A stretch of 43,489 nucleotides of DNA from a virus. This document shows, one piece after another, positions 1 through 43,489 of this stretch. Within the stretch, counting starts at the first letter, position 1, and the number at the start of each line of letters is the position of its first letter. The position numbers and the translations under genes are program-made. The notes beneath the pieces were generated by a model that did not search any database, was not told the DNA's origin, and worked only from the letters and a program-made list of their open reading frames with translations. The stretch lies in the IMG/VR virus record IMGVR_UViG_3300017956_000031, positions 1 through 43,489 of that record; one strand, 5' to 3'.

Positions 1-1
1 A

Positions 2-1060
2 ACCATAACATCTGCAAACGGTGTTTTGAAAATTAACAACGAGCAAATTGTTGTTATAGCCAATTCAGCAGCTCAACCTCCTTCACCGGCCTTTCAAGGT
101 ACTGGATCTGGATACACTGCAGGAGGAAATATAAATCCTTTTGCAACTAGTGACGTAATTGACAAATTTCCATTTAGTGCTGACGGTAATGCAACAGACG
201 TGGGTGATTTGACAGTTGGAAGAGGAGGTGGTGCTAGTGGACTTAGAAGCACAACGGATGGTTATGCAGCAGGCGGGAATTCGTGGACTCCTGCAAATCC
301 TTATTTTGGCCAGAAAAACATAGTCGATAAAACTCCATTTAGTTCTGATGCTAATTCCACAGACGTGGGTGATTTGCAAGGCACTAAATTTTGTGGTGTA
401 GGTGGCGCGAGTTCATCTACAGATGGCTATGTATTTGGAGGATGTGGCTACCCTACACCGTCTCCCCCAGGTGGTAGTAACTTACTACAGATAGATAAAT
501 TTCCGTTTTCTGGAGCTTTTGCAATTACTGACGTTGGTGATCTTAATGCTAATCCTAACAACTATACTGGACAAGTTGCTGGATTATCATCTACTACACA
601 CGGTTACAGAGCTGGCGGATGTTATTCGGGCATTGGAACAACACAACTTGAAAAATTTTCTTTTAGTGTAGATGGAAATGCAACAGATGTCGGGGATTTG
701 ACTGACGCTATTTTTGGCGCTGGTGGAACAAGTGCATCTAACGCTGGATTTGTTAGTGGTGGTAGGCAGTTCAATTCTCCTGTATGTCAGAATAAAATAC
801 AGTGCACACCGTTTGCTTCTGATACTGGTACTACGTGTGTGGGTGCATTAATTCAAGGTCAACATTATAACACTGCTACGCAATCAGGTGAAACAAGTGG
901 TTATCATTCTGCTGGTATGTGGCCTGCCGGGCAGCCGGCTGCAGGAAACATTATTCAAAAATTTTCTTATGCCTCTGGAGGTGACTCAACTGACGTTGGA
1001 GATCTATCAGTAGCCAGAGGAAACCGAGTAGGTGAAGGGGCCGCTGGATTTCAAAGCTAA
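2..1060 (+). CDS. tail-fibre-like repeat protein, 5' end outside the window
   Basis: The reading frame is open to the left edge, and the first possible start inside the window (TTG at 26) lies within continuous coding sequence, so the N-terminus is missing. The visible part of about 350 residues holds six imperfect repeats of roughly 50-60 residues. Each has a core resembling DKFPFSxDxNATDVGDL, followed by a Gly-rich stretch and a GYxAGG element. Repeats of this type occur in tail-fibre and adhesin-like proteins of marine T4-like phages and resemble kelch/beta-propeller blades; the fold is inferred. The fifth copy has diverged (CVGAL instead of DVGDL). The gene ends with TAA just before an oxygenase gene, which begins after an 11-bp gap. 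A receptor-binding or virion-surface role is likely but not proven. Confidence 0.6.
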   Translation, partial: TITSANGVLKINNEQIVVIANSAAQPPSPAFQGTGSGYTAGGNINPFATSDVIDKFPFSADGNATDVGDLTVGRGGGASGLRSTTDGYAAGGNSWTPANPYFGQKNIVDKTPFSSDANSTDVGDLQGTKFCGVGGASSSTDGYVFGGCGYPTPSPPGGSNLLQIDKFPFSGAFAITDVGDLNANPNNYTGQVAGLSSTTHGYRAGGCYSGIGTTQLEKFSFSVDGNATDVGDLTDAIFGAGGTSASNAGFVSGGRQFNSPVCQNKIQCTPFASDTGTTCVGALIQGQHYNTATQSGETSGYHSAGMWPAGQPAAGNIIQKFSYASGGDSTDVGDLSVARGNRVGEGAAGFQS

Positions 1061-1071
1061 AAATTTTTATT

Positions 1072-1758
1072 ATGAGCATAAAACAATTTTTTCAAGAAAA
1101 TAAGTACGCTTATTTTTCTAACGTCATTACAAAAGAAGAAGCAAAAAGTTTATCAGATAATCTTTTCAAAAGAAAAAAAGAAGGTATTCTGATATCAGAT
1201 GATCAGTGCCCTAAATCCCACGCTGTGTATGGCGATCCATTTTTTGACGAACTGTTAGAGAGATTGACTGTACCTCTTTCCCATCAAATTGGAATAGAAC
1301 TTCTCCCCGCATACACATATGCTAGATTGTACGAGCCTGGCGAAATATTATTAAGACATCGTGATCGACCTTCCTGTCAGATATCAACTACTATGACCCT
1401 TGGCTACAGCAAAAAATCTGATATCTGGCCAATATATCTTCAAGAAGACGAAAACAAAGAGGAAGGCATAGAAGCAATTATAAAGCCCGGAGATATGGTT
1501 CTATACAGAGGAGATCAACTTTGCCACTGGCGGAAGGAATATACTGGTGTGTGGCAAACCCAAGTTTTTATGCACTATGTAGATGCTAATGGTCCTTATA
1601 GAGATTTAAAATATGATCGTAGAAAAAATCTGTCCCACAAAAGCGAAGCTGTTTGGAATAAAATAAAAGAAGATCAAATCAAAGAAGTTAAAAAAAATAA
1701 AGATAGAAACAGGGAAAGGCTTGGAACCACTACGGGCCCGAAGAAAAATATCTCGTGA
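1072..1758 (+). CDS. 2OG-Fe(II) oxygenase-like protein
   Basis: This 228-residue protein has the arrangement of a 2-oxoglutarate/Fe(II)-dependent dioxygenase. His96 and Asp98 (RHRDRP) form the HxD pair, and His152 (LCHWRK) is a plausible distal iron ligand, followed by the strand QVFMHYVD typical of this group. Enzymes of this family hydroxylate proteins, nucleobases or small molecules using O2 and 2-oxoglutarate; the substrate here is unknown. The C-terminal 50 residues are strongly basic and Lys-rich, which could mean nucleic-acid or virion contact (inference). It lies between a tail-fibre-like gene and the head module. There is no clear Shine-Dalgarno sequence, only an AT-rich leader. It is the first of three distinct 2OG oxygenases in this window. 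Confidence 0.65.
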   Translation: MSIKQFFQENKYAYFSNVITKEEAKSLSDNLFKRKKEGILISDDQCPKSHAVYGDPFFDELLERLTVPLSHQIGIELLPAYTYARLYEPGEILLRHRDRPSCQISTTMTLGYSKKSDIWPIYLQEDENKEEGIEAIIKPGDMVLYRGDQLCHWRKEYTGVWQTQVFMHYVDANGPYRDLKYDRRKNLSHKSEAVWNKIKEDQIKEVKKNKDRNRERLGTTTGPKKNIS

Positions 1759-1772
1759 AAAAGTTTGTTTCT

Positions 1773-1780
1773 TATAAATA
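1773..1780 (+). promoter_or_regulatory. late promoter TATAAATA upstream of the head core genes
   Basis: An exact match to the T4 late promoter box TATAAATA, read by gp55-containing RNA polymerase. It lies 21 bases before the gp67-like start at 1802, with an AAAAAGGAG ribosome binding site in between. Confidence 0.8.
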
Positions 1781-1801
1781 ATATGAAAAAGGAGTACAAC
1801 T

Positions 1802-2005
1802 ATGGCTTATACAACAAGCGATGCCGTCGACGCAGTATTTAACAAAAATGCGTCTAACTTTCAAGATGCAGTAAGCGATTTGTTGAGCAACAAATTGGGA
1901 GAACGTATTGGTGTTGAGAAAGTTGCTGTAGCCCAGTCATTTCTTAATGAACCTGAAATAGCAGACGACGATGAAGAACAAGAGGTTTCCGATGAAGACG
2001 TTTAA
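1802..2005 (+). CDS. gp67: gp67-like prohead core protein
   Basis: A 67-residue acidic protein ending in an Asp/Glu-rich tail. In T4 the order is 67-68-21-22-23, and the size and place here match gp67 (80 residues in T4), a small component of the scaffolding core inside the prohead that gp21 degrades during maturation. Assignment rests on position, length and the acidic tail rather than a diagnostic motif. It has a strong ribosome binding site (GGAG) and a late promoter just upstream. The last codons overlap the start of the next core gene. Confidence 0.6.
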   Translation: MAYTTSDAVDAVFNKNASNFQDAVSDLLSNKLGERIGVEKVAVAQSFLNEPEIADDDEEQEVSDEDV

Positions 2006-2408
2006 ACAACTTTTCGAAGCACCCGGAGCTCCGGCTCAAGACAACAAACCTGAAAAAGATACTGACGATGAAGTTAAGGGTTACAAGCCCCGTTCAAAAG
2101 GCGAAGAAGATTTTGCTAACATGCATATGGTATCTAAAGTAGACCACCCTGTAGCTACTGATGCTCAATTCACTGGAAATGTGGAAAAGGGTAACCCTGA
2201 ACATCATCAGGGTGGTAAGAAACAAGCTGAAGGAGAAACAGCGCCTGTCAAGCAGGGTACAACAGATGTTAATGCTGGTGGTTCAGAATACAAAGAACCT
2301 AAACAGTACTCACGCGGTGGCGAGAAGGCTGCTGTGATGCAAGGTTCTTCAAAGATTAAGGAGAGTTTCTCTTCTTTCATTGAGGAGAAGACTGATGGCG
2401 ACGATTAA
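1992..2408 (+). CDS. gp68: gp68-like prohead core / internal head protein
   Basis: This hydrophilic protein of 138 residues (low complexity, rich in Lys, Glu, Gly and Gln) occupies the T4 gene 68 position (141 residues in T4). An upstream ATG at 1971 exists, but 1992 is preferred: it has AGAGG at the right spacing and gives the N-terminus MKTFKQLFEA. That start resembles the capsid-targeting leaders of T4 internal proteins, with a gp21-type cleavage site LFE|A at residues 6-9. It overlaps the gp67-like gene by 14 bases, indicating translational coupling. It probably forms part of the prohead core, or is packaged and trimmed by gp21; this follows from context and the leader, not from a catalytic motif. 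Confidence 0.55.
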   Translation: MKTFKQLFEAPGAPAQDNKPEKDTDDEVKGYKPRSKGEEDFANMHMVSKVDHPVATDAQFTGNVEKGNPEHHQGGKKQAEGETAPVKQGTTDVNAGGSEYKEPKQYSRGGEKAAVMQGSSKIKESFSSFIEEKTDGDD

Positions 2409-2658
2409 ACTTTTAGGTGATTCAGCTGATTTGTCCACAGCCAACAACTGTGGTAGTGCCACAATGGTCAGAGTAGTGAACACAGCAGCAGCTGAAGCTA
2501 CTGTTACTGTTGCCAATACGATAGCACCAGTTAATGGTGGTGGTACTTCGGGATCAGTTGTCATCGAAGCTGGTGCAACAGAAATTATTGTTAAAGAACC
2601 AACAGACACATTAATAGCAACAGCGTCAGTAAAAGCAACACCAGTAGCGAGATACTAA
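2395..2658 (+). CDS. small head-module protein of unknown function
   Basis: An 87-residue protein rich in Ala, Val and Thr, with alternating small and beta-branched residues that suggest an all-beta fold. The ATG at 2395 is preferred over an in-frame upstream start because GGAG lies 8 bases before it and the protein then begins MATIKLLGD. It overlaps the end of the gp68-like gene and stops one base before gp21. T4 has no gene in this position. A capsid decoration or head-completion role would suit the location, but I do not recognise the family. Confidence 0.6.
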   Translation: MATIKLLGDSADLSTANNCGSATMVRVVNTAAAEATVTVANTIAPVNGGGTSGSVVIEAGATEIIVKEPTDTLIATASVKATPVARY

Positions 2659-2659
2659 A

Positions 2660-3304
2660 ATGAAACTCATATGCGAAATAAACGAAGAGTTAGAATACCT
2701 TTCTGAAGATAATGGTGGTACAAAAAACCATTATATCAAAGGTGTGTTCATGCAGGGCAACCTAAAGAATAGGAATGGCCGTGTGTATCCCATGGAAGTG
2801 CTTCAGAAAGAGGTATCTAGGTATAATAAAGAATACATTGATCGCAAGCGAGCTTTTGGTGAACTTGGCCATCCAGCGGGTCCTACAATTAATCTCGATC
2901 GTGTCTCGCATATGATTCAAGAACTCAAGCAAGACGGTAACAACTTTGTTGGCAAGGCAAAGATAATGGATACCCCAATGGGTAACATTGTAAAGAATTT
3001 GATGAACGAGGGAGCCACCATTGGTGTTTCGTCACGAGGCATGGGTTCACTCAAAGAAAGAAATGGAACTGCAGAAGTACAAAATGATTTCTTCTTAGCT
3101 ACTGCAGCTGACATTGTTGCAGATCCTTCGGCACCTGATGCTTTCGTTGAAGGTATCATGGAAGGTAAAGAGTGGGTATGGGACAATGGAATTATTCGTG
3201 AAGCTACAATTGATGATTATAAAGAAGAAATAGAAAAGACCTCATCTAAAGATTTAACGGCCTCGAAGCTGAAGATTTTTGAGGACTTCATCTCAAAACT
3301 TTAA
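2660..3304 (+). CDS. gp21: prohead core protease gp21
   Basis: This 214-residue protein is the T4-type prohead protease, a serine protease with the herpesvirus-assemblin fold that cleaves scaffold, core and capsid proteins during head maturation. The N-terminal part has the family pattern KGVFMQG and NRNGRVYP. His71 in GELGHP and Ser124/Ser125 in IGVSSRG match the conserved His and Ser regions of the active site, and the following DIVADPSAPDAFVEG segment is also typical. Its place immediately before gp22 and gp23 is the T4 arrangement. Several other proteins in this window carry L-x-E|A-like sites that it could cut. Confidence 0.93.
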   Translation: MKLICEINEELEYLSEDNGGTKNHYIKGVFMQGNLKNRNGRVYPMEVLQKEVSRYNKEYIDRKRAFGELGHPAGPTINLDRVSHMIQELKQDGNNFVGKAKIMDTPMGNIVKNLMNEGATIGVSSRGMGSLKERNGTAEVQNDFFLATAADIVADPSAPDAFVEGIMEGKEWVWDNGIIREATIDDYKEEIEKTSSKDLTASKLKIFEDFISKL

Positions 3305-3307
3305 ATT

Positions 3308-3315
3308 TATAAATA
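3308..3315 (+). promoter_or_regulatory. late promoter TATAAATA upstream of gene 22
   Basis: An exact TATAAATA just after the gp21 stop and 35 bases before the gp22 start. A strong AAAGGAG ribosome binding site lies in between. Confidence 0.8.
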
Positions 3316-3350
3316 TTAAAGATAAAAAAAATCCATAAAGGAGAAATGCA

Positions 3351-4477
3351 ATGTCTGACAAAGAACTAGAGATGAAAGAAGATCTCACTGACGAGCAGTT
3401 GGATGAGTTCAAAGCATCTTATGGTGACCCATCGTCTGTGCCAGAGCCTGTTGCTAAAACGGCAAAAGCTCCTGGAAGTCTAAGAAAGCTGAAGATGATC
3501 CTGAGGATGCTCCTACTGCTGTTAAGCCTGAAGGTAAGGCTAAACCAGTTAAAGAAGCAACCAAAATGAGCATGATCCAAGCTATGGTTGAACGAATGAA
3601 TGGTATGAGGAAAGAAGATCTCATGAATTCATTTGACCGTGCCATTGACGCCTTGGATACTCAGGAAGAAATTAGCGAATCTGAAGAAGAAACTGTTGAA
3701 GTTGTTCGCGCTGGTCATAAAGTATCAGCTGAAGAAATCAACGTTGAAGAAGATGTCGCAGCATTGTTTGCTGGTGACGATAACCTTACTGAAGAATTTA
3801 AAGAAAAAGCAACAACTGTATTTGAAGCTGCTGTGGTAGCTAAAGTCAATGAACAACTTGAAAAATACGTTGTTGAGATCGATTCAGAGATCGAAGCTGA
3901 AAAAGCTAAATTGAAAGAAGCAACTGTAACACAGCTTGACCAGTATCTCGACTATGTCGTGGAAAACTGGATGGAAGAGAACAAGCTAGCTGTTGAAGCT
4001 GGTATCAAGTCTGATATTACAGAAAATTTTATTAATGGCCTTAAAGATCTGTTCACCGAACACTACATTGAAATCCCCGATGACAAGGTAGATGTTGTAG
4101 AAGAACTAGCTCTACGTGCCGACGAACTAGAAACCAAACTCAATGAAGAGATGGAAAAGAACGTCGCCATGAAGGCTGATATTGTAGAATTCGTGAAGGC
4201 TGAGCTCGTTGCTGAGGCTTCTGAATCTCTCACCGAAACTCAAAAAGAGAAGTTCAAAGAGTTAGCTGAGGGTGTTGATTTTATTGATGAGGACAATTAT
4301 GTCCGCAAGCTCGATACTCTGAAGGAATGTTATTTCAGCACTACTGATGAGTCAAAGACGGCTGTTAGTGATTTTGATGACTCGGAGCCATTAGAAGAAG
4401 AAGCTAAACCTTCCTTTTCAGGCAATCCGGAAATGTCGGCTTATGTCAGTACTATTTCAAGAACACTGAAAAAGTAA
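3351..4477 (+). CDS. gp22: prohead scaffold gp22, reading frame broken by an apparent 1-base deletion
   Basis: Gene 22 encodes the main scaffolding core protein around which the gp23 shell assembles; it is later destroyed by gp21. The ATG at 3351 has an excellent AAAGGAG site. The first frame encodes an acidic N-terminus (about 43 residues to APGS), then turns into nonsense ending at 3569. Sensible acidic, Lys/Glu-rich coiled-coil-like sequence continues in the -1 frame from about 3479 to 4477. Restoring one A in GGAAGTC near 3475-3479 would join the two as one protein of about 375 residues reading APGKSKKAE. An upstream stop at 3455 limits the second frame, so the break lies between about 3458 and 3480. 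The gene is essential in T4, so a sequencing error is more likely than a real mutation; a programmed shift is a weaker alternative. Confidence 0.8.
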
Positions 4478-4482
4478 TTAAT

Positions 4483-4490
4483 TATAAATA
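4483..4490 (+). promoter_or_regulatory. late promoter TATAAATA upstream of gene 23
   Basis: An exact TATAAATA, 31 bases before the major capsid gene start. It is followed by a strong AAAGGAG ribosome binding site. Confidence 0.85.
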
Positions 4491-4521
4491 ATACAGATCG
4501 AAACCGTAAAGGAGAGATAAA

Positions 4522-5922
4522 ATGCAATACGTATCTGAAGAACTAGTCGAGAAGTGGACACCAGTTCTTGAGCATGCCGATCTTCCCGAGATTAAAGATG
4601 CTCATCGCAAGTCTGTTACCGCTACTTTGCTAGAAAACCAGCAGCGTGCCTCACGTGAGGATGCTCAGGGTTCTGGTGGCTATCAAATGCCTAGCCTTTT
4701 GGGTGAAGCAAGCCCCACCAACGCCATGGGTACTTCCGCTGCACCTTCTACATCACCTGCTGGTAATGTAGATATCTTTGACCCAGTTCTTATTTCACTG
4801 GTTCGTCGTTCCATGCCTAACCTGATTGCTTATGACATCGCAGGTGTACAGCCAATGACTGGTCCCACTGGACTGATCTTTGCAATGCGTGCACGTTTCA
4901 ACAATCAGTCAGACACAGAAGCTCTTTACAACGAAGCTGATACTGACTTCTCGAAGTCAGCTGCTGGTAACACTCTTTCAGGCTTTGCCCGAGACGAGTC
5001 TACCGGTGATGGTGTAACTACTGGTCAGACTGGTACTGATCCCACAGCTCGTGTATCTGCTAACGGTTATACCGTTGCTACTGGTATGTCTACAGCTCAG
5101 GCTGAAGCCTTGGGTGATGCAGACAACAATGCATTCCAGCAGATGGCATTCTCAATTGAGAAAGTTTCTGTAACAGCTGTTTCACGTGCTCTGAAGGCTG
5201 AGTACACAATGGAACTTGCTCAGGACCTTAAAGCTGTTCACGGTCTTGATGCTGAAACCGAACTTTCCAATATCCTCTCAGCTGAGATCCTTGCGGAAAT
5301 CAACCGAGAAGTTGTTCGTACTATCAACTACACAGCTACTGCAGGTGCTCAAGACAATACTGCTTCAGCTGGTACCTTTAACCTTGACGTTGACTCAAAC
5401 GGCCGTTGGTCAGTTGAGCGCTTCAAAGGCATGATCTTCCAGATCGAGCGTGAAGCAAACCAGATCGCCAAGGACACAAGGCGTGGTAAGGGTAACATCC
5501 TGATCTGTTCTTCTGACGTAGCTTCCGCTCTTCAGATGTCAGGTGTTCTGGATTACACCCCTGCTTTGTCTACTAATCTTAACGTAGATGACACTGGCAA
5601 CACTTTTGCAGGTGTATTGAACGGTCGTATCCGAGTATACATCGATCCTTACTTCTCAAGTGCTTCCGGTAACCAGTACATGACTGTAGGTTACAAAGGC
5701 TCTAGCGCATTTGATGCTGGTCTTTTCTACTGTCCTTATGTACCTCTGCAAATGGTTCGTGCGGTTGGAGAGAACACCTTCCAGCCTAAGATTGGCTTCA
5801 AGACTCGTTACGGTATGGTCGCCAATCCATTTGCTAAGGGTGGTTCAGCTGGTAACGGTTCTATCTCTTTCGCAGATAAGAACGTATACTACAGATTGGT
5901 TACAGTATCCAACCTGATGTAA
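4522..5922 (+). CDS. gp23: major capsid protein gp23
   Basis: A 466-residue T4-type major capsid protein that forms the hexamers of the head (521 residues in T4). The N-terminal region is a removable propeptide. A gp21-type site LLGE|A at residues 59-63 would leave a mature protein starting ASPTN. The segment FDPVLISLVRRSMPNLIAYD followed by GVQPMTGPTGLIFAMR is the hallmark of marine gp23 sequences. The GC-leaning third codon positions (many CGT, CTG, ATC) suggest selection for high expression. The gene sits between a late promoter and a strong intrinsic terminator, giving it its own transcription unit. Confidence 0.96.
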   Translation: MQYVSEELVEKWTPVLEHADLPEIKDAHRKSVTATLLENQQRASREDAQGSGGYQMPSLLGEASPTNAMGTSAAPSTSPAGNVDIFDPVLISLVRRSMPNLIAYDIAGVQPMTGPTGLIFAMRARFNNQSDTEALYNEADTDFSKSAAGNTLSGFARDESTGDGVTTGQTGTDPTARVSANGYTVATGMSTAQAEALGDADNNAFQQMAFSIEKVSVTAVSRALKAEYTMELAQDLKAVHGLDAETELSNILSAEILAEINREVVRTINYTATAGAQDNTASAGTFNLDVDSNGRWSVERFKGMIFQIEREANQIAKDTRRGKGNILICSSDVASALQMSGVLDYTPALSTNLNVDDTGNTFAGVLNGRIRVYIDPYFSSASGNQYMTVGYKGSSAFDAGLFYCPYVPLQMVRAVGENTFQPKIGFKTRYGMVANPFAKGGSAGNGSISFADKNVYYRLVTVSNLM

Positions 5923-5950
5923 TAAAAAGAATCCCAAAAGGGACATTTTT

Positions 5951-5977
5951 AAAGGGCTCTTCGGAGCCCTTTTTTTA
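5951..5977 (+). terminator. rho-independent terminator after gene 23
   Basis: A perfect 9-bp stem (AAAGGGCTC / GAGCCCTTT) closes a stable TTCG tetraloop and runs into a T-tract. It lies 28 bases after the gp23 stop codon and ahead of the next late promoter. Confidence 0.93.
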
Positions 5978-5981
5978 TCTC

Positions 5982-5989
5982 TATAAATA
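5982..5989 (+). promoter_or_regulatory. late promoter TATAAATA upstream of the gp3-like gene
   Basis: An exact TATAAATA directly after the gp23 terminator and 17 bases before the start at 6007. The resulting leader is very short and contains an AGAGAGG ribosome binding site. Confidence 0.8.
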
Positions 5990-6006
5990 GTAGAGAGGTA
6001 TACACT

Positions 6007-6531
6007 ATGAGCACAATAAAAGACCAACCATCAAATTTAAATTTGATGTCCCCTACAGGTTTTAGGTTTGTCTTAAACAGAACACCAGGTATCAATTATT
6101 TTACATACAGTGCTCCACTACCTACCTTGTCGTTAGGTGACTATGATGTTCAAGACCCGTTTGTAGCACTACCGTATCCAGGTGATAAGTTAAGATATGA
6201 GCCTTTGAGTCTTAGATTCAGGGTTGATGAAGATCTTACAAACTATTTGGAAATTCACAATTGGCTCGTGTCGTTGGGTTACCCCGAGTCTTTTGATCAA
6301 TCTGCTTATCAAAACAACTCTTCAGCTTTTAAATCTGGAGATGTTTATTCAGATGGTTCTTTGATTATTTTATCAAGCCACCACAATCCTAATTTGAGAA
6401 TTAACTTTGAGGATATGTTTCCTATATCACTAACAGAGTTGAATTTTGATGCTTCGTTAAACGATATTCAATATCTCGAAGCTACTGTTGCATTCAGATA
6501 TAAAATATACACAATTGATAAGTTTGATTAG
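6007..6531 (+). CDS. gp3: gp3-like tail completion / tail-tube-fold protein
   Basis: This 174-residue protein matches T4 gp3 in length (176), and gene 3 follows gene 23 in many marine T4-like phages. The sequence has the look of tail-tube-fold proteins: a FRFVLNRTPGINYFTYSAPLP strand region, then PGDKLRYEPLSLRFRVDED and LEIHNWLVSLGYPE. gp3 caps the tail tube and stabilises the sheath before head joining. An alternative within the same fold is a gp54- or gp19-type tube protein, but the size and location favour gp3. It is expressed from its own late promoter, apart from the recombination genes that follow. Confidence 0.65.
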   Translation: MSTIKDQPSNLNLMSPTGFRFVLNRTPGINYFTYSAPLPTLSLGDYDVQDPFVALPYPGDKLRYEPLSLRFRVDEDLTNYLEIHNWLVSLGYPESFDQSAYQNNSSAFKSGDVYSDGSLIILSSHHNPNLRINFEDMFPISLTELNFDASLNDIQYLEATVAFRYKIYTIDKFD

Positions 6532-6543
6532 TTTAAATACCCA

Positions 6544-6572
6544 TTGACATAAACCTCAAACGAGAGTATAAT
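6544..6572 (+). promoter_or_regulatory. sigma70-type promoter upstream of uvsY
   Basis: A perfect TTGACA (6544-6549) and a perfect TATAAT (6567-6572) separated by 17 bp. It lies 20 bases before the uvsY start. It should be read by unmodified host RNA polymerase early in infection. Confidence 0.85.
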
Positions 6573-6591
6573 TACGTAACTGAGGTGAATT

Positions 6592-7032
6592 ATGATTATT
6601 GATGAAATAACAGAAATGTGGATTGCAGATTCTAAGATTGATGATGTCGAGCTCGATACAGAAAGTCTCAAAATACCTTCTCTCCACGCAAAGTATTTGA
6701 AGATACTTTATCAACAGAAACTTAAACTTAAGAGTTTAATTATAAAGAAAAAAACTCTCAACCGTGTTCTTTCTGAATACTATAAAGGTGATTTGAATCA
6801 TCCTGAAGATTTGGAAGAGCTCGGTAGAGAACCTTGGCAGCGTACTGTTCTGAAGCAGGATCTACCAAGTTATGTAGATAGTGATGATGATATGATAAAA
6901 CTCCTGACTAAAATTTCTTATCAGGAAGAGGTGGTTTCGTTATTGGAAGATATTATAAAAAATATAAACAATAGAGGCTTCCAAATCAAAAATGGAATCG
7001 ACTGGAGGAAACTCACCAACTTCGGTTTATAG
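6592..7032 (+). CDS. uvsY: recombination mediator UvsY
   Basis: A 146-residue, highly charged and largely helical protein matching T4 UvsY in length (137) and in position before uvsW. UvsY loads the UvsX recombinase onto ssDNA covered by gp32. The N-terminus (IDEITEMWIADSKID) and the central Lys-rich helix after LHAKYLKILYQQKLKL are typical of the family. The GAGG ribosome binding site and the sigma70-type promoter upstream point to early expression. Its 3' end overlaps uvsW by 41 bases. Confidence 0.85.
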   Translation: MIIDEITEMWIADSKIDDVELDTESLKIPSLHAKYLKILYQQKLKLKSLIIKKKTLNRVLSEYYKGDLNHPEDLEELGREPWQRTVLKQDLPSYVDSDDDMIKLLTKISYQEEVVSLLEDIIKNINNRGFQIKNGIDWRKLTNFGL

Positions 7033-8482
7033 AGAATTGATTACATTATCCAAAGTGAATGAAACGTACCTGAAGATTGATTGCTCTGGAGGTATAAGAC
7101 GAGAGTTAGCTGAATACTTTTCGTTTTATGCACCAGGGTATAAGTTCATGCCGCTCTACAGAAACAAAATGTGGGACGGAAAGATTAGACTGTTTAATAA
7201 GAACTCGACAATGTATACGGGATTGCTCTCGTATATACAGTCCTTCTGCGCAGATCGAGATTATGATGTAGACATAAAAGATAATCTCGACTATACAAAT
7301 GAATGTTCAATCCATGAGGTCAAGGAGTTCAGTGAAGATTTGAGCCTTACCTTGGTACCTCGTGACTATCAAATTGAGGCAGTATCTCATTGCATTCGAA
7401 ATGACAGGTCAATGATACTATCACCTACCGCCTCAGGTAAGTCGTTAATAATTTATTTGCTTACACAGTTTTACCAAGAACATAGAACGTTGATCATTGT
7501 ACCTACAATATCATTGGTTAAGCAGATGGCAGGTGACTTTGAAGCATATGGTTACAAGGACGAATGTAAACTTATCACGGGTGGTGTTGATAAGGATAAC
7601 ATATCAGAGAATATTGTAGTTACAACATGGCAGTCAGTTTACGAAATGCCCAAGAGATGGTTCGATCAGTTTGGTGTTGTTATTGGTGACGAAGCACATT
7701 TGTTTAAAGCAAAGTCATTGACAACCATTATGCAAAAGTTGACTGATTGCAAATATCGTTTTGGATTTACAGGAACATTGGATGGATCAGAAACACATAA
7801 GCTGATCCTCGAGGGCTTGTTCGGCCCAGTAAAATCATTTATTAAGACAAAGGGTCTGATAGAAGCTGGTGCGGTTGCAGATCTTAATATAAAAATATTG
7901 GTATTGAAGTACAGCGAAGAAACCTGTAAGGCTTGTAAGGGTCTGAAGTTTCAAGATGAGATGGATTTCATTGTTCGTAATCAAAAACGTAACAAATTTA
8001 TAACTAACCTGGTTCAGTCTTTAGATGGTAACACTTTGGTTTTGTTTCAATATGTAGAGAAGCATGGTAAAGATCTCTATGCTATGATCAACAATACAAT
8101 AAATAAAGGAAGAAAGGTCTTTTTTGTTTTTGGTGGCACGGACGCTGAAACTAGAGAGAGTGTTAGAGCCATAACCGAGAAAGAAGATAACGCGGTTATC
8201 ATAGCTTCGTACGGTACCTTTAGCACTGGTATCAATATTAAAAAGCTTCATAACGTAATCTTTGCGTCTCCATCTAAATCAAGAATACGTAATCTTCAAT
8301 CAATAGGTAGAGGTCTAAGAAAATCTGAAAATAAAGATAAATGCACTTTGTATGATATTGCTGATAATTTACAGCACAAAAAAAGAGTCAATTACACGTT
8401 GAAACATCTGTACGAAAGAGTAAAAATATACAGTGAAGAACAATTTGATTATAAAATTTATAAAATCGAATTGGAGAAATAG
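6992..8482 (+). CDS. uvsW: RNA-DNA and DNA-DNA helicase UvsW
   Basis: A 496-residue superfamily 2 helicase (T4 UvsW is 503). In T4 it unwinds R-loops and branched DNA and helps switch replication from origin- to recombination-dependent. Visible motifs are an N-terminal substrate-binding region (FMPLYRNKMWDGKIRLFN), the Q-like RDYQ at 124-127, Walker A SPTASGKS at 144-151, DEAH at 233-236, a GFTGTLDG motif III region, and QSIGRGLRK as motif VI near the C-terminus. The ATG at 6992 lies within uvsY; a GTG at 7055 is an alternative but would cut into conserved sequence. It stops immediately before the next gene. Confidence 0.93.
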   Translation: MESTGGNSPTSVYRELITLSKVNETYLKIDCSGGIRRELAEYFSFYAPGYKFMPLYRNKMWDGKIRLFNKNSTMYTGLLSYIQSFCADRDYDVDIKDNLDYTNECSIHEVKEFSEDLSLTLVPRDYQIEAVSHCIRNDRSMILSPTASGKSLIIYLLTQFYQEHRTLIIVPTISLVKQMAGDFEAYGYKDECKLITGGVDKDNISENIVVTTWQSVYEMPKRWFDQFGVVIGDEAHLFKAKSLTTIMQKLTDCKYRFGFTGTLDGSETHKLILEGLFGPVKSFIKTKGLIEAGAVADLNIKILVLKYSEETCKACKGLKFQDEMDFIVRNQKRNKFITNLVQSLDGNTLVLFQYVEKHGKDLYAMINNTINKGRKVFFVFGGTDAETRESVRAITEKEDNAVIIASYGTFSTGINIKKLHNVIFASPSKSRIRNLQSIGRGLRKSENKDKCTLYDIADNLQHKKRVNYTLKHLYERVKIYSEEQFDYKIYKIELEK

Positions 8483-8854
8483 ATGCACGAATTGGCAATA
8501 ATAAAACTTATATCTGGTGAAACGCTCATTTGTAAAATGTCGCTGACCAAAGATAAAAATTATGTTTTGATTGCAAATCCATTGCAACTTGCATTAAATA
8601 AAAATCAATCAAGCTCAACGGTAGTAGCTTCGAAATGGCTTGAGACAGACCAGACAGAATTCAAAGTAAAAACATGGCACATTGTTGCAGCTGCAGAACC
8701 ATCTCTTTACATTAAAGAGATATATGTTGAAAGCATGGAAGAATTGAATAACCATGAACAAGATTACAATGATGATATTGCAGAGCAAAACGAAATCGAT
8801 TATTATCTTGATAGGATGATGGTAAACAGCAATGATGATTTCAATATACATTGA
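8483..8854 (+). CDS. small acidic protein with a possible LSm-like N-terminal domain
   Basis: This 123-residue protein starts directly after the uvsW stop. The first 85 residues (IKLISGETLICKM, then a beta-rich segment) have the pattern of small Sm/Hfq-like beta-barrels and resemble the protein encoded at 24061-24354, which begins with a similar IxxSGE element. The C-terminal 35 residues are very acidic and probably disordered. In T4 a small gene (uvsW.1) also follows uvsW, but I see no clear relationship. Function is unknown; nucleic-acid binding is only an inference from the possible fold. Confidence 0.6.
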   Translation: MHELAIIKLISGETLICKMSLTKDKNYVLIANPLQLALNKNQSSSTVVASKWLETDQTEFKVKTWHIVAAAEPSLYIKEIYVESMEELNNHEQDYNDDIAEQNEIDYYLDRMMVNSNDDFNIH

Positions 8855-8856
8855 TG

Positions 8857-8885
8857 TTGCAATGTGTTGATTTTAATAGTATAAT
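8857..8885 (+). promoter_or_regulatory. sigma70-type promoter upstream of gene 55
   Basis: TTGCAA (8857-8862, four of six matching TTGACA) and a perfect TATAAT (8880-8885) with a 17-bp spacer, just after the preceding stop and 24 bases before gene 55. Early or middle transcription of the late sigma factor is expected. Confidence 0.65.
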
Positions 8886-8909
8886 ATTATATTTTGACGG
8901 AAATGAGTT

Positions 8910-9446
8910 ATGGCTAAAGCGAAAAACGAATATGTAAACAACAAAGATTTTTTAGCAGCTCTTGTTGAATACAAGAGAACGGTGACCGAGGCTGAACAAA
9001 ACAACGACCCTAGACCTCGTGTACCAAACTATATCGGTGAGTGTGTCATGAAGATCGCAACACACCTCGCACGCAGACCAAATTTTATGAACTATACGTT
9101 TAAGGATGAAATGGTAGCAGATGGTATAGAAAATTGCTTGCAATGCATAGACAACTTTGACCCGGAAAAGTCTAAGAACCCATTTGCGTATTTTACTCAG
9201 ATTATATGGTATGCGTTTCTTCGAAGAATCCAAAAAGAGAAAAAACTAATCTATACCAAATATAAAATGACTGAACAAGTCAATCTGATGAACATGACAT
9301 CAGATACACAAGAGCATGATATTGGAGTTGATTTTGGTGACAATATTAAAATGAGTGAGTGGTCGACAGAGTATATGAACAAATTTATTGAAGAGTTTGA
9401 GTCCTCGAAACGTAAAAATGTGAAGAAGCGTGAGAAAAATGTATAA
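8910..9446 (+). CDS. gp55: late-transcription sigma factor gp55
   Basis: A 178-residue protein of the T4 gp55 family (185 residues in T4). This minimal sigma factor directs host core polymerase to TATAAATA boxes, together with gp33 and the gp45 clamp. The diagnostic segment is the sigma region 2-like stretch around DGIENCLQCIDNFDPEKSKNPFAY, followed by FTQIIWYAFLRRIQKEKK. The ten late-promoter boxes annotated ahead of genes in this window would be its targets. The stop overlaps the start of gp47 by one base (TAATG). Confidence 0.95.
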   Translation: MAKAKNEYVNNKDFLAALVEYKRTVTEAEQNNDPRPRVPNYIGECVMKIATHLARRPNFMNYTFKDEMVADGIENCLQCIDNFDPEKSKNPFAYFTQIIWYAFLRRIQKEKKLIYTKYKMTEQVNLMNMTSDTQEHDIGVDFGDNIKMSEWSTEYMNKFIEEFESSKRKNVKKREKNV

Positions 9447-10504
9447 TGAAAATTGCACTTATAACGGACTTACACTTTGGTGTGAGGAATGATCATTCTG
9501 CTTTTGCAGATCATCAAGAAAAGTTCTTCGAACAAGTCTTTTTTCCATATCTTAAAGAAAATCAAATAGACACCATTGTTGATCTTGGTGACACCTTTGA
9601 TCGTAGAAAATATATTAACTTTGTATCTTTAGACAGAGCAAAGCGTATGTTTTTTGATCCTATAGATAAAAACCAATATAAGTTTCACGTGCTAGTTGGT
9701 AATCATGATTCGTTCTATAAAAACACTCTTGAAATTAATTCAATTAATCTTTTAGCAGAACATTATGACATACACATATATGACCACCCACAGGTTACTA
9801 CGTTTGATGGATTGAAGATTGTGATGCTACCATGGATATGTTCCGGTAATGAAGAGGAAGTAAAAAGTCTGTGCACGTCGACTGATGCTCAGGTATTATT
9901 TGGTCATTTAGAATTGTCAGGGTATCAAATGTACAAGGGGCAAGCTATCCATCATGGTATGTCTGATGATTGGTTAAGAAAATTTGATGTCGTATGCACT
10001 GGTCATTATCATACAAAATCAACAAGTGGAAATATAAATTATCTTGGTTGCCCGTATGAGATGACATGGTCTGATTTTGATGATCAAAAGGGATTTCATG
10101 TATTTGATACAGACACAAGAGAGTTGACTTTTATACCTAATCCATATAGAATATTCTATAAAATACATTATGACGATTCAAATAAAAATATGGAGCAAGT
10201 TGTAAATGAAAATTTTGAGCAGCTTGCTGGTTCATATGTTAAGGTTATCATTACAGAAAAAAACAATCCCTATTGGTTTGACATCTTTATTGAAAAACTA
10301 GAGAAAAGTAATCCTATACATGTTCAAGTAGTAGAAGACCATTTACATCTTGACATTGAATCGGATGATGAGATAGTGAGTGAAGCAGAAGATACGCTAA
10401 CTATACTAGGCAAGTACATTAATGGTTTAGAATCAAACGTTGATAAAATATCACTTGAAAAGACAATAAAAGATCTGTATCAAGAAGCCCTGTCTATTAC
10501 ATAA
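9446..10504 (+). CDS. gp47: recombination nuclease subunit gp47 (Mre11-like)
   Basis: This 352-residue metallophosphoesterase corresponds to T4 gp47 (339 residues). With gp46 it forms the Mre11-Rad50-like complex that resects DNA ends for recombination and degrades host DNA. Phosphoesterase motifs are in order: ITDLHFG (6-12), VDLGDTFDRRKY, VGNHDSFYKN, GHLELSG and CTGHYHTK. These supply the metal-binding Asp, His and Asn residues, and all appear intact. The gene is separated from gp46 by an inserted 2OG oxygenase gene. Confidence 0.95.
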   Translation: MKIALITDLHFGVRNDHSAFADHQEKFFEQVFFPYLKENQIDTIVDLGDTFDRRKYINFVSLDRAKRMFFDPIDKNQYKFHVLVGNHDSFYKNTLEINSINLLAEHYDIHIYDHPQVTTFDGLKIVMLPWICSGNEEEVKSLCTSTDAQVLFGHLELSGYQMYKGQAIHHGMSDDWLRKFDVVCTGHYHTKSTSGNINYLGCPYEMTWSDFDDQKGFHVFDTDTRELTFIPNPYRIFYKIHYDDSNKNMEQVVNENFEQLAGSYVKVIITEKNNPYWFDIFIEKLEKSNPIHVQVVEDHLHLDIESDDEIVSEAEDTLTILGKYINGLESNVDKISLEKTIKDLYQEALSIT

Positions 10505-10506
10505 TT

Positions 10507-11118
10507 ATGCAAGTAGAATACACACCGATATCTGAGGAGGCATTGCTCTGTGCAGAACTCCCGATTGATAACAACCGACTTTACAACGAATGTTGTCATA
10601 TTAAAGACACACATGAAGGAGTAGTACATTCCAACGTAGGTGGTTATCAAAGCCCTGGTTTGTTCAGAGAAACAGTGACTGACTATCCTGTTCTTTGTGA
10701 ACTCATTGATAGTATTCAAAATATAATTGATACATATGTGAACAAGTTTACATATCAATCACCAAGAAGAGTGAAGATAGGTAACTTTTGGTTAAACTTT
10801 AATGATCAATACAACACCAATGATTATCATACACATCCGCATAGTGTGTTTTCAGGTGCTTACTATATAAAGGCTTCACCAAATGCAGGAACCATCAACT
10901 TTCATAGGACGCACTTAATTGCTGATACTGAATGGGGTTATTTCTTTGATGGCTCTTCTGCTCATAAAGAATTAATCAATATGTATTCTCATCGAATAGA
11001 ACCATCTCCTGGAAGACTAGTTTTATTTCCAAGCTACTACCCTCACAGTGTATCACCCAACATGAGCGGAGATATGAGGTTAAGTCTGTCTTTCAATTCT
11101 CAGGCAGTTTTCTCATAA
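10507..11118 (+). CDS. 2OG-Fe(II) oxygenase of the phage/cyanobacterial type (2OG-FeII_Oxy_5-like)
   Basis: A 203-residue protein with the pattern of a common marine-phage oxygenase family. There is a conserved NFWLNFND strand, HTHPHSVFSGAYYI (residues 108-121, iron-binding region), then GRLVLFPSYYPHSVSP with distal His180 and MRLSLSFN with Arg191, a candidate 2-oxoglutarate anchor. It sits exactly between gp47 and gp46, two bases after the gp47 stop and overlapping the gp46 start (TAATG), so it is cotranslated with the recombination nuclease. The substrate is unknown. It differs from the PKHD-type oxygenase at 22107 and the HxD enzyme at 1072. Confidence 0.8.
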   Translation: MQVEYTPISEEALLCAELPIDNNRLYNECCHIKDTHEGVVHSNVGGYQSPGLFRETVTDYPVLCELIDSIQNIIDTYVNKFTYQSPRRVKIGNFWLNFNDQYNTNDYHTHPHSVFSGAYYIKASPNAGTINFHRTHLIADTEWGYFFDGSSAHKELINMYSHRIEPSPGRLVLFPSYYPHSVSPNMSGDMRLSLSFNSQAVFS

Positions 11119-12838
11119 TGATTATCTTTAAATATATAAGATGGAAGAATTTTCTATCTACGGGTAATACGTGGACAGAAGTAAACTTGCATAAAAATAA
11201 ATCTTCGCTCATAGTTGGTGAAAACGGGGCGGGTAAGTCTACTATTCTCGATGCTTTGTCGTATTCGTTATATGCAAAACCATTTCGAAAAATTAACAAG
11301 AATCAGTTGATTAATAGCATTAATGGTAAAGGTGCTGAAGTTGAGGTTGAGTTTAGTATAGCTAACAACAACTACAAAATAATCCGAGGAATAAAAAAAT
11401 ACGGTTCACCTAAGTTTGAAGTTTATAGAAATGATGAGCTTATAAATCAAGACGCCTCAGCTCGAGATTATCAGGACGTGGTTGAAAAAAATATACTGAA
11501 GCTCAATCACAAATCTTTCAGTCAGATTGTTGTTCTAGGTAGCAGTACGTTCGTTCCCTTCATGCAACTATCATCACAACACAGACGAGAAGTGATTGAA
11601 GATTTGCTTGACATACAGATATTTTCAACAATGAACACGTTGCTGAAAGAGAAAGCGGCCGCGAACAAAAATAAATTAATGGATATTGATTATGCTATCA
11701 ATTTAGCTGAAGAAAAAATATCTATGCAAGAAAATTACATTTCTCAGTTAAAACAGAATAACGAAAAAAGAATTAATGACGGTAAGATAAAAATAGCTAA
11801 AGCTGAAAAAGAGAAAAAAACATATTCAAATCAAATAGTTACATTGCAAGAAAATATTAGCAGTTACAGAATGACAAAGCAGACATAGACAAAATAAAAA
11901 CCAAGAAGAAAAAGCTCGAGCAATTCGAATATAAAATGCAAGATAAAATATCTAAATTGTCTCAAGAGATAACATTCTACGGTGACCACGATGATTGCCC
12001 TACATGTAAGCAAAATATAGACGAAGATTTCAAATGTGACATTATAGAAAAAAAACAAAAGGTGCTTAATGAAACTAATGATGGTTTTGCACAGCTTAAA
12101 GAAGAGTATGAAAAAGTAGAAAGCAGACTTGTTACTATACAAGGTATCATAGATCAGATAAACGATTTACAGGCCGACATTACATCACACAACTCACAAA
12201 TAAATGCATTGAATCAATTGATTGATTCTATTAACGAAGATATTCAATCACTTAATGTACCAAAGCAATCAAATGCTGAAACTGATAAGCTGAAAGAACT
12301 TACTAAAGAACTCAAATCTAATCACGAAGAAAAGGAGACGTTGACAAACGACAAAAGCGTTCTCGACGTTGCTTCATTAATTCTAAAAGACAGTGGAATT
12401 AAAACAAGAATCATAAAGCAGTATGTTCCAATCATGAACAAGTTGGTAAACAAATATCTAGCTTCTATGGATTTCTTTGTTCAGTTCGAACTTGATGAAA
12501 ATTTTAACGAGACAATCAAGTCAAGATATAGGGACGAGTTTAGTTATGCTTCCTTTTCTGAAGGAGAAAAAATGCGTATCGATTTAGCTCTTCTTTTTAC
12601 TTGGCGCGCCATTGCTAAGTTAAGGAACAGTGCAAGTACCAATCTGTTGATTATGGATGAAGTGTTTGATTCATCGTTAGATACAACTGGAACCGAAGAG
12701 TTCTTGAAGATTCTAAATGACTTGACTTCTGACGCAAACATCTTTATAATATCCCATAAAGGTGACCAATTGATGGACAAGTTCCATAACACTATACGTT
12801 TTGAGAAAGTGAAGAACTTTAGTAGGATAGCAGCATGA
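11118..12838 (+). CDS. gp46: recombination ATPase gp46 (Rad50/SMC-like), frame broken by an apparent 1-base deletion
   Basis: gp46 is the ATPase partner of gp47. The first frame (11118-11888) carries the N-terminal region with Walker A GENGAGKST. The second part, in the -1 frame to 12838, has the zinc-hook CPTCKQ in the coiled coil, the ABC signature FSEGEKMRIDL, and Walker B LLIMDEVFD. Restoring one A in ACAGAATGAC near 11868-11872 would join the frames across the first coiled-coil arm and give about 573 residues, close to T4 gp46 (560). Every ATPase motif is intact on either side, so the break is most likely a sequencing error in a short A run, as in gene 22. The stop overlaps the deformylase start by four bases (ATGA). 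Confidence 0.88.
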
Positions 12839-13371
12839 TTTATGATCTTGTAAAATCCGATGATAAGATACTGAGAGATAGTGGATTACGATTTGATTTT
12901 GAAAATCCTCCTGCTGATCCAGTTGAGTTAGCCACAAACTTGAAAGAATCAATGATAGCCCATAGAGGCCTCGGATTGTCTGCTTGTCAAGTTGGACTAC
13001 CTTGGAGAGTATTTGTTGCTGGGGACCCCAACGATCCTGATAACATCAAAGTGTTCTTCAATCCCAATATTGTTTCAACGTCAGAAAATATAGTTTTAAT
13101 GGAGGAAGGTTGTCTCTCCTATCCTGGACTTTTTATAAAAGTGAAACGGCCTGACTCAATAAGAATACGGTATGCTGGTTCTAATGGTAATATAACTACC
13201 GATGTGTTTGATGGCATACCTGCCAGAGTAATACAACATGAGTACGATCATATGGACGGTATTGTATTTAAGAATCGTTCTACTAAATTTCATTACGAGC
13301 AAGCTGTGAGACAAAAGAAAAGATTAGATAAGAAGAGGAAACTCAATGAGCAAAGGGTACGCGTTCTCTGA
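12835..13371 (+). CDS. def: peptide deformylase
   Basis: This 178-residue enzyme removes the N-formyl group from new proteins. All three motifs are present: GLGLSACQ (45-52, motif 1), EGCLS (91-95, with metal ligand Cys93) and HEYDH (135-139, with two His ligands and the catalytic Glu). Phage-encoded deformylases are frequent in marine T4-like phages and are thought to sustain protein maturation late in infection. The C-terminus is basic and overlaps queE by 26 bases. A role linked to the formyltransferase-like gene further downstream is conceivable but speculative, since deformylases act on peptides. Confidence 0.94.
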   Translation: MIYDLVKSDDKILRDSGLRFDFENPPADPVELATNLKESMIAHRGLGLSACQVGLPWRVFVAGDPNDPDNIKVFFNPNIVSTSENIVLMEEGCLSYPGLFIKVKRPDSIRIRYAGSNGNITTDVFDGIPARVIQHEYDHMDGIVFKNRSTKFHYEQAVRQKKRLDKKRKLNEQRVRVL

Positions 13372-14290
13372 AACGTTTTATTCAGTACAAGGTGAAGGTT
13401 TTTATACCGGAGTCCCATCAGTGTGGCTTCGGTTTTTTCTTTGCAATTTACAGTGCGATGGCTTTGGTCAAGAAGATCCGACTAACCCAGAAACGTATGA
13501 ATTACCTTACAAAGATTTTGATCCTATAGATGTAAAGAACGTCACTGATCTTCCTGTGTGGGAGAAAGGCTGTGATAGCTCGTACTCATGGTCGAAGAAG
13601 TTCAAGCATCTTCAAAAGAAGCAGACACCAGAAGAGATTGTTGAAACTCTTAGACGTGAAATGGTCAATGCGTATAACCCAGATGGGGATTTCAATCATC
13701 CTGTTTCACGGGCATCGGTACATCTTGTTTACACGGGTGGGGAGTCGTTGATGAAACATGCACAAGAAGCAGCTGTAGAGATTAACGCTGTGTATAAGAC
13801 CAAAGGAAATCATGAACGACCATGGCACACAACTTGGGAAACAAACGGTACGCAACCATTGACTGAACAGTTCATCAGGACATTTGGTAACAGAGGTCTA
13901 TATGGTGGTGAGCTGTTCTTCTCTTGTAGCCCTAAGTTGTTTACTGTATCAGGAGAAAAACCTAAGAAAGCAATACGTCCAGATATTGTTTCACAATACA
14001 ATGACCTTGGCATGACAGTGCGGGAAAGGTCAACAACATCAAGGGCCCCTGCCGGGCAGCTAAAGTTTGTTCTAGGTCCTAAGCCAGAGCAATGGGAAGA
14101 GCTTGACGAGGTGGTTCATCAATTTAGACAAGCGGGTGTAGACTGGCCTGTATGGATCATGCCTGTTGGTGCTACTGTAGAAGGTCAAAAGTTAGTTGAT
14201 GGTGATGTTGCTAACATGGCTCAAGAGAGAGGGTTTAATGTATCTGCAAGAGTGCATACCTATCTCTGGGGCAATGTGATTGGAGTATAA
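13346..14290 (+). CDS. queE: 7-carboxy-7-deazaguanine synthase QueE with an inserted loop in the cluster motif
   Basis: A radical SAM enzyme converting 6-carboxytetrahydropterin to 7-carboxy-7-deazaguanine, the third step to preQ0. The N-terminus has the QueE hallmark ETFYSVQGEGFYTGVPSVWLR. The three likely 4Fe-4S cysteines are Cys33, Cys37 and Cys76, where Cys76 lies in CDSSYSW, equivalent to the usual CDTxYTW. In most family members these form CxxxCxxC, so about 36 extra residues separate the second and third cysteines here. The YTGGE motif binds SAM. At 314 residues the protein is longer than typical QueE (about 200-250). The gene overlaps def, and queD follows after one base. Insertions in this loop are known in the family, so activity is plausible. 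Confidence 0.9.
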   Translation: MSKGYAFSETFYSVQGEGFYTGVPSVWLRFFLCNLQCDGFGQEDPTNPETYELPYKDFDPIDVKNVTDLPVWEKGCDSSYSWSKKFKHLQKKQTPEEIVETLRREMVNAYNPDGDFNHPVSRASVHLVYTGGESLMKHAQEAAVEINAVYKTKGNHERPWHTTWETNGTQPLTEQFIRTFGNRGLYGGELFFSCSPKLFTVSGEKPKKAIRPDIVSQYNDLGMTVRERSTTSRAPAGQLKFVLGPKPEQWEELDEVVHQFRQAGVDWPVWIMPVGATVEGQKLVDGDVANMAQERGFNVSARVHTYLWGNVIGV

Positions 14291-14291
14291 T

Positions 14292-14858
14292 ATGAAACTA
14301 AAATGTACAAAGTCTTATTACAATTTACCTGTAGCACATATGCAGTGGTTTGATACTGATGAGACAAGAGAACCACTAACAGGGCCCTGTTCTAAATGGC
14401 ATGGTTATGATAGATCGGTTCATTTTGAATTCGCTGGTGAAGCAGATGAACACGGGTGGATTGTTGGCTTTGGTGACTTGAAGCCTCTAAAGCAATTTTT
14501 AGAATACTACTTTGATCATACAGCTCTAGCAGGAGCTGATGATCCGAGACTAGATAAGATATACGAAGCGTATACTAATGGTCTCGTTGATCTTAGAGTC
14601 CTGCCTTACGGTGTTTCTATGGAAATGAGTGCTGTATTTATTTGGGAACAAGTTAACCCTTGGATCTATATGATTACAGATGGACGTTCTTATGTATCAA
14701 GAGTTGAATGTCGCGAGCATGAAAAAAATTCTGCTTTCATTGAAATAGAAGAAAAGATCGCTCGAAAGCAAGGTAAAAACTCAGAGCAACTTCTCACTAT
14801 GAGACCTAATTGGAATGAGTTTGTACCGCCGCGTGATATACTTAAAAAGTATAGCTAG
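14292..14858 (+). CDS. queD: QueD-like 6-carboxytetrahydropterin synthase with divergent zinc site
   Basis: A 188-residue member of the 6-pyruvoyl-tetrahydropterin synthase fold, expected to convert 7,8-dihydroneopterin triphosphate into 6-carboxytetrahydropterin. The start at 14292 is chosen because GGAG lies just upstream and QueE stops at 14290. Recognisable elements are His16 (PVAHMQW, first zinc ligand), Cys33 (GPCSKWHG, catalytic cysteine position), His37, GWIVGFGDLK (usually GWxxDFxxLK) and FDHTAL. The usual HGH is HGY here, so one of three zinc His ligands is replaced by Tyr39. It is also longer than typical QueD (about 120). The assignment rests on this pattern plus direct adjacency to queE. 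A zinc site completed by another residue, or an altered reaction, is possible. Confidence 0.78.
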   Translation: MKLKCTKSYYNLPVAHMQWFDTDETREPLTGPCSKWHGYDRSVHFEFAGEADEHGWIVGFGDLKPLKQFLEYYFDHTALAGADDPRLDKIYEAYTNGLVDLRVLPYGVSMEMSAVFIWEQVNPWIYMITDGRSYVSRVECREHEKNSAFIEIEEKIARKQGKNSEQLLTMRPNWNEFVPPRDILKKYS

Positions 14859-14891
14859 TCGCGAAATCTTAAAAATTATATATACCTGTGT

Positions 14892-14912
14892 CTGACGGGA
14901 GATCCCTGTCAG
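14892..14912 (+). other. hairpin in the leader of two small genes
   Basis: CTGACGGG pairs with CCC-GTCAG (one bulged T) around an AGAT loop. No T-tract follows, so it is not a standard terminator. It lies in the 88-base gap between queD and the small gene at 14947 and may stabilise or regulate that message. The rest of the gap is AT-rich with no other visible signal. Confidence 0.5.
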
Positions 14913-14946
14913 CGCATTCAACAATCTATCCCAAAAGGAGAAAAAA

Positions 14947-15048
14947 ATGTCTAAGTCAGAGACAGCATATGCTATTGTCCAATCACTAGTGATAACAGGT
15001 TTTATCTTTATGTTTCCAGCAGCTGTTGTATATTTATCACTAGTGTAA
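14947..15048 (+). CDS. 33-residue single-span membrane peptide
   Basis: A small gene with an excellent ribosome binding site (AAAAGGAG, 7 bases before ATG). The product starts MSKSETAYAIVQS and continues with one hydrophobic stretch, VITGFIFMFPAAVVYLSL, to its end, so it is a short charged head with one transmembrane helix. Its stop overlaps the start of the next small gene (TAATG). I do not recognise the family. It lies inside the 7-deazaguanine island between queD and folE. A lysis-related, membrane-anchoring or transport-associated function cannot be told apart from sequence. Confidence 0.6.
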   Translation: MSKSETAYAIVQSLVITGFIFMFPAAVVYLSLV

Positions 15049-15185
15049 TGAAAAATTTTTTATTGTTTTATATATTGTTTTGCGTACATCTTTACGTTGA
15101 TCAAGGCTCTATGATCAGAGCTAAGATATCCCGGCAACAAGAACAAGTAAGTTATGTTCGATTGGGGTTGACTATATCGGCATGA
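15048..15185 (+). CDS. 45-residue protein with hydrophobic N-terminus
   Basis: The ATG overlaps the stop of the preceding 33-residue gene, suggesting translational coupling. The product begins MKNFLLFYILFCVHLYV, a signal-peptide-like or membrane-anchor segment, followed by a polar region containing RAKISRQQEQVS. Its 3' end overlaps the -35 element of the folE promoter. No homology is recognised. The gene is supported mainly by its coupled start and coherent composition, so confidence is moderate. Confidence 0.4.
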   Translation: MKNFLLFYILFCVHLYVDQGSMIRAKISRQQEQVSYVRLGLTISA

Positions 15186-15196
15186 TCTTATATAAT
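15168..15196 (+). promoter_or_regulatory. sigma70-type promoter for the folE-dpdA operon
   Basis: TTGACT (15168-15173) and a perfect TATAAT (15191-15196) with a 17-bp spacer, 29 bases before folE. It would drive the run folE, dpdA, the formyltransferase gene, DUF3310 and queF early in infection. Confidence 0.8.
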
Positions 15197-15225
15197 AATT
15201 AAATAATATAAAGTGAAGGTATATT

Positions 15226-15909
15226 ATGATTTCTAAAGTGATTAAGAAACGTATTGACGATGCTAATGCTCGCTACTGGGCCGGTGATAATGTCTCTGAA
15301 TTCATCTATGATGAAAAAGAGAAACAATTACTTATAGATGAAGCTACAGAAAAGTTTGAAGCTGTTTTAGATTCATTGCTTATCGATAGACACAATGATC
15401 CTAACTCACAAGGTACAGGTCGACGTCTAGCGAAGATGTACATCAATGAAATTATGTCTGGTCGGTATAACCCTCGACCTACAGCAACCGCTTTTCCGAA
15501 TGATTCAGAAGATCGCTATGCAGGAATGCTTGTAGTACGATCTGAACTTAAGTCTATGTGTTCACATCATCACCAACCAGTAGCCGGTGTAGCGTATATT
15601 GGTATCATTCCAAGTAATAAAGTTATCGGTCTATCCAAGTATACTCGTATAGCTCAATGGTGTGCCCGTCGTGGTACGCTACAAGAAGAGCTTTGTAATG
15701 ATATTGCTCGTGAGATAATGCAAGCTACGGAAAGCGAGAATGTTGCAGTTTATATCCAAGCTACTCATGGTTGTTGTGAGAATAGAGGTATTAGTGCTCA
15801 TAGTTCTTTAACTCAAACGACAGTACTTAACGGGGAATTTAATGACCCAGGGGTCAAGAAAGAGTTTTTTGATAATATTAAGCTACAGCAGGAATTTGCA
15901 CCGAGATGA
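15226..15909 (+). CDS. folE: GTP cyclohydrolase I (FolE)
   Basis: A 227-residue enzyme opening GTP to 7,8-dihydroneopterin triphosphate, the first step of both folate and 7-deazaguanine synthesis. Family signatures are complete: the zinc ligand region MCSHHHQP (Cys112, His114, His115), YIGIIPSNKVIGLSKYTRI, and ATHGCCENRGI with the second zinc cysteine at 183/184. With queD, queE, queC and queF in the same window, its job is almost certainly to feed preQ0/preQ1 production. A GTP cyclohydrolase could also supply folate for the formyl donor of the nearby formyltransferase. The stop overlaps the dpdA start (ATGA). Confidence 0.95.
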   Translation: MISKVIKKRIDDANARYWAGDNVSEFIYDEKEKQLLIDEATEKFEAVLDSLLIDRHNDPNSQGTGRRLAKMYINEIMSGRYNPRPTATAFPNDSEDRYAGMLVVRSELKSMCSHHHQPVAGVAYIGIIPSNKVIGLSKYTRIAQWCARRGTLQEELCNDIAREIMQATESENVAVYIQATHGCCENRGISAHSSLTQTTVLNGEFNDPGVKKEFFDNIKLQQEFAPR

Positions 15910-16703
15910 GAATAGCTCACGAAGCCCCGTTAAGTATTATTAGAGAAGTACAAAAGGTAACAGACTACGATTATGCTCTTGTGCATTTATTTGACGAGAG
16001 TGAAGAGTATTATAACTTTTTTAAAGAAGCAGTATCAAAAGGAAGATACGTTATTTTAGATAATAGTATTTTTGAGCTTGGTACTGCGTTCGATATGAGT
16101 AAATTTGCAAGCTATGTAAATAAACTCAAGCCTTCAGCATACATTATTCCTGATGCTTTAGAAGACAAAGATAAAACTATCGCTAACTTTGAGCTTTGGA
16201 TGAAAAACTACGGTGATCTTCCAGGTAAAAAGATAGGTGTGGTGCAAGGTAAGACGTATGAAGAAGTCGTAGAATGTTATAACTACATAAAAGAGTATGC
16301 TGATGTTATTGCTATCTCTTTCGACTATAACTTCTATGAAAAACAATTTCCAAATGAAAAGACTAAGTACCATTCTTGGATGCTAGGCAGGCAAGATATG
16401 TTATGGAATATGCTTCAAGGTGGAATTATAGATAAGACAAAACCACATCACTTACTAGGTGCTGGTTTACCTCAAGAATTTGCCATATATAGACACTGGG
16501 ACTGGATCGATACTATCGATACTTCTAACCCTGTTGTTCATGGTATGAAAGGTATTAGATATCTACCACTTGACTTTGGTCTGCACGGTTTAGAAGACAA
16601 AGAGTCAACTAAATTATTTACTTTATTAGACGAACAAGTGTATAACATGGACGATATATTCTATAATATACGTATGTTTAAAATGAATTTAATGGTCGCG
16701 TAA
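15906..16703 (+). CDS. dpdA: DpdA-like DNA guanine transglycosylase
   Basis: A 265-residue protein with the layout of the tRNA-guanine transglycosylase/DpdA superfamily, which swaps a guanine base for a 7-deazaguanine. Asp52 in ILDNSIFELG matches the first catalytic Asp region. VVQGK (Gln114) matches the substrate-binding VQGG segment. LLGAGLPQEF (184-192) corresponds to LMGVGxPxD, and Asp205 in IDTSNPVVHG aligns with the nucleophile Asp of TGT. No zinc-binding CxCxxC is present, unlike tRNA TGTs, and the protein is short, as in viral DpdAs. It lies between folE and a formyltransferase-like gene, overlapping both. That context supports DNA rather than tRNA as substrate, but only experiment can decide. 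The DpdA subfamily cannot be settled from this sequence alone. Confidence 0.85.
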   Translation: MRIAHEAPLSIIREVQKVTDYDYALVHLFDESEEYYNFFKEAVSKGRYVILDNSIFELGTAFDMSKFASYVNKLKPSAYIIPDALEDKDKTIANFELWMKNYGDLPGKKIGVVQGKTYEEVVECYNYIKEYADVIAISFDYNFYEKQFPNEKTKYHSWMLGRQDMLWNMLQGGIIDKTKPHHLLGAGLPQEFAIYRHWDWIDTIDTSNPVVHGMKGIRYLPLDFGLHGLEDKESTKLFTLLDEQVYNMDDIFYNIRMFKMNLMVA

Positions 16704-17206
16704 TGTGGATTGCTTTATTTTCCAACAGTGGTAGTGAAATAGCTGCTATAGTAAAAAAGCTAGGTAAGAAGCCGGATATCATCTATTGTGATAAGAGACG
16801 TGTTGATTGGCACGACGATATAAAAAACGAAACGTTTCTAAGTAATCATAATAATATTGTAAAAATGTTAAGTATCGTGCCTAATAAAGTTTTAGTAACC
16901 TTGCACGGTTACCTTAGATTAATTCCAGAGCACGCTATATGTAAGCAAATGTATAATGTGCATCCTGGAGATATTGTAAAGCATCCTGAACTAAAAGGGA
17001 TACATCCTCAAGCTAAAGCATTAGAGCTTGGATTATCTTCGACAGGGGTTGTCATTCACCGAGTTATTCCAGAAATGGATAGTGGTGAGATTGTTTCATC
17101 AGCAGAATACACTATCAAAGATGGTGAGACTGAGACGGATTTGATTAATAATTTAAGAGATCTATCTATTAATCTTTGGTGTGATTTTTTGCGAGATAAA
17201 GTATGA
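16703..17206 (+). CDS. PurN-fold formyltransferase, candidate dPreQ1 formyltransferase (DpdN-like)
   Basis: A 167-residue protein of the 10-formyltetrahydrofolate-dependent formyltransferase family. The catalytic triad can be read: Asn85 and His87 in YNVHPG, and Asp126 in PEMDSGEIV. LHGYLRLIP resembles the folate-binding loop upstream, and GIHPQAKALELG matches the PurN segment HxxAxxxG. It is shorter than PurN (about 210) and lacks a clear GAR-binding N-terminal loop. It is coupled to dpdA (TAATG) and followed by queF, the source of preQ1. A predicted dPreQ1 formyltransferase named DpdN has been reported for phages with 7-(formylamino)methyl-7-deazaguanine DNA; this gene fits that role. The alternative is a formyltransferase for a sugar or nucleotide. 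Confidence 0.75.
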   Translation: MWIALFSNSGSEIAAIVKKLGKKPDIIYCDKRRVDWHDDIKNETFLSNHNNIVKMLSIVPNKVLVTLHGYLRLIPEHAICKQMYNVHPGDIVKHPELKGIHPQAKALELGLSSTGVVIHRVIPEMDSGEIVSSAEYTIKDGETETDLINNLRDLSINLWCDFLRDKV

Positions 17207-17466
17207 CAGACGAAATTGAAGAAACTGGTGATGCAAGGCCTGATCATTATAGTCAGAAAGAAGGTTCTATAGAATGTATTGCTGCTATTGAGCAGCTATG
17301 TGATGAGCATCAGAACGACCCGTTTACTGACTATAATCGTTTTCAAGCGTTCAAGTATTTATGGCGTCTTGGTAAGAAAGACGATGTACTGTATGAACTG
17401 TATAAAGCAAGACAATTCTTAGACTTTGCTATTGATAAATTAGAAAGAGACCGAGGTATTAAATGA
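17203..17466 (+). CDS. DUF3310 family protein
   Basis: An 87-residue protein with the DUF3310 pattern: RPDHYSQKEGSIECIAAIE, then FQAFKYLWRLGKKDD and KARQFLDFAID. The family is common in phages and its biochemical role is not established; it is sometimes labelled as a nucleotide-kinase-like protein. It overlaps the genes on both sides by four bases (ATGA), so it belongs to the modification operon. Co-location with nucleotide genes such as mazG is typical. Confidence 0.85.
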   Translation: MTDEIEETGDARPDHYSQKEGSIECIAAIEQLCDEHQNDPFTDYNRFQAFKYLWRLGKKDDVLYELYKARQFLDFAIDKLERDRGIK

Positions 17467-18380
17467 GTGAAATTGAAAATATTGCGAGTAAGCATTTAGG
17501 TAAAGCTGGTGACGGGTCTGTAGTAAAGCCTTATATTACTCCTGATAATGTGGATGCATCTTTGCTTGTTGGTGTACCTCGTCATCTTAATCGTACTGCA
17601 TATGATATTGATGATAACGATCTTCCGTTTGTCGGTGTAGATGCTTGGAACGGATATGAATTTTCCACTCTTCTTACGAATGGCTTTCCTGTATCTGGCT
17701 GGGTAAAGTTTACCTATCCATCTGACACCCCTAATATTGTTGAGAGTAAATCTGTAAAATTATATCTTAACTCTTATAATATGGCTCGTCTAATTGAAAC
17801 CACTGATGATGTTTATATTATAGAAGATAAAATATCTAACGATTTGTCTAAAGCAGTTGGTGGTGTTGTTGAAGTTTTTATTCAGAGGGGCGATATTGAT
17901 ACTGTTAAACCTATTATTGGTGACTTTACCTCGCTAGAGCATTATTGTAACATACAGAATATGTCGTTCGACAACTATAATGAAAGTGCTGATATTTTAG
18001 AAGTAGTTCCTTCTATTGGTAGATACGAACGTTGGAGATCTTACTCATTACGTTCTAACTGCCGAGTAACTAATCAGCCTGACTGGGGTGATGTATATAT
18101 TCACATTAAAGGTGAAAACTCTGTTACACCAGAATCATTACTTAAGTATATCGTATCAATGCGAAAAGAGAATCATTTCCATGAGGAAATTTGTGAATGT
18201 ATTTACAAGCGCTTGTACGACTTATTAGATCCTGAAGAATTATTTGTATCGTGTCTATATACCAGACGTGGCGGGGTAGATATTAATCCTACTCGTGCAA
18301 CTGATGATAATACACTTTACAAGTATGGTGGTGGTATAGTAGATGTGATGAACTTCTGTACCAAAACTGCAAGACAATAG
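17463..18380 (+). CDS. queF: NADPH-dependent preQ0 reductase QueF
   Basis: A 305-residue bimodular QueF (E. coli type, about 280 residues) that reduces the nitrile of preQ0 to the aminomethyl group of preQ1 with NADPH. The QueF motif ESKSVKLYLNSYN lies at 94-106. The catalytic Cys200 in LRSNCRVTNQPDWG and Asp207 are present, as are NHFHE (238-241 region) and the C-terminal YTRRGGVDINPTR. All key residues are intact, so this is a true reductase and not an amidinotransferase-type QueF-like protein. The phage should therefore insert preQ1 or a derivative of it into DNA. The gene ends the coupled run that starts at folE. Confidence 0.95.
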   Translation: MSEIENIASKHLGKAGDGSVVKPYITPDNVDASLLVGVPRHLNRTAYDIDDNDLPFVGVDAWNGYEFSTLLTNGFPVSGWVKFTYPSDTPNIVESKSVKLYLNSYNMARLIETTDDVYIIEDKISNDLSKAVGGVVEVFIQRGDIDTVKPIIGDFTSLEHYCNIQNMSFDNYNESADILEVVPSIGRYERWRSYSLRSNCRVTNQPDWGDVYIHIKGENSVTPESLLKYIVSMRKENHFHEEICECIYKRLYDLLDPEELFVSCLYTRRGGVDINPTRATDDNTLYKYGGGIVDVMNFCTKTARQ

Positions 18381-18443
18381 TGGTTTATGAAAGCTAACCA
18401 CTTTAAAGATCACACTGCTTTCTATATAAAGGTGTTAAAATGA
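18379..18443 (+). promoter_or_regulatory. hairpin and possible 18-residue leader ORF upstream of queC
   Basis: A 7-bp stem (AGTGGTT 18379-18385 / AACCACT 18396-18402) starts at the queF stop. An 18-codon ORF, from the ATG at 18387 inside the loop to a TGA at 18441-18443, overlaps the queC ATG at 18440. No good ribosome binding site precedes the leader ORF. The arrangement could couple or attenuate queC translation; it may also be chance. Confidence 0.3.
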
Positions 18444-19252
18444 AAAATATTGTTGTTTCTCTTTCCGGAGGTATGGACTCCTCAACTCTCTTACTACGCT
18501 GTATTAAAGAAGTAGGTGCAGAAAATGTAACTGCTATCTCTATGAACTACGGTCAAAAGCATGTATGTGAACTTGAGCGAGCTAGACAATTAGTTGATTA
18601 TTTGGCTACTAAAGGCCATAATATTACCTATCAAGTAATTAAGCTTGATGGTATTACTGAACTGCTTTCTTCTGCTTTGGTATCTGGTGGTGACGATGTA
18701 CCAGAAGGTCATTACGCAGAAGACAATATGAAGCAAACTGTAGTACCTAATCGCAATAAGATCTTTGCATCTATTGTACAAGCAGTGGCTCTATCTGTTG
18801 TTAAAAAGACAGATGAAGAAACTGCTATCGCTCTTGGCATTCACGCTGGTGACCATGCAATCTATCCTGATTGTCGTCAAGAGTTCCGTGATGCAGACGA
18901 TCAAGCATTCCGTATTGGTAACTGGGATGCAGAAAAAGTAACTTACTTTACTCCTTACTTGTATGGAGATAAGTTTGATATTCTTACAGATGGTACAGCT
19001 CTTTGTGTAGAGCTTGGTCTTGAGTTTGATGAAGTGTATAGCCGTACTAATACATCTTATAAACCTCTTCAGGTTAACGGTGTATGGTACTCAGACTATA
19101 AGAGTTCATCTTCAGTAGAACGTATTGAAGCGTTTATTAAACTTGGTCGTACAGACCCTGTTGCATATGCTGATGAAACTGGACCAGTACCTTATGATAT
19201 TGCACGACAGCATGCAGAGAAAGTGCTTGCTGAATATAATGAGGTTGCTTAA
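18440..19252 (+). CDS. queC: 7-cyano-7-deazaguanine synthase QueC lacking the zinc-binding cysteines
   Basis: A 270-residue ATP-dependent ligase family enzyme that turns 7-carboxy-7-deazaguanine into preQ0 with ammonia. The PP-loop SGGMDSS (9-15), VVPNRN (101-106), and GIHAGDHAIYPDCRQEF (133-149) are canonical. The C-terminal zinc site of normal QueC, a TxTCY cysteine followed by CGxCxxCxxR, is replaced: TNTSY (Ser206) and a stretch ending in SSSSVER, where Asp219, Ser222 and Ser225 sit at the cysteine positions. The surrounding fold is otherwise preserved, so a metal-free but active enzyme is likely. It follows queF after a 59-base gap and overlaps mazG by one base. Confidence 0.9.
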   Translation: MKNIVVSLSGGMDSSTLLLRCIKEVGAENVTAISMNYGQKHVCELERARQLVDYLATKGHNITYQVIKLDGITELLSSALVSGGDDVPEGHYAEDNMKQTVVPNRNKIFASIVQAVALSVVKKTDEETAIALGIHAGDHAIYPDCRQEFRDADDQAFRIGNWDAEKVTYFTPYLYGDKFDILTDGTALCVELGLEFDEVYSRTNTSYKPLQVNGVWYSDYKSSSSVERIEAFIKLGRTDPVAYADETGPVPYDIARQHAEKVLAEYNEVA

Positions 19253-19629
19253 TGAGCACAAATTTTGAGCGTATTAAGGAGTGGTCAGACGAACGTCTGA
19301 TCACTTTCCAGGAGCCAGATCGCAATGGCTTTCTTGCTATGATTGTAGAAGAGCTTGGAGAGTTTCTCGAAGCTAAAGATGATGACGGTCGTATTGATGC
19401 TATGGCTGATATTATCGTATTTGCTTATGGCGAGATAGCCAAGTATGGTTATCATGGTGATAAAGTCATGGATGAGGTAATCAAAGAGATTAACTCACGT
19501 GTTGGTGCGTATAGCCCTGAAACTAAGAAATGGCAGAAAGATAAGTCTCCTGAAGCTCAAGCTAAGTGGTATACAGCAGACTTTAGTAATTGTAAATTAG
19601 ATGATGGAGCTAAACATGGCCGGTGTTGA
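19252..19629 (+). CDS. mazG: MazG-like nucleoside triphosphate pyrophosphohydrolase
   Basis: A 125-residue all-alpha NTP pyrophosphatase. The metal-binding motif EELGEF (34-39) with a later DAMADI (49-54) gives the EExxE...D pattern of the MazG/HisE superfamily. Marine T4-like phages often carry such genes, with proposed roles in nucleotide pool control or hydrolysis of alarmone-like nucleotides. It is coupled to queC (TAATG), so it may also clear aberrant 7-deazapurine or pterin triphosphates; that is an inference. The C-terminal tail overlaps the next gene by 14 bases. Confidence 0.8.
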   Translation: MSTNFERIKEWSDERLITFQEPDRNGFLAMIVEELGEFLEAKDDDGRIDAMADIIVFAYGEIAKYGYHGDKVMDEVIKEINSRVGAYSPETKKWQKDKSPEAQAKWYTADFSNCKLDDGAKHGRC

Positions 19630-20473
19630 AATAAAAATTAATACTGAAGAACTTCAGAAGCGAAAGATCATGGTTGCTACACCTATGTACGGTGGTCAAT
19701 GCGCTGGTATCTATACTAAGTCATCAACTGACTTGGCACAGCTTGCTTTGAAGTATGGAGTCGATTGTCGATTTTATTATCTATTCAACGAGTCGTTGAT
19801 CACTCGAGCTCGTAACTATTTGGTTGATGAGTTTATGAGATCAGACTGTACTAATCTTATGTTTATTGATAGTGATATTGGTTTTGATCCAACTGATGTT
19901 TTAGCTCTTGCAGCTATCGCAGAACCTGGTTCAGACAAGCAAGTTGTTTGTGGCCCCTATCCTAAGAAAGCAATTGCTTGGGAAAAGATTAAGCGCGCTG
20001 TTGATAAAGGGTTTGCAGATGATGATCCCGGTCAGCTAGAAAGATACGTTGGTGATTATGTATTCAATCCTGCATCTGGTGGCAATGAGATTCGTCTCGA
20101 TCAACCTCAAGAAGTACTGGAGGGTGGTACAGGATTCATGATGATTCAACGTAGTGCTTTCGAAGCCTATGCTGAAGCGTATCCGGAGTTCTCCTATAAG
20201 CCTGATCATGTTCGTACAAAGGCATTTGATGGCTCACGTGAGATTATGGCTTACTTTGATTGTGTGATTGATGAAGAAACCAAACGGTATCTCTCTGAAG
20301 ATTATATGTTCTGCCAGTGGGCTCGCAAAGCTGGTATCAAAGTATGGATGTGTCCATGGATGAAACTTACTCACATGGGTTCGTATATGTTTGGTGGAAG
20401 CCTGATGGACCTTGCACAAGTTGGCGCTAGCGCTACCGTTGGTGGTGACTTCAAAGATAAAAGCAAGAAATAA
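19616..20473 (+). CDS. GT-A-type glycosyltransferase-like protein
   Basis: A 285-residue protein beginning MAGVEIKINTEELQ; the start at 19616 has GGAG seven bases upstream. KIMVATPMYGGQ, LITRARNYLVDEF, and FIDSDIGFDPTD with a DxD-type metal motif are typical of GT-A glycosyltransferases, and EGGTGFMMIQRSAF and EDYMFCQWARKAG match later conserved parts. The family is widespread in marine T4-like phages. The acceptor is unknown: DNA bases, a host surface sugar or a virion protein are all possible. Its place beside the DNA-modification genes makes base glycosylation worth testing. It ends shortly before gp45. Confidence 0.7.
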   Translation: MAGVEIKINTEELQKRKIMVATPMYGGQCAGIYTKSSTDLAQLALKYGVDCRFYYLFNESLITRARNYLVDEFMRSDCTNLMFIDSDIGFDPTDVLALAAIAEPGSDKQVVCGPYPKKAIAWEKIKRAVDKGFADDDPGQLERYVGDYVFNPASGGNEIRLDQPQEVLEGGTGFMMIQRSAFEAYAEAYPEFSYKPDHVRTKAFDGSREIMAYFDCVIDEETKRYLSEDYMFCQWARKAGIKVWMCPWMKLTHMGSYMFGGSLMDLAQVGASATVGGDFKDKSKK

Positions 20474-20488
20474 TTTGAGATTTATATT

Positions 20489-21157
20489 ATGAAACTTACA
20501 CAAAAAACTTTTAACTTACTGAAAAACTTTTCTTCAATCAATCAGTCGTTGTATGCGTATACAGGCAACAAACTTAAAACTGTTTCCGAAACAAAGACAG
20601 TTATTGCTGAAGCGGAGGTTCAGGAGATGTTTCCGAGGGAATTTGGCATTTATGATTTGAATCAATTTCTAGGCATTGTGTCCTTGCTCGAAGAGCCGGA
20701 CCTAGATTTTGATACGACGCATCTTACCATAAGTGGCCAGAATGGTGCAAAGAGTGATTATTTCTACGCTGATAAAAATACGTTCCGCATTATTCCATCT
20801 CTTGAACCGTTTCAGCTGCCTGATACATATGTTTCATTTAGTATTACAGACAAGGTGATTAAAGGTGTGATGCAAGCAGCTAATGTGTTGCAGCTACCAG
20901 AGATTGCTATCGTAGGTGATGGTGAGACAATTAGCATCAAAGCTGTTAACAGCAAGAACAAGACAACCAATACGTTTTGTTATGATGTTGGTAAGACTGA
21001 TAAAAGGTTCAACGCTTTATTCAAGGTAGAGAATCTTAAAATGATGGTAGGTTCATATGAAGTTACATTGAGCAAGCAGAAGATGGCTCAGTTCAAATCT
21101 ATCGATAGTAGCCTTACATATACGATAGTGAACGAAGCTACTTCTGAATTTGAATAA
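20489..21157 (+). CDS. gp45: sliding clamp gp45
   Basis: A 222-residue PCNA-like clamp (228 in T4 gp45). It forms a trimeric ring that tethers gp43 polymerase and also activates gp55-dependent late transcription. The N-terminus KLTQKTFNLLKNFSSINQSL and the segment AEVQEMFPREFGIYDLNQFL are typical of the family. It heads the conserved 45-44-62-regA block, here interrupted by an oxygenase gene. Only a weak ribosome binding site is visible in the AT-rich leader. Confidence 0.95.
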   Translation: MKLTQKTFNLLKNFSSINQSLYAYTGNKLKTVSETKTVIAEAEVQEMFPREFGIYDLNQFLGIVSLLEEPDLDFDTTHLTISGQNGAKSDYFYADKNTFRIIPSLEPFQLPDTYVSFSITDKVIKGVMQAANVLQLPEIAIVGDGETISIKAVNSKNKTTNTFCYDVGKTDKRFNALFKVENLKMMVGSYEVTLSKQKMAQFKSIDSSLTYTIVNEATSEFE

Positions 21158-21171
21158 GAAAGGTTTATATT

Positions 21172-22107
21172 ATGTCAGAATTTTTATGGGTCGAGGCATA
21201 TCGACCTAAGAAAATCAGTGAATGTGTTTTACCAACTAATCTTAAAGTAGTCTTTCAAGAGTTTGTAAATAAGAAGAATATTCCAAACCTACTACTGACC
21301 GGGGGACCTGGGGTTGGAAAAACTACTGTAGCTCGCGCTATGCTTGAAGAAGTAAATGCGGACTATATAGTTATTAACGGTAGTATGAATGGTAATATTG
21401 ATACTCTGCGTAATGAGATTATGCAGTTTGCGTCTACAGTTTCCTTTACCGGTGGTCGCAAGTATGTTATACTAGACGAAGCCGACTACCTTAATCCTAA
21501 CTCTACTCAGCCTGCTCTTCGCAACTTTATGGAAGAGTTTAGCAACAACTGCGGCTTTATTCTTACTTGTAACTTTAAGAATCGTATCATCGACCCGTTG
21601 CACTCTCGATGCAGTGTCGTGGACTTTAATATTCCGAAAGATGAGAAGATGAAACTTGCTTCTCAATTCTTAAATCGTGTCAATGGTATTCTCGTTCATG
21701 AGGATGTAGACTTTGATAAGAAGGTAGTAGTAGAGCTTATTACAAAGCATTTTCCTGATTGGAGAAGAGTGCTAAATGAACTGCAACGCTATAGTGCTAC
21801 TGGCCAGATAGATTCTGGTATACTAGCCAATAACGGTGAAGCATCGATTGCTGAACTGATTAAACACCTCAAGGCTAAGTCGTTCACGGGAATGAGAAAG
21901 TGGGTTGCTTACAACTCTGATATAGACACAGCAACGTTATTTAGAAAGCTATATGACATATCTTCTACGGAGTTTAAGCAGAGGTCCATACCTCAGCTCG
22001 TTGTTTTGATGGCTGATTATCAACACAAAGCAGCGTTTGTTGCTGATCAAGAAATAAATAACGTAGCGTTTTTTACTGAAGTAATGTCTAGTTGTGAGTT
22101 TGAATAA
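21172..22107 (+). CDS. gp44: clamp loader ATPase gp44
   Basis: A 311-residue AAA+ ATPase (319 in T4), the large subunit of the loader that opens and places the gp45 ring. It has the N-terminal WVEAYRPKK motif, Walker A GGPGVGKT (44-51), Walker B LDEAD (101-105), and the SRC arginine-finger motif (145-147). All functional residues are present. An AGAAAGG ribosome binding site precedes the start. The stop overlaps the downstream oxygenase start by one base. Confidence 0.96.
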   Translation: MSEFLWVEAYRPKKISECVLPTNLKVVFQEFVNKKNIPNLLLTGGPGVGKTTVARAMLEEVNADYIVINGSMNGNIDTLRNEIMQFASTVSFTGGRKYVILDEADYLNPNSTQPALRNFMEEFSNNCGFILTCNFKNRIIDPLHSRCSVVDFNIPKDEKMKLASQFLNRVNGILVHEDVDFDKKVVVELITKHFPDWRRVLNELQRYSATGQIDSGILANNGEASIAELIKHLKAKSFTGMRKWVAYNSDIDTATLFRKLYDISSTEFKQRSIPQLVVLMADYQHKAAFVADQEINNVAFFTEVMSSCEFE

Positions 22108-22703
22108 TGTGGTTATTAAAACCTTTCGAAGACAGAACTGGTGCTTATGCTTTAAAGGCACTTAGTCTTTTTAACGATAATGATATAAACTGGCTCAATT
22201 GGTACGTTGAGAATCATTTAACAATAGAGCCAGGTAAAACTGGTAACTTGAACAACGAGGGAAATTTGTCATCAGGAAGGAAATCCGATGTATCGTGGCT
22301 TATGCCTACTGATGAGAACCTGCGTTTTTATTTCGAAAAAATAGCATATTGTATCAACAAAGCTAATACAGATTATTTTCAATTTAGTTTAACAGGTTTC
22401 CATGCTATTCAATATACTTTATACCATGAAACAGTAGAAGGTAAATATGATTGGCACATGGATACAGGAGATCTTTATACTACACAAAACATGGGTAGAA
22501 AATTATCTGCTGTTATAGCCCTCAATGATGATTTTGAGGGAGGGGTGTTTGAAACATTAGATAGCGATACACCTCGTTCCTACGATCTCCGTAAAGGAGA
22601 AATGTTGATGTTTCCTTCGTTTATGTTACATCGAGTAACGCCTGTTACCCGAGGGACTCGTAGATCGCTAGTTGTGTGGGTTGAAGGGCCTAATTTCAAA
22701 TGA
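22107..22703 (+). CDS. PKHD-type 2OG-Fe(II) oxygenase (prolyl hydroxylase-like)
   Basis: A 198-residue dioxygenase with a full motif set: His117 and Asp119 in YDWHMDTG, LSAVIALNDDFEGGVFET, distal His175 in MLHRVTP, and Arg185 in GTRRSLVVW as the 2-oxoglutarate anchor. It resembles the PiuC/PKHD hydroxylase family. The gene is inserted between gp44 and gp62, overlapping both by one to four bases, so it is cotranslated with the clamp loader. The substrate is unknown; a replisome or ribosomal protein residue is possible. It is the third 2OG enzyme of the window. Confidence 0.88.
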   Translation: MWLLKPFEDRTGAYALKALSLFNDNDINWLNWYVENHLTIEPGKTGNLNNEGNLSSGRKSDVSWLMPTDENLRFYFEKIAYCINKANTDYFQFSLTGFHAIQYTLYHETVEGKYDWHMDTGDLYTTQNMGRKLSAVIALNDDFEGGVFETLDSDTPRSYDLRKGEMLMFPSFMLHRVTPVTRGTRRSLVVWVEGPNFK

Positions 22704-23095
22704 AACCTTTTGACTTTATAAATGCTATCAATTATTCCAAGGAAGACTTGATTGGAGCATCAGATAATCCTGAGCTAGCAGAGAAACTCTATATCCCTTA
22801 TGTTGTTAACAGAGGTCTTTCATATTTCGCTGATACAGTACTTCTTTGCAACGAGCTTAACATGAGGCCTGAAACCGATAATAAGCTGCAATTTGATTTT
22901 TTCCTAAATAGTATACGTAAACGCAAAAGATTTAGTAAGTGGTATAAGAAAGAACAAAGCAATAGCCTTGATACAATTGTTGAATATTATGGCTATAGTT
23001 ATGAAAAAGCAAAGCAAGTATTACCATTGTTTACTGAAGACGAATTGAAAAAATTAAAACAAAAATTATTTACAGGTGGTGTCGATGGCCGTTGA
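22700..23095 (+). CDS. gp62: clamp loader small subunit gp62
   Basis: A 131-residue helical protein matching gp62 of marine T4-like phages (187 in T4). The segments FDFINAINYSKEDLI, YVVNRGLSYFADTV and NSIRKRKRFSKWYKK are typical. gp62 forms a 4:1 complex with gp44. The gene overlaps its neighbours on both sides. The small size compared with T4 is usual for this group. Confidence 0.9.
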   Translation: MKPFDFINAINYSKEDLIGASDNPELAEKLYIPYVVNRGLSYFADTVLLCNELNMRPETDNKLQFDFFLNSIRKRKRFSKWYKKEQSNSLDTIVEYYGYSYEKAKQVLPLFTEDELKKLKQKLFTGGVDGR

Positions 23096-23486
23096 TCTAA
23101 ACTCCATTGTCGAAATTAAGTTAAAAGAAGATGACGACTTTCTCAAAGTACGTGAAACTTTGACACGTATTGGTATTGCATCAAGAAAAGATATGACACT
23201 ATATCAGTCATGTCACATTTTACACAAGCAAGGCAAATACTACATTGTTCATTTTAAAGAACTTTTTGCCTTGGATGGTAAGCCAACTAATTTTGACGTA
23301 AGTGATGTATCGAGAAGAAATACAATAGCAAATCTCTTAGCAGAGTGGGGTCTCATTGAATTAGTGAATCCACAAAAAAGTTCTGAACCTGTTGCTCCAC
23401 TAAGCCAGATTAAGGTATTATCTTATGGTGACAAGAATGATTGGAATCTTGTTGCCAAATATAATATTGGCAGAAAGTCAGTATAA
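23085..23486 (+). CDS. regA: translational repressor RegA
   Basis: A 133-residue homologue of T4 RegA (122), which binds the start regions of early mRNAs and represses their translation. The stretch ETLTRIGIASRKDMTLYQSC and KQGKYYIVHFKE are nearly identical to the T4 protein, as are WGLIELV and the C-terminal KYNIG. The start at 23085 is chosen because it gives the conserved N-terminus; a near in-frame ATG upstream at 23076 is possible. The late promoter box of the next gene overlaps its stop codon. Confidence 0.96.
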   Translation: MAVDLNSIVEIKLKEDDDFLKVRETLTRIGIASRKDMTLYQSCHILHKQGKYYIVHFKELFALDGKPTNFDVSDVSRRNTIANLLAEWGLIELVNPQKSSEPVAPLSQIKVLSYGDKNDWNLVAKYNIGRKSV

Positions 23487-23489
23487 ATA
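23482..23489 (+). promoter_or_regulatory. late promoter TATAAATA upstream of hsp20
   Basis: An exact TATAAATA that includes the regA stop codon, 62 bases before the Hsp20 start. It makes the chaperone gene a late gene within an otherwise early replication block. Confidence 0.7.
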
Positions 23490-23551
23490 GAATAGAGATG
23501 CGGAATGGTCCGGTCTCGTTTTTAACCTTGCTAAAAAAATAGGAGGTCATT

Positions 23552-23992
23552 ATGACTAATGATATTTTCTTCCCTCGCGCTTCGTTTGTAGGTTTTGATA
23601 ATCTTTTTAATCAACTCGAACGAGCAACACAACACCAAGTCCAGTACCCGCCTCACAATGTTGTAAAGTATGATGATAATAGCTACGCTATAGAGCTAGC
23701 TGTTGCAGGATTCGATATGCAAGATTTGGATATTGAATGCGATAAAAATGTTCTCATCATTAAAGGAGATAAAGGAAAGGACGGATTGGTAGATCGTGAA
23801 TATGTCCATCGTGGTATTTCGCAAAAGAAGTTTGTTCGTAAATTTACTTTAGCAGAGCGTATTGAGGTCACAGGTGCCGCTTTGATTAGTGGAATACTAT
23901 CAATACAGCTTGAGCACATTGTGCCCGATGAACTCAAACCACGTAAGATCGAAATCAAAGGTCCTGAGCTTTTGGTTGAAAAGGCTAGTTGA
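23552..23992 (+). CDS. hsp20: small heat-shock protein Hsp20
   Basis: A 146-residue IbpA-like small heat-shock protein. The alpha-crystallin domain runs from about residue 35 (PPHNVVKYDDNSYAIELAVAGF) through RGISQKKFVRKFTLAERIEV to GILSIQLEHIVPDELKPRKIEI. Members hold unfolding proteins in a refoldable state; in marine phages they are proposed to assist virion assembly. It has a strong AGGAGG ribosome binding site, a late promoter and its own terminator, so it is an isolated transcription unit. Confidence 0.95.
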   Translation: MTNDIFFPRASFVGFDNLFNQLERATQHQVQYPPHNVVKYDDNSYAIELAVAGFDMQDLDIECDKNVLIIKGDKGKDGLVDREYVHRGISQKKFVRKFTLAERIEVTGAALISGILSIQLEHIVPDELKPRKIEIKGPELLVEKAS

Positions 23993-24018
23993 TTTTATCA
24001 GCTGTTTGTTAGATAATA

Positions 24019-24045
24019 AGAGAGTCCTTCGGGGCTCTCTTTTTT
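24019..24045 (+). terminator. rho-independent terminator after hsp20
   Basis: A 9-bp stem (AGAGAGTCC / GGGCTCTCT, one T-G pair) with a TTCG tetraloop and a run of T. It is built like the terminator after gene 23. Confidence 0.92.
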
Positions 24046-24060
24046 AATTGGAGCTATAAT

Positions 24061-24354
24061 ATGAGCAATATTAAACTTATTCGTATGTCGTCTGGTGAAG
24101 ATGTCGTAGCGGAAGTTGTGTTTGAAGACACAAATAACATTAAAATAAAAAATGCTATTGTTGCTATTCCAACTGGTAATGGTCAGCTTGGTTTTGCACC
24201 TTGGTCACCAATCTTGAGCAAGGAAGAGAAAACAATTAACGTTGCCAAGCAATTTGTGGTATATCAAGCAGAGCCAGATAGTTCAGTCGTTGAACAATAT
24301 AATACTATGTTTGGCAATGTCATCACACCTAATAAGCAATCAATTATCGTATAA
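24061..24354 (+). CDS. small conserved protein with possible LSm-like fold
   Basis: A 97-residue protein starting MSNIKLIRMSSGEDVVAEVV, with a beta-rich pattern continuing through IKIKNAIVAIP and GFAPWSP. It resembles the N-terminal part of the 8483-8854 product in its IxxxSGE opening and is of the type found next to gene 43 in marine T4-like phages. An Sm/Hfq-like RNA-binding barrel is plausible but unproven. The stop overlaps the polymerase start by one base. Confidence 0.7.
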   Translation: MSNIKLIRMSSGEDVVAEVVFEDTNNIKIKNAIVAIPTGNGQLGFAPWSPILSKEEKTINVAKQFVVYQAEPDSSVVEQYNTMFGNVITPNKQSIIV

Positions 24355-26873
24355 TGTCAACATTCTACACAAGCGTAGATAGGCTTGGTAACAATATCCT
24401 TTTTTGTGGTTATAAGAACGGTGAAAGGATAAGAGAGCGCATACCTTATAAACCAACCTTCTACGTTTCTACGGACAAGGAGAGTGAATGGAAGACTCTT
24501 CAAGGAAACAACGTTGACAAACTCAATCCTGGCTCCATGAAAGACTGTCAGGATTTTCTCCGTGAGTACGGTGGGGTTGAAAACTTTAAGATATATGGTA
24601 ACACTAATTTTGTGATACAATTCATATCAGATGCGTTTCTCGATCGTGGTGTTGAGTTTGATAGAGACATAATTAACGTAACTACAATTGACATTGAGGT
24701 TCAATCTGACCAAGGTTTTCCTCATGCTGAAGAAGCGAACTTCCCAGTCACAGCTATCTGTTTGAAGAATAACATAGACAACATCTTCTATGTGTTTGGA
24801 ACAGGTGATTGGAACGAAGAAGATTCTATACTATCCGGGGATCTTTCATCCAGAGTAAAACATATAAAATGTGAAAACGAAGCCATGCTTCTGATGAAGT
24901 TTCTTGATCAGTGGCAAGCAAATTACCCCGATGTCTTAACAGGATGGAATTCAAGATTTTTTGATACTGTCTATTTGGTCAATAGAATTGGTAAAGTCCT
25001 TGGTGAAGATATGGTTAAGAAACTATCACCATGGGGTGTTATATCAGAAAGACAGATTCAGCTGGCTGGGAGAACACAACAGGTATTTGAGCTTCGCGGT
25101 ATCCAGCAACTTGACTTTATGGATTGTTTCAAGAAGTTCGGCTACACATATGGTACACAAGAAAGCTATAAACTTGATAATATTGCTCACGTAGTACTTG
25201 GTGAAAACAAAATCGACTACTCTGAATATGGAACCCTTCACACCCTCTATAAAGAAAACTATCAACTGTTTATTGACTATAACGTCAAAGATGTTGACAT
25301 TGTTGATAGACTTGAAGATAAAACAGGTCTAATCACACTAGCAATGACTATTGCTTATAAAGCATTAGTTAATATGGTCGATGCATTTGGTTCTGTTGGT
25401 ATGTGGGATGCTCTTCTTTATAATGATCTAAAGAAAAGAAATATCGTTGTACCTCCAAAAGAATATCATACAAAGGAAAGACAGATTGAAGGGGCTCATG
25501 TTAAGGTCCCACAGAATGGCATGCACAACTGGATTGTCTCTTTCGATTTAAACTCTCTGTACCCTCACATTATTATGCAGTATAATATGTCTCCGGAGAC
25601 AATAGTAAACGATAGGTGTTATGGTGTTACCGTCGACGGTCTTCTCAACGAGACCAAATACGACATACCTAACAACTACACAATGTCTGCTACAGGTCAA
25701 TATTTTGACAAAAGCAAAAGAGGTATTTTGCCTGAAATAATTGATGGGCTCTATGCTGAGCGCTCTGCTGTTAAAAAAGAGATGTTGAAGACCGAACAAG
25801 AAGTCCAAGATAAGGGTTCAACATACGAACTTGAGAAGAAAATTATCACACTTAACAATCAGCAGATGGCTACAAAGATTTTGATGAATTCACTTTACGG
25901 TGCACTCTCAAATCAATACTTCAGATACTATGACATGCGTATTGCTGAGTCTATTACTGTATCGGGTCAGCTGACTATTAGGTGGGCCGAGAACACCATT
26001 AACGAATATATGAGAAAGCTACTTAAGACCGAAGAAGATTACGTGGTAGCTATTGACACAGACTCATTGTACATTCGTACAAAGGATTTAGTTGAGAAAG
26101 CTGTTGGTGAAAAACTAACGGTAGAAAAGGGTGTTAAGTTTCTTGACAAAGTTGCGTCTAAGAAGTTTGAGCCACTATTAGCTAAATCATATGAAAAGTT
26201 GTGTTCGTATATGAATGGTTACGAACAACGAATGGTCATGAAGCGAGAAGTTATTGCTGACAAAGGTATTTGGACTGGTAAAAAGCATTATGCTCTTAAC
26301 GTATATAATTCAGAAGGTGTTCAGTATACTGAACCTAAACTAAAGATCATGGGTATTGAAGTTGTAAGATCATCAACGCCCATGCCATGTCGTAACATGC
26401 TAAAGGACACTATCCGCGTCATAATGACAACCGATGAAGAAACAACACAAAAGTTTATTCAGCAATGCAAGGACAAATTTAATTCGCTACCACCTGAAGA
26501 CATAGCATTTCCTCGAGGTATTTCCGATATTGATAAGTGGAAAGACAGAAGTTCGATATACAAGAAAGGGTGTCCAATACATGTAAGAGGCGCTCTTCTT
26601 TATAACTTCCATATCAATGAAAGGAAATTGAAGAATCATGACCCAATATTTTCAGGCGACAAAGTGAAGTTTCTTTATTTAAAAGTACCTAACACTCTTC
26701 ACGAAAATGTTATTACCTTCACTTCAAGCGGTGTACCTAAAGAGTTTGGTATAAAGAACAATGTTGATTATGACTTACAGTTTGAAAAGGCATACCTCGA
26801 ACCAGTAAATTCAATATTAGACGTCATTGAATGGTCAGCTGAAAAGCAAATGACATTGGATATGTTCATTTAG
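24354..26873 (+). CDS. gp43: family B DNA polymerase gp43
   Basis: An 839-residue replicative polymerase (898 in T4). Exonuclease motifs: TIDIEVQ (Exo I), TGWNSRFFDTVYL (Exo II) and YNVKDVDIVDRL (Exo III). Polymerase motifs: SFDLNSLYPHII (A), KILMNSLYGALSN (B) and VVAIDTDSLYI (C). All acidic catalytic residues are in place, so both activities should work, and no intein interrupts the gene. The C-terminus QMTLDMFI is a typical clamp-binding peptide. It overlaps the preceding small gene, and its stop adjoins a GATAAATA box. Confidence 0.97.
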   Translation: MSTFYTSVDRLGNNILFCGYKNGERIRERIPYKPTFYVSTDKESEWKTLQGNNVDKLNPGSMKDCQDFLREYGGVENFKIYGNTNFVIQFISDAFLDRGVEFDRDIINVTTIDIEVQSDQGFPHAEEANFPVTAICLKNNIDNIFYVFGTGDWNEEDSILSGDLSSRVKHIKCENEAMLLMKFLDQWQANYPDVLTGWNSRFFDTVYLVNRIGKVLGEDMVKKLSPWGVISERQIQLAGRTQQVFELRGIQQLDFMDCFKKFGYTYGTQESYKLDNIAHVVLGENKIDYSEYGTLHTLYKENYQLFIDYNVKDVDIVDRLEDKTGLITLAMTIAYKALVNMVDAFGSVGMWDALLYNDLKKRNIVVPPKEYHTKERQIEGAHVKVPQNGMHNWIVSFDLNSLYPHIIMQYNMSPETIVNDRCYGVTVDGLLNETKYDIPNNYTMSATGQYFDKSKRGILPEIIDGLYAERSAVKKEMLKTEQEVQDKGSTYELEKKIITLNNQQMATKILMNSLYGALSNQYFRYYDMRIAESITVSGQLTIRWAENTINEYMRKLLKTEEDYVVAIDTDSLYIRTKDLVEKAVGEKLTVEKGVKFLDKVASKKFEPLLAKSYEKLCSYMNGYEQRMVMKREVIADKGIWTGKKHYALNVYNSEGVQYTEPKLKIMGIEVVRSSTPMPCRNMLKDTIRVIMTTDEETTQKFIQQCKDKFNSLPPEDIAFPRGISDIDKWKDRSSIYKKGCPIHVRGALLYNFHINERKLKNHDPIFSGDKVKFLYLKVPNTLHENVITFTSSGVPKEFGIKNNVDYDLQFEKAYLEPVNSILDVIEWSAEKQMTLDMFI

Positions 26874-26880
26874 ATAAATA
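26873..26880 (+). promoter_or_regulatory. late promoter variant GATAAATA
   Basis: One mismatch from TATAAATA, starting at the last base of the gp43 stop region and 24 bases before the next gene. The same variant precedes four probable virion genes later in the window. Confidence 0.5.
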
Positions 26881-26904
26881 GTAGTTCAGATTAGGAAATA
26901 AGTT

Positions 26905-27309
26905 ATGCCAGATATCCCACAAGAATATTTGTCTGAGTATGATTTTGGCTTCAACGCTGTTGACGAAGTACCTCAATCAACCGTTCAAGTAGACACAAAA
27001 CCAATTGAAGAAGACGTTGAAGGAATCAACGATAATGTTCTACGCATTGAACAAAAGGTAGATGCGTTAGTAACTGCTATGAATAATCTAAGCACCAAGA
27101 TGATGAATCTTGATGATGAGTTTGATGTAATAAAAACAACAACTGAAGATCAGGTTAAAAGTAGATTGACCGGTGTTGAAAAATTAATAATGCCTTTGCT
27201 TGTAAACCTATTGAAGACTTCAGATAAAGATTATATTCATTGGCCCAACAGAAAAGAAAAAATACAGTCTCAAATTGACAAACTTTTAGAGTTAACAAGG
27301 GGAGAATAA
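26905..27309 (+). CDS. coiled-coil protein of unknown function
   Basis: A 134-residue acidic protein. Residues 40-85 form heptad-like sequence (VLRIEQKVDALVTAMNNL and following), indicating a coiled coil. The C-terminus HWPNRKEKIQSQIDKLLEL is conserved-looking and basic. A protein of this kind commonly follows gene 43 in marine T4-like phages. Function is unknown. The GATAAATA box upstream suggests late expression. Confidence 0.7.
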   Translation: MPDIPQEYLSEYDFGFNAVDEVPQSTVQVDTKPIEEDVEGINDNVLRIEQKVDALVTAMNNLSTKMMNLDDEFDVIKTTTEDQVKSRLTGVEKLIMPLLVNLLKTSDKDYIHWPNRKEKIQSQIDKLLELTRGE

Positions 27310-27310
27310 A

Positions 27311-27469
27311 ATGAATTGGCTTAAATCAAGAATTAAAGAGCGAACAACGTGGGATGGGTTGTTGTTAATAAAACTGGGTCTTTTGGTATTGTTTCTTAAT
27401 CCCCTGGCCAAGATTGCTGCTGGCGCAGCTATTGTGTATGGCGTGTGGACAATCACCAAAGCTGAATAA
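27311..27469 (+). CDS. 52-residue small membrane protein
   Basis: Starts right after the preceding stop with a GGGGAG ribosome binding site. The product begins MNWLKSRIKERTTWDG, then has a hydrophobic helix LLLIKLGLLVLFLNPL and a second hydrophobic segment AAGAAIVYGVWTI. Its stop overlaps the next gene (TAATG), itself a membrane protein, so the two may act together. The family is not recognised. Confidence 0.65.
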   Translation: MNWLKSRIKERTTWDGLLLIKLGLLVLFLNPLAKIAAGAAIVYGVWTITKAE

Positions 27470-28446
27470 TGGCTTTTCTTGTCCTCTTTGTTGCGCTTGC
27501 TATATCAGGTGTTGCTGCTTGGTATAGTATAGCTGGTTTAGCAGCAATATTTGCTGCAGCGAAGATTCCTGTAATAATTATGGGCGCTAGCCTTGAAGTT
27601 GGTAAACTTGTTACCGCCTCGTGGCTGTATCAAAATTGGAAACGTGTACCACTTCTTCTCAAATCATATCTTACGTTTGCTGTTATAGTTTTAATGTTTA
27701 TAACGTCGATGGGTATATTTGGATTTTTATCCAAGGCCCATATTGATCAAACTATCGTTTCAGGTGATAATACCTTGTTGATCGAGCAGTTGGATCAAAA
27801 GATAGCAAGAGAGCAAAAGCGAATAGATGATGCTAATCTTGTTATTACTCAACTAGACAGTGCCGTGCAAACACTTATTGATTATGATCGTATAAGAGGG
27901 GATGACGGTGCTATAGCAGTAAGGGAAGGACAAAAAGATGAACGAGACAATCTCAATAGTATTATTGATGACGCTTATGGTGTTATGGGAGACTTACAAT
28001 CAGGTAGACTTGAACTATCTCAAGAGCAGCTGTCTATCGAGGCTGAAGTCGGTCCCATCCGATATATTGCAGAACTTATATATGGTGATGAAACTAACCA
28101 AGCTATTATTAACAGCGCTGTTAGAATTGTTATTCTTATTATTATATTTGTGTTTGACCCTCTTGCTGTTCTTCTTCTGGTGGCTGCCAACATGTCTTTA
28201 CGAGACAGTCGAGCTAAAGTTACTACGAAGAAAATAGCAGCAGTCGTAGATGAAGAATGGATTGAAGAAGAAGTACCTGTTGACGAAGACATTGAAGAGA
28301 ATTTAGAGAATGTAAATTTAGAGCAAGTAAGGAGACTACTATACAAGTATAGAGCAAATACTAAAGGGGCTAAAAAAGGAACATTTATTTTTAATAAAAT
28401 TAAAAAGCTGGAGAAATTAGAAAAAGAGCTTGAGTCTAAACTATAA
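27469..28446 (+). CDS. membrane protein with central coiled coil
   Basis: A 325-residue protein. There are N-terminal transmembrane segments at about 2-20, 22-45 and 66-87, a soluble coiled coil at about 105-200 (LLIEQLDQKIAREQKRIDD), another hydrophobic span near 222-245 (IVILIIIFVFDPLAVLLLV), and an acidic then basic C-terminal tail. Similar proteins occur in marine T4-like phages without a known role. Coupling to the small membrane gene upstream suggests a two-part membrane complex, for example in host envelope remodelling or superinfection exclusion; this is speculation. Confidence 0.7.
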   Translation: MAFLVLFVALAISGVAAWYSIAGLAAIFAAAKIPVIIMGASLEVGKLVTASWLYQNWKRVPLLLKSYLTFAVIVLMFITSMGIFGFLSKAHIDQTIVSGDNTLLIEQLDQKIAREQKRIDDANLVITQLDSAVQTLIDYDRIRGDDGAIAVREGQKDERDNLNSIIDDAYGVMGDLQSGRLELSQEQLSIEAEVGPIRYIAELIYGDETNQAIINSAVRIVILIIIFVFDPLAVLLLVAANMSLRDSRAKVTTKKIAAVVDEEWIEEEVPVDEDIEENLENVNLEQVRRLLYKYRANTKGAKKGTFIFNKIKKLEKLEKELESKL

Positions 28447-28458
28447 CTGTATTATAAT
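28430..28458 (+). promoter_or_regulatory. sigma70-type promoter upstream of the phosphoribosyltransferase-uvsX operon
   Basis: TTGAGT (28430-28435) and a perfect TATAAT (28453-28458) with a 17-bp spacer. It overlaps the end of the membrane-protein gene and lies 9 bases before the next start. Confidence 0.7.
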
Positions 28459-28467
28459 TGGTGATAT

Positions 28468-28896
28468 ATGGAAAGTTATAAAATGACATATGATGAAGTA
28501 ATAAAATATTGTAGTGAGCTAGCTGATAAACTTATTACAATAAATCCCTGTCTTATAGTTGGAGTTGCACGTGGAGGTTTAGTACCTGCCGTGCATCTCT
28601 CTCACCTATTAAATCTTCCTATAGAATGTCTATTATGGCAAACTCGTGATGGAGGAACAAAAGAAGATAATGAAGTAATAAGTGCTGCTATAGGAGCAGG
28701 TAGCACTGTTGTGTTTGTTGACGATATAAACGATAGTGGTCAAACCTTTACTGAATTAAGAGATCATTATGGTGCAGGTTATTTTGTCTGTCTATTAGAA
28801 AAGACGCAGAGTAAATTTAGATGTGACTTAGTAGGTGATAGAACAGACACAGAACGTTGGATTGATTTCCCCTGGGAGTATGTAAAAGATGAGTGA
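28468..28896 (+). CDS. purine-type phosphoribosyltransferase
   Basis: A 142-residue type I phosphoribosyltransferase. The PRPP-binding motif VFVDDINDSGQTF lies at about 82-94, GVARGGLVPA at 32-41 supplies the pyrophosphate loop, and the C-terminal WIDFPWEYV is the FPWE-type signature of xanthine/hypoxanthine-guanine enzymes. It probably converts guanine or xanthine to its nucleotide. This is relevant here because DNA transglycosylation by DpdA would release free guanine. Start at 28468 or 28483 is uncertain. It overlaps uvsX by eight bases. Confidence 0.82.
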   Translation: MESYKMTYDEVIKYCSELADKLITINPCLIVGVARGGLVPAVHLSHLLNLPIECLLWQTRDGGTKEDNEVISAAIGAGSTVVFVDDINDSGQTFTELRDHYGAGYFVCLLEKTQSKFRCDLVGDRTDTERWIDFPWEYVKDE

Positions 28897-29959
28897 TTTT
28901 TTTCGTAATATGGTAAAAGAACTTAATGATGAGAATACGTCGATCGCTGAAGACGGTCTAAGTAGCTCAGAGTTTTCCGGTAGTATTGATACTGGTTCTT
29001 ATATTCTTAACGCTGCATTGAGTGGCAGCTTGTACGGTGGTATACCTAATAATAAGATTACAGCCTTTGCCGGTGAGTCTGCTACTGGTAAGACTTTCTT
29101 TGCTATGGGTGTTGTTAAAAAGTTTTTAGATGATAATCCTAATGCAGCTGTATTCTATTTTGATACTGAAGCCGCTGTTACTAAAGAGATGATGCAATCA
29201 AGAGGTATTGATACTAAACGTGTTATTATCTCTGAACCAGAAACTATTCAGAAGTTTAGACATACTGCATTGCAGATTATCGATAACTATGCTAAGACAG
29301 CAGAGAAAGATCGTCCTCCTATGATGATGGTTCTTGACTCTCTAGGCCAGTTATCTACTACTAAAGAAGTAGAAGATACTGCTGCGGGTTCTGAGACACG
29401 TGATATGACTAAAGCTGCTGTTCTTAAAGCTACGTTCCGAGTACTTAACCTTAAGCTGGCTAAAGTTAACGTACCTCTTTTAATTACTAATCATGTTTAC
29501 GATGTAGTTGGTTCTTACATTCCTATGAAAGAGATGTCTGGTGGTTCAGGTCTTAAGTATACTGCATCTCAGATTGTATTCTTAGGTAAGAAGAAAGAGA
29601 AAGATGGTAAAGAAGTTATCGGTAATATTATTAAATGTACGATGACGAAGTCTCGCTTTACTAAAGAGAATAAGAAAGTAGAAGTACTTCTTACATACGA
29701 TAAAGGTCTTGATCGTTACTACGGTCTTCTTGAGCTTGCTGAGAAGTACGATATTATTAAGAAAGTTTCTACTCGCTATGAATTACCAGACGGTTCTAAA
29801 GTATTTGGTAAAGCTATTAATAGTGATCCAGAAAAGTACTTTACACCGGATGTAATGCAAAAGCTTGAGCTGGCAGCTCAGACTGAGTTTACTTATGGTG
29901 GCGGAGCTATTACAGAAGAAGAAGAGATTGAATATGGAGATGATGACGAACAAGTATGA
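28889..29959 (+). CDS. uvsX: RecA-like recombinase UvsX
   Basis: A 356-residue strand-exchange protein (391 in T4). Walker A GESATGKT lies at 62-69, VFYFDTEAAV follows, and the Walker B-like MMVLDSLGQLSTTKEVED and LLITNHVYD are present. The C-terminus is acidic, as in T4 UvsX. It works with UvsY, gp46/gp47 and UvsW, all encoded in this window. Codon choice is rich in CGT, GTT and GTA, similar to folE, queF and gp41. Confidence 0.96.
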   Translation: MSDFFRNMVKELNDENTSIAEDGLSSSEFSGSIDTGSYILNAALSGSLYGGIPNNKITAFAGESATGKTFFAMGVVKKFLDDNPNAAVFYFDTEAAVTKEMMQSRGIDTKRVIISEPETIQKFRHTALQIIDNYAKTAEKDRPPMMMVLDSLGQLSTTKEVEDTAAGSETRDMTKAAVLKATFRVLNLKLAKVNVPLLITNHVYDVVGSYIPMKEMSGGSGLKYTASQIVFLGKKKEKDGKEVIGNIIKCTMTKSRFTKENKKVEVLLTYDKGLDRYYGLLELAEKYDIIKKVSTRYELPDGSKVFGKAINSDPEKYFTPDVMQKLELAAQTEFTYGGGAITEEEEIEYGDDDEQV

Positions 29960-30266
29960 GGTAATGTTTAATCCTAATGAGGAAACAGCGCTCATACGTA
30001 TTACGGAAGGTAAATTTAAAAACTTTGTCTATAATTATGGGCAAGTAAGTGTTGGTGAAGTTGATAATGAAGAGAATGATCTTCCAATATCATTTACCTA
30101 TGAATTAAAGCAAGCCCCTGACTCGTACGAGTATGTTGATGAAGAAGCAGATAAGAAAGAATTTGAACAGACTGTCGGTGATATACTTTATGATATTATC
30201 GTTAATAGTAATACTGTGAAGGAAGCAAATGGAAACAACGATACTGAGCAATCTAACGAAGGATGA
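29934..30266 (+). CDS. acidic protein between uvsX and gene 41
   Basis: A 110-residue (or shorter) acidic protein: MEMMTNKYEVMFNPNEET, with a beta-rich first half and a helical, Asp/Glu-rich second half. ATG codons at 29934, 29940 and 29943 are possible starts; GGAG at 29936 would favour 29943, while coupling to uvsX allows any. A gene in this place is common in marine T4-like phages. Function is unknown. It overlaps gp41 by 38 bases. Confidence 0.65.
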   Translation: MEMMTNKYEVMFNPNEETALIRITEGKFKNFVYNYGQVSVGEVDNEENDLPISFTYELKQAPDSYEYVDEEADKKEFEQTVGDILYDIIVNSNTVKEANGNNDTEQSNEG

Positions 30267-31617
30267 AGAGTACGCTCGTAAGGTAGTACCTTTCATTAAA
30301 CAAGAATACTTTCAGAATGTAGCTGAGCGTATTATCTTTAATAAGATTAATAACTACATGAATGAGTACAGCAATGTACCGAATGTAAATACCCTTCTTA
30401 TTGAACTTGGCAACGATCAGTCGTTAGTAGAATCTGATTATAATGCTAGTGTACAATTATTAGAAACATTTAGCAATGAAAGTACCGGGCATGACCGTCA
30501 GTGGTTGATTGATAAGACAGAAGAGTTTTGTCAAGAGAAAGCTGTCTATAATGCTATTATGGAGAGCATCCATATTATAGACGGTAAGAGTAAAAATAAA
30601 ACTAAAGATGGTATTCCATCTATACTTTCTGATGCTCTATCAGTAAGCTTTGATAACACTGTAGGTCATGACTTCTTAAATGATTATGAAGAACGTTATG
30701 ACTTTTACCATAGAATAGAAGAACGTGTGCCGTTTGATCTAGAGTATTTAAACTCTATTACTAAAGGTGGTGTACCTCGTAAGTCATTAAATATTATTCT
30801 TGCTGGTACTGGCGTTGGTAAGTCATTAGCTATGTGTCATTTTGCTTCTACCAACCTTATGGATGGTAAGAACGTTCTTTATATTACTCTTGAGATGGCT
30901 GAAGAAAAGATTGCAGAACGTATTGATGCTAATCTAATGAATGTTCCTCTTGATGATCTTATACAGCTACCTAAAGATGTATACGATAAGAAAATTGCTA
31001 AGATTAGAGAGAAGACACCTGGTAGATTAATCGTAAAAGAGTATCCTACTGCTAGCGCTCATGCCGGTCATTTTAGGCATTTAATTAACGAGCTTAAGAT
31101 AAAGAAAGGGTTTACTCCTGATATTATCTATATTGATTACTTAAATATTTGCGCATCGTCACGAATGAAAGGACTTGGTAACTCGGTTAATACTTACTCG
31201 TTAATTAAGTCTATTGCAGAAGAGCTAAGAGGTCTTGCTGTAGAGAAGGATGTTCCTATCTTCAGCGCTACTCAGACTACTCGTTCTGGTTATTCTAACT
31301 CTGATGTTGAACTAACTGATACTTCTGAATCGTTTGGATTACCTGCTACCGCAGACTTTATGTTTGCTGTTATTAGTACAGAGGATTTACAGAAGTTGAA
31401 TCAAGTGTTAGTTAAGCAATTAAAGAATCGATACAATGATCCTACGATTAATAAGCGTTTTGTTGTTGGTGTTGATCGTTCACGTATGAGACTGTACGAT
31501 GTTGAGCAATCAGCGCAAGATAACATAATGCAAGAACCTGAGTACAATGATACGATTCCTGTGTTTGATCGTGCGAAGAACGACAGAACCCCTAAAGATT
31601 TTAGTAATTTATTCTAA
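30229..31617 (+). CDS. gp41: replicative DNA helicase gp41
   Basis: A 462-residue DnaB-family helicase (475 in T4) that unwinds DNA at the fork with the primase. Walker A AGTGVGKS is at 192-199, LYITLEMAEEKIAERIDAN is the H1a-type motif, IIYIDYLNICASSRM is Walker B, and FSATQTTRSGY the H3-type motif. The last residues KDFSNLF resemble a partner-binding tail. It starts with a good AAGGAA site inside the preceding gene. A large perfect inverted repeat follows its end. Confidence 0.95.
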   Translation: METTILSNLTKDEEYARKVVPFIKQEYFQNVAERIIFNKINNYMNEYSNVPNVNTLLIELGNDQSLVESDYNASVQLLETFSNESTGHDRQWLIDKTEEFCQEKAVYNAIMESIHIIDGKSKNKTKDGIPSILSDALSVSFDNTVGHDFLNDYEERYDFYHRIEERVPFDLEYLNSITKGGVPRKSLNIILAGTGVGKSLAMCHFASTNLMDGKNVLYITLEMAEEKIAERIDANLMNVPLDDLIQLPKDVYDKKIAKIREKTPGRLIVKEYPTASAHAGHFRHLINELKIKKGFTPDIIYIDYLNICASSRMKGLGNSVNTYSLIKSIAEELRGLAVEKDVPIFSATQTTRSGYSNSDVELTDTSESFGLPATADFMFAVISTEDLQKLNQVLVKQLKNRYNDPTINKRFVVGVDRSRMRLYDVEQSAQDNIMQEPEYNDTIPVFDRAKNDRTPKDFSNLF

Positions 31618-31650
31618 CCCCTTGATTTAAGTAGACATTTTTTTCCTTAG

Positions 31651-31699
31651 AAATCAACCAGTTACAAAAAATATGAAAAAATTTGTAACTGGTTGATTT
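31651..31699. repeat. perfect 18-bp inverted repeat with 13-base spacer
   Basis: AAATCAACCAGTTACAAA (31651-31668) is followed, after 13 bases of AT-rich loop, by its exact reverse complement (31682-31699). It lies in the 153-base gap between gp41 and a small early operon, ending 17 bases before the sigma70-type promoter. Neither side has the T-tract of an intrinsic terminator directly after the stem. A strong RNA hairpin, RNase III site or protein operator are possible. Confidence 0.9.
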
Positions 31700-31715
31700 G
31701 CATGGACTTTAAAAG

Positions 31716-31744
31716 TTGATCTTCTGAACTCATAAACATATAAT
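31716..31744 (+). promoter_or_regulatory. sigma70-type promoter for a small-gene operon
   Basis: TTGATC (31716-31721) and a perfect TATAAT (31739-31744) with a 17-bp spacer, 27 bases before the first of four small genes. Confidence 0.72.
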
Positions 31745-31770
31745 ATATGTAAGAAATGAGGAGATCGACT

Positions 31771-32064
31771 ATGACTAAATTTATTAAAGAAGACTTTGAG
31801 TGGGATGGAATGTATCTGATGTATAGTGGTCCTTATGAAGGTTCTAAAACCATGGATGAAGTCCACCCTAACTGCCATCCTTCCTGGATTGGCAAGCGAA
31901 AGCCTGCATTCATTGCTCGATTTAAGTATGGGCCTTACAAGCCCTGGAAGGCTTGGGTTAACTTCTTGGTAAACAATGCAACTGTTGAACAATATCTTGA
32001 GCTGCAAGCTGCGGAGCACCCAGTGGGTGCAATGAGAAAACTTGGATACAAGGGAAAAGTATAA
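31771..32064 (+). CDS. small protein of unknown function
   Basis: A 97-residue protein rich in aromatic residues (WDGMYLMYSGPYEG, KYGPYKPWKAW). The start at 31771 has GAGGAG upstream and is preferred over in-frame codons before it. It is the first of four small genes behind an early-type promoter, the usual setting for host-takeover or anti-defence proteins in phages; no family is recognised. The stop overlaps the next start (TAATG). Confidence 0.65.
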   Translation: MTKFIKEDFEWDGMYLMYSGPYEGSKTMDEVHPNCHPSWIGKRKPAFIARFKYGPYKPWKAWVNFLVNNATVEQYLELQAAEHPVGAMRKLGYKGKV

Positions 32065-32261
32065 TGAGTGCAATGAACGATTTATGGTTAGAGATCGCTG
32101 ACTTAATTGATGCTGGTATGTCTAATTTAGATATATCAAACAGACTTCATATCGAAGTAGATTGGGTTAGCGAAGTTCGTGCTGAGTACGAGAAAATTGA
32201 AGATGATGGGCAGCCTACCTGGGAACAAGAGTGGGCTGACTTTGGAGAATGCTATGATTAA
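32064..32261 (+). CDS. small helical protein, possible helix-turn-helix
   Basis: A 65-residue acidic protein. Residues 7-40 (LWLEIADLIDAGMSNLDIS, then LHIEVDWVSEV) have the spacing of a small helix-turn-helix domain, as in phage response-type regulators or terminase small-subunit-like modules. The tail is acidic with several Trp. It is coupled to the genes on either side. A DNA-binding role is only suggested by the pattern. Confidence 0.6.
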   Translation: MSAMNDLWLEIADLIDAGMSNLDISNRLHIEVDWVSEVRAEYEKIEDDGQPTWEQEWADFGECYD

Positions 32262-32487
32262 GGTAGTTGTTGTCAGTGGTAAGAAAGTAATTAAGCAGTT
32301 TGAATATAACGAACGCAAAGACAATCATGCTTTTGAGAAAGCGTTTGTCGAGATGGATAGAGCTACTTGGGAGTTTGAACCAGGTAATATTATAGCTTTG
32401 TACCAGCATGGTAAGTGTCTTCGTCACTACTCAGACCCAGAGCAAGGTTGGGTGTATACAAACAATAATGGGATTTACAACTACTAG
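32254..32487 (+). CDS. small protein of unknown function
   Basis: A 77-residue protein starting MIKVVVVSGKKVIKQFEYN, beta-rich and then helical, ending in Tyr/Asn-rich sequence. The ATG at 32254 has GGAG upstream and overlaps the previous gene by eight bases; longer upstream readings run through that gene and are unlikely. No family is recognised. Confidence 0.6.
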   Translation: MIKVVVVSGKKVIKQFEYNERKDNHAFEKAFVEMDRATWEFEPGNIIALYQHGKCLRHYSDPEQGWVYTNNNGIYNY

Positions 32488-32497
32488 GTGAGATGCT

Positions 32498-32695
32498 ATG
32501 GGTGACATCAAAGAGATGTTGCAAGAGACGACTGACTGGGAATTCCCCGGTCATGTCTATCTTCTGAATGAAGCAGGTAAGCTCAACGGGTACATTAAAA
32601 AAGATCGTAATGATATCGTATGGTTCAAAAAGTCTTTGAGCTTTAGCAAGCGAGGTAGAAAGTTTAGGAAGCTAAAGGTAGACGATCTGATATAG
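32498..32695 (+). CDS. small basic protein of unknown function
   Basis: A 65-residue protein with a basic C-terminal half (KKSLSFSKRGRKFRKLK) and a beta-rich centre (GHVYLLNEAGKLNGYIKK). It has a weak GTGAG ribosome binding site. It ends exactly at a GATAAATA late-promoter variant, which separates this early operon from the virion genes. Confidence 0.6.
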   Translation: MGDIKEMLQETTDWEFPGHVYLLNEAGKLNGYIKKDRNDIVWFKKSLSFSKRGRKFRKLKVDDLI

Positions 32696-32702
32696 ATAAA
32701 TA
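32695..32702 (+). promoter_or_regulatory. late promoter variant GATAAATA
   Basis: GATAAATA overlapping the preceding stop codon and 23 bases before the start at 32726. Confidence 0.55.
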
Positions 32703-32725
32703 GTTTAAACTATTGTGGTTACTAT

Positions 32726-33700
32726 ATGGCACAGTTTAATCCTCTTAAAATATCAGATCTTCGTAAAGATGAAAACAGACCTCTTACCTTTATCAAGAAA
32801 GTAGATAAGGGTGAAGAGTTTGCTACGGTTAAGAATGGTAACGTTATTATACCAAAAGATCAGCTGCAGCTAGTTAAACTTTTTATGACAGCTGACGGTG
32901 GCAAGTTTCCTAAGTCAAATACCTCAATAGAAGTAAAAATAAGAGGCGGTCGTACATTAAAAATACCGAACGACTTTTTAAAGACTGGCGACTTTGGTGG
33001 TAAAGGACAGGGATCAGGAGTAGCTGCAGAAACATTAGCAATGAATTACTTCAATGATAACCTTAATAAACTGCTCGCACAAAAAGGCTATAGTTATATA
33101 AAATTAAGAATAAACAATAGAACAGTTCGTTGTGCAGGTATGGAAAAGACTGAAGGTAAATACCAGGGACGTGAACCAAAGTCTGATATGAGCATTATAG
33201 ATGAAACTGGAAAACCTGTAGCGTTCATATCGCATAAAGCAGGTACCAGTGCTAAAGATTATCAGCAGTATGGTGGTCTTTCTTATTCACAATATGCTAA
33301 TAATGCTGATATCAGAAACTTTATGAAGGCTGTATTAGCAAAAAGTCCAAATGGTCTAACAAGTGGACAGTCATATTTTAGAGCTGTAAATGATAAAATG
33401 CTAATAAGAGAAGCAATGTACGGTCCTGAATATTCAAAGAACCGTCCAAGCATAAGTAATGTCGATGAGTTTCATTTGGGTAATATGAACTTAAGAGGTT
33501 CTGGACAAGGTCCATATACTATACAATCAAATCATAAAGGCACTAACGGTGAAATACCAACTGGTCAATACCAAGCAGTTTTCTTTATACGTTTTCAAGC
33601 TAGAAGAGGTGACGCTCGAGCAGCCGGTGTTGTAGTTCCAAATGCGAGAGTAGGTATATTTCCAATAGCAAAAATTTCAGGTACAAGTATTAAAATATGA
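32726..33700 (+). CDS. probable virion-associated protein with PD-(D/E)XK-like pattern
   Basis: A 324-residue protein that looks conserved in marine T4-like phages. The central segment GREPKSDMSIID...PVAFISHKAG has an Asp followed about 17 residues later by an SHK, similar to the Asp...(E/S)xK active-site pattern of PD-(D/E)XK nucleases; SAKDYQQYGGLS follows. A nuclease-like domain is therefore possible, but no biochemical support can be seen. A late-type promoter upstream and the coupled gene downstream suggest a structural or head-internal protein. Confidence 0.55.
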   Translation: MAQFNPLKISDLRKDENRPLTFIKKVDKGEEFATVKNGNVIIPKDQLQLVKLFMTADGGKFPKSNTSIEVKIRGGRTLKIPNDFLKTGDFGGKGQGSGVAAETLAMNYFNDNLNKLLAQKGYSYIKLRINNRTVRCAGMEKTEGKYQGREPKSDMSIIDETGKPVAFISHKAGTSAKDYQQYGGLSYSQYANNADIRNFMKAVLAKSPNGLTSGQSYFRAVNDKMLIREAMYGPEYSKNRPSISNVDEFHLGNMNLRGSGQGPYTIQSNHKGTNGEIPTGQYQAVFFIRFQARRGDARAAGVVVPNARVGIFPIAKISGTSIKI

Positions 33701-34923
33701 AGTTCAGTTCGTTCTTATTAGAACAAAAAAACACTCACATGGAACATCTCGAAGACATGATCTTCAATGATGGTGTGGAGGGCGCAAGGCTTGCCATAAC
33801 TTCTCTTCAGTCACTAAGAGATATGTTAGCTGGTCGAGCAAAAGAAAAAGTAAACATGACGGTAAAATGGGATGGAGCTCCAGCTATCTTTGCTGGTGTC
33901 GATCCTTCTGATGGTAAATTTTTTGTAGCTAAAAAGGGTGTATTCAATGCGAATCCTCAACTATTTAAAAATGAAAAAGATATCGATGGAAGCCTCTCTG
34001 GTGATCTTGCGAACAAATTTAAGATTGCATTACGGGAATTTTCTAAGCTGGGAATCAGGAAAGGTATGTATCAAGGAGATCTCATGTTCACTAAAAGTGA
34101 TCTCAAAGTCTCTAATATCTCTGGTGAAAAATATATTACATTTCAGCCTAATACTATTATGTACGCCGTACCTGTTAATAGTCAGCTCGCTCGGGTTATA
34201 CAAAGAAGCCAGATCGGAGTTGTCTGGCATACAACATATTCTGGACGTACGTTACGACAAATGAAAGCATCGTTCGGTAAAGGTATTGTATCTAAGATGA
34301 AACAATCAAGAACGGTGTGGATGGATGATGCAACTTATAGAGACGTATCTGGTAACGCAACCTTTACCGAAGAAGAAACAAATGAAATAACAAAAATGTT
34401 ATCAGCTGCCGGAAAAAGGTTTCGAAAGATTCCAAGCACTGCTCTTTCGGTCATTAAAGATGACGAAGAGCTCAAACAAAAAATAAAAACGTATAACAAT
34501 ACGTTTGTAAGAGCACAAGAACCATTTCCGGAGCCCCGAGCTCATGTTAAAGGATTATATCAGTATATAACAGATTGGTACCAAAAAGAGATAGATTCAA
34601 AAAAACAAGAAAAAACAAAACAGACCTGGACAGCTAGAAGAGATACCGTGCTCAAGAAAGTGTTTCAGAATACAGAAGAGCTCATATCCATTTTTGAGTT
34701 AATGAATTTACTAGTTCAAGCTAAACAGATGGTTGTCGATAAACTTAATAGGACATCATCCATAGGTACATTTCTTAGAACAAAGAAAGGTATCAGAGCA
34801 ACAAACCAAGAAGGATTTGTAGCCATAGATAGGTTGACAGGTGGTGCTGTTAAACTTGTTGATCGTATGGAATTCTCTTACGCTAATTTTTCACCAGAGG
34901 TTTTGAAAGGCTGGGATAAATAA
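33697..34923 (+). CDS. ligase-superfamily nucleotidyltransferase-like protein, possible internal head protein
   Basis: A 408-residue protein. Residues 57-60 (KWDG) form a KxDG motif I as in ATP-dependent DNA/RNA ligases and capping enzymes, where the Lys is adenylylated. FFVAKKG (75-81), YQGDLMFT near 134, EGFV (372-375) and KLVD (386-389) have the order of motifs Ia/III/IV/V. The N-terminus MKFSSFLLEQ looks like the capsid-targeting leaders removed by gp21 (LLE|Q). A packaged nucleic-acid-joining enzyme would explain both traits; this is inference. It overlaps the preceding gene (ATGA), and its stop lies in a late-promoter variant. Confidence 0.6.
   Translation: MKFSSFLLEQKNTHMEHLEDMIFNDGVEGARLAITSLQSLRDMLAGRAKEKVNMTVKWDGAPAIFAGVDPSDGKFFVAKKGVFNANPQLFKNEKDIDGSLSGDLANKFKIALREFSKLGIRKGMYQGDLMFTKSDLKVSNISGEKYITFQPNTIMYAVPVNSQLARVIQRSQIGVVWHTTYSGRTLRQMKASFGKGIVSKMKQSRTVWMDDATYRDVSGNATFTEEETNEITKMLSAAGKRFRKIPSTALSVIKDDEELKQKIKTYNNTFVRAQEPFPEPRAHVKGLYQYITDWYQKEIDSKKQEKTKQTWTARRDTVLKKVFQNTEELISIFELMNLLVQAKQMVVDKLNRTSSIGTFLRTKKGIRATNQEGFVAIDRLTGGAVKLVDRMEFSYANFSPEVLKGWDK
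34915..34922 (+). promoter_or_regulatory. late promoter variant GATAAATA
   Basis: GATAAATA at the very end of the preceding gene, 41 bases before the start at 34964, with AAGGAAAA as the ribosome binding region. Confidence 0.55.
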
Positions 34924-34963
34924 ATACACATAAATGATGCGTTAAGTCTAAGGAAAACACGCA

Positions 34964-37237
34964 ATGAAGAAAGCAGTTATAGCTTGGGGTCGTATGAACC
35001 CCCCGACAATAGGTCACGAGAAGCTCGTGCACCGTGTTACTGCTGTAGCTAAAAGAGAAGGTGGCGAACCAAAGATATATCTCAGTCACACGCAAAACGC
35101 TAAGAAAGATCCCCTCCATTATCGTGATAAAATAAAATACGCTCAAAGAGCATTCGGCAATATTGTCAAGCCGTCTACATCACGAACTATTATAGAACTC
35201 ATGAAAGAACTGCAGAAGGCTGGTTATAAGCAGGTAACTGTTGTAGCTGGTTCTGACCGTGTGCCTGAGTATAACAAACTTCTTAAAAAATATAACGGAA
35301 AAGATTACACGTTTGACAAAATCAAAGTCGTCAGTGCAGGTGAAAGAGATCCTGATGCTGAAGGTGTTTCTGGTATGTCTGCTACTAAAGTGAGGCAGGC
35401 AGCTACAAGTGGTGATATGAAATTATTCCAAACAGGTGTTCCATCAAATCTTTCAAAGAGAGATGTAGCAGATCTGTACAATAAATTAAGAAAGGGTATG
35501 CTCGTGGAAGAGATAGAAGAGTTGATAGAAAAGAAGAAAGAGAAGAAAGTCGATAGTACTGACTTTTCTGACACCGAGCTAAAGAAAGCTGTCGATACAA
35601 TGAATGAAGAAGAGCTTGATGAAGAAATGGAAGAACTTGAAGAGCGCGCTCCTCTCACTATCCAGCAACGGATGAAGAAATCAAGACAAATGAAACGTCT
35701 TGCTCCTAGAATGAAACGTCTTCGTCAGATCAAAAAATTTAGAATGGCTCCTGTAGAAAGATTGCAGATGCGAGCTCGTAAACTTGCAAAGAATTTGTTG
35801 CGTAAAAAGTTTGCAGGCAACAAAGGTGGTAAGTATGCTTCGCTTTCTCCTTCTGAAAAAATTACTGTAGATAGATTAGTAGCTAACAAAGGTCCTGTCA
35901 TAGACAGGCTGGCTAAAAGAATGCTTCCAATGATGCGTAAAAAAGAAATTGCTCGCATTAGACAAGCAAGGCAGACTAGAAATGAAAATGTAGAAAAGCT
36001 CATCGATGATGTTAGTACATTGTTTGAAAAAACACAGACTCGTCAAGACCCGGATATAAAAAATAGAGAAGGAACACAGCCTGCTCGCTATCATGCTGGA
36101 TTGTCGAAAGCTACAAAAGCAGTACGAGATGCTCAGTTTAAAAGACAAACAAAGATGGCATCTGACAATCCCAAGGCTTATAAGCCTGCGCCTGGTGATG
36201 CATCAGCTGAAACAAAGCCAAGTAAGTATACTAAAAAGTTCAAAGACTTGTTTGGCGAAGCAAAGACTATAAAAGTAGGAGCTGATTCTGTTGGTGCAGA
36301 CAAAATTCACTTCGGTTTAGTTAAAGATAGAAAAGTAGTAGATGTTGGACCAAAAGATGATATGTTAGCTGCTTCGGAAGAAAAGGGCGGTAGAGTTTGG
36401 GTCACAACAAAACAAGTTGGTGATGTTGTAGAAGGCGAAGCAGTAAGAGCAGCTCGCGAAAGAATTAAAAGAGAAAAAGAACAAGACAAAGCTAAGCATG
36501 ATAGAATGCTTGATCAAGCTCGTAGTAATGATACCAAAGCAGCTAACCGTAAAGAAGAATTTGAGCTGACAGAGAAGTCAATGGACGCTCTTAAAACTAA
36601 AGCATCAAAATCAGGCTATTCATACGGTACATTGAAGAAGGTCTATGATAGAGGTGTTGCTGCATGGAGAACAGGTCACAGGCCTGGAACTACTCCACAG
36701 CAATGGGGTTATGCAAGAGTAAATGCTTTCATTGCAAAACAGAAGTCAGGTCAAAAGCTTAATCACGATACCGACTTGGCAAATGAATACGTACCAGAAG
36801 GTAAAGCACATTCAAGAGCTCAACAAGCTGCTATTGCTATTGCAAAGAAAGAGCGTGGTGAGTATAAAGAAGGTGCAGGTCTATGGCACAATATACATAA
36901 GAAGCGCAAAGAAGGTAGACCAATGCGCAAGCCAGGTTCAGAAGGTGCACCAACCAGGCAGGACTTTAAAAACGCTTCTGAAAACTTTATGGATGGAAAA
37001 GGACCTGGTAAGCCTGGTGATGCAGCTCGTCACGGGTTAAAAAGTAAATCACCATCTGAACTACGTAAGATTCGTTCTTCTGATTCAGCCTCTCCTCGTA
37101 AGAAGCAGCTAGCACATTGGCTACTTAACTTTGTTCACAAAGAAGAAACACAAACTGTTCAAGAAGAGGGTGGAGCAGGTGAAGAAGGTACTAAAAAGCT
37201 CAAAGATAAATATAAGAAAGAGACGCCAGAGCAATGA
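34964..37237 (+). CDS. nucleotidyltransferase fused to a long multi-module virion-type tail
   Basis: A 757-residue protein. Residues 1-170 form a HIGH-type nucleotidyltransferase domain (NMN/phosphopantetheine adenylyltransferase-like): GRMNPPTIGH at 9-18 with the (T/H)xGH motif, VVAGSDRVPEY, and SGMSATKVRQA, equivalent to the ISxTxxR motif. The rest is hydrophilic: acidic at 180-230, very basic at 230-350, then short modules such as DALKTKASKSGYSYGTLKKV and SRAQQAAIAIAKKERGE separated by charged linkers. LFGE|A near residue 424 and other L/I-x-E sites could be cut by gp21. The modular tail suggests a head-internal polyprotein. Substrate could be NMN or CTP-type; not resolvable. Confidence 0.65.
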   Translation: MKKAVIAWGRMNPPTIGHEKLVHRVTAVAKREGGEPKIYLSHTQNAKKDPLHYRDKIKYAQRAFGNIVKPSTSRTIIELMKELQKAGYKQVTVVAGSDRVPEYNKLLKKYNGKDYTFDKIKVVSAGERDPDAEGVSGMSATKVRQAATSGDMKLFQTGVPSNLSKRDVADLYNKLRKGMLVEEIEELIEKKKEKKVDSTDFSDTELKKAVDTMNEEELDEEMEELEERAPLTIQQRMKKSRQMKRLAPRMKRLRQIKKFRMAPVERLQMRARKLAKNLLRKKFAGNKGGKYASLSPSEKITVDRLVANKGPVIDRLAKRMLPMMRKKEIARIRQARQTRNENVEKLIDDVSTLFEKTQTRQDPDIKNREGTQPARYHAGLSKATKAVRDAQFKRQTKMASDNPKAYKPAPGDASAETKPSKYTKKFKDLFGEAKTIKVGADSVGADKIHFGLVKDRKVVDVGPKDDMLAASEEKGGRVWVTTKQVGDVVEGEAVRAARERIKREKEQDKAKHDRMLDQARSNDTKAANRKEEFELTEKSMDALKTKASKSGYSYGTLKKVYDRGVAAWRTGHRPGTTPQQWGYARVNAFIAKQKSGQKLNHDTDLANEYVPEGKAHSRAQQAAIAIAKKERGEYKEGAGLWHNIHKKRKEGRPMRKPGSEGAPTRQDFKNASENFMDGKGPGKPGDAARHGLKSKSPSELRKIRSSDSASPRKKQLAHWLLNFVHKEETQTVQEEGGAGEEGTKKLKDKYKKETPEQ
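37205..37212 (+). promoter_or_regulatory. late promoter variant GATAAATA
   Basis: GATAAATA inside the 3' end of the preceding gene and 21 bases before the start at 37234, the same spacing as other late boxes here. Confidence 0.45.
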
Positions 37238-37509
37238 AAAGATATAAAGATTGGCTAGTAGAAGCGGAGTATGGTGGTAGAAAGGTCGCACTTAACAAGC
37301 CTTTCAGAACTCCTGGTGGTCCTAAGAAGTCTGCTGTGTATGTAGACCCGGACGGAGATGGTAAAGCCAAAGTAGTTCGCTTTGGTGATCCAAACATGAC
37401 GATTAAGAAAAACATTCCTGCAAGAAGAAAATCTTTTAGGGCAAGACACAATTGCGATAATCCAGGGCCGAAAGATAAAGCGCGCTACTGGTCGTGTAAA
37501 GCTTGGTAA
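37234..37509 (+). CDS. small basic internal head protein candidate
   Basis: A 91-residue protein beginning MKRYKDWLVEAEYGG, with a gp21-type site LVE|A at residues 8-11 in a capsid-targeting-like leader. The remainder (RTPGGPKKSAVYV, FGDPNM, ARRKSFRARHNCDNPGPKDKARYWSC) is strongly basic with two Cys and a His that may form a small metal site. Closely similar small proteins are usual in marine T4-like phages. DNA-binding inside the head is a reasonable inference. It overlaps the previous stop (ATGA). Confidence 0.65.
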   Translation: MKRYKDWLVEAEYGGRKVALNKPFRTPGGPKKSAVYVDPDGDGKAKVVRFGDPNMTIKKNIPARRKSFRARHNCDNPGPKDKARYWSCKAW

Positions 37510-37523
37510 ACAAGGGGTAAGAC

Positions 37524-38993
37524 ATGAGTTACAAATCATTAGAAAGCATGATTCGTAGTGTGGTATCTGAAAGTACGCTACAAGAAGCTGCTCTAGGTAA
37601 TCATAAAGGTCTAGCAGCACTAGCCAAGCGTAAGACTGGTGATGAAAAAGACACTATGATGCGCGCTGCAGAGATGATGAAAAAAGGTCAAGTAAAAGAT
37701 CTTAATATGTTTATGAAAGCTATGGATCAATCTACCCATAAGGCTATTATGCCTTTCGTAGATAAGAAACATTACAAAGCTCTTCATGAAGACATAGAAG
37801 AGATTGATGAGAAGACTCTTACTCCTGCTGAGCTGAAAAAACGCGAAGAGATTGCAAAAGCAATTGAGCGTGAAAATCCTGATATGCCAATGCCACAAAA
37901 GATGGCTATTGCAACTGCACAAGCTAAGAAAGTAGCAGAAGATAAAGAAGAAATTGAAGAAGATAGCAGCTATAAAACAGGTTCTGAAAAACACACAGAT
38001 GGTGGCCACCGTGCACATATAAAGAACCCTCGAGGCGGAACAACGTACTTGGGAAGCACTACTTACAAGACTGCTAAGCATGCTAAAGGCGAAGCAGATG
38101 CTTGGCATAATGCATACTTCAATACACCAGGAATGAAAAGTAAAGGCAATCCTCGTGGAGCTGAAAGAGCAGCTCACGACTATCGTAAGAAAAACGCACA
38201 GCACGTTGTGGAAGAGATCAGTGAAGCTATAGATGACGAAGGAAAGATGGCGCGTGGGCAACTAATGCGCATGGCTAAGCAAGCAGCAGCTCTTGGCAAT
38301 ATGATGTCAGATGACAAGCAGCTTGATGGATGGGTACAATCTAAACTTACTAAAGCATCGGATTACTTAGATAGTGTACATGATTATCTAATGAATAACA
38401 AACAAGATGTTGACGAAGAAGTTATAGATGAAGCACGTGGCGGTGCTGATGAGCCAGATAGACATATCATTATGCAATTGAGAAAAGCTCAAGATGTAGA
38501 TGGCAATCATCCAATAACATTTAGAGGTGGTAAAACAGCTAAGGTTCAAAAGAAACACATTGATAAGATTCTAAAGACGCATGACCATCCAAGTGTTAAG
38601 CCAGTACAGAAAAGAATGATGAGAGTAGCTATCAGCAAGTCTCCTCAACATCTGGCCAGCTTTGCAGATAAACTTAAAGAAGATTTTAACGTTGAAGATA
38701 TAGATACAATACTTCAAGAAACTAAAGGTGCACCAAAAGGCTATCACTTTACTCGTTCAGGTCAACTGAAGAAGGGTGATGCAGGTCAAGACGGACCCGG
38801 TGGTGCAATGCTTAGATCAGATCCTTTAGATAAAGTTCGTAAGAAGATACCGCCTTTGCCAGAAGAAGCAGATGATAATGAAAAAGAAGTAATCCATACT
38901 CGTAAAGCAGACTTTAAACTATCTAAGGTACGTTTACCAGATGGTAGGTTGGCTTATAGAAAAGTTAAGAAAGAAATTGACATTGAAAAGTAA
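37524..38993 (+). CDS. multi-module head-internal or core-like protein
   Basis: A 489-residue hydrophilic protein built of separable modules. These include a leader ending STLQE|A (gp21-type site at residues 21/22), a module TPAELKKREEIAKAIERENP, a GGTTYLGSTTYKTAKHAKGEA region, a helical MARGQLMRMAKQAAALGNMM domain, and a C-terminal KGAPKGYHFTRSGQLKKGDA region. Further L/I-x-E|A-like sites (ISE|A, IDE|A) fall between modules. Such modules recur in different orders in marine T4-like phages. It probably encodes prohead core or internal proteins that are processed; no enzyme motif is visible. Confidence 0.6.
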   Translation: MSYKSLESMIRSVVSESTLQEAALGNHKGLAALAKRKTGDEKDTMMRAAEMMKKGQVKDLNMFMKAMDQSTHKAIMPFVDKKHYKALHEDIEEIDEKTLTPAELKKREEIAKAIERENPDMPMPQKMAIATAQAKKVAEDKEEIEEDSSYKTGSEKHTDGGHRAHIKNPRGGTTYLGSTTYKTAKHAKGEADAWHNAYFNTPGMKSKGNPRGAERAAHDYRKKNAQHVVEEISEAIDDEGKMARGQLMRMAKQAAALGNMMSDDKQLDGWVQSKLTKASDYLDSVHDYLMNNKQDVDEEVIDEARGGADEPDRHIIMQLRKAQDVDGNHPITFRGGKTAKVQKKHIDKILKTHDHPSVKPVQKRMMRVAISKSPQHLASFADKLKEDFNVEDIDTILQETKGAPKGYHFTRSGQLKKGDAGQDGPGGAMLRSDPLDKVRKKIPPLPEEADDNEKEVIHTRKADFKLSKVRLPDGRLAYRKVKKEIDIEK

Positions 38994-39009
38994 GCTAACA
39001 AATAAAAAA

Positions 39010-39017
39010 GATAAATA
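39010..39017 (+). promoter_or_regulatory. late promoter variant GATAAATA
   Basis: GATAAATA in the 50-base gap, 26 bases before the start at 39044. A partial TATAAATC follows at 39021. The leader has AGGGAG as ribosome binding site. Confidence 0.6.
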
Positions 39018-39043
39018 GAATATAAATCCATAGGGAGAATAAC

Positions 39044-39784
39044 ATGTCTAATCGATTTGGTCTGCCTGATAGCTTACTTGATGCTGTCAAAGACATTACA
39101 AAAGAAAATAAAGAAGTACGTCAATATCGTGCTTTTGGTTTAACTACAGAAAGCAAAAATGCTCCATCAAAAGAAAATGGTGGCATAGCTCATAACTGCG
39201 CGTCTCACGTTCAACACGCAACATATGGTGAAGGTGTATGTATACCTGAGCAGCATACTATTGTTGAAACTGCTCCTGGTGAAGGATATGTAACACACTA
39301 CGACGTAGACTTTAGCGGTAACATTGTAGAGAATGTGCCTGTAGAAGAGCTAACTATTATTAATGAATCTCACCACGGTCATAGCCGTAAAAAGAAAATG
39401 GAAGCTATGGACCCTGTAGGTAAAGCTGATAAAGATATCGACAACGACGGCGACGTAGATGATTCTGACAAGTATCTCCATAACCGTCGCAAAGCTATCA
39501 AAAAAGCTATGGGTAAAGACAAAGTTAAAATTAACCCTGAAGTCAAAGAAGAAACAAAAGTTGATTCTAAGCTGGAAAATCCTCATAACTGTGCCACTCA
39601 CGTGTACAGTGAGCAGTGGGGCGACGGTAGAACTGTAACTACCATGCACGCAGATCCAGATGAATACGGACAAGTAGCTTGGTACGATGTAATGTTTGAG
39701 CATGGTATCGAACAAAGAGTGCCTATCGAAGAATTGAAAGTTCTTAAATCAAGTATGCACGGTCATAAGAAAAGAGGTAAATAA
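39044..39784 (+). CDS. virion-type protein with two copies of an NCASHV domain and a Ca-loop
   Basis: A 246-residue protein holding a domain duplication. Copy 1 (about 50-115) and copy 2 (about 182-243) share HNCASHV/HNCATHV, a later YDV(D/M)F strand, VPxEELxxL and a terminal S-x-HGHxxK. Between them, KADKDIDNDGDVDDSDKYL carries a DxDNDGDVDxxD calcium-binding loop of the EF-hand/dockerin type. The calcium loop is common in marine phage structural proteins. A surface or neck/head structural role is likely. Expression is from a late-promoter variant. Confidence 0.65.
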   Translation: MSNRFGLPDSLLDAVKDITKENKEVRQYRAFGLTTESKNAPSKENGGIAHNCASHVQHATYGEGVCIPEQHTIVETAPGEGYVTHYDVDFSGNIVENVPVEELTIINESHHGHSRKKKMEAMDPVGKADKDIDNDGDVDDSDKYLHNRRKAIKKAMGKDKVKINPEVKEETKVDSKLENPHNCATHVYSEQWGDGRTVTTMHADPDEYGQVAWYDVMFEHGIEQRVPIEELKVLKSSMHGHKKRGK

Positions 39785-39786
39785 AA

Positions 39787-40263
39787 ATGTCTAGCTGGGG
39801 AAATAAAGACGATATCGCATCACCTGGTACAGTAGACCTCAGTGGACTAACTGTTACTGGTAGCGGTACATTTTTTGCAAATAATTATTCTAGTGGTCAA
39901 GTAATTAATATTGCTGGCGCTGGAGATGCTGCTATCAATGCAATCACTAATGCCACGTCAATGACAATTGTTTCTAACACTGAAATTAGTGTTGGTTCTA
40001 TTTCAGGCGCAGCTTACACAGTAAGCGAAAAGCCTGTATACGTTATTGATTCAGATACAAATACGCTTGCGGATGATGTATTTGGTGTATCTGTAGCTGA
40101 GCAGGGTGTAACAACTGCTAACACTCACCATGCAGGTTGGGTACGCATTGGCGATCGTTACACGGACGCTAATGGCAATGTTCGTCAGAAGTCGGAAGTA
40201 CTTGTAGCTATGTCTACAATCGCTGGCGATGCAGATGATGACGTACAGCTGCCTGACGCATAA
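39787..40263 (+). CDS. beta-rich virion structural protein candidate
   Basis: A 158-residue protein beginning MSSWGNKDDIASPGTVDLSG, rich in Ser, Thr, Gly and Ala with alternating hydrophobic residues. It resembles small structural proteins of marine T4-like phages that begin SSWGNKD. TTANTHHAGWVRIGDRYTDANGN is the most conserved-looking part. Probably an exposed head or tail component. It starts two bases after the preceding stop. Confidence 0.6.
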   Translation: MSSWGNKDDIASPGTVDLSGLTVTGSGTFFANNYSSGQVINIAGAGDAAINAITNATSMTIVSNTEISVGSISGAAYTVSEKPVYVIDSDTNTLADDVFGVSVAEQGVTTANTHHAGWVRIGDRYTDANGNVRQKSEVLVAMSTIAGDADDDVQLPDA

Positions 40264-40278
40264 TAGGAAATAAGCATT

Positions 40279-40698
40279 ATGGCTGACAGAAAAATAACTG
40301 AGCTTAATGCTCTTACAGCTCCAAGCCAGAAGGATCTTCTCTATGTAGTAGATGATCCTTCTGGTACACCAGTGTCGAAGAAAATTAGCCTATATGATTT
40401 GTTTGGTTCTGTTCCTGCCAATACATCTGTTTCTGGTACGTTAACCGTTTCAGCAAATTCAACAATCAATGGTGCCAACTCTGTTGTATCAGCTAACCTA
40501 AATATTACATCAACCAATGGTCCTAAAGTGGACGCGGGTTACGTAACACTGGCTAGCAAAACAACTGTAGGAAGCAACAACGCAACAACAGTTCTTGGCC
40601 AGGGTGGCCTACAAGGTAGTATCTTCTGGGATGATAATTATTTGTATGTAGCTACAGCCAACAATCAGATTAAGAGGGTTGCGCTGTCTGTATTTTAA
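40279..40698 (+). CDS. tail-fibre-like protein
   Basis: A 139-residue protein. The N-terminus ADRKITELNALTAPSQKDLL, followed by YVVDDPSGTPVSKKISLYDL, is the attachment motif seen at the start of many marine phage fibres and appendages. The rest is Thr/Asn/Ser-rich beta-sequence (TVSANSTINGANSV) ending in FWDDNYLYVATANNQIKRV, a typical fibre end segment. The short length suggests a small virion appendage. Confidence 0.65.
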   Translation: MADRKITELNALTAPSQKDLLYVVDDPSGTPVSKKISLYDLFGSVPANTSVSGTLTVSANSTINGANSVVSANLNITSTNGPKVDAGYVTLASKTTVGSNNATTVLGQGGLQGSIFWDDNYLYVATANNQIKRVALSVF

Positions 40699-40715
40699 TA
40701 ACTGAGTTGTAATTG

Positions 40716-41102
40716 ATGTTTGAGAATTTGACTGAAAAAAACTTTTCATTATACGCTGCAAAATTTTATGAAGATCCGAATTGTATAGACATATTGGACT
40801 TTCAACAAGATCTTGATAGAATAAAGTATCTGAAAAGACTGTTTAGACGATACGAAGAGAAGGGTGATTTAAAAGAGCGTTTAATTTTAAATCACCTTGT
40901 CGTCTTGTACAATGTTTTTGATTCTGAAGCGTTGACACGTATGTTAGCATTCAAACTCTACGATCATCTTCACTTACTAAAGCCTTTCTTGTTACTTATT
41001 GGCCAATGGCCAAAAGTCATACACGGTATAGATGGTATAAATATACTGAGCGAAGAAATAAAACCGCATCAGGATATTGTAAACAAATTAGGATCCATCT
41101 AA
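40716..41102 (+). CDS. conserved helical protein of unknown function
   Basis: A 128-residue protein with an all-helical look: FYEDPNCIDILDFQQDLDRI, KYLKRLFRRYEEKGDLKERL and the Leu-rich ALTRMLAFKLYDHLHLLKPF. The ATG at 40716 is preferred over a TTG three bases upstream. It overlaps the next gene by one base (TAATG). Similar proteins accompany the next gene in marine T4-like phages. Function unknown. Confidence 0.65.
   Translation: MFENLTEKNFSLYAAKFYEDPNCIDILDFQQDLDRIKYLKRLFRRYEEKGDLKERLILNHLVVLYNVFDSEALTRMLAFKLYDHLHLLKPFLLLIGQWPKVIHGIDGINILSEEIKPHQDIVNKLGSI
41036..41043 (+). promoter_or_regulatory. possible late promoter TATAAATA inside a coding region
   Basis: An exact TATAAATA within the 40716-41102 gene, 58 bases before the next start. 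It may serve the downstream gene and lysozyme, or be chance in AT-rich DNA. Confidence 0.35.
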
Positions 41103-41653
41103 TGGCATCACAAGCAGTAGATTTATTTGTACTCTATCAGATAATTAAAAAGATATCAACACCTTTTAAAGACACTGATGCTTTTAAATTGGGTCTCGTT
41201 GACGAAAAAGGCAAGCGCCTAAAAAAAGCCAAGACAGATGAAGAAAAGAAAGCAATGACTTATCTTGATCGTTTTGTTTTCAATATAAAAAGAGCGTTAA
41301 GTAAAGTCGGTCTTGATAGTAAATTAGCTACATATGCAGGAGCTTTATTTCTTATCAGAGAATCTGAAACAAAGCGAATACCATCAGAAGATGAAATTAT
41401 TGAAGGTGTAAACGAAGAGATGTCGTATCTTGCTGAATGCACGGATATGACATTTGATGAGTTATTTGAGGATGCTCCTGCTATGGTCACAGGACCAGCA
41501 GTTGCAGGTACTGGTGATGATCCAGTTCACTGGCGACATAAAGGTAGACCAAGAACAAGAGGTAGAGCAATTGATGCTACAGCCTTTCTCAAGAGGATGT
41601 TAAAAAAACGTGAAAATGAACAGAGAAGCAGTATACGAACAACTAAAAACTGA
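41102..41653 (+). CDS. conserved protein, probable structural/assembly function
   Basis: A 183-residue protein starting MASQAVDLFVLYQIIKKIST; the ATG overlapping the previous stop is chosen over upstream frames. LGLVDEKGKRLKKAKTDEEK, LDRFVFNIKRAL and KLATYAGALFLIRE form a recognisable conserved set in marine T4-like phages. The C-terminus is basic (WRHKGRPRTRGRAIDATAF). Function unknown; an association with head assembly is inferred from neighbours. Confidence 0.65.
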   Translation: MASQAVDLFVLYQIIKKISTPFKDTDAFKLGLVDEKGKRLKKAKTDEEKKAMTYLDRFVFNIKRALSKVGLDSKLATYAGALFLIRESETKRIPSEDEIIEGVNEEMSYLAECTDMTFDELFEDAPAMVTGPAVAGTGDDPVHWRHKGRPRTRGRAIDATAFLKRMLKKRENEQRSSIRTTKN

Positions 41654-42077
41654 TGAAGGTGTCGAGTATGCAATCTACCTCGACCACCTCGGATACCCAA
41701 CGTTTGGTGTCGGTCACCTCATCAAGGAAAGTGACCCGGAACATGGACAACGAGTTGGAACAGGAGTCAGTGAAGAAAGAGTCCGCGAGTGTTTCGAAGA
41801 AGATCTTGAGACGGCCATATCCGAATGTAACACTTTATACGGAGAAGGGAACTTTGAAAAGCTCCCGGCCGAAGTACAGGAGGTCTTGGTTAATATGATG
41901 TTTAACATGGGGCGCCCTCGCCTCTCTGGTTTCAAAAAGTTTAATGCAGCTATTGAAGAAGGTAACTGGTTGGAAGCAGCAAAAGAAGGACGAGACAGCC
42001 GTTGGTATAATCAGGTAACAAACAGAGCTGAAAGATTAATGGTTAGATTGGAACATTTAGCGAGTGTGGGACAATGA
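41616..42077 (+). CDS. e: T4-type lysozyme (glycoside hydrolase 24)
   Basis: A 153-residue muramidase. Catalytic residues are visible: Glu in TDEGVEYAIY, Asp in YLDHLGYPTFGVGH, and the Thr of PTFGVGH. LPAEVQEVLVNMMFNMGRP and the C-terminal SRWYNQVTNRAERL are typical of T4 gpe (164 residues). The start at 41616 gives the usual MNREAVYEQL; an ATG six bases earlier is also possible. It lies inside the end of the previous gene. It may act as endolysin or as a virion lysozyme; no signal peptide is visible, so a holin would be needed. Confidence 0.93.
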   Translation: MNREAVYEQLKTDEGVEYAIYLDHLGYPTFGVGHLIKESDPEHGQRVGTGVSEERVRECFEEDLETAISECNTLYGEGNFEKLPAEVQEVLVNMMFNMGRPRLSGFKKFNAAIEEGNWLEAAKEGRDSRWYNQVTNRAERLMVRLEHLASVGQ

Positions 42078-42289
42078 AGGTAAAATTAAGAGAATTAATG
42101 ATGGACGCAAGTAGAACGTATTTTCAAGGAGAAATAGAAAAGCATCGTGTGAACGTAGAGATTTATCTGAGAAATCCTGCAGGTATAGGTGAACATTCAG
42201 ATATTATGGAGGCCATAGAAAATGAACTTGGGCAGATGGCTGAATACGATGACAAATTAGAAATGTTAGACAAATACTTCGGAGACTAA
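42074..42289 (+). CDS. small conserved protein
   Basis: A 71-residue protein, MKVKLRELMMDASRTYFQGE, then KHRVNVEIYLRNPAGIGEH and a helical acidic end. A gene of this kind is common near tail or lysis genes in marine T4-like phages. It overlaps lysozyme by four bases (ATGA). Function unknown. Confidence 0.7.
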   Translation: MKVKLRELMMDASRTYFQGEIEKHRVNVEIYLRNPAGIGEHSDIMEAIENELGQMAEYDDKLEMLDKYFGD

Positions 42290-42291
42290 CA

Positions 42292-42762
42292 ATGGCAAAA
42301 TTCAACAGACTGCTTGACGCAGACTTCCAGCCACCCCGAACTTGGATTCTAGACCTGTCGCTGTCTTATGATTGCGATGTCTTAAATGAAAAGGAAGCAG
42401 CCTCATTGAAAGCTGTAGCTGCAAAGATTAACAAGAACAATAAAATTACTGTACCTAAAGGATTCAAAACAGATCTTGCATCGGTGCCTCGAGGTATATG
42501 GTGGTTCATTGCTCCATTTGATGTGGCACGTGCTGGTGTTGTTCATGATTACTTGTATTGGTGTATCCGACAGTATCGTGACGCCCAAGGTGAAAATGAG
42601 GATATGTGTGTAGTTGCAGATGCCAAAGCAGCAGCAGACAAGGTATTCAAAGAAGCTATGGACGTTTCTGCAGATCATGTAGCTGGGTGGAAGAAGTGGT
42701 GCGCATGGAAAGCTGTATGTTGGTTCGGCCACAGCTCTATTGTTCCTAGAGAAGAACTGTAA
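42292..42762 (+). CDS. DUF1353 family protein
   Basis: A 156-residue protein. The DUF1353 signature is clear: VPKGFKTDLASVPRGIWWFI followed by GVVHDYLYW, with the HDYLY His-Asp pair suggesting a metal-binding or hydrolase-like site. The family is common in phages near lysis or tail genes and has no proven function. It overlaps the next gene by one base. Confidence 0.85.
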   Translation: MAKFNRLLDADFQPPRTWILDLSLSYDCDVLNEKEAASLKAVAAKINKNNKITVPKGFKTDLASVPRGIWWFIAPFDVARAGVVHDYLYWCIRQYRDAQGENEDMCVVADAKAAADKVFKEAMDVSADHVAGWKKWCAWKAVCWFGHSSIVPREEL

Positions 42763-43097
42763 TGTTTTGGTTACTTGTCAGAGCTGCCTTGACAGGTATT
42801 TTTGGATCTGCGTTTGGTAAATGGTTTCTTTCCACACGTATGGGAAGATGGTTTCAAACCAAACTTGATCGCTTCATGGAGCACGTAGCAAACAAATATA
42901 ACATACATCTTGCTAAAAAAGAAGCTAAATGGCGAACACAGTTTCCTCACTTAGCTGACAAAATAGACAATCTTGAAGGTAAGGCTAACAGTTTGACCGA
43001 ACAACTTGGTGCTTATCGGGATGAAGTAAAACTGACGCGAGAGCAAACAAATGCCATTAGAGATTTAGCAATGGATATTATAAAAAAGAACACGTAG
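42762..43097 (+). CDS. membrane-associated coiled-coil protein near the lysis region
   Basis: A 111-residue protein with a hydrophobic or amphipathic N-terminus (WLLVRAALTGIFGSAFGKWF) and a helical remainder with heptad pattern (KIDNLEGKANSLTEQLGAYR). It is cotranslated with DUF1353 after lysozyme. The N-terminal anchor plus coiled coil could fit a spanin- or holin-like role, but no lipobox or family motif supports that. Function unknown. Confidence 0.6.
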   Translation: MFWLLVRAALTGIFGSAFGKWFLSTRMGRWFQTKLDRFMEHVANKYNIHLAKKEAKWRTQFPHLADKIDNLEGKANSLTEQLGAYRDEVKLTREQTNAIRDLAMDIIKKNT

Positions 43098-43235
43098 AAA
43101 TATTACCAAATGATAATAAAAATTTAATATAATCTTAATAAAAAATTAATGGAACCTTAATCGTTTTTGAGAACGGTTTGTTATACATAGTGCCGAAGAC
43201 CTTTAGCATAGAGGTCATTCTTATGGAGAAGCACT

Positions 43236-43489
43236 ATGAAATATCTATTATGCGCCGCCATGTTATTGATGACTAATTCTATTATGGCACAAACCGATGA
43301 GCAAGAATATAATTATAAAGTCAAGGACGGTGACAGAGAATACACCTTTCGTACCAGAGAAGATAAATGGCACGTTGAAGTAGGTGATAAAGTAGGACCT
43401 GTTGAAGTAATGTATCGTTATGCGGACCAGGATGGTTCAATAGAAAATCGTATTAAATTCACCACCGAACTCTTTTCTTTTTCCGATCT
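43236..43489 (+). CDS. secreted or outer-membrane-type protein, 3' end outside the window
   Basis: The reading frame is open to the right edge; 84 residues are visible. The start MKYLLCAAMLLMTNSIMAQ is a classical signal peptide with a predicted cut after SIMA. The mature part is polar with alternating residues (YKVKDGDREYTFRTRED and YRYADQDGSIENRIKFTTEL), resembling beta-barrel or porin-like strands. GGAG precedes the ATG at good distance. The 138-base gap upstream is AT-rich, with small hairpins (for example GACCT 43198-43202 / AGGTC 43212-43216) and a weak TGTTATACA extended -10 at 43179-43187. Secreted proteins are rare in T4-like phages; the identity is unknown. Confidence 0.65.
   Translation, partial: MKYLLCAAMLLMTNSIMAQTDEQEYNYKVKDGDREYTFRTREDKWHVEVGDKVGPVEVMYRYADQDGSIENRIKFTTELFSFSD

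Follow-up and report, generated by a model that had tools for sequence, protein, structure and literature searches.

A predicted dPreQ1 formyltransferase of the DpdN type in the 7-deazaguanine operon of a T4-like marine phage

Some phages exchange guanines in their DNA for 7-deazaguanine derivatives, and the operons concerned may encode further enzymes that tailor the inserted base. Here, the question is which amine is the acceptor of a small formyltransferase-like protein encoded directly behind dpdA, the gene for a DNA-guanine transglycosylase, in the virus record IMGVR_UViG_3300017956_000031. The stretch analysed (the window) comprises positions 1 to 43,489 of this record, to which all window coordinates refer; it is a T4-like phage fragment with genes for a gp23-type head, UvsX, DNA polymerase and a sliding clamp. 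A first-pass annotation had proposed that the protein formylates dPreQ1. On the basis of sequence comparison and structural modelling, we consider it a probable DpdN orthologue (probability about 0.77), that is, a folate-dependent N-formyltransferase that would formylate the preQ1 amine to yield fdPreQ1 in phage DNA. The gene, its fold, the catalytic residues, the separate clade, the evolutionary constraint and the gene linkage are established here.

Gene neighbourhood in the window

The dpdN-like open reading frame starts with ATG and encodes 167 aa followed by a stop codon (Table 1). It takes third place in a five-gene run, folE-dpdA-dpdN-DUF3310-queF, in which neighbours overlap by one to four bases. 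An ATGA at 15906-15909, read directly from the sequence, joins folE and dpdA, a TAATG joins dpdA and dpdN with base 16703 common to both, and further ATGA overlaps are found at the dpdN/DUF3310 (17203-17206) and DUF3310/queF (17463-17466) junctions. The genes queE and queD lie upstream of the overlapping run and queC downstream. The proposed position of the gene between dpdA and queF with overlapping codons is, hence, correct with respect to dpdA, which it overlaps by one base, but queF does not abut it, as the DUF3310 gene intervenes. A promoter scan returned promoter-like sites not above the count in shuffles, and a terminator scan no terminator-like site. Compared with relatives of 72-90% identity, the dpdN-like gene is under purifying selection, with a dN/dS of 0.11-0.16.

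Table 1. Features of the 7-deazaguanine gene cluster in the window
Feature	Coordinates	Strand	Basis or remarks
queE (radical-SAM CDG synthase family)	13346..14290	+	phrog_2076 E 2.6e-47
queD (6-carboxytetrahydropterin synthase family)	14280..14858	+	
folE (GTP cyclohydrolase I, entry step into 7-deazaguanine synthesis)	15226..15909	+	
dpdA, DNA-guanine transglycosylase, 265 aa	15906..16703	+	phrog_19058 E 5.7e-53
dpdN-like gene, predicted 167-aa N-formyltransferase	16703..17206	+	PF00551, profiles, alignment, model, tree
dpdN-like protein, residues			N85, H87, D126; E12; P95-E-L-K-G99 insert; P102-Q103; W2; W159
DUF3310 protein, 87 aa	17203..17466	+	matches phage families labelled 'nucleotide kinase'
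queF, bimodular, 305 aa, predicted preQ0 to preQ1 reductase	17463..18380	+	TIGR03138 E 9e-68
queC (preQ0 synthase)	18440..19252	+	

Several other genes of this region were noted. A peptide deformylase gene (12835-13371) lies directly upstream of queE and overlaps it, and its homologue recurs at this place in many dpdN loci. Two proteins of the 2OG-Fe(II) oxygenase family are encoded near the cluster (10507-11118 and 22107-22703), and farther downstream, behind queC and a MazG-like gene, a phrog_1574 protein of unknown function (19601-20473) shows a weak glycosyltransferase-family match. The window QueE has an apparent insertion inside its radical-SAM cysteine motif, which reads C-x3-C with the third Cys about 40 residues on, in KGCDSSYSW; QueE of Flavobacterium phage immuto has a shorter version of this insertion.

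Co-occurrence with dpdA and queF

Searching viral contigs and bacterial genome contigs with formyltransferase queries alone yielded 107 non-redundant loci, with dpdA present in 98 and queF in 96 of them. Five of the nine loci devoid of dpdA are cut at the contig start and two (L031 and L047) are short contigs; in L032, dpdA is found farther away in the record, and in L156 it is truly missing. Locus L040 has no queF in place but carries the gene elsewhere in its record. QueF is missing in L153 (a 40-kb fragment), L157 (a MAG) and L156 (a Microcoleus MAG that lacks DpdA, too), implying that preQ1 is host-derived in these cases or that the acceptor differs.

A DpdA-first survey was based on the best matches to the window DpdA, with Campylobacter phages added by a separate search and more than 4 kb required on both sides. 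Among its 35 distinct loci, which are biased to near relatives because the survey was limited to the best DpdA matches, 31 carried both DpdN and QueF, three (the Campylobacter phages) neither of them, one QueF without DpdN, and none DpdN without QueF. Loci L244 and L304 have kept dpdA, the kinase gene described below and queF while dpdN is absent; DpdN is, therefore, optional, as expected for a late tailoring enzyme.

The two partner enzymes carry the motifs of their families. The window DpdA is 55% identical to the annotated DpdA of immuto, and its TGT-type Asp motifs (D205 in DTSNP, D52-N-S and D83) are invariant in 12 of 12 sequences. The window QueF contains the active-site motifs SNC..T.QPDW and FHEE; in the linked QueF set, the former is present in 130 and F(H/R)E in 137 of 138 sequences. 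Phage QueF homologues have been reported together with dPreQ1 in phage DNA (PMC6884629). With 228.8 bits against TIGR03138, the window protein stays below the cut-off of 293.45 and is, by its sequence, a divergent phage form of QueF.

The Campylobacter phages CP220 and CPt10 possess a DpdA (phrog_19058) that is about 42% identical to that of the window and is followed by a kinase of the AAA_28 family known from the dpdN loci; unlike in the window, neither DpdN nor QueF is encoded beside it, and DpdN was not found in the whole CP220 record. The modified base dADG lacks a preQ1-type amine. Campylobacter phages of the CP220-type DpdA group are reported to carry dADG (PMC6884629). In three close relatives of the window phage (L006, 5126-5995; L007; L014), a second, divergent dpdA copy of about 40% identity is located between dpdA and dpdN.

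Of the 107 dpdN loci, 103 encode an AAA_28 P-loop kinase, a DUF3310 protein or, rarely, both (kinase only, 66; DUF3310 only, 33; both, four; neither, four); the phrog label is 'thymidylate kinase' for the former and 'nucleotide kinase' for the latter. Usually, the gene stands between dpdN and queF (e.g., L001, 10519-11043; L024, 5905-6435), and in loci with both, DUF3310 is placed beyond queF; in the window, DUF3310 occupies the slot held by the AAA_28 kinase in most relatives. Since the kinase is also found behind dpdA in CP220, L244 and L304, all of which are devoid of dpdN, it travels with dpdA and not with dpdN. In 26 of the 107 loci (e.g., L001, 6881-7276), a PRTase relative of immuto gp211 is encoded close to the cluster; as a guess, PRTase and kinase might serve guanine salvage after base exchange.

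Formyltransferase domain and the DpdN clade

The window protein matches Formyl_trans_N (PF00551) with an E-value of 2.2e-13 and 50.8 bits, so far over the cut-off of 26.1 that chance can be dismissed. The PurN-type triad named in the first-pass annotation, Asn85, His87 and Asp126, is present and aligns to the N-x-H...D of PurN and Fmt; it is invariant in 51 of 51 relatives and 34 of 34 PurN, while Fmt has N and H in 14 of 14 and D in 13 of 14 sequences (one gap). The shortness pointed out there was confirmed, too, with 167 aa compared with 184-229 aa for the PurN chains among the PDB matches. An AlphaFold2 model built on the alignment of 51 relatives reached a pLDDT of 96.6 and a pTM of 0.90. 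In VIA-align 2, the top structures were PurN/GAR transformylases (4s1n, Z 19.8, rmsd 2.2 over 162 residues; GAR-bound 5j9f, Z 19.7); Fmt, PurU and sugar enzymes followed with Z values of 17-18.6. Since the predicted fold covers the entire catalytic domain, the short length is due to trimmed loops and a trimmed C-terminus; judging from the model, the protein is a complete catalytic formyltransferase domain and not a partial one.

A set of residues distinguishes the DpdN-like proteins. Glu12 is found in 50 of 51 members, including that of the window, at a position where 33 of 34 PurN have Asn, and His68 in 48 of 51, where PurN has Ala throughout (34 of 34). A three-residue insert (96-98) lengthens the loop that follows the catalytic His and is absent in 33 of 34 PurN and 14 of 14 Fmt, and W2, T66, P102-Q103 and W159 are invariant in the DpdN-like set. 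Arg72 of the window protein takes the position of the pterin-side Arg of PurN. In E. coli PurN, the loop Gly11-Ser12-Asn13, part of the motif G-x-G-S-N, binds the GAR phosphate, and the acidic Glu12 in this loop argues against GAR as the acceptor; by analogy to TGT and QueF, Glu12 could instead contact a deazaguanine base at its N1/N2 edge. Three members (L050, 5995-6903; L069, 2200-3129; L113, 2331-3242) are extended at the C-terminus by about 120-130 aa, a stretch that matched no Pfam family even at an E-value of 10 and only phrog_1485 (unknown function); a likeness to the Nmad1 domain (nucleotide-modification-associated) seen by eye has no Pfam match behind it, and Nmad1/DUF1599 identity is not claimed.

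An unrooted maximum-likelihood tree (LG+C20+F+G4) was calculated from 99 proteins, the set being confined to DpdN-like (51), PurN (31), cyanophage PurN (three) and Fmt (14) sequences. All 51 DpdN-like proteins, including those of the window and of immuto (gp204), form one side of a branch supported by UFBoot/SH-aLRT values of 100/100, apart from PurN and Fmt. Two wastewater records labelled as Listeria/Enterococcus phage (L230, OR846843.1; L231, OR846666.1) encode ordinary bacterial-type PurN and look like bacterial contigs; a quick tree placed both proteins with bacterial PurN, the PurN cut-off is exceeded by L230, and neither was accepted as a DpdN member.

Regarding published enzymes, Cui et al. 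2023 (Nucleic Acids Res. 51:9214) reportedly named DpdN as a predicted dPreQ1 formyltransferase and reported fdPreQ1; a full-text literature search with these two names brought up no article dealing with them. The published DpdN reportedly shares with the window protein the formyltransferase fold and the occurrence in a phage with DpdA and QueF. Flavobacterium phage immuto displays the order folE..dpdA..formyltransferase..kinase-queF; its formyltransferase, gp204, bears just the annotation 'PRGA formyltransferase'. Across the 50,697 phage records searched (tblastn, E <= 1e-3), the clade was met in no named phage besides immuto, from which we infer that gp204 is the DpdN described by Cui et al. 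in 2023; the phylogeny, which had been suggested as a check, places the window protein together with gp204. The two proteins are about 40-44% identical, the window protein being without an N-terminal extension; moreover, the window belongs to a T4-like marine phage and, unlike immuto, has DUF3310 instead of the AAA_28 kinase after dpdN.

Thus, the enzyme family had already been predicted by others, and the window protein is, by sequence and model, very probably a new and unusually well-supported member. A prediction that, as regards deposited phages, seemingly rested on one genus now covers at least 107 non-redundant loci, which share a signature (E12, PELKGxxPQ, W2, W159) and a constant gene order and for which a confident model is available; the existence of loci with and without dpdN makes formylation of the free base versus that of DNA directly testable.

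Proposed function and choice of acceptor

The formyl donor, the acceptor, the order of steps and the benefit to the phage are what we infer from the above data. In the proposed pathway, FolE, QueD, QueE and QueC would furnish preQ0, QueF would reduce it to preQ1, and DpdA would swap guanines in finished DNA for the deazaguanine. The predicted DpdN would use its N-H-D triad to formylate preQ1 at the primary aminomethyl amine, with 10-formyl-tetrahydrofolate as the donor; this would most likely take place after preQ1 has entered the DNA and would give 2'-deoxy-7-(formylamino)methyl-7-deazaguanine (fdPreQ1). This cap would cancel the positive charge that dPreQ1 would put on each modified guanine and add bulk in the major groove, and it should alter how host restriction enzymes read the DNA; the charge removal is, therefore, relevant to how phage DNA can stay functional and unreadable to these enzymes when many of its bases are substituted.

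Other identities of the protein have to be weighed against this proposal, most obviously that of a shortened PurN which formylates GAR to raise purine synthesis in host or phage, as in cyanophages. PurN is its nearest fold and nearest curated model, sharing the fold over all 167 residues, the triad and Arg72, and PurN genes are indeed carried by T4-like cyanophages. Those cyanophage enzymes (phrog_9240; S-SKS1, P-SSM2 and P-SSM7; 174-191 aa) pass the PurN cut-off where tested and fall outside the DpdN clade, and neither dpdA nor queF occurs within 4 kb of their genes. Against TIGR00639 (cut-off 150.1), cyanophage controls of nearly equal length scored 190.0 and 185.8 bits and all controls 185.8-207.0, compared with 42.4 bits for the window protein, which departs from PurN also in Glu12, His68, the insert and the trimmed C-terminus, and whose gene is linked with dpdA and queF, not with purine genes. 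In addition, MAGs bearing a DpdN-like gene also encode their own PurN. Plain PurN identity is ruled out by profile score, tree and motif, and GAR formylation by a shortened version is highly improbable. Fmt shares fold and triad as well, but the match to TIGR00460 is weak (38.2 bits over residues 47-164; cut-off 201.5), the Fmt C-terminal domain is missing and the clade is another one, which rules out this identity. The grouping with host PurN or Fmt that would speak against a DpdN was thus looked for in tree and profiles, and a separate clade far below the curated cut-offs was found. A sugar-nucleotide formyltransferase (ArnA, VioF or dTDP-sugar type) acting, e.g., on a glycosylated base might be suggested by weak matches to ArnA and dTDP-sugar formyltransferases and by the phrog_1574 protein; given 24.2 bits for ArnA (cut-off 777) and 21.3 bits for NF005755 (cut-off 238), an operon free of sugar-nucleotide genes, and DUF3310, QueF and QueC as downstream partners, such an activity is as improbable as GAR formylation.

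More relevant is the nature of the amine. Its source could be the adjoining kinase or DUF3310 protein, the true acceptor then being an amine-bearing nucleotide and the linkage to preQ1 indirect. The near-constant presence of such a gene would fit, as would the Microcoleus homologue, which has no dpdA and whose neighbours include a TMP-kinase-like protein, an aminotransferase and a PRTase; yet the idea is weakened by the persistence of the same kinase family behind dpdA in the Campylobacter phages, L244 and L304, where dpdN is missing, and we regard it as improbable. If preQ1 is the acceptor, the same chemistry might take place on the free base, with DpdA inserting formyl-preQ1 and the end product being identical. 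The predicted DpdN is a bare catalytic domain with no nucleic-acid-binding part, which keeps free preQ1 in play, and the Glu12 carboxylate in place of the PurN Asn could hold the N1/N2 edge of the deazaguanine; however, a flipped-out DNA base would suit the same pocket, and the DpdA of L244, 65% identical to that of the window, works without DpdN, so that formyl-preQ1 is not needed by this group. Free-base formylation is, hence, possible but rather doubtful. Since DpdA relatives work in loci devoid of DpdN (L244, L304), a DpdN that acts last and on DNA is mildly favoured, and given preQ1 chemistry, we hold the DNA-level reaction to be the likelier course. Net charge was uninformative as a test for DNA binding, because the DNA-binding DpdA is more acidic than DpdN (-10 versus a median of -3).

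A combination of several of these elements is also conceivable, though unlikely: DpdN would be a stand-alone free-base enzyme, the kinase or DUF3310 protein together with the PRTase would constitute a guanine-salvage arm recycling the guanine released by near-complete exchange, and the Microcoleus homologue would be a relative that now serves another amine-formylating pathway, encoded next to a restriction-modification system.

This DpdN-like protein of a Microcoleus MAG (L156; contig JAHREW010000012.1) comes from a genome in which no match to DpdA or QueF was found. Its gene belongs to a cluster (2752-6537) with genes for a radical SAM protein, a TMP-kinase-like protein, a DegT aminotransferase and a PRTase, the cluster adjoins genes for a XamI-type restriction endonuclease and an Eco57I-type methylase, and a homologue of this type occurs in one of 194 genomes sampled from the Microcoleus phylum.

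Follow-up and report, generated by a model that had tools for sequence, protein, structure and literature searches.

A QueC-like phage protein without the four zinc cysteines, predicted to be a working preQ0 synthase of a lineage also present in archaea and bacteria

In the portions of the 2026 QueC family survey cited here (PMC13329287), QueC is defined by the motifs SGGxDS, YxQxHxxE, VPxRN and YPDC, conserved Leu and Lys residues, and a zinc motif; possession of Cys4 counts as a family hallmark. Residues Y35, R99, Y131 and Y189 of E. coli QueC were identified there as essential by mutation. A preQ0-type QueC devoid of Cys4 is not described in the results and conclusions of this survey. Two QueC-fold proteins of anti-phage defence, Cap9 and QatC, keep the zinc site and modify a protein, and Cap9 was reported to retain the QueC catalytic core (PMC13329287). 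LarE and GMP synthase are PP-loop relatives without the QueC zinc motif (PMC13329287), but the remaining QueC motifs are missing from them as well, and their chemistry is different. C-minus ribosomal proteins, FolE2 and DksA paralogues are known to function although a cysteine zinc site has been lost (PMC2770081, PMC6103462); they are second copies under the control of Zur or have other folds. Among phages, a Campylobacter phage relative was linked to dADG and not to preQ0 (PMC6884629).

The window analysed here is a stretch of 43,489 nucleotides of viral DNA (IMG/VR record IMGVR_UViG_3300017956_000031), which carries T4-like replication and head genes and for which no near DNA match was found among phage records. 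It contains the following cluster of 7-deazaguanine genes:

13346..14290, plus strand, queE-like radical SAM gene (CDG synthase; phrog_2076, 2.6e-47)
14280..14858, plus strand, queD-like gene with HGY replacing the zinc motif HGH (PF01242)
15226..15909, plus strand, folE (GTP cyclohydrolase I) with zinc ligands retained (profile match, alignment)
15906..16703, plus strand, DpdA-type TGT-fold protein of 265 aa, predicted DNA guanine transglycosylase (AlphaFold2, PDB fold matches)
16703..17206, plus strand, formyltransferase, perhaps acting on preQ1 (PF00551 match)
17463..18380, plus strand, queF of the bimodular type with its catalytic residues retained (nitrile reductase, from preQ0 to preQ1)
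18440..19252, plus strand, QueC-like gene of 270 aa lacking the Cys4 zinc site, product predicted to be a preQ0 synthase

For the DpdA-type protein no Pfam match was found. Its AlphaFold2 model (pLDDT 94.8) has the (alpha/beta)8 fold of TGTs, and all 50 matches listed among solved structures are TGTs (Z 16.8-17.4). The 265-aa protein occurs in two forms, with either about 50-72% or 27-37% identity to that of the window (L208, L036 and others). The formyltransferase may be DpdN-like. In the window QueF, the Cys, Asp and His which act as catalytic residues in this enzyme are retained in an alignment to 3bp1. In the flanks of 133 related loci, which are of unequal length, DpdA was identified 93 times, QueD 74, FolE 55, QueF 46 and the formyltransferase 36 times. 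A long insertion of about 45 residues separates the second cluster cysteine of the window QueE from the third (FFLCNLQC...KGCDSSYSW). A peptide deformylase gene (PF01327, 12835-13371) lies directly before the deazaguanine genes and near the formyltransferase, and such a gene also lies close to the cluster in 8 of the 133 related loci. Peptide deformylase is common in marine T4-like phages, and the gene is possibly unrelated to the deazaguanine pathway.

The product of the gene at 18440-19252 matches the QueC family PF06508 (3e-34; score of 118.7 bits, with the cut-off at 22), and its best PDB relatives by sequence are the solved QueCs 2pg3 and 3bl5. Like canonical QueC (3BL5, 2PG3), it has the fold, the PP-loop, the three further motifs, the Tyr that follows the first Cys position and the operon partners. 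However, all four zinc cysteines are absent, S/D/S/S being found in place of C(x)8CxxCxxC, and the score of 122.6 bits against the NCBIfam QueC equivalog TIGR00364 is below the cut-off of 150.3 bits. Because of the missing zinc motif and the low equivalog score, the protein was not classed as a plain QueC. An operon with a CD-NTase or qatABD, as for Cap9 and QatC, is not present; the neighbours are preQ0 and DNA-modification genes, and queD, queE and folE are found around the gene in the window as well as in cellular operons. Motifs specific to LarE or GMP synthase do not replace those of QueC, which are retained as follows, together with the former zinc site:

18464..18481, plus strand, PP-loop SGGMDS, residues 9-14 (invariant in 51 sequences except for an S/T-type position)
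18548..18571, plus strand, YGQKHxxE, residues 37-44 (Y37, Q39, H41 and E44 invariant in 51 sequences)
18743..18757, plus strand, VPNRN, residues 102-106 (invariant in 51 sequences)
18863..18874, plus strand, YPDC, residues 142-145 (invariant in 51 sequences)
19055..19060, plus strand, S206 at the first zinc Cys position (codon TCT, 19055-57) and Y207, the counterpart of the essential E. coli Y189 (sequence, alignment)
19094..19114, plus strand, D219-Y-K-S222-S-S-S225 in place of CxxCxxC (sequence, alignment)

The counterparts of E. coli Y35, R99, Y131 and Y189 are Y37, R105, Y142 and Y207, and all four, including the Tyr after the first zinc position, show no variation across 51 diverse sequences of the Cys-less form. 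In the AlphaFold2 model, the QueC fold was predicted with confidence (pLDDT 93.7), also across the former zinc region. The closest solved folds are Cap9 (Z 18.4), QueC (18.3 and 17.4) and QatC (17.5), with alignments spanning about residues 1-238 or more. The spacing of CxxCxxC is kept exactly at D219 (GAC, 19094-96), S222 (19103-05) and S225 (19112-14), which are the equivalents of the last three cysteines in the QueC motif C(x)nCxxCxxC. The earlier note had described the gene as a QueC with canonical PP-loop and central motifs and with Ser206, Asp219, Ser222 and Ser225 at the zinc positions. Its coordinates and residues were found to be correct, the flanking TxTSY and VER are retained as well, and no residue of the QueC catalytic signature has been lost; the structure prediction which it had proposed gave the QueC fold described above.

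The same note had named a sequencing error as the reading to be considered if homologues kept their cysteines. S/D/S/S was identified in 67 of 67 first rows (65-100% identity), which comprise the window, its relatives from IMG/VR and one isolate, Flavobacterium phage immuto, and in 135 phage-type rows once further loci were added, so that the error reading fails. Over the 67 rows, the site is constant in spite of length differences of tens of residues in the loop that joins its two halves. Both TCN and AGY codons are used at each Ser site, and dN/dS of the window queC against its relatives is 0.05-0.15, which indicates that the site residues themselves are under selection. Error and decay were thus both rejected. 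That the enzyme is an inactive or decaying copy, with preQ0 being supplied by the host, is extremely unlikely: while a hallmark motif of the family has been lost, and many phages with such pathways infect Q-producing hosts (PMC6884629), the agreement of 135 rows, the strong purifying selection and the use of the Cys-less form as the only full-length QueC of some cells speak for a working protein. The cysteines are retained in all 62 canonical cellular QueCs that were fetched and in 12 of 14 other phage QueCs.

In comparison with Cys4 actinophage QueCs, no Cys or His able to rebuild a thiolate/imidazole zinc site has been gained. A replacement site built from newly acquired residues was looked for and not found: H41, H91, H135, H139 and C145 are all shared with the actinophage proteins. 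In the cellular Cys-less rows, the four positions are occupied by S, a variable residue, S/T and D, with a consensus of about T[NI]TSYxPDxxGRSxGx[ST]G[AS]DVERILAF and Asp at position 225. The three C-terminal positions always include one Asp, which lies at 219 in phages and at 225 in nearly all cellular rows. Zinc, magnesium or calcium might accordingly still be bound, with Asp219 or Asp225, Ser/Thr oxygens, Tyr or the backbone as ligands in place of thiolates, and the existence of a viral relative with a CCCD site is in line with this. However, position 219 varies among S, H, N, A, D and E in cellular rows, which is poor for a defined ligand, and Ser and Thr are weak zinc ligands; metal binding at the former site is therefore regarded as decidedly unlikely. 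The relative in question, viral QueC L345:2956-3711, has three zinc Cys with Asp as the fourth residue. A role for it as an evolutionary intermediate was not supported, since it groups with the Campylobacter phage QueC lineage, and an IMG/VR search with L345 as query returned only itself and two relatives.

Trees were built with the zinc-site columns removed and rooted at the midpoint, from an uneven sampling. All Cys-less rows formed one clade (SH-aLRT 96), with support of 100/100 once long-branch rows were omitted, the bootstrap being not fully settled; a single loss of the zinc site is enough to account for this clade. Its nearest neighbours are Cys4 phage QueCs, namely viral L343 and L344 and then other phages. 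L343, L344 and the actinophage QueCs (Rosebush-type, Sonali, Finch), which lie closest in the tree, share the PEGHY and HAGDH stretches with the window protein, but unlike it they keep Cys4. A second Cys-less lineage, without the Asp-Ser motif, is formed by Pseudomonas phage Iggy (L090) and Rhizobium phage RHph_Y55 (L096), with sites SHTSYD and SHTAYD. Membership of these two phages in the clade was excluded by the tree, their cysteines having been lost separately.

When bacterial and archaeal genomes were scanned with the family profile, the number of Cys-less rows outside the S/D/S/S type rose to 72, mostly from Marine Group II archaea, with Planctomycetes (L146, L160, L175) and Verrucomicrobiota (L109, L110) among the remainder. 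The S/D/S/S type itself is present in a Thiotrichales isolate (L104), on a 499-kb contig amid housekeeping genes; the small contigs L097-L103, binned as cells, may be phage. The earlier note had suggested a phage lineage of QueC without zinc. A QueC lineage devoid of the zinc site, conserved and with intact catalytic residues, is indeed real, but the chromosomal copies in archaea and bacteria rule out a lineage confined to phages. The position of these rows among phage rows offers only a lead that cells may have acquired the Cys-less form from viruses.

In 15 genomes searched with PF06508, no second full-length QueC was found in the archaea, Planctomycetes, Verrucomicrobiota and Thiotrichales. 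Genomes G004 and G013 hold a canonical copy besides the Cys-less one, and mis-binning is likely for G013, since its Cys-less contig looks archaeal. A sample of 116 Thermoplasmatota genomes contained 25 with a low-score QueC only (129-144 bits; 3 of the 25 sequence-checked) and 82 with a canonical QueC (224-277 bits), and the two were never both main copies in one genome. In Planctomycetota, the Cys-less form is rare: among 149 genomes in a sample centred on G015, G015 alone has a full-length match near the Cys-less score for which the Cys-less pattern was confirmed, and a wide distribution in this phylum was rejected. Being the only full-length QueC in these cells, the Cys-less form is more believable as a zinc-independent enzyme.

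The cellular gene neighbourhoods are those of a 7-deazaguanine pathway, with the order FolE-QueE-QueC-MsrB-QueD in Marine Group II L111, QueF-QueC-QueE in Verrucomicrobiota L110, and QueE-QueD adjoining the divergent QueC in Thiotrichales L104. In Marine Group II, a SelR domain (methionine sulfoxide reductase B) is fused to QueC or follows it (L117:5950-7146; L111:5986-7201). The bacterial genomes with the Cys-less form as the only full-length QueC contain QueF (6/6), QueA (6/6) and TGT (5/6), and the archaeal genomes with this form contain arcTGT (5/6) and QueD (6/6). Since the substrate of QueF is a nitrile, the simplest assumption for the cells is that the reaction runs all the way to preQ0. 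The MAGs used are incomplete and partly chimeric, and salvage of preQ0 or genes missing from such MAGs could explain single genomes, but not the whole pattern.

A changed reaction of the phage enzyme was also considered, in which it would stop at ADG or decarboxylate CDG instead of making preQ0. Decarboxylation of CDG would be a DpdL-like role. In the tree, a neighbouring long branch is that of the Campylobacter phages, which contain dADG (PMC6884629), and many phages of the group have no queF in the flank; by analogy, the Cys-less lineage may differ in the point where the reaction stops. Nevertheless, such a change is very unlikely, since the window QueF is intact and needs preQ0, cells with the Cys-less form retain QueF, QueA and TGT, and the catalytic signature is unaltered.

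The earlier note had further proposed an adaptation to low-zinc seawater. Most finds are marine by record title, and several of the pathway's zinc sites have changed: HGY replaces HGH in QueD in 71 of 71 phage loci, and no Cys is present among the conserved columns of the DpdA alignment. On the other hand, the Cys/His zinc ligands of FolE are kept in 121 of 121 loci, so zinc has not disappeared from the operon. The zinc-saving paralogues known so far are additional copies controlled by Zur (PMC2770081, PMC6103462), whereas the Cys-less QueC is the only copy, with no zinc-dependent second QueC to switch to. This is more readily explained by a change fixed long ago than by a response to zinc supply, and one old loss accounts for the pattern. 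The proposal, which concerns the cause of the change and is compatible with a working Cys-less enzyme, is thus considered unlikely.

Judged from the alignments, zinc sites appear to be altered in several steps of the pathway, the first step excepted, and a general relaxation of zinc use is possible; the zinc site of QueD may have been lost or rebuilt. The HGY-type phage QueD often has HSHC before the Cys, and outside the phages HGY is seen in QueD of the Thiotrichales isolate and of a few Marine Group II archaea (for example, L043, L104, L123 and L207 among the rows). A broader scenario, in which zinc was shed from most of the pathway (the Cys4 of QueC, the third zinc His of QueD, and DpdA, but not FolE) and a phage-born zinc-free QueC passed into Marine Group II archaea, Planctomycetes and Verrucomicrobiota, displacing the zinc enzyme, is tentative and rather doubtful.

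The gene of the window is thus likely to encode a working preQ0 synthase of a QueC lineage without structural zinc. This is suggested by the conservation of the site, the purifying selection, the intact catalytic residues, the fold, the operons, the presence as sole full-length QueC in cells, and the grouping in one clade, together with the QueF and the TGT-fold DpdA encoded beside queC. Counted against it are the score below the equivalog cut-off, the incomplete and partly chimeric MAGs, and the possible salvage of preQ0 in single genomes. The Cys-less QueC would convert CDG, with NH3 and ATP, via ADG to preQ0. Hydrogen bonds from a site of Ser, Thr and Asp, in place of the Cys4 knuckle, would hold the C-terminal segment and keep Tyr207 within reach of the active site. 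In the phage, preQ0 would be reduced by QueF to preQ1, which might then be a substrate of the formyltransferase, and the DpdA-type transglycosylase would insert the modified base into DNA. The product is likely a preQ1-type base in phage DNA, perhaps formylated, which, in line with described phage systems (PMC6884629), would likely protect against restriction.

It follows from this reading that zinc is probably not essential for the QueC step of modified-guanine synthesis. If the Cys-less form works as predicted, zinc would be unnecessary for the chemistry of QueC, and its role in the enzyme would become testable by a natural comparison of Cys4 and Cys-less proteins. QueC would then also be undercalled by automatic annotation in abundant marine archaea and viruses.
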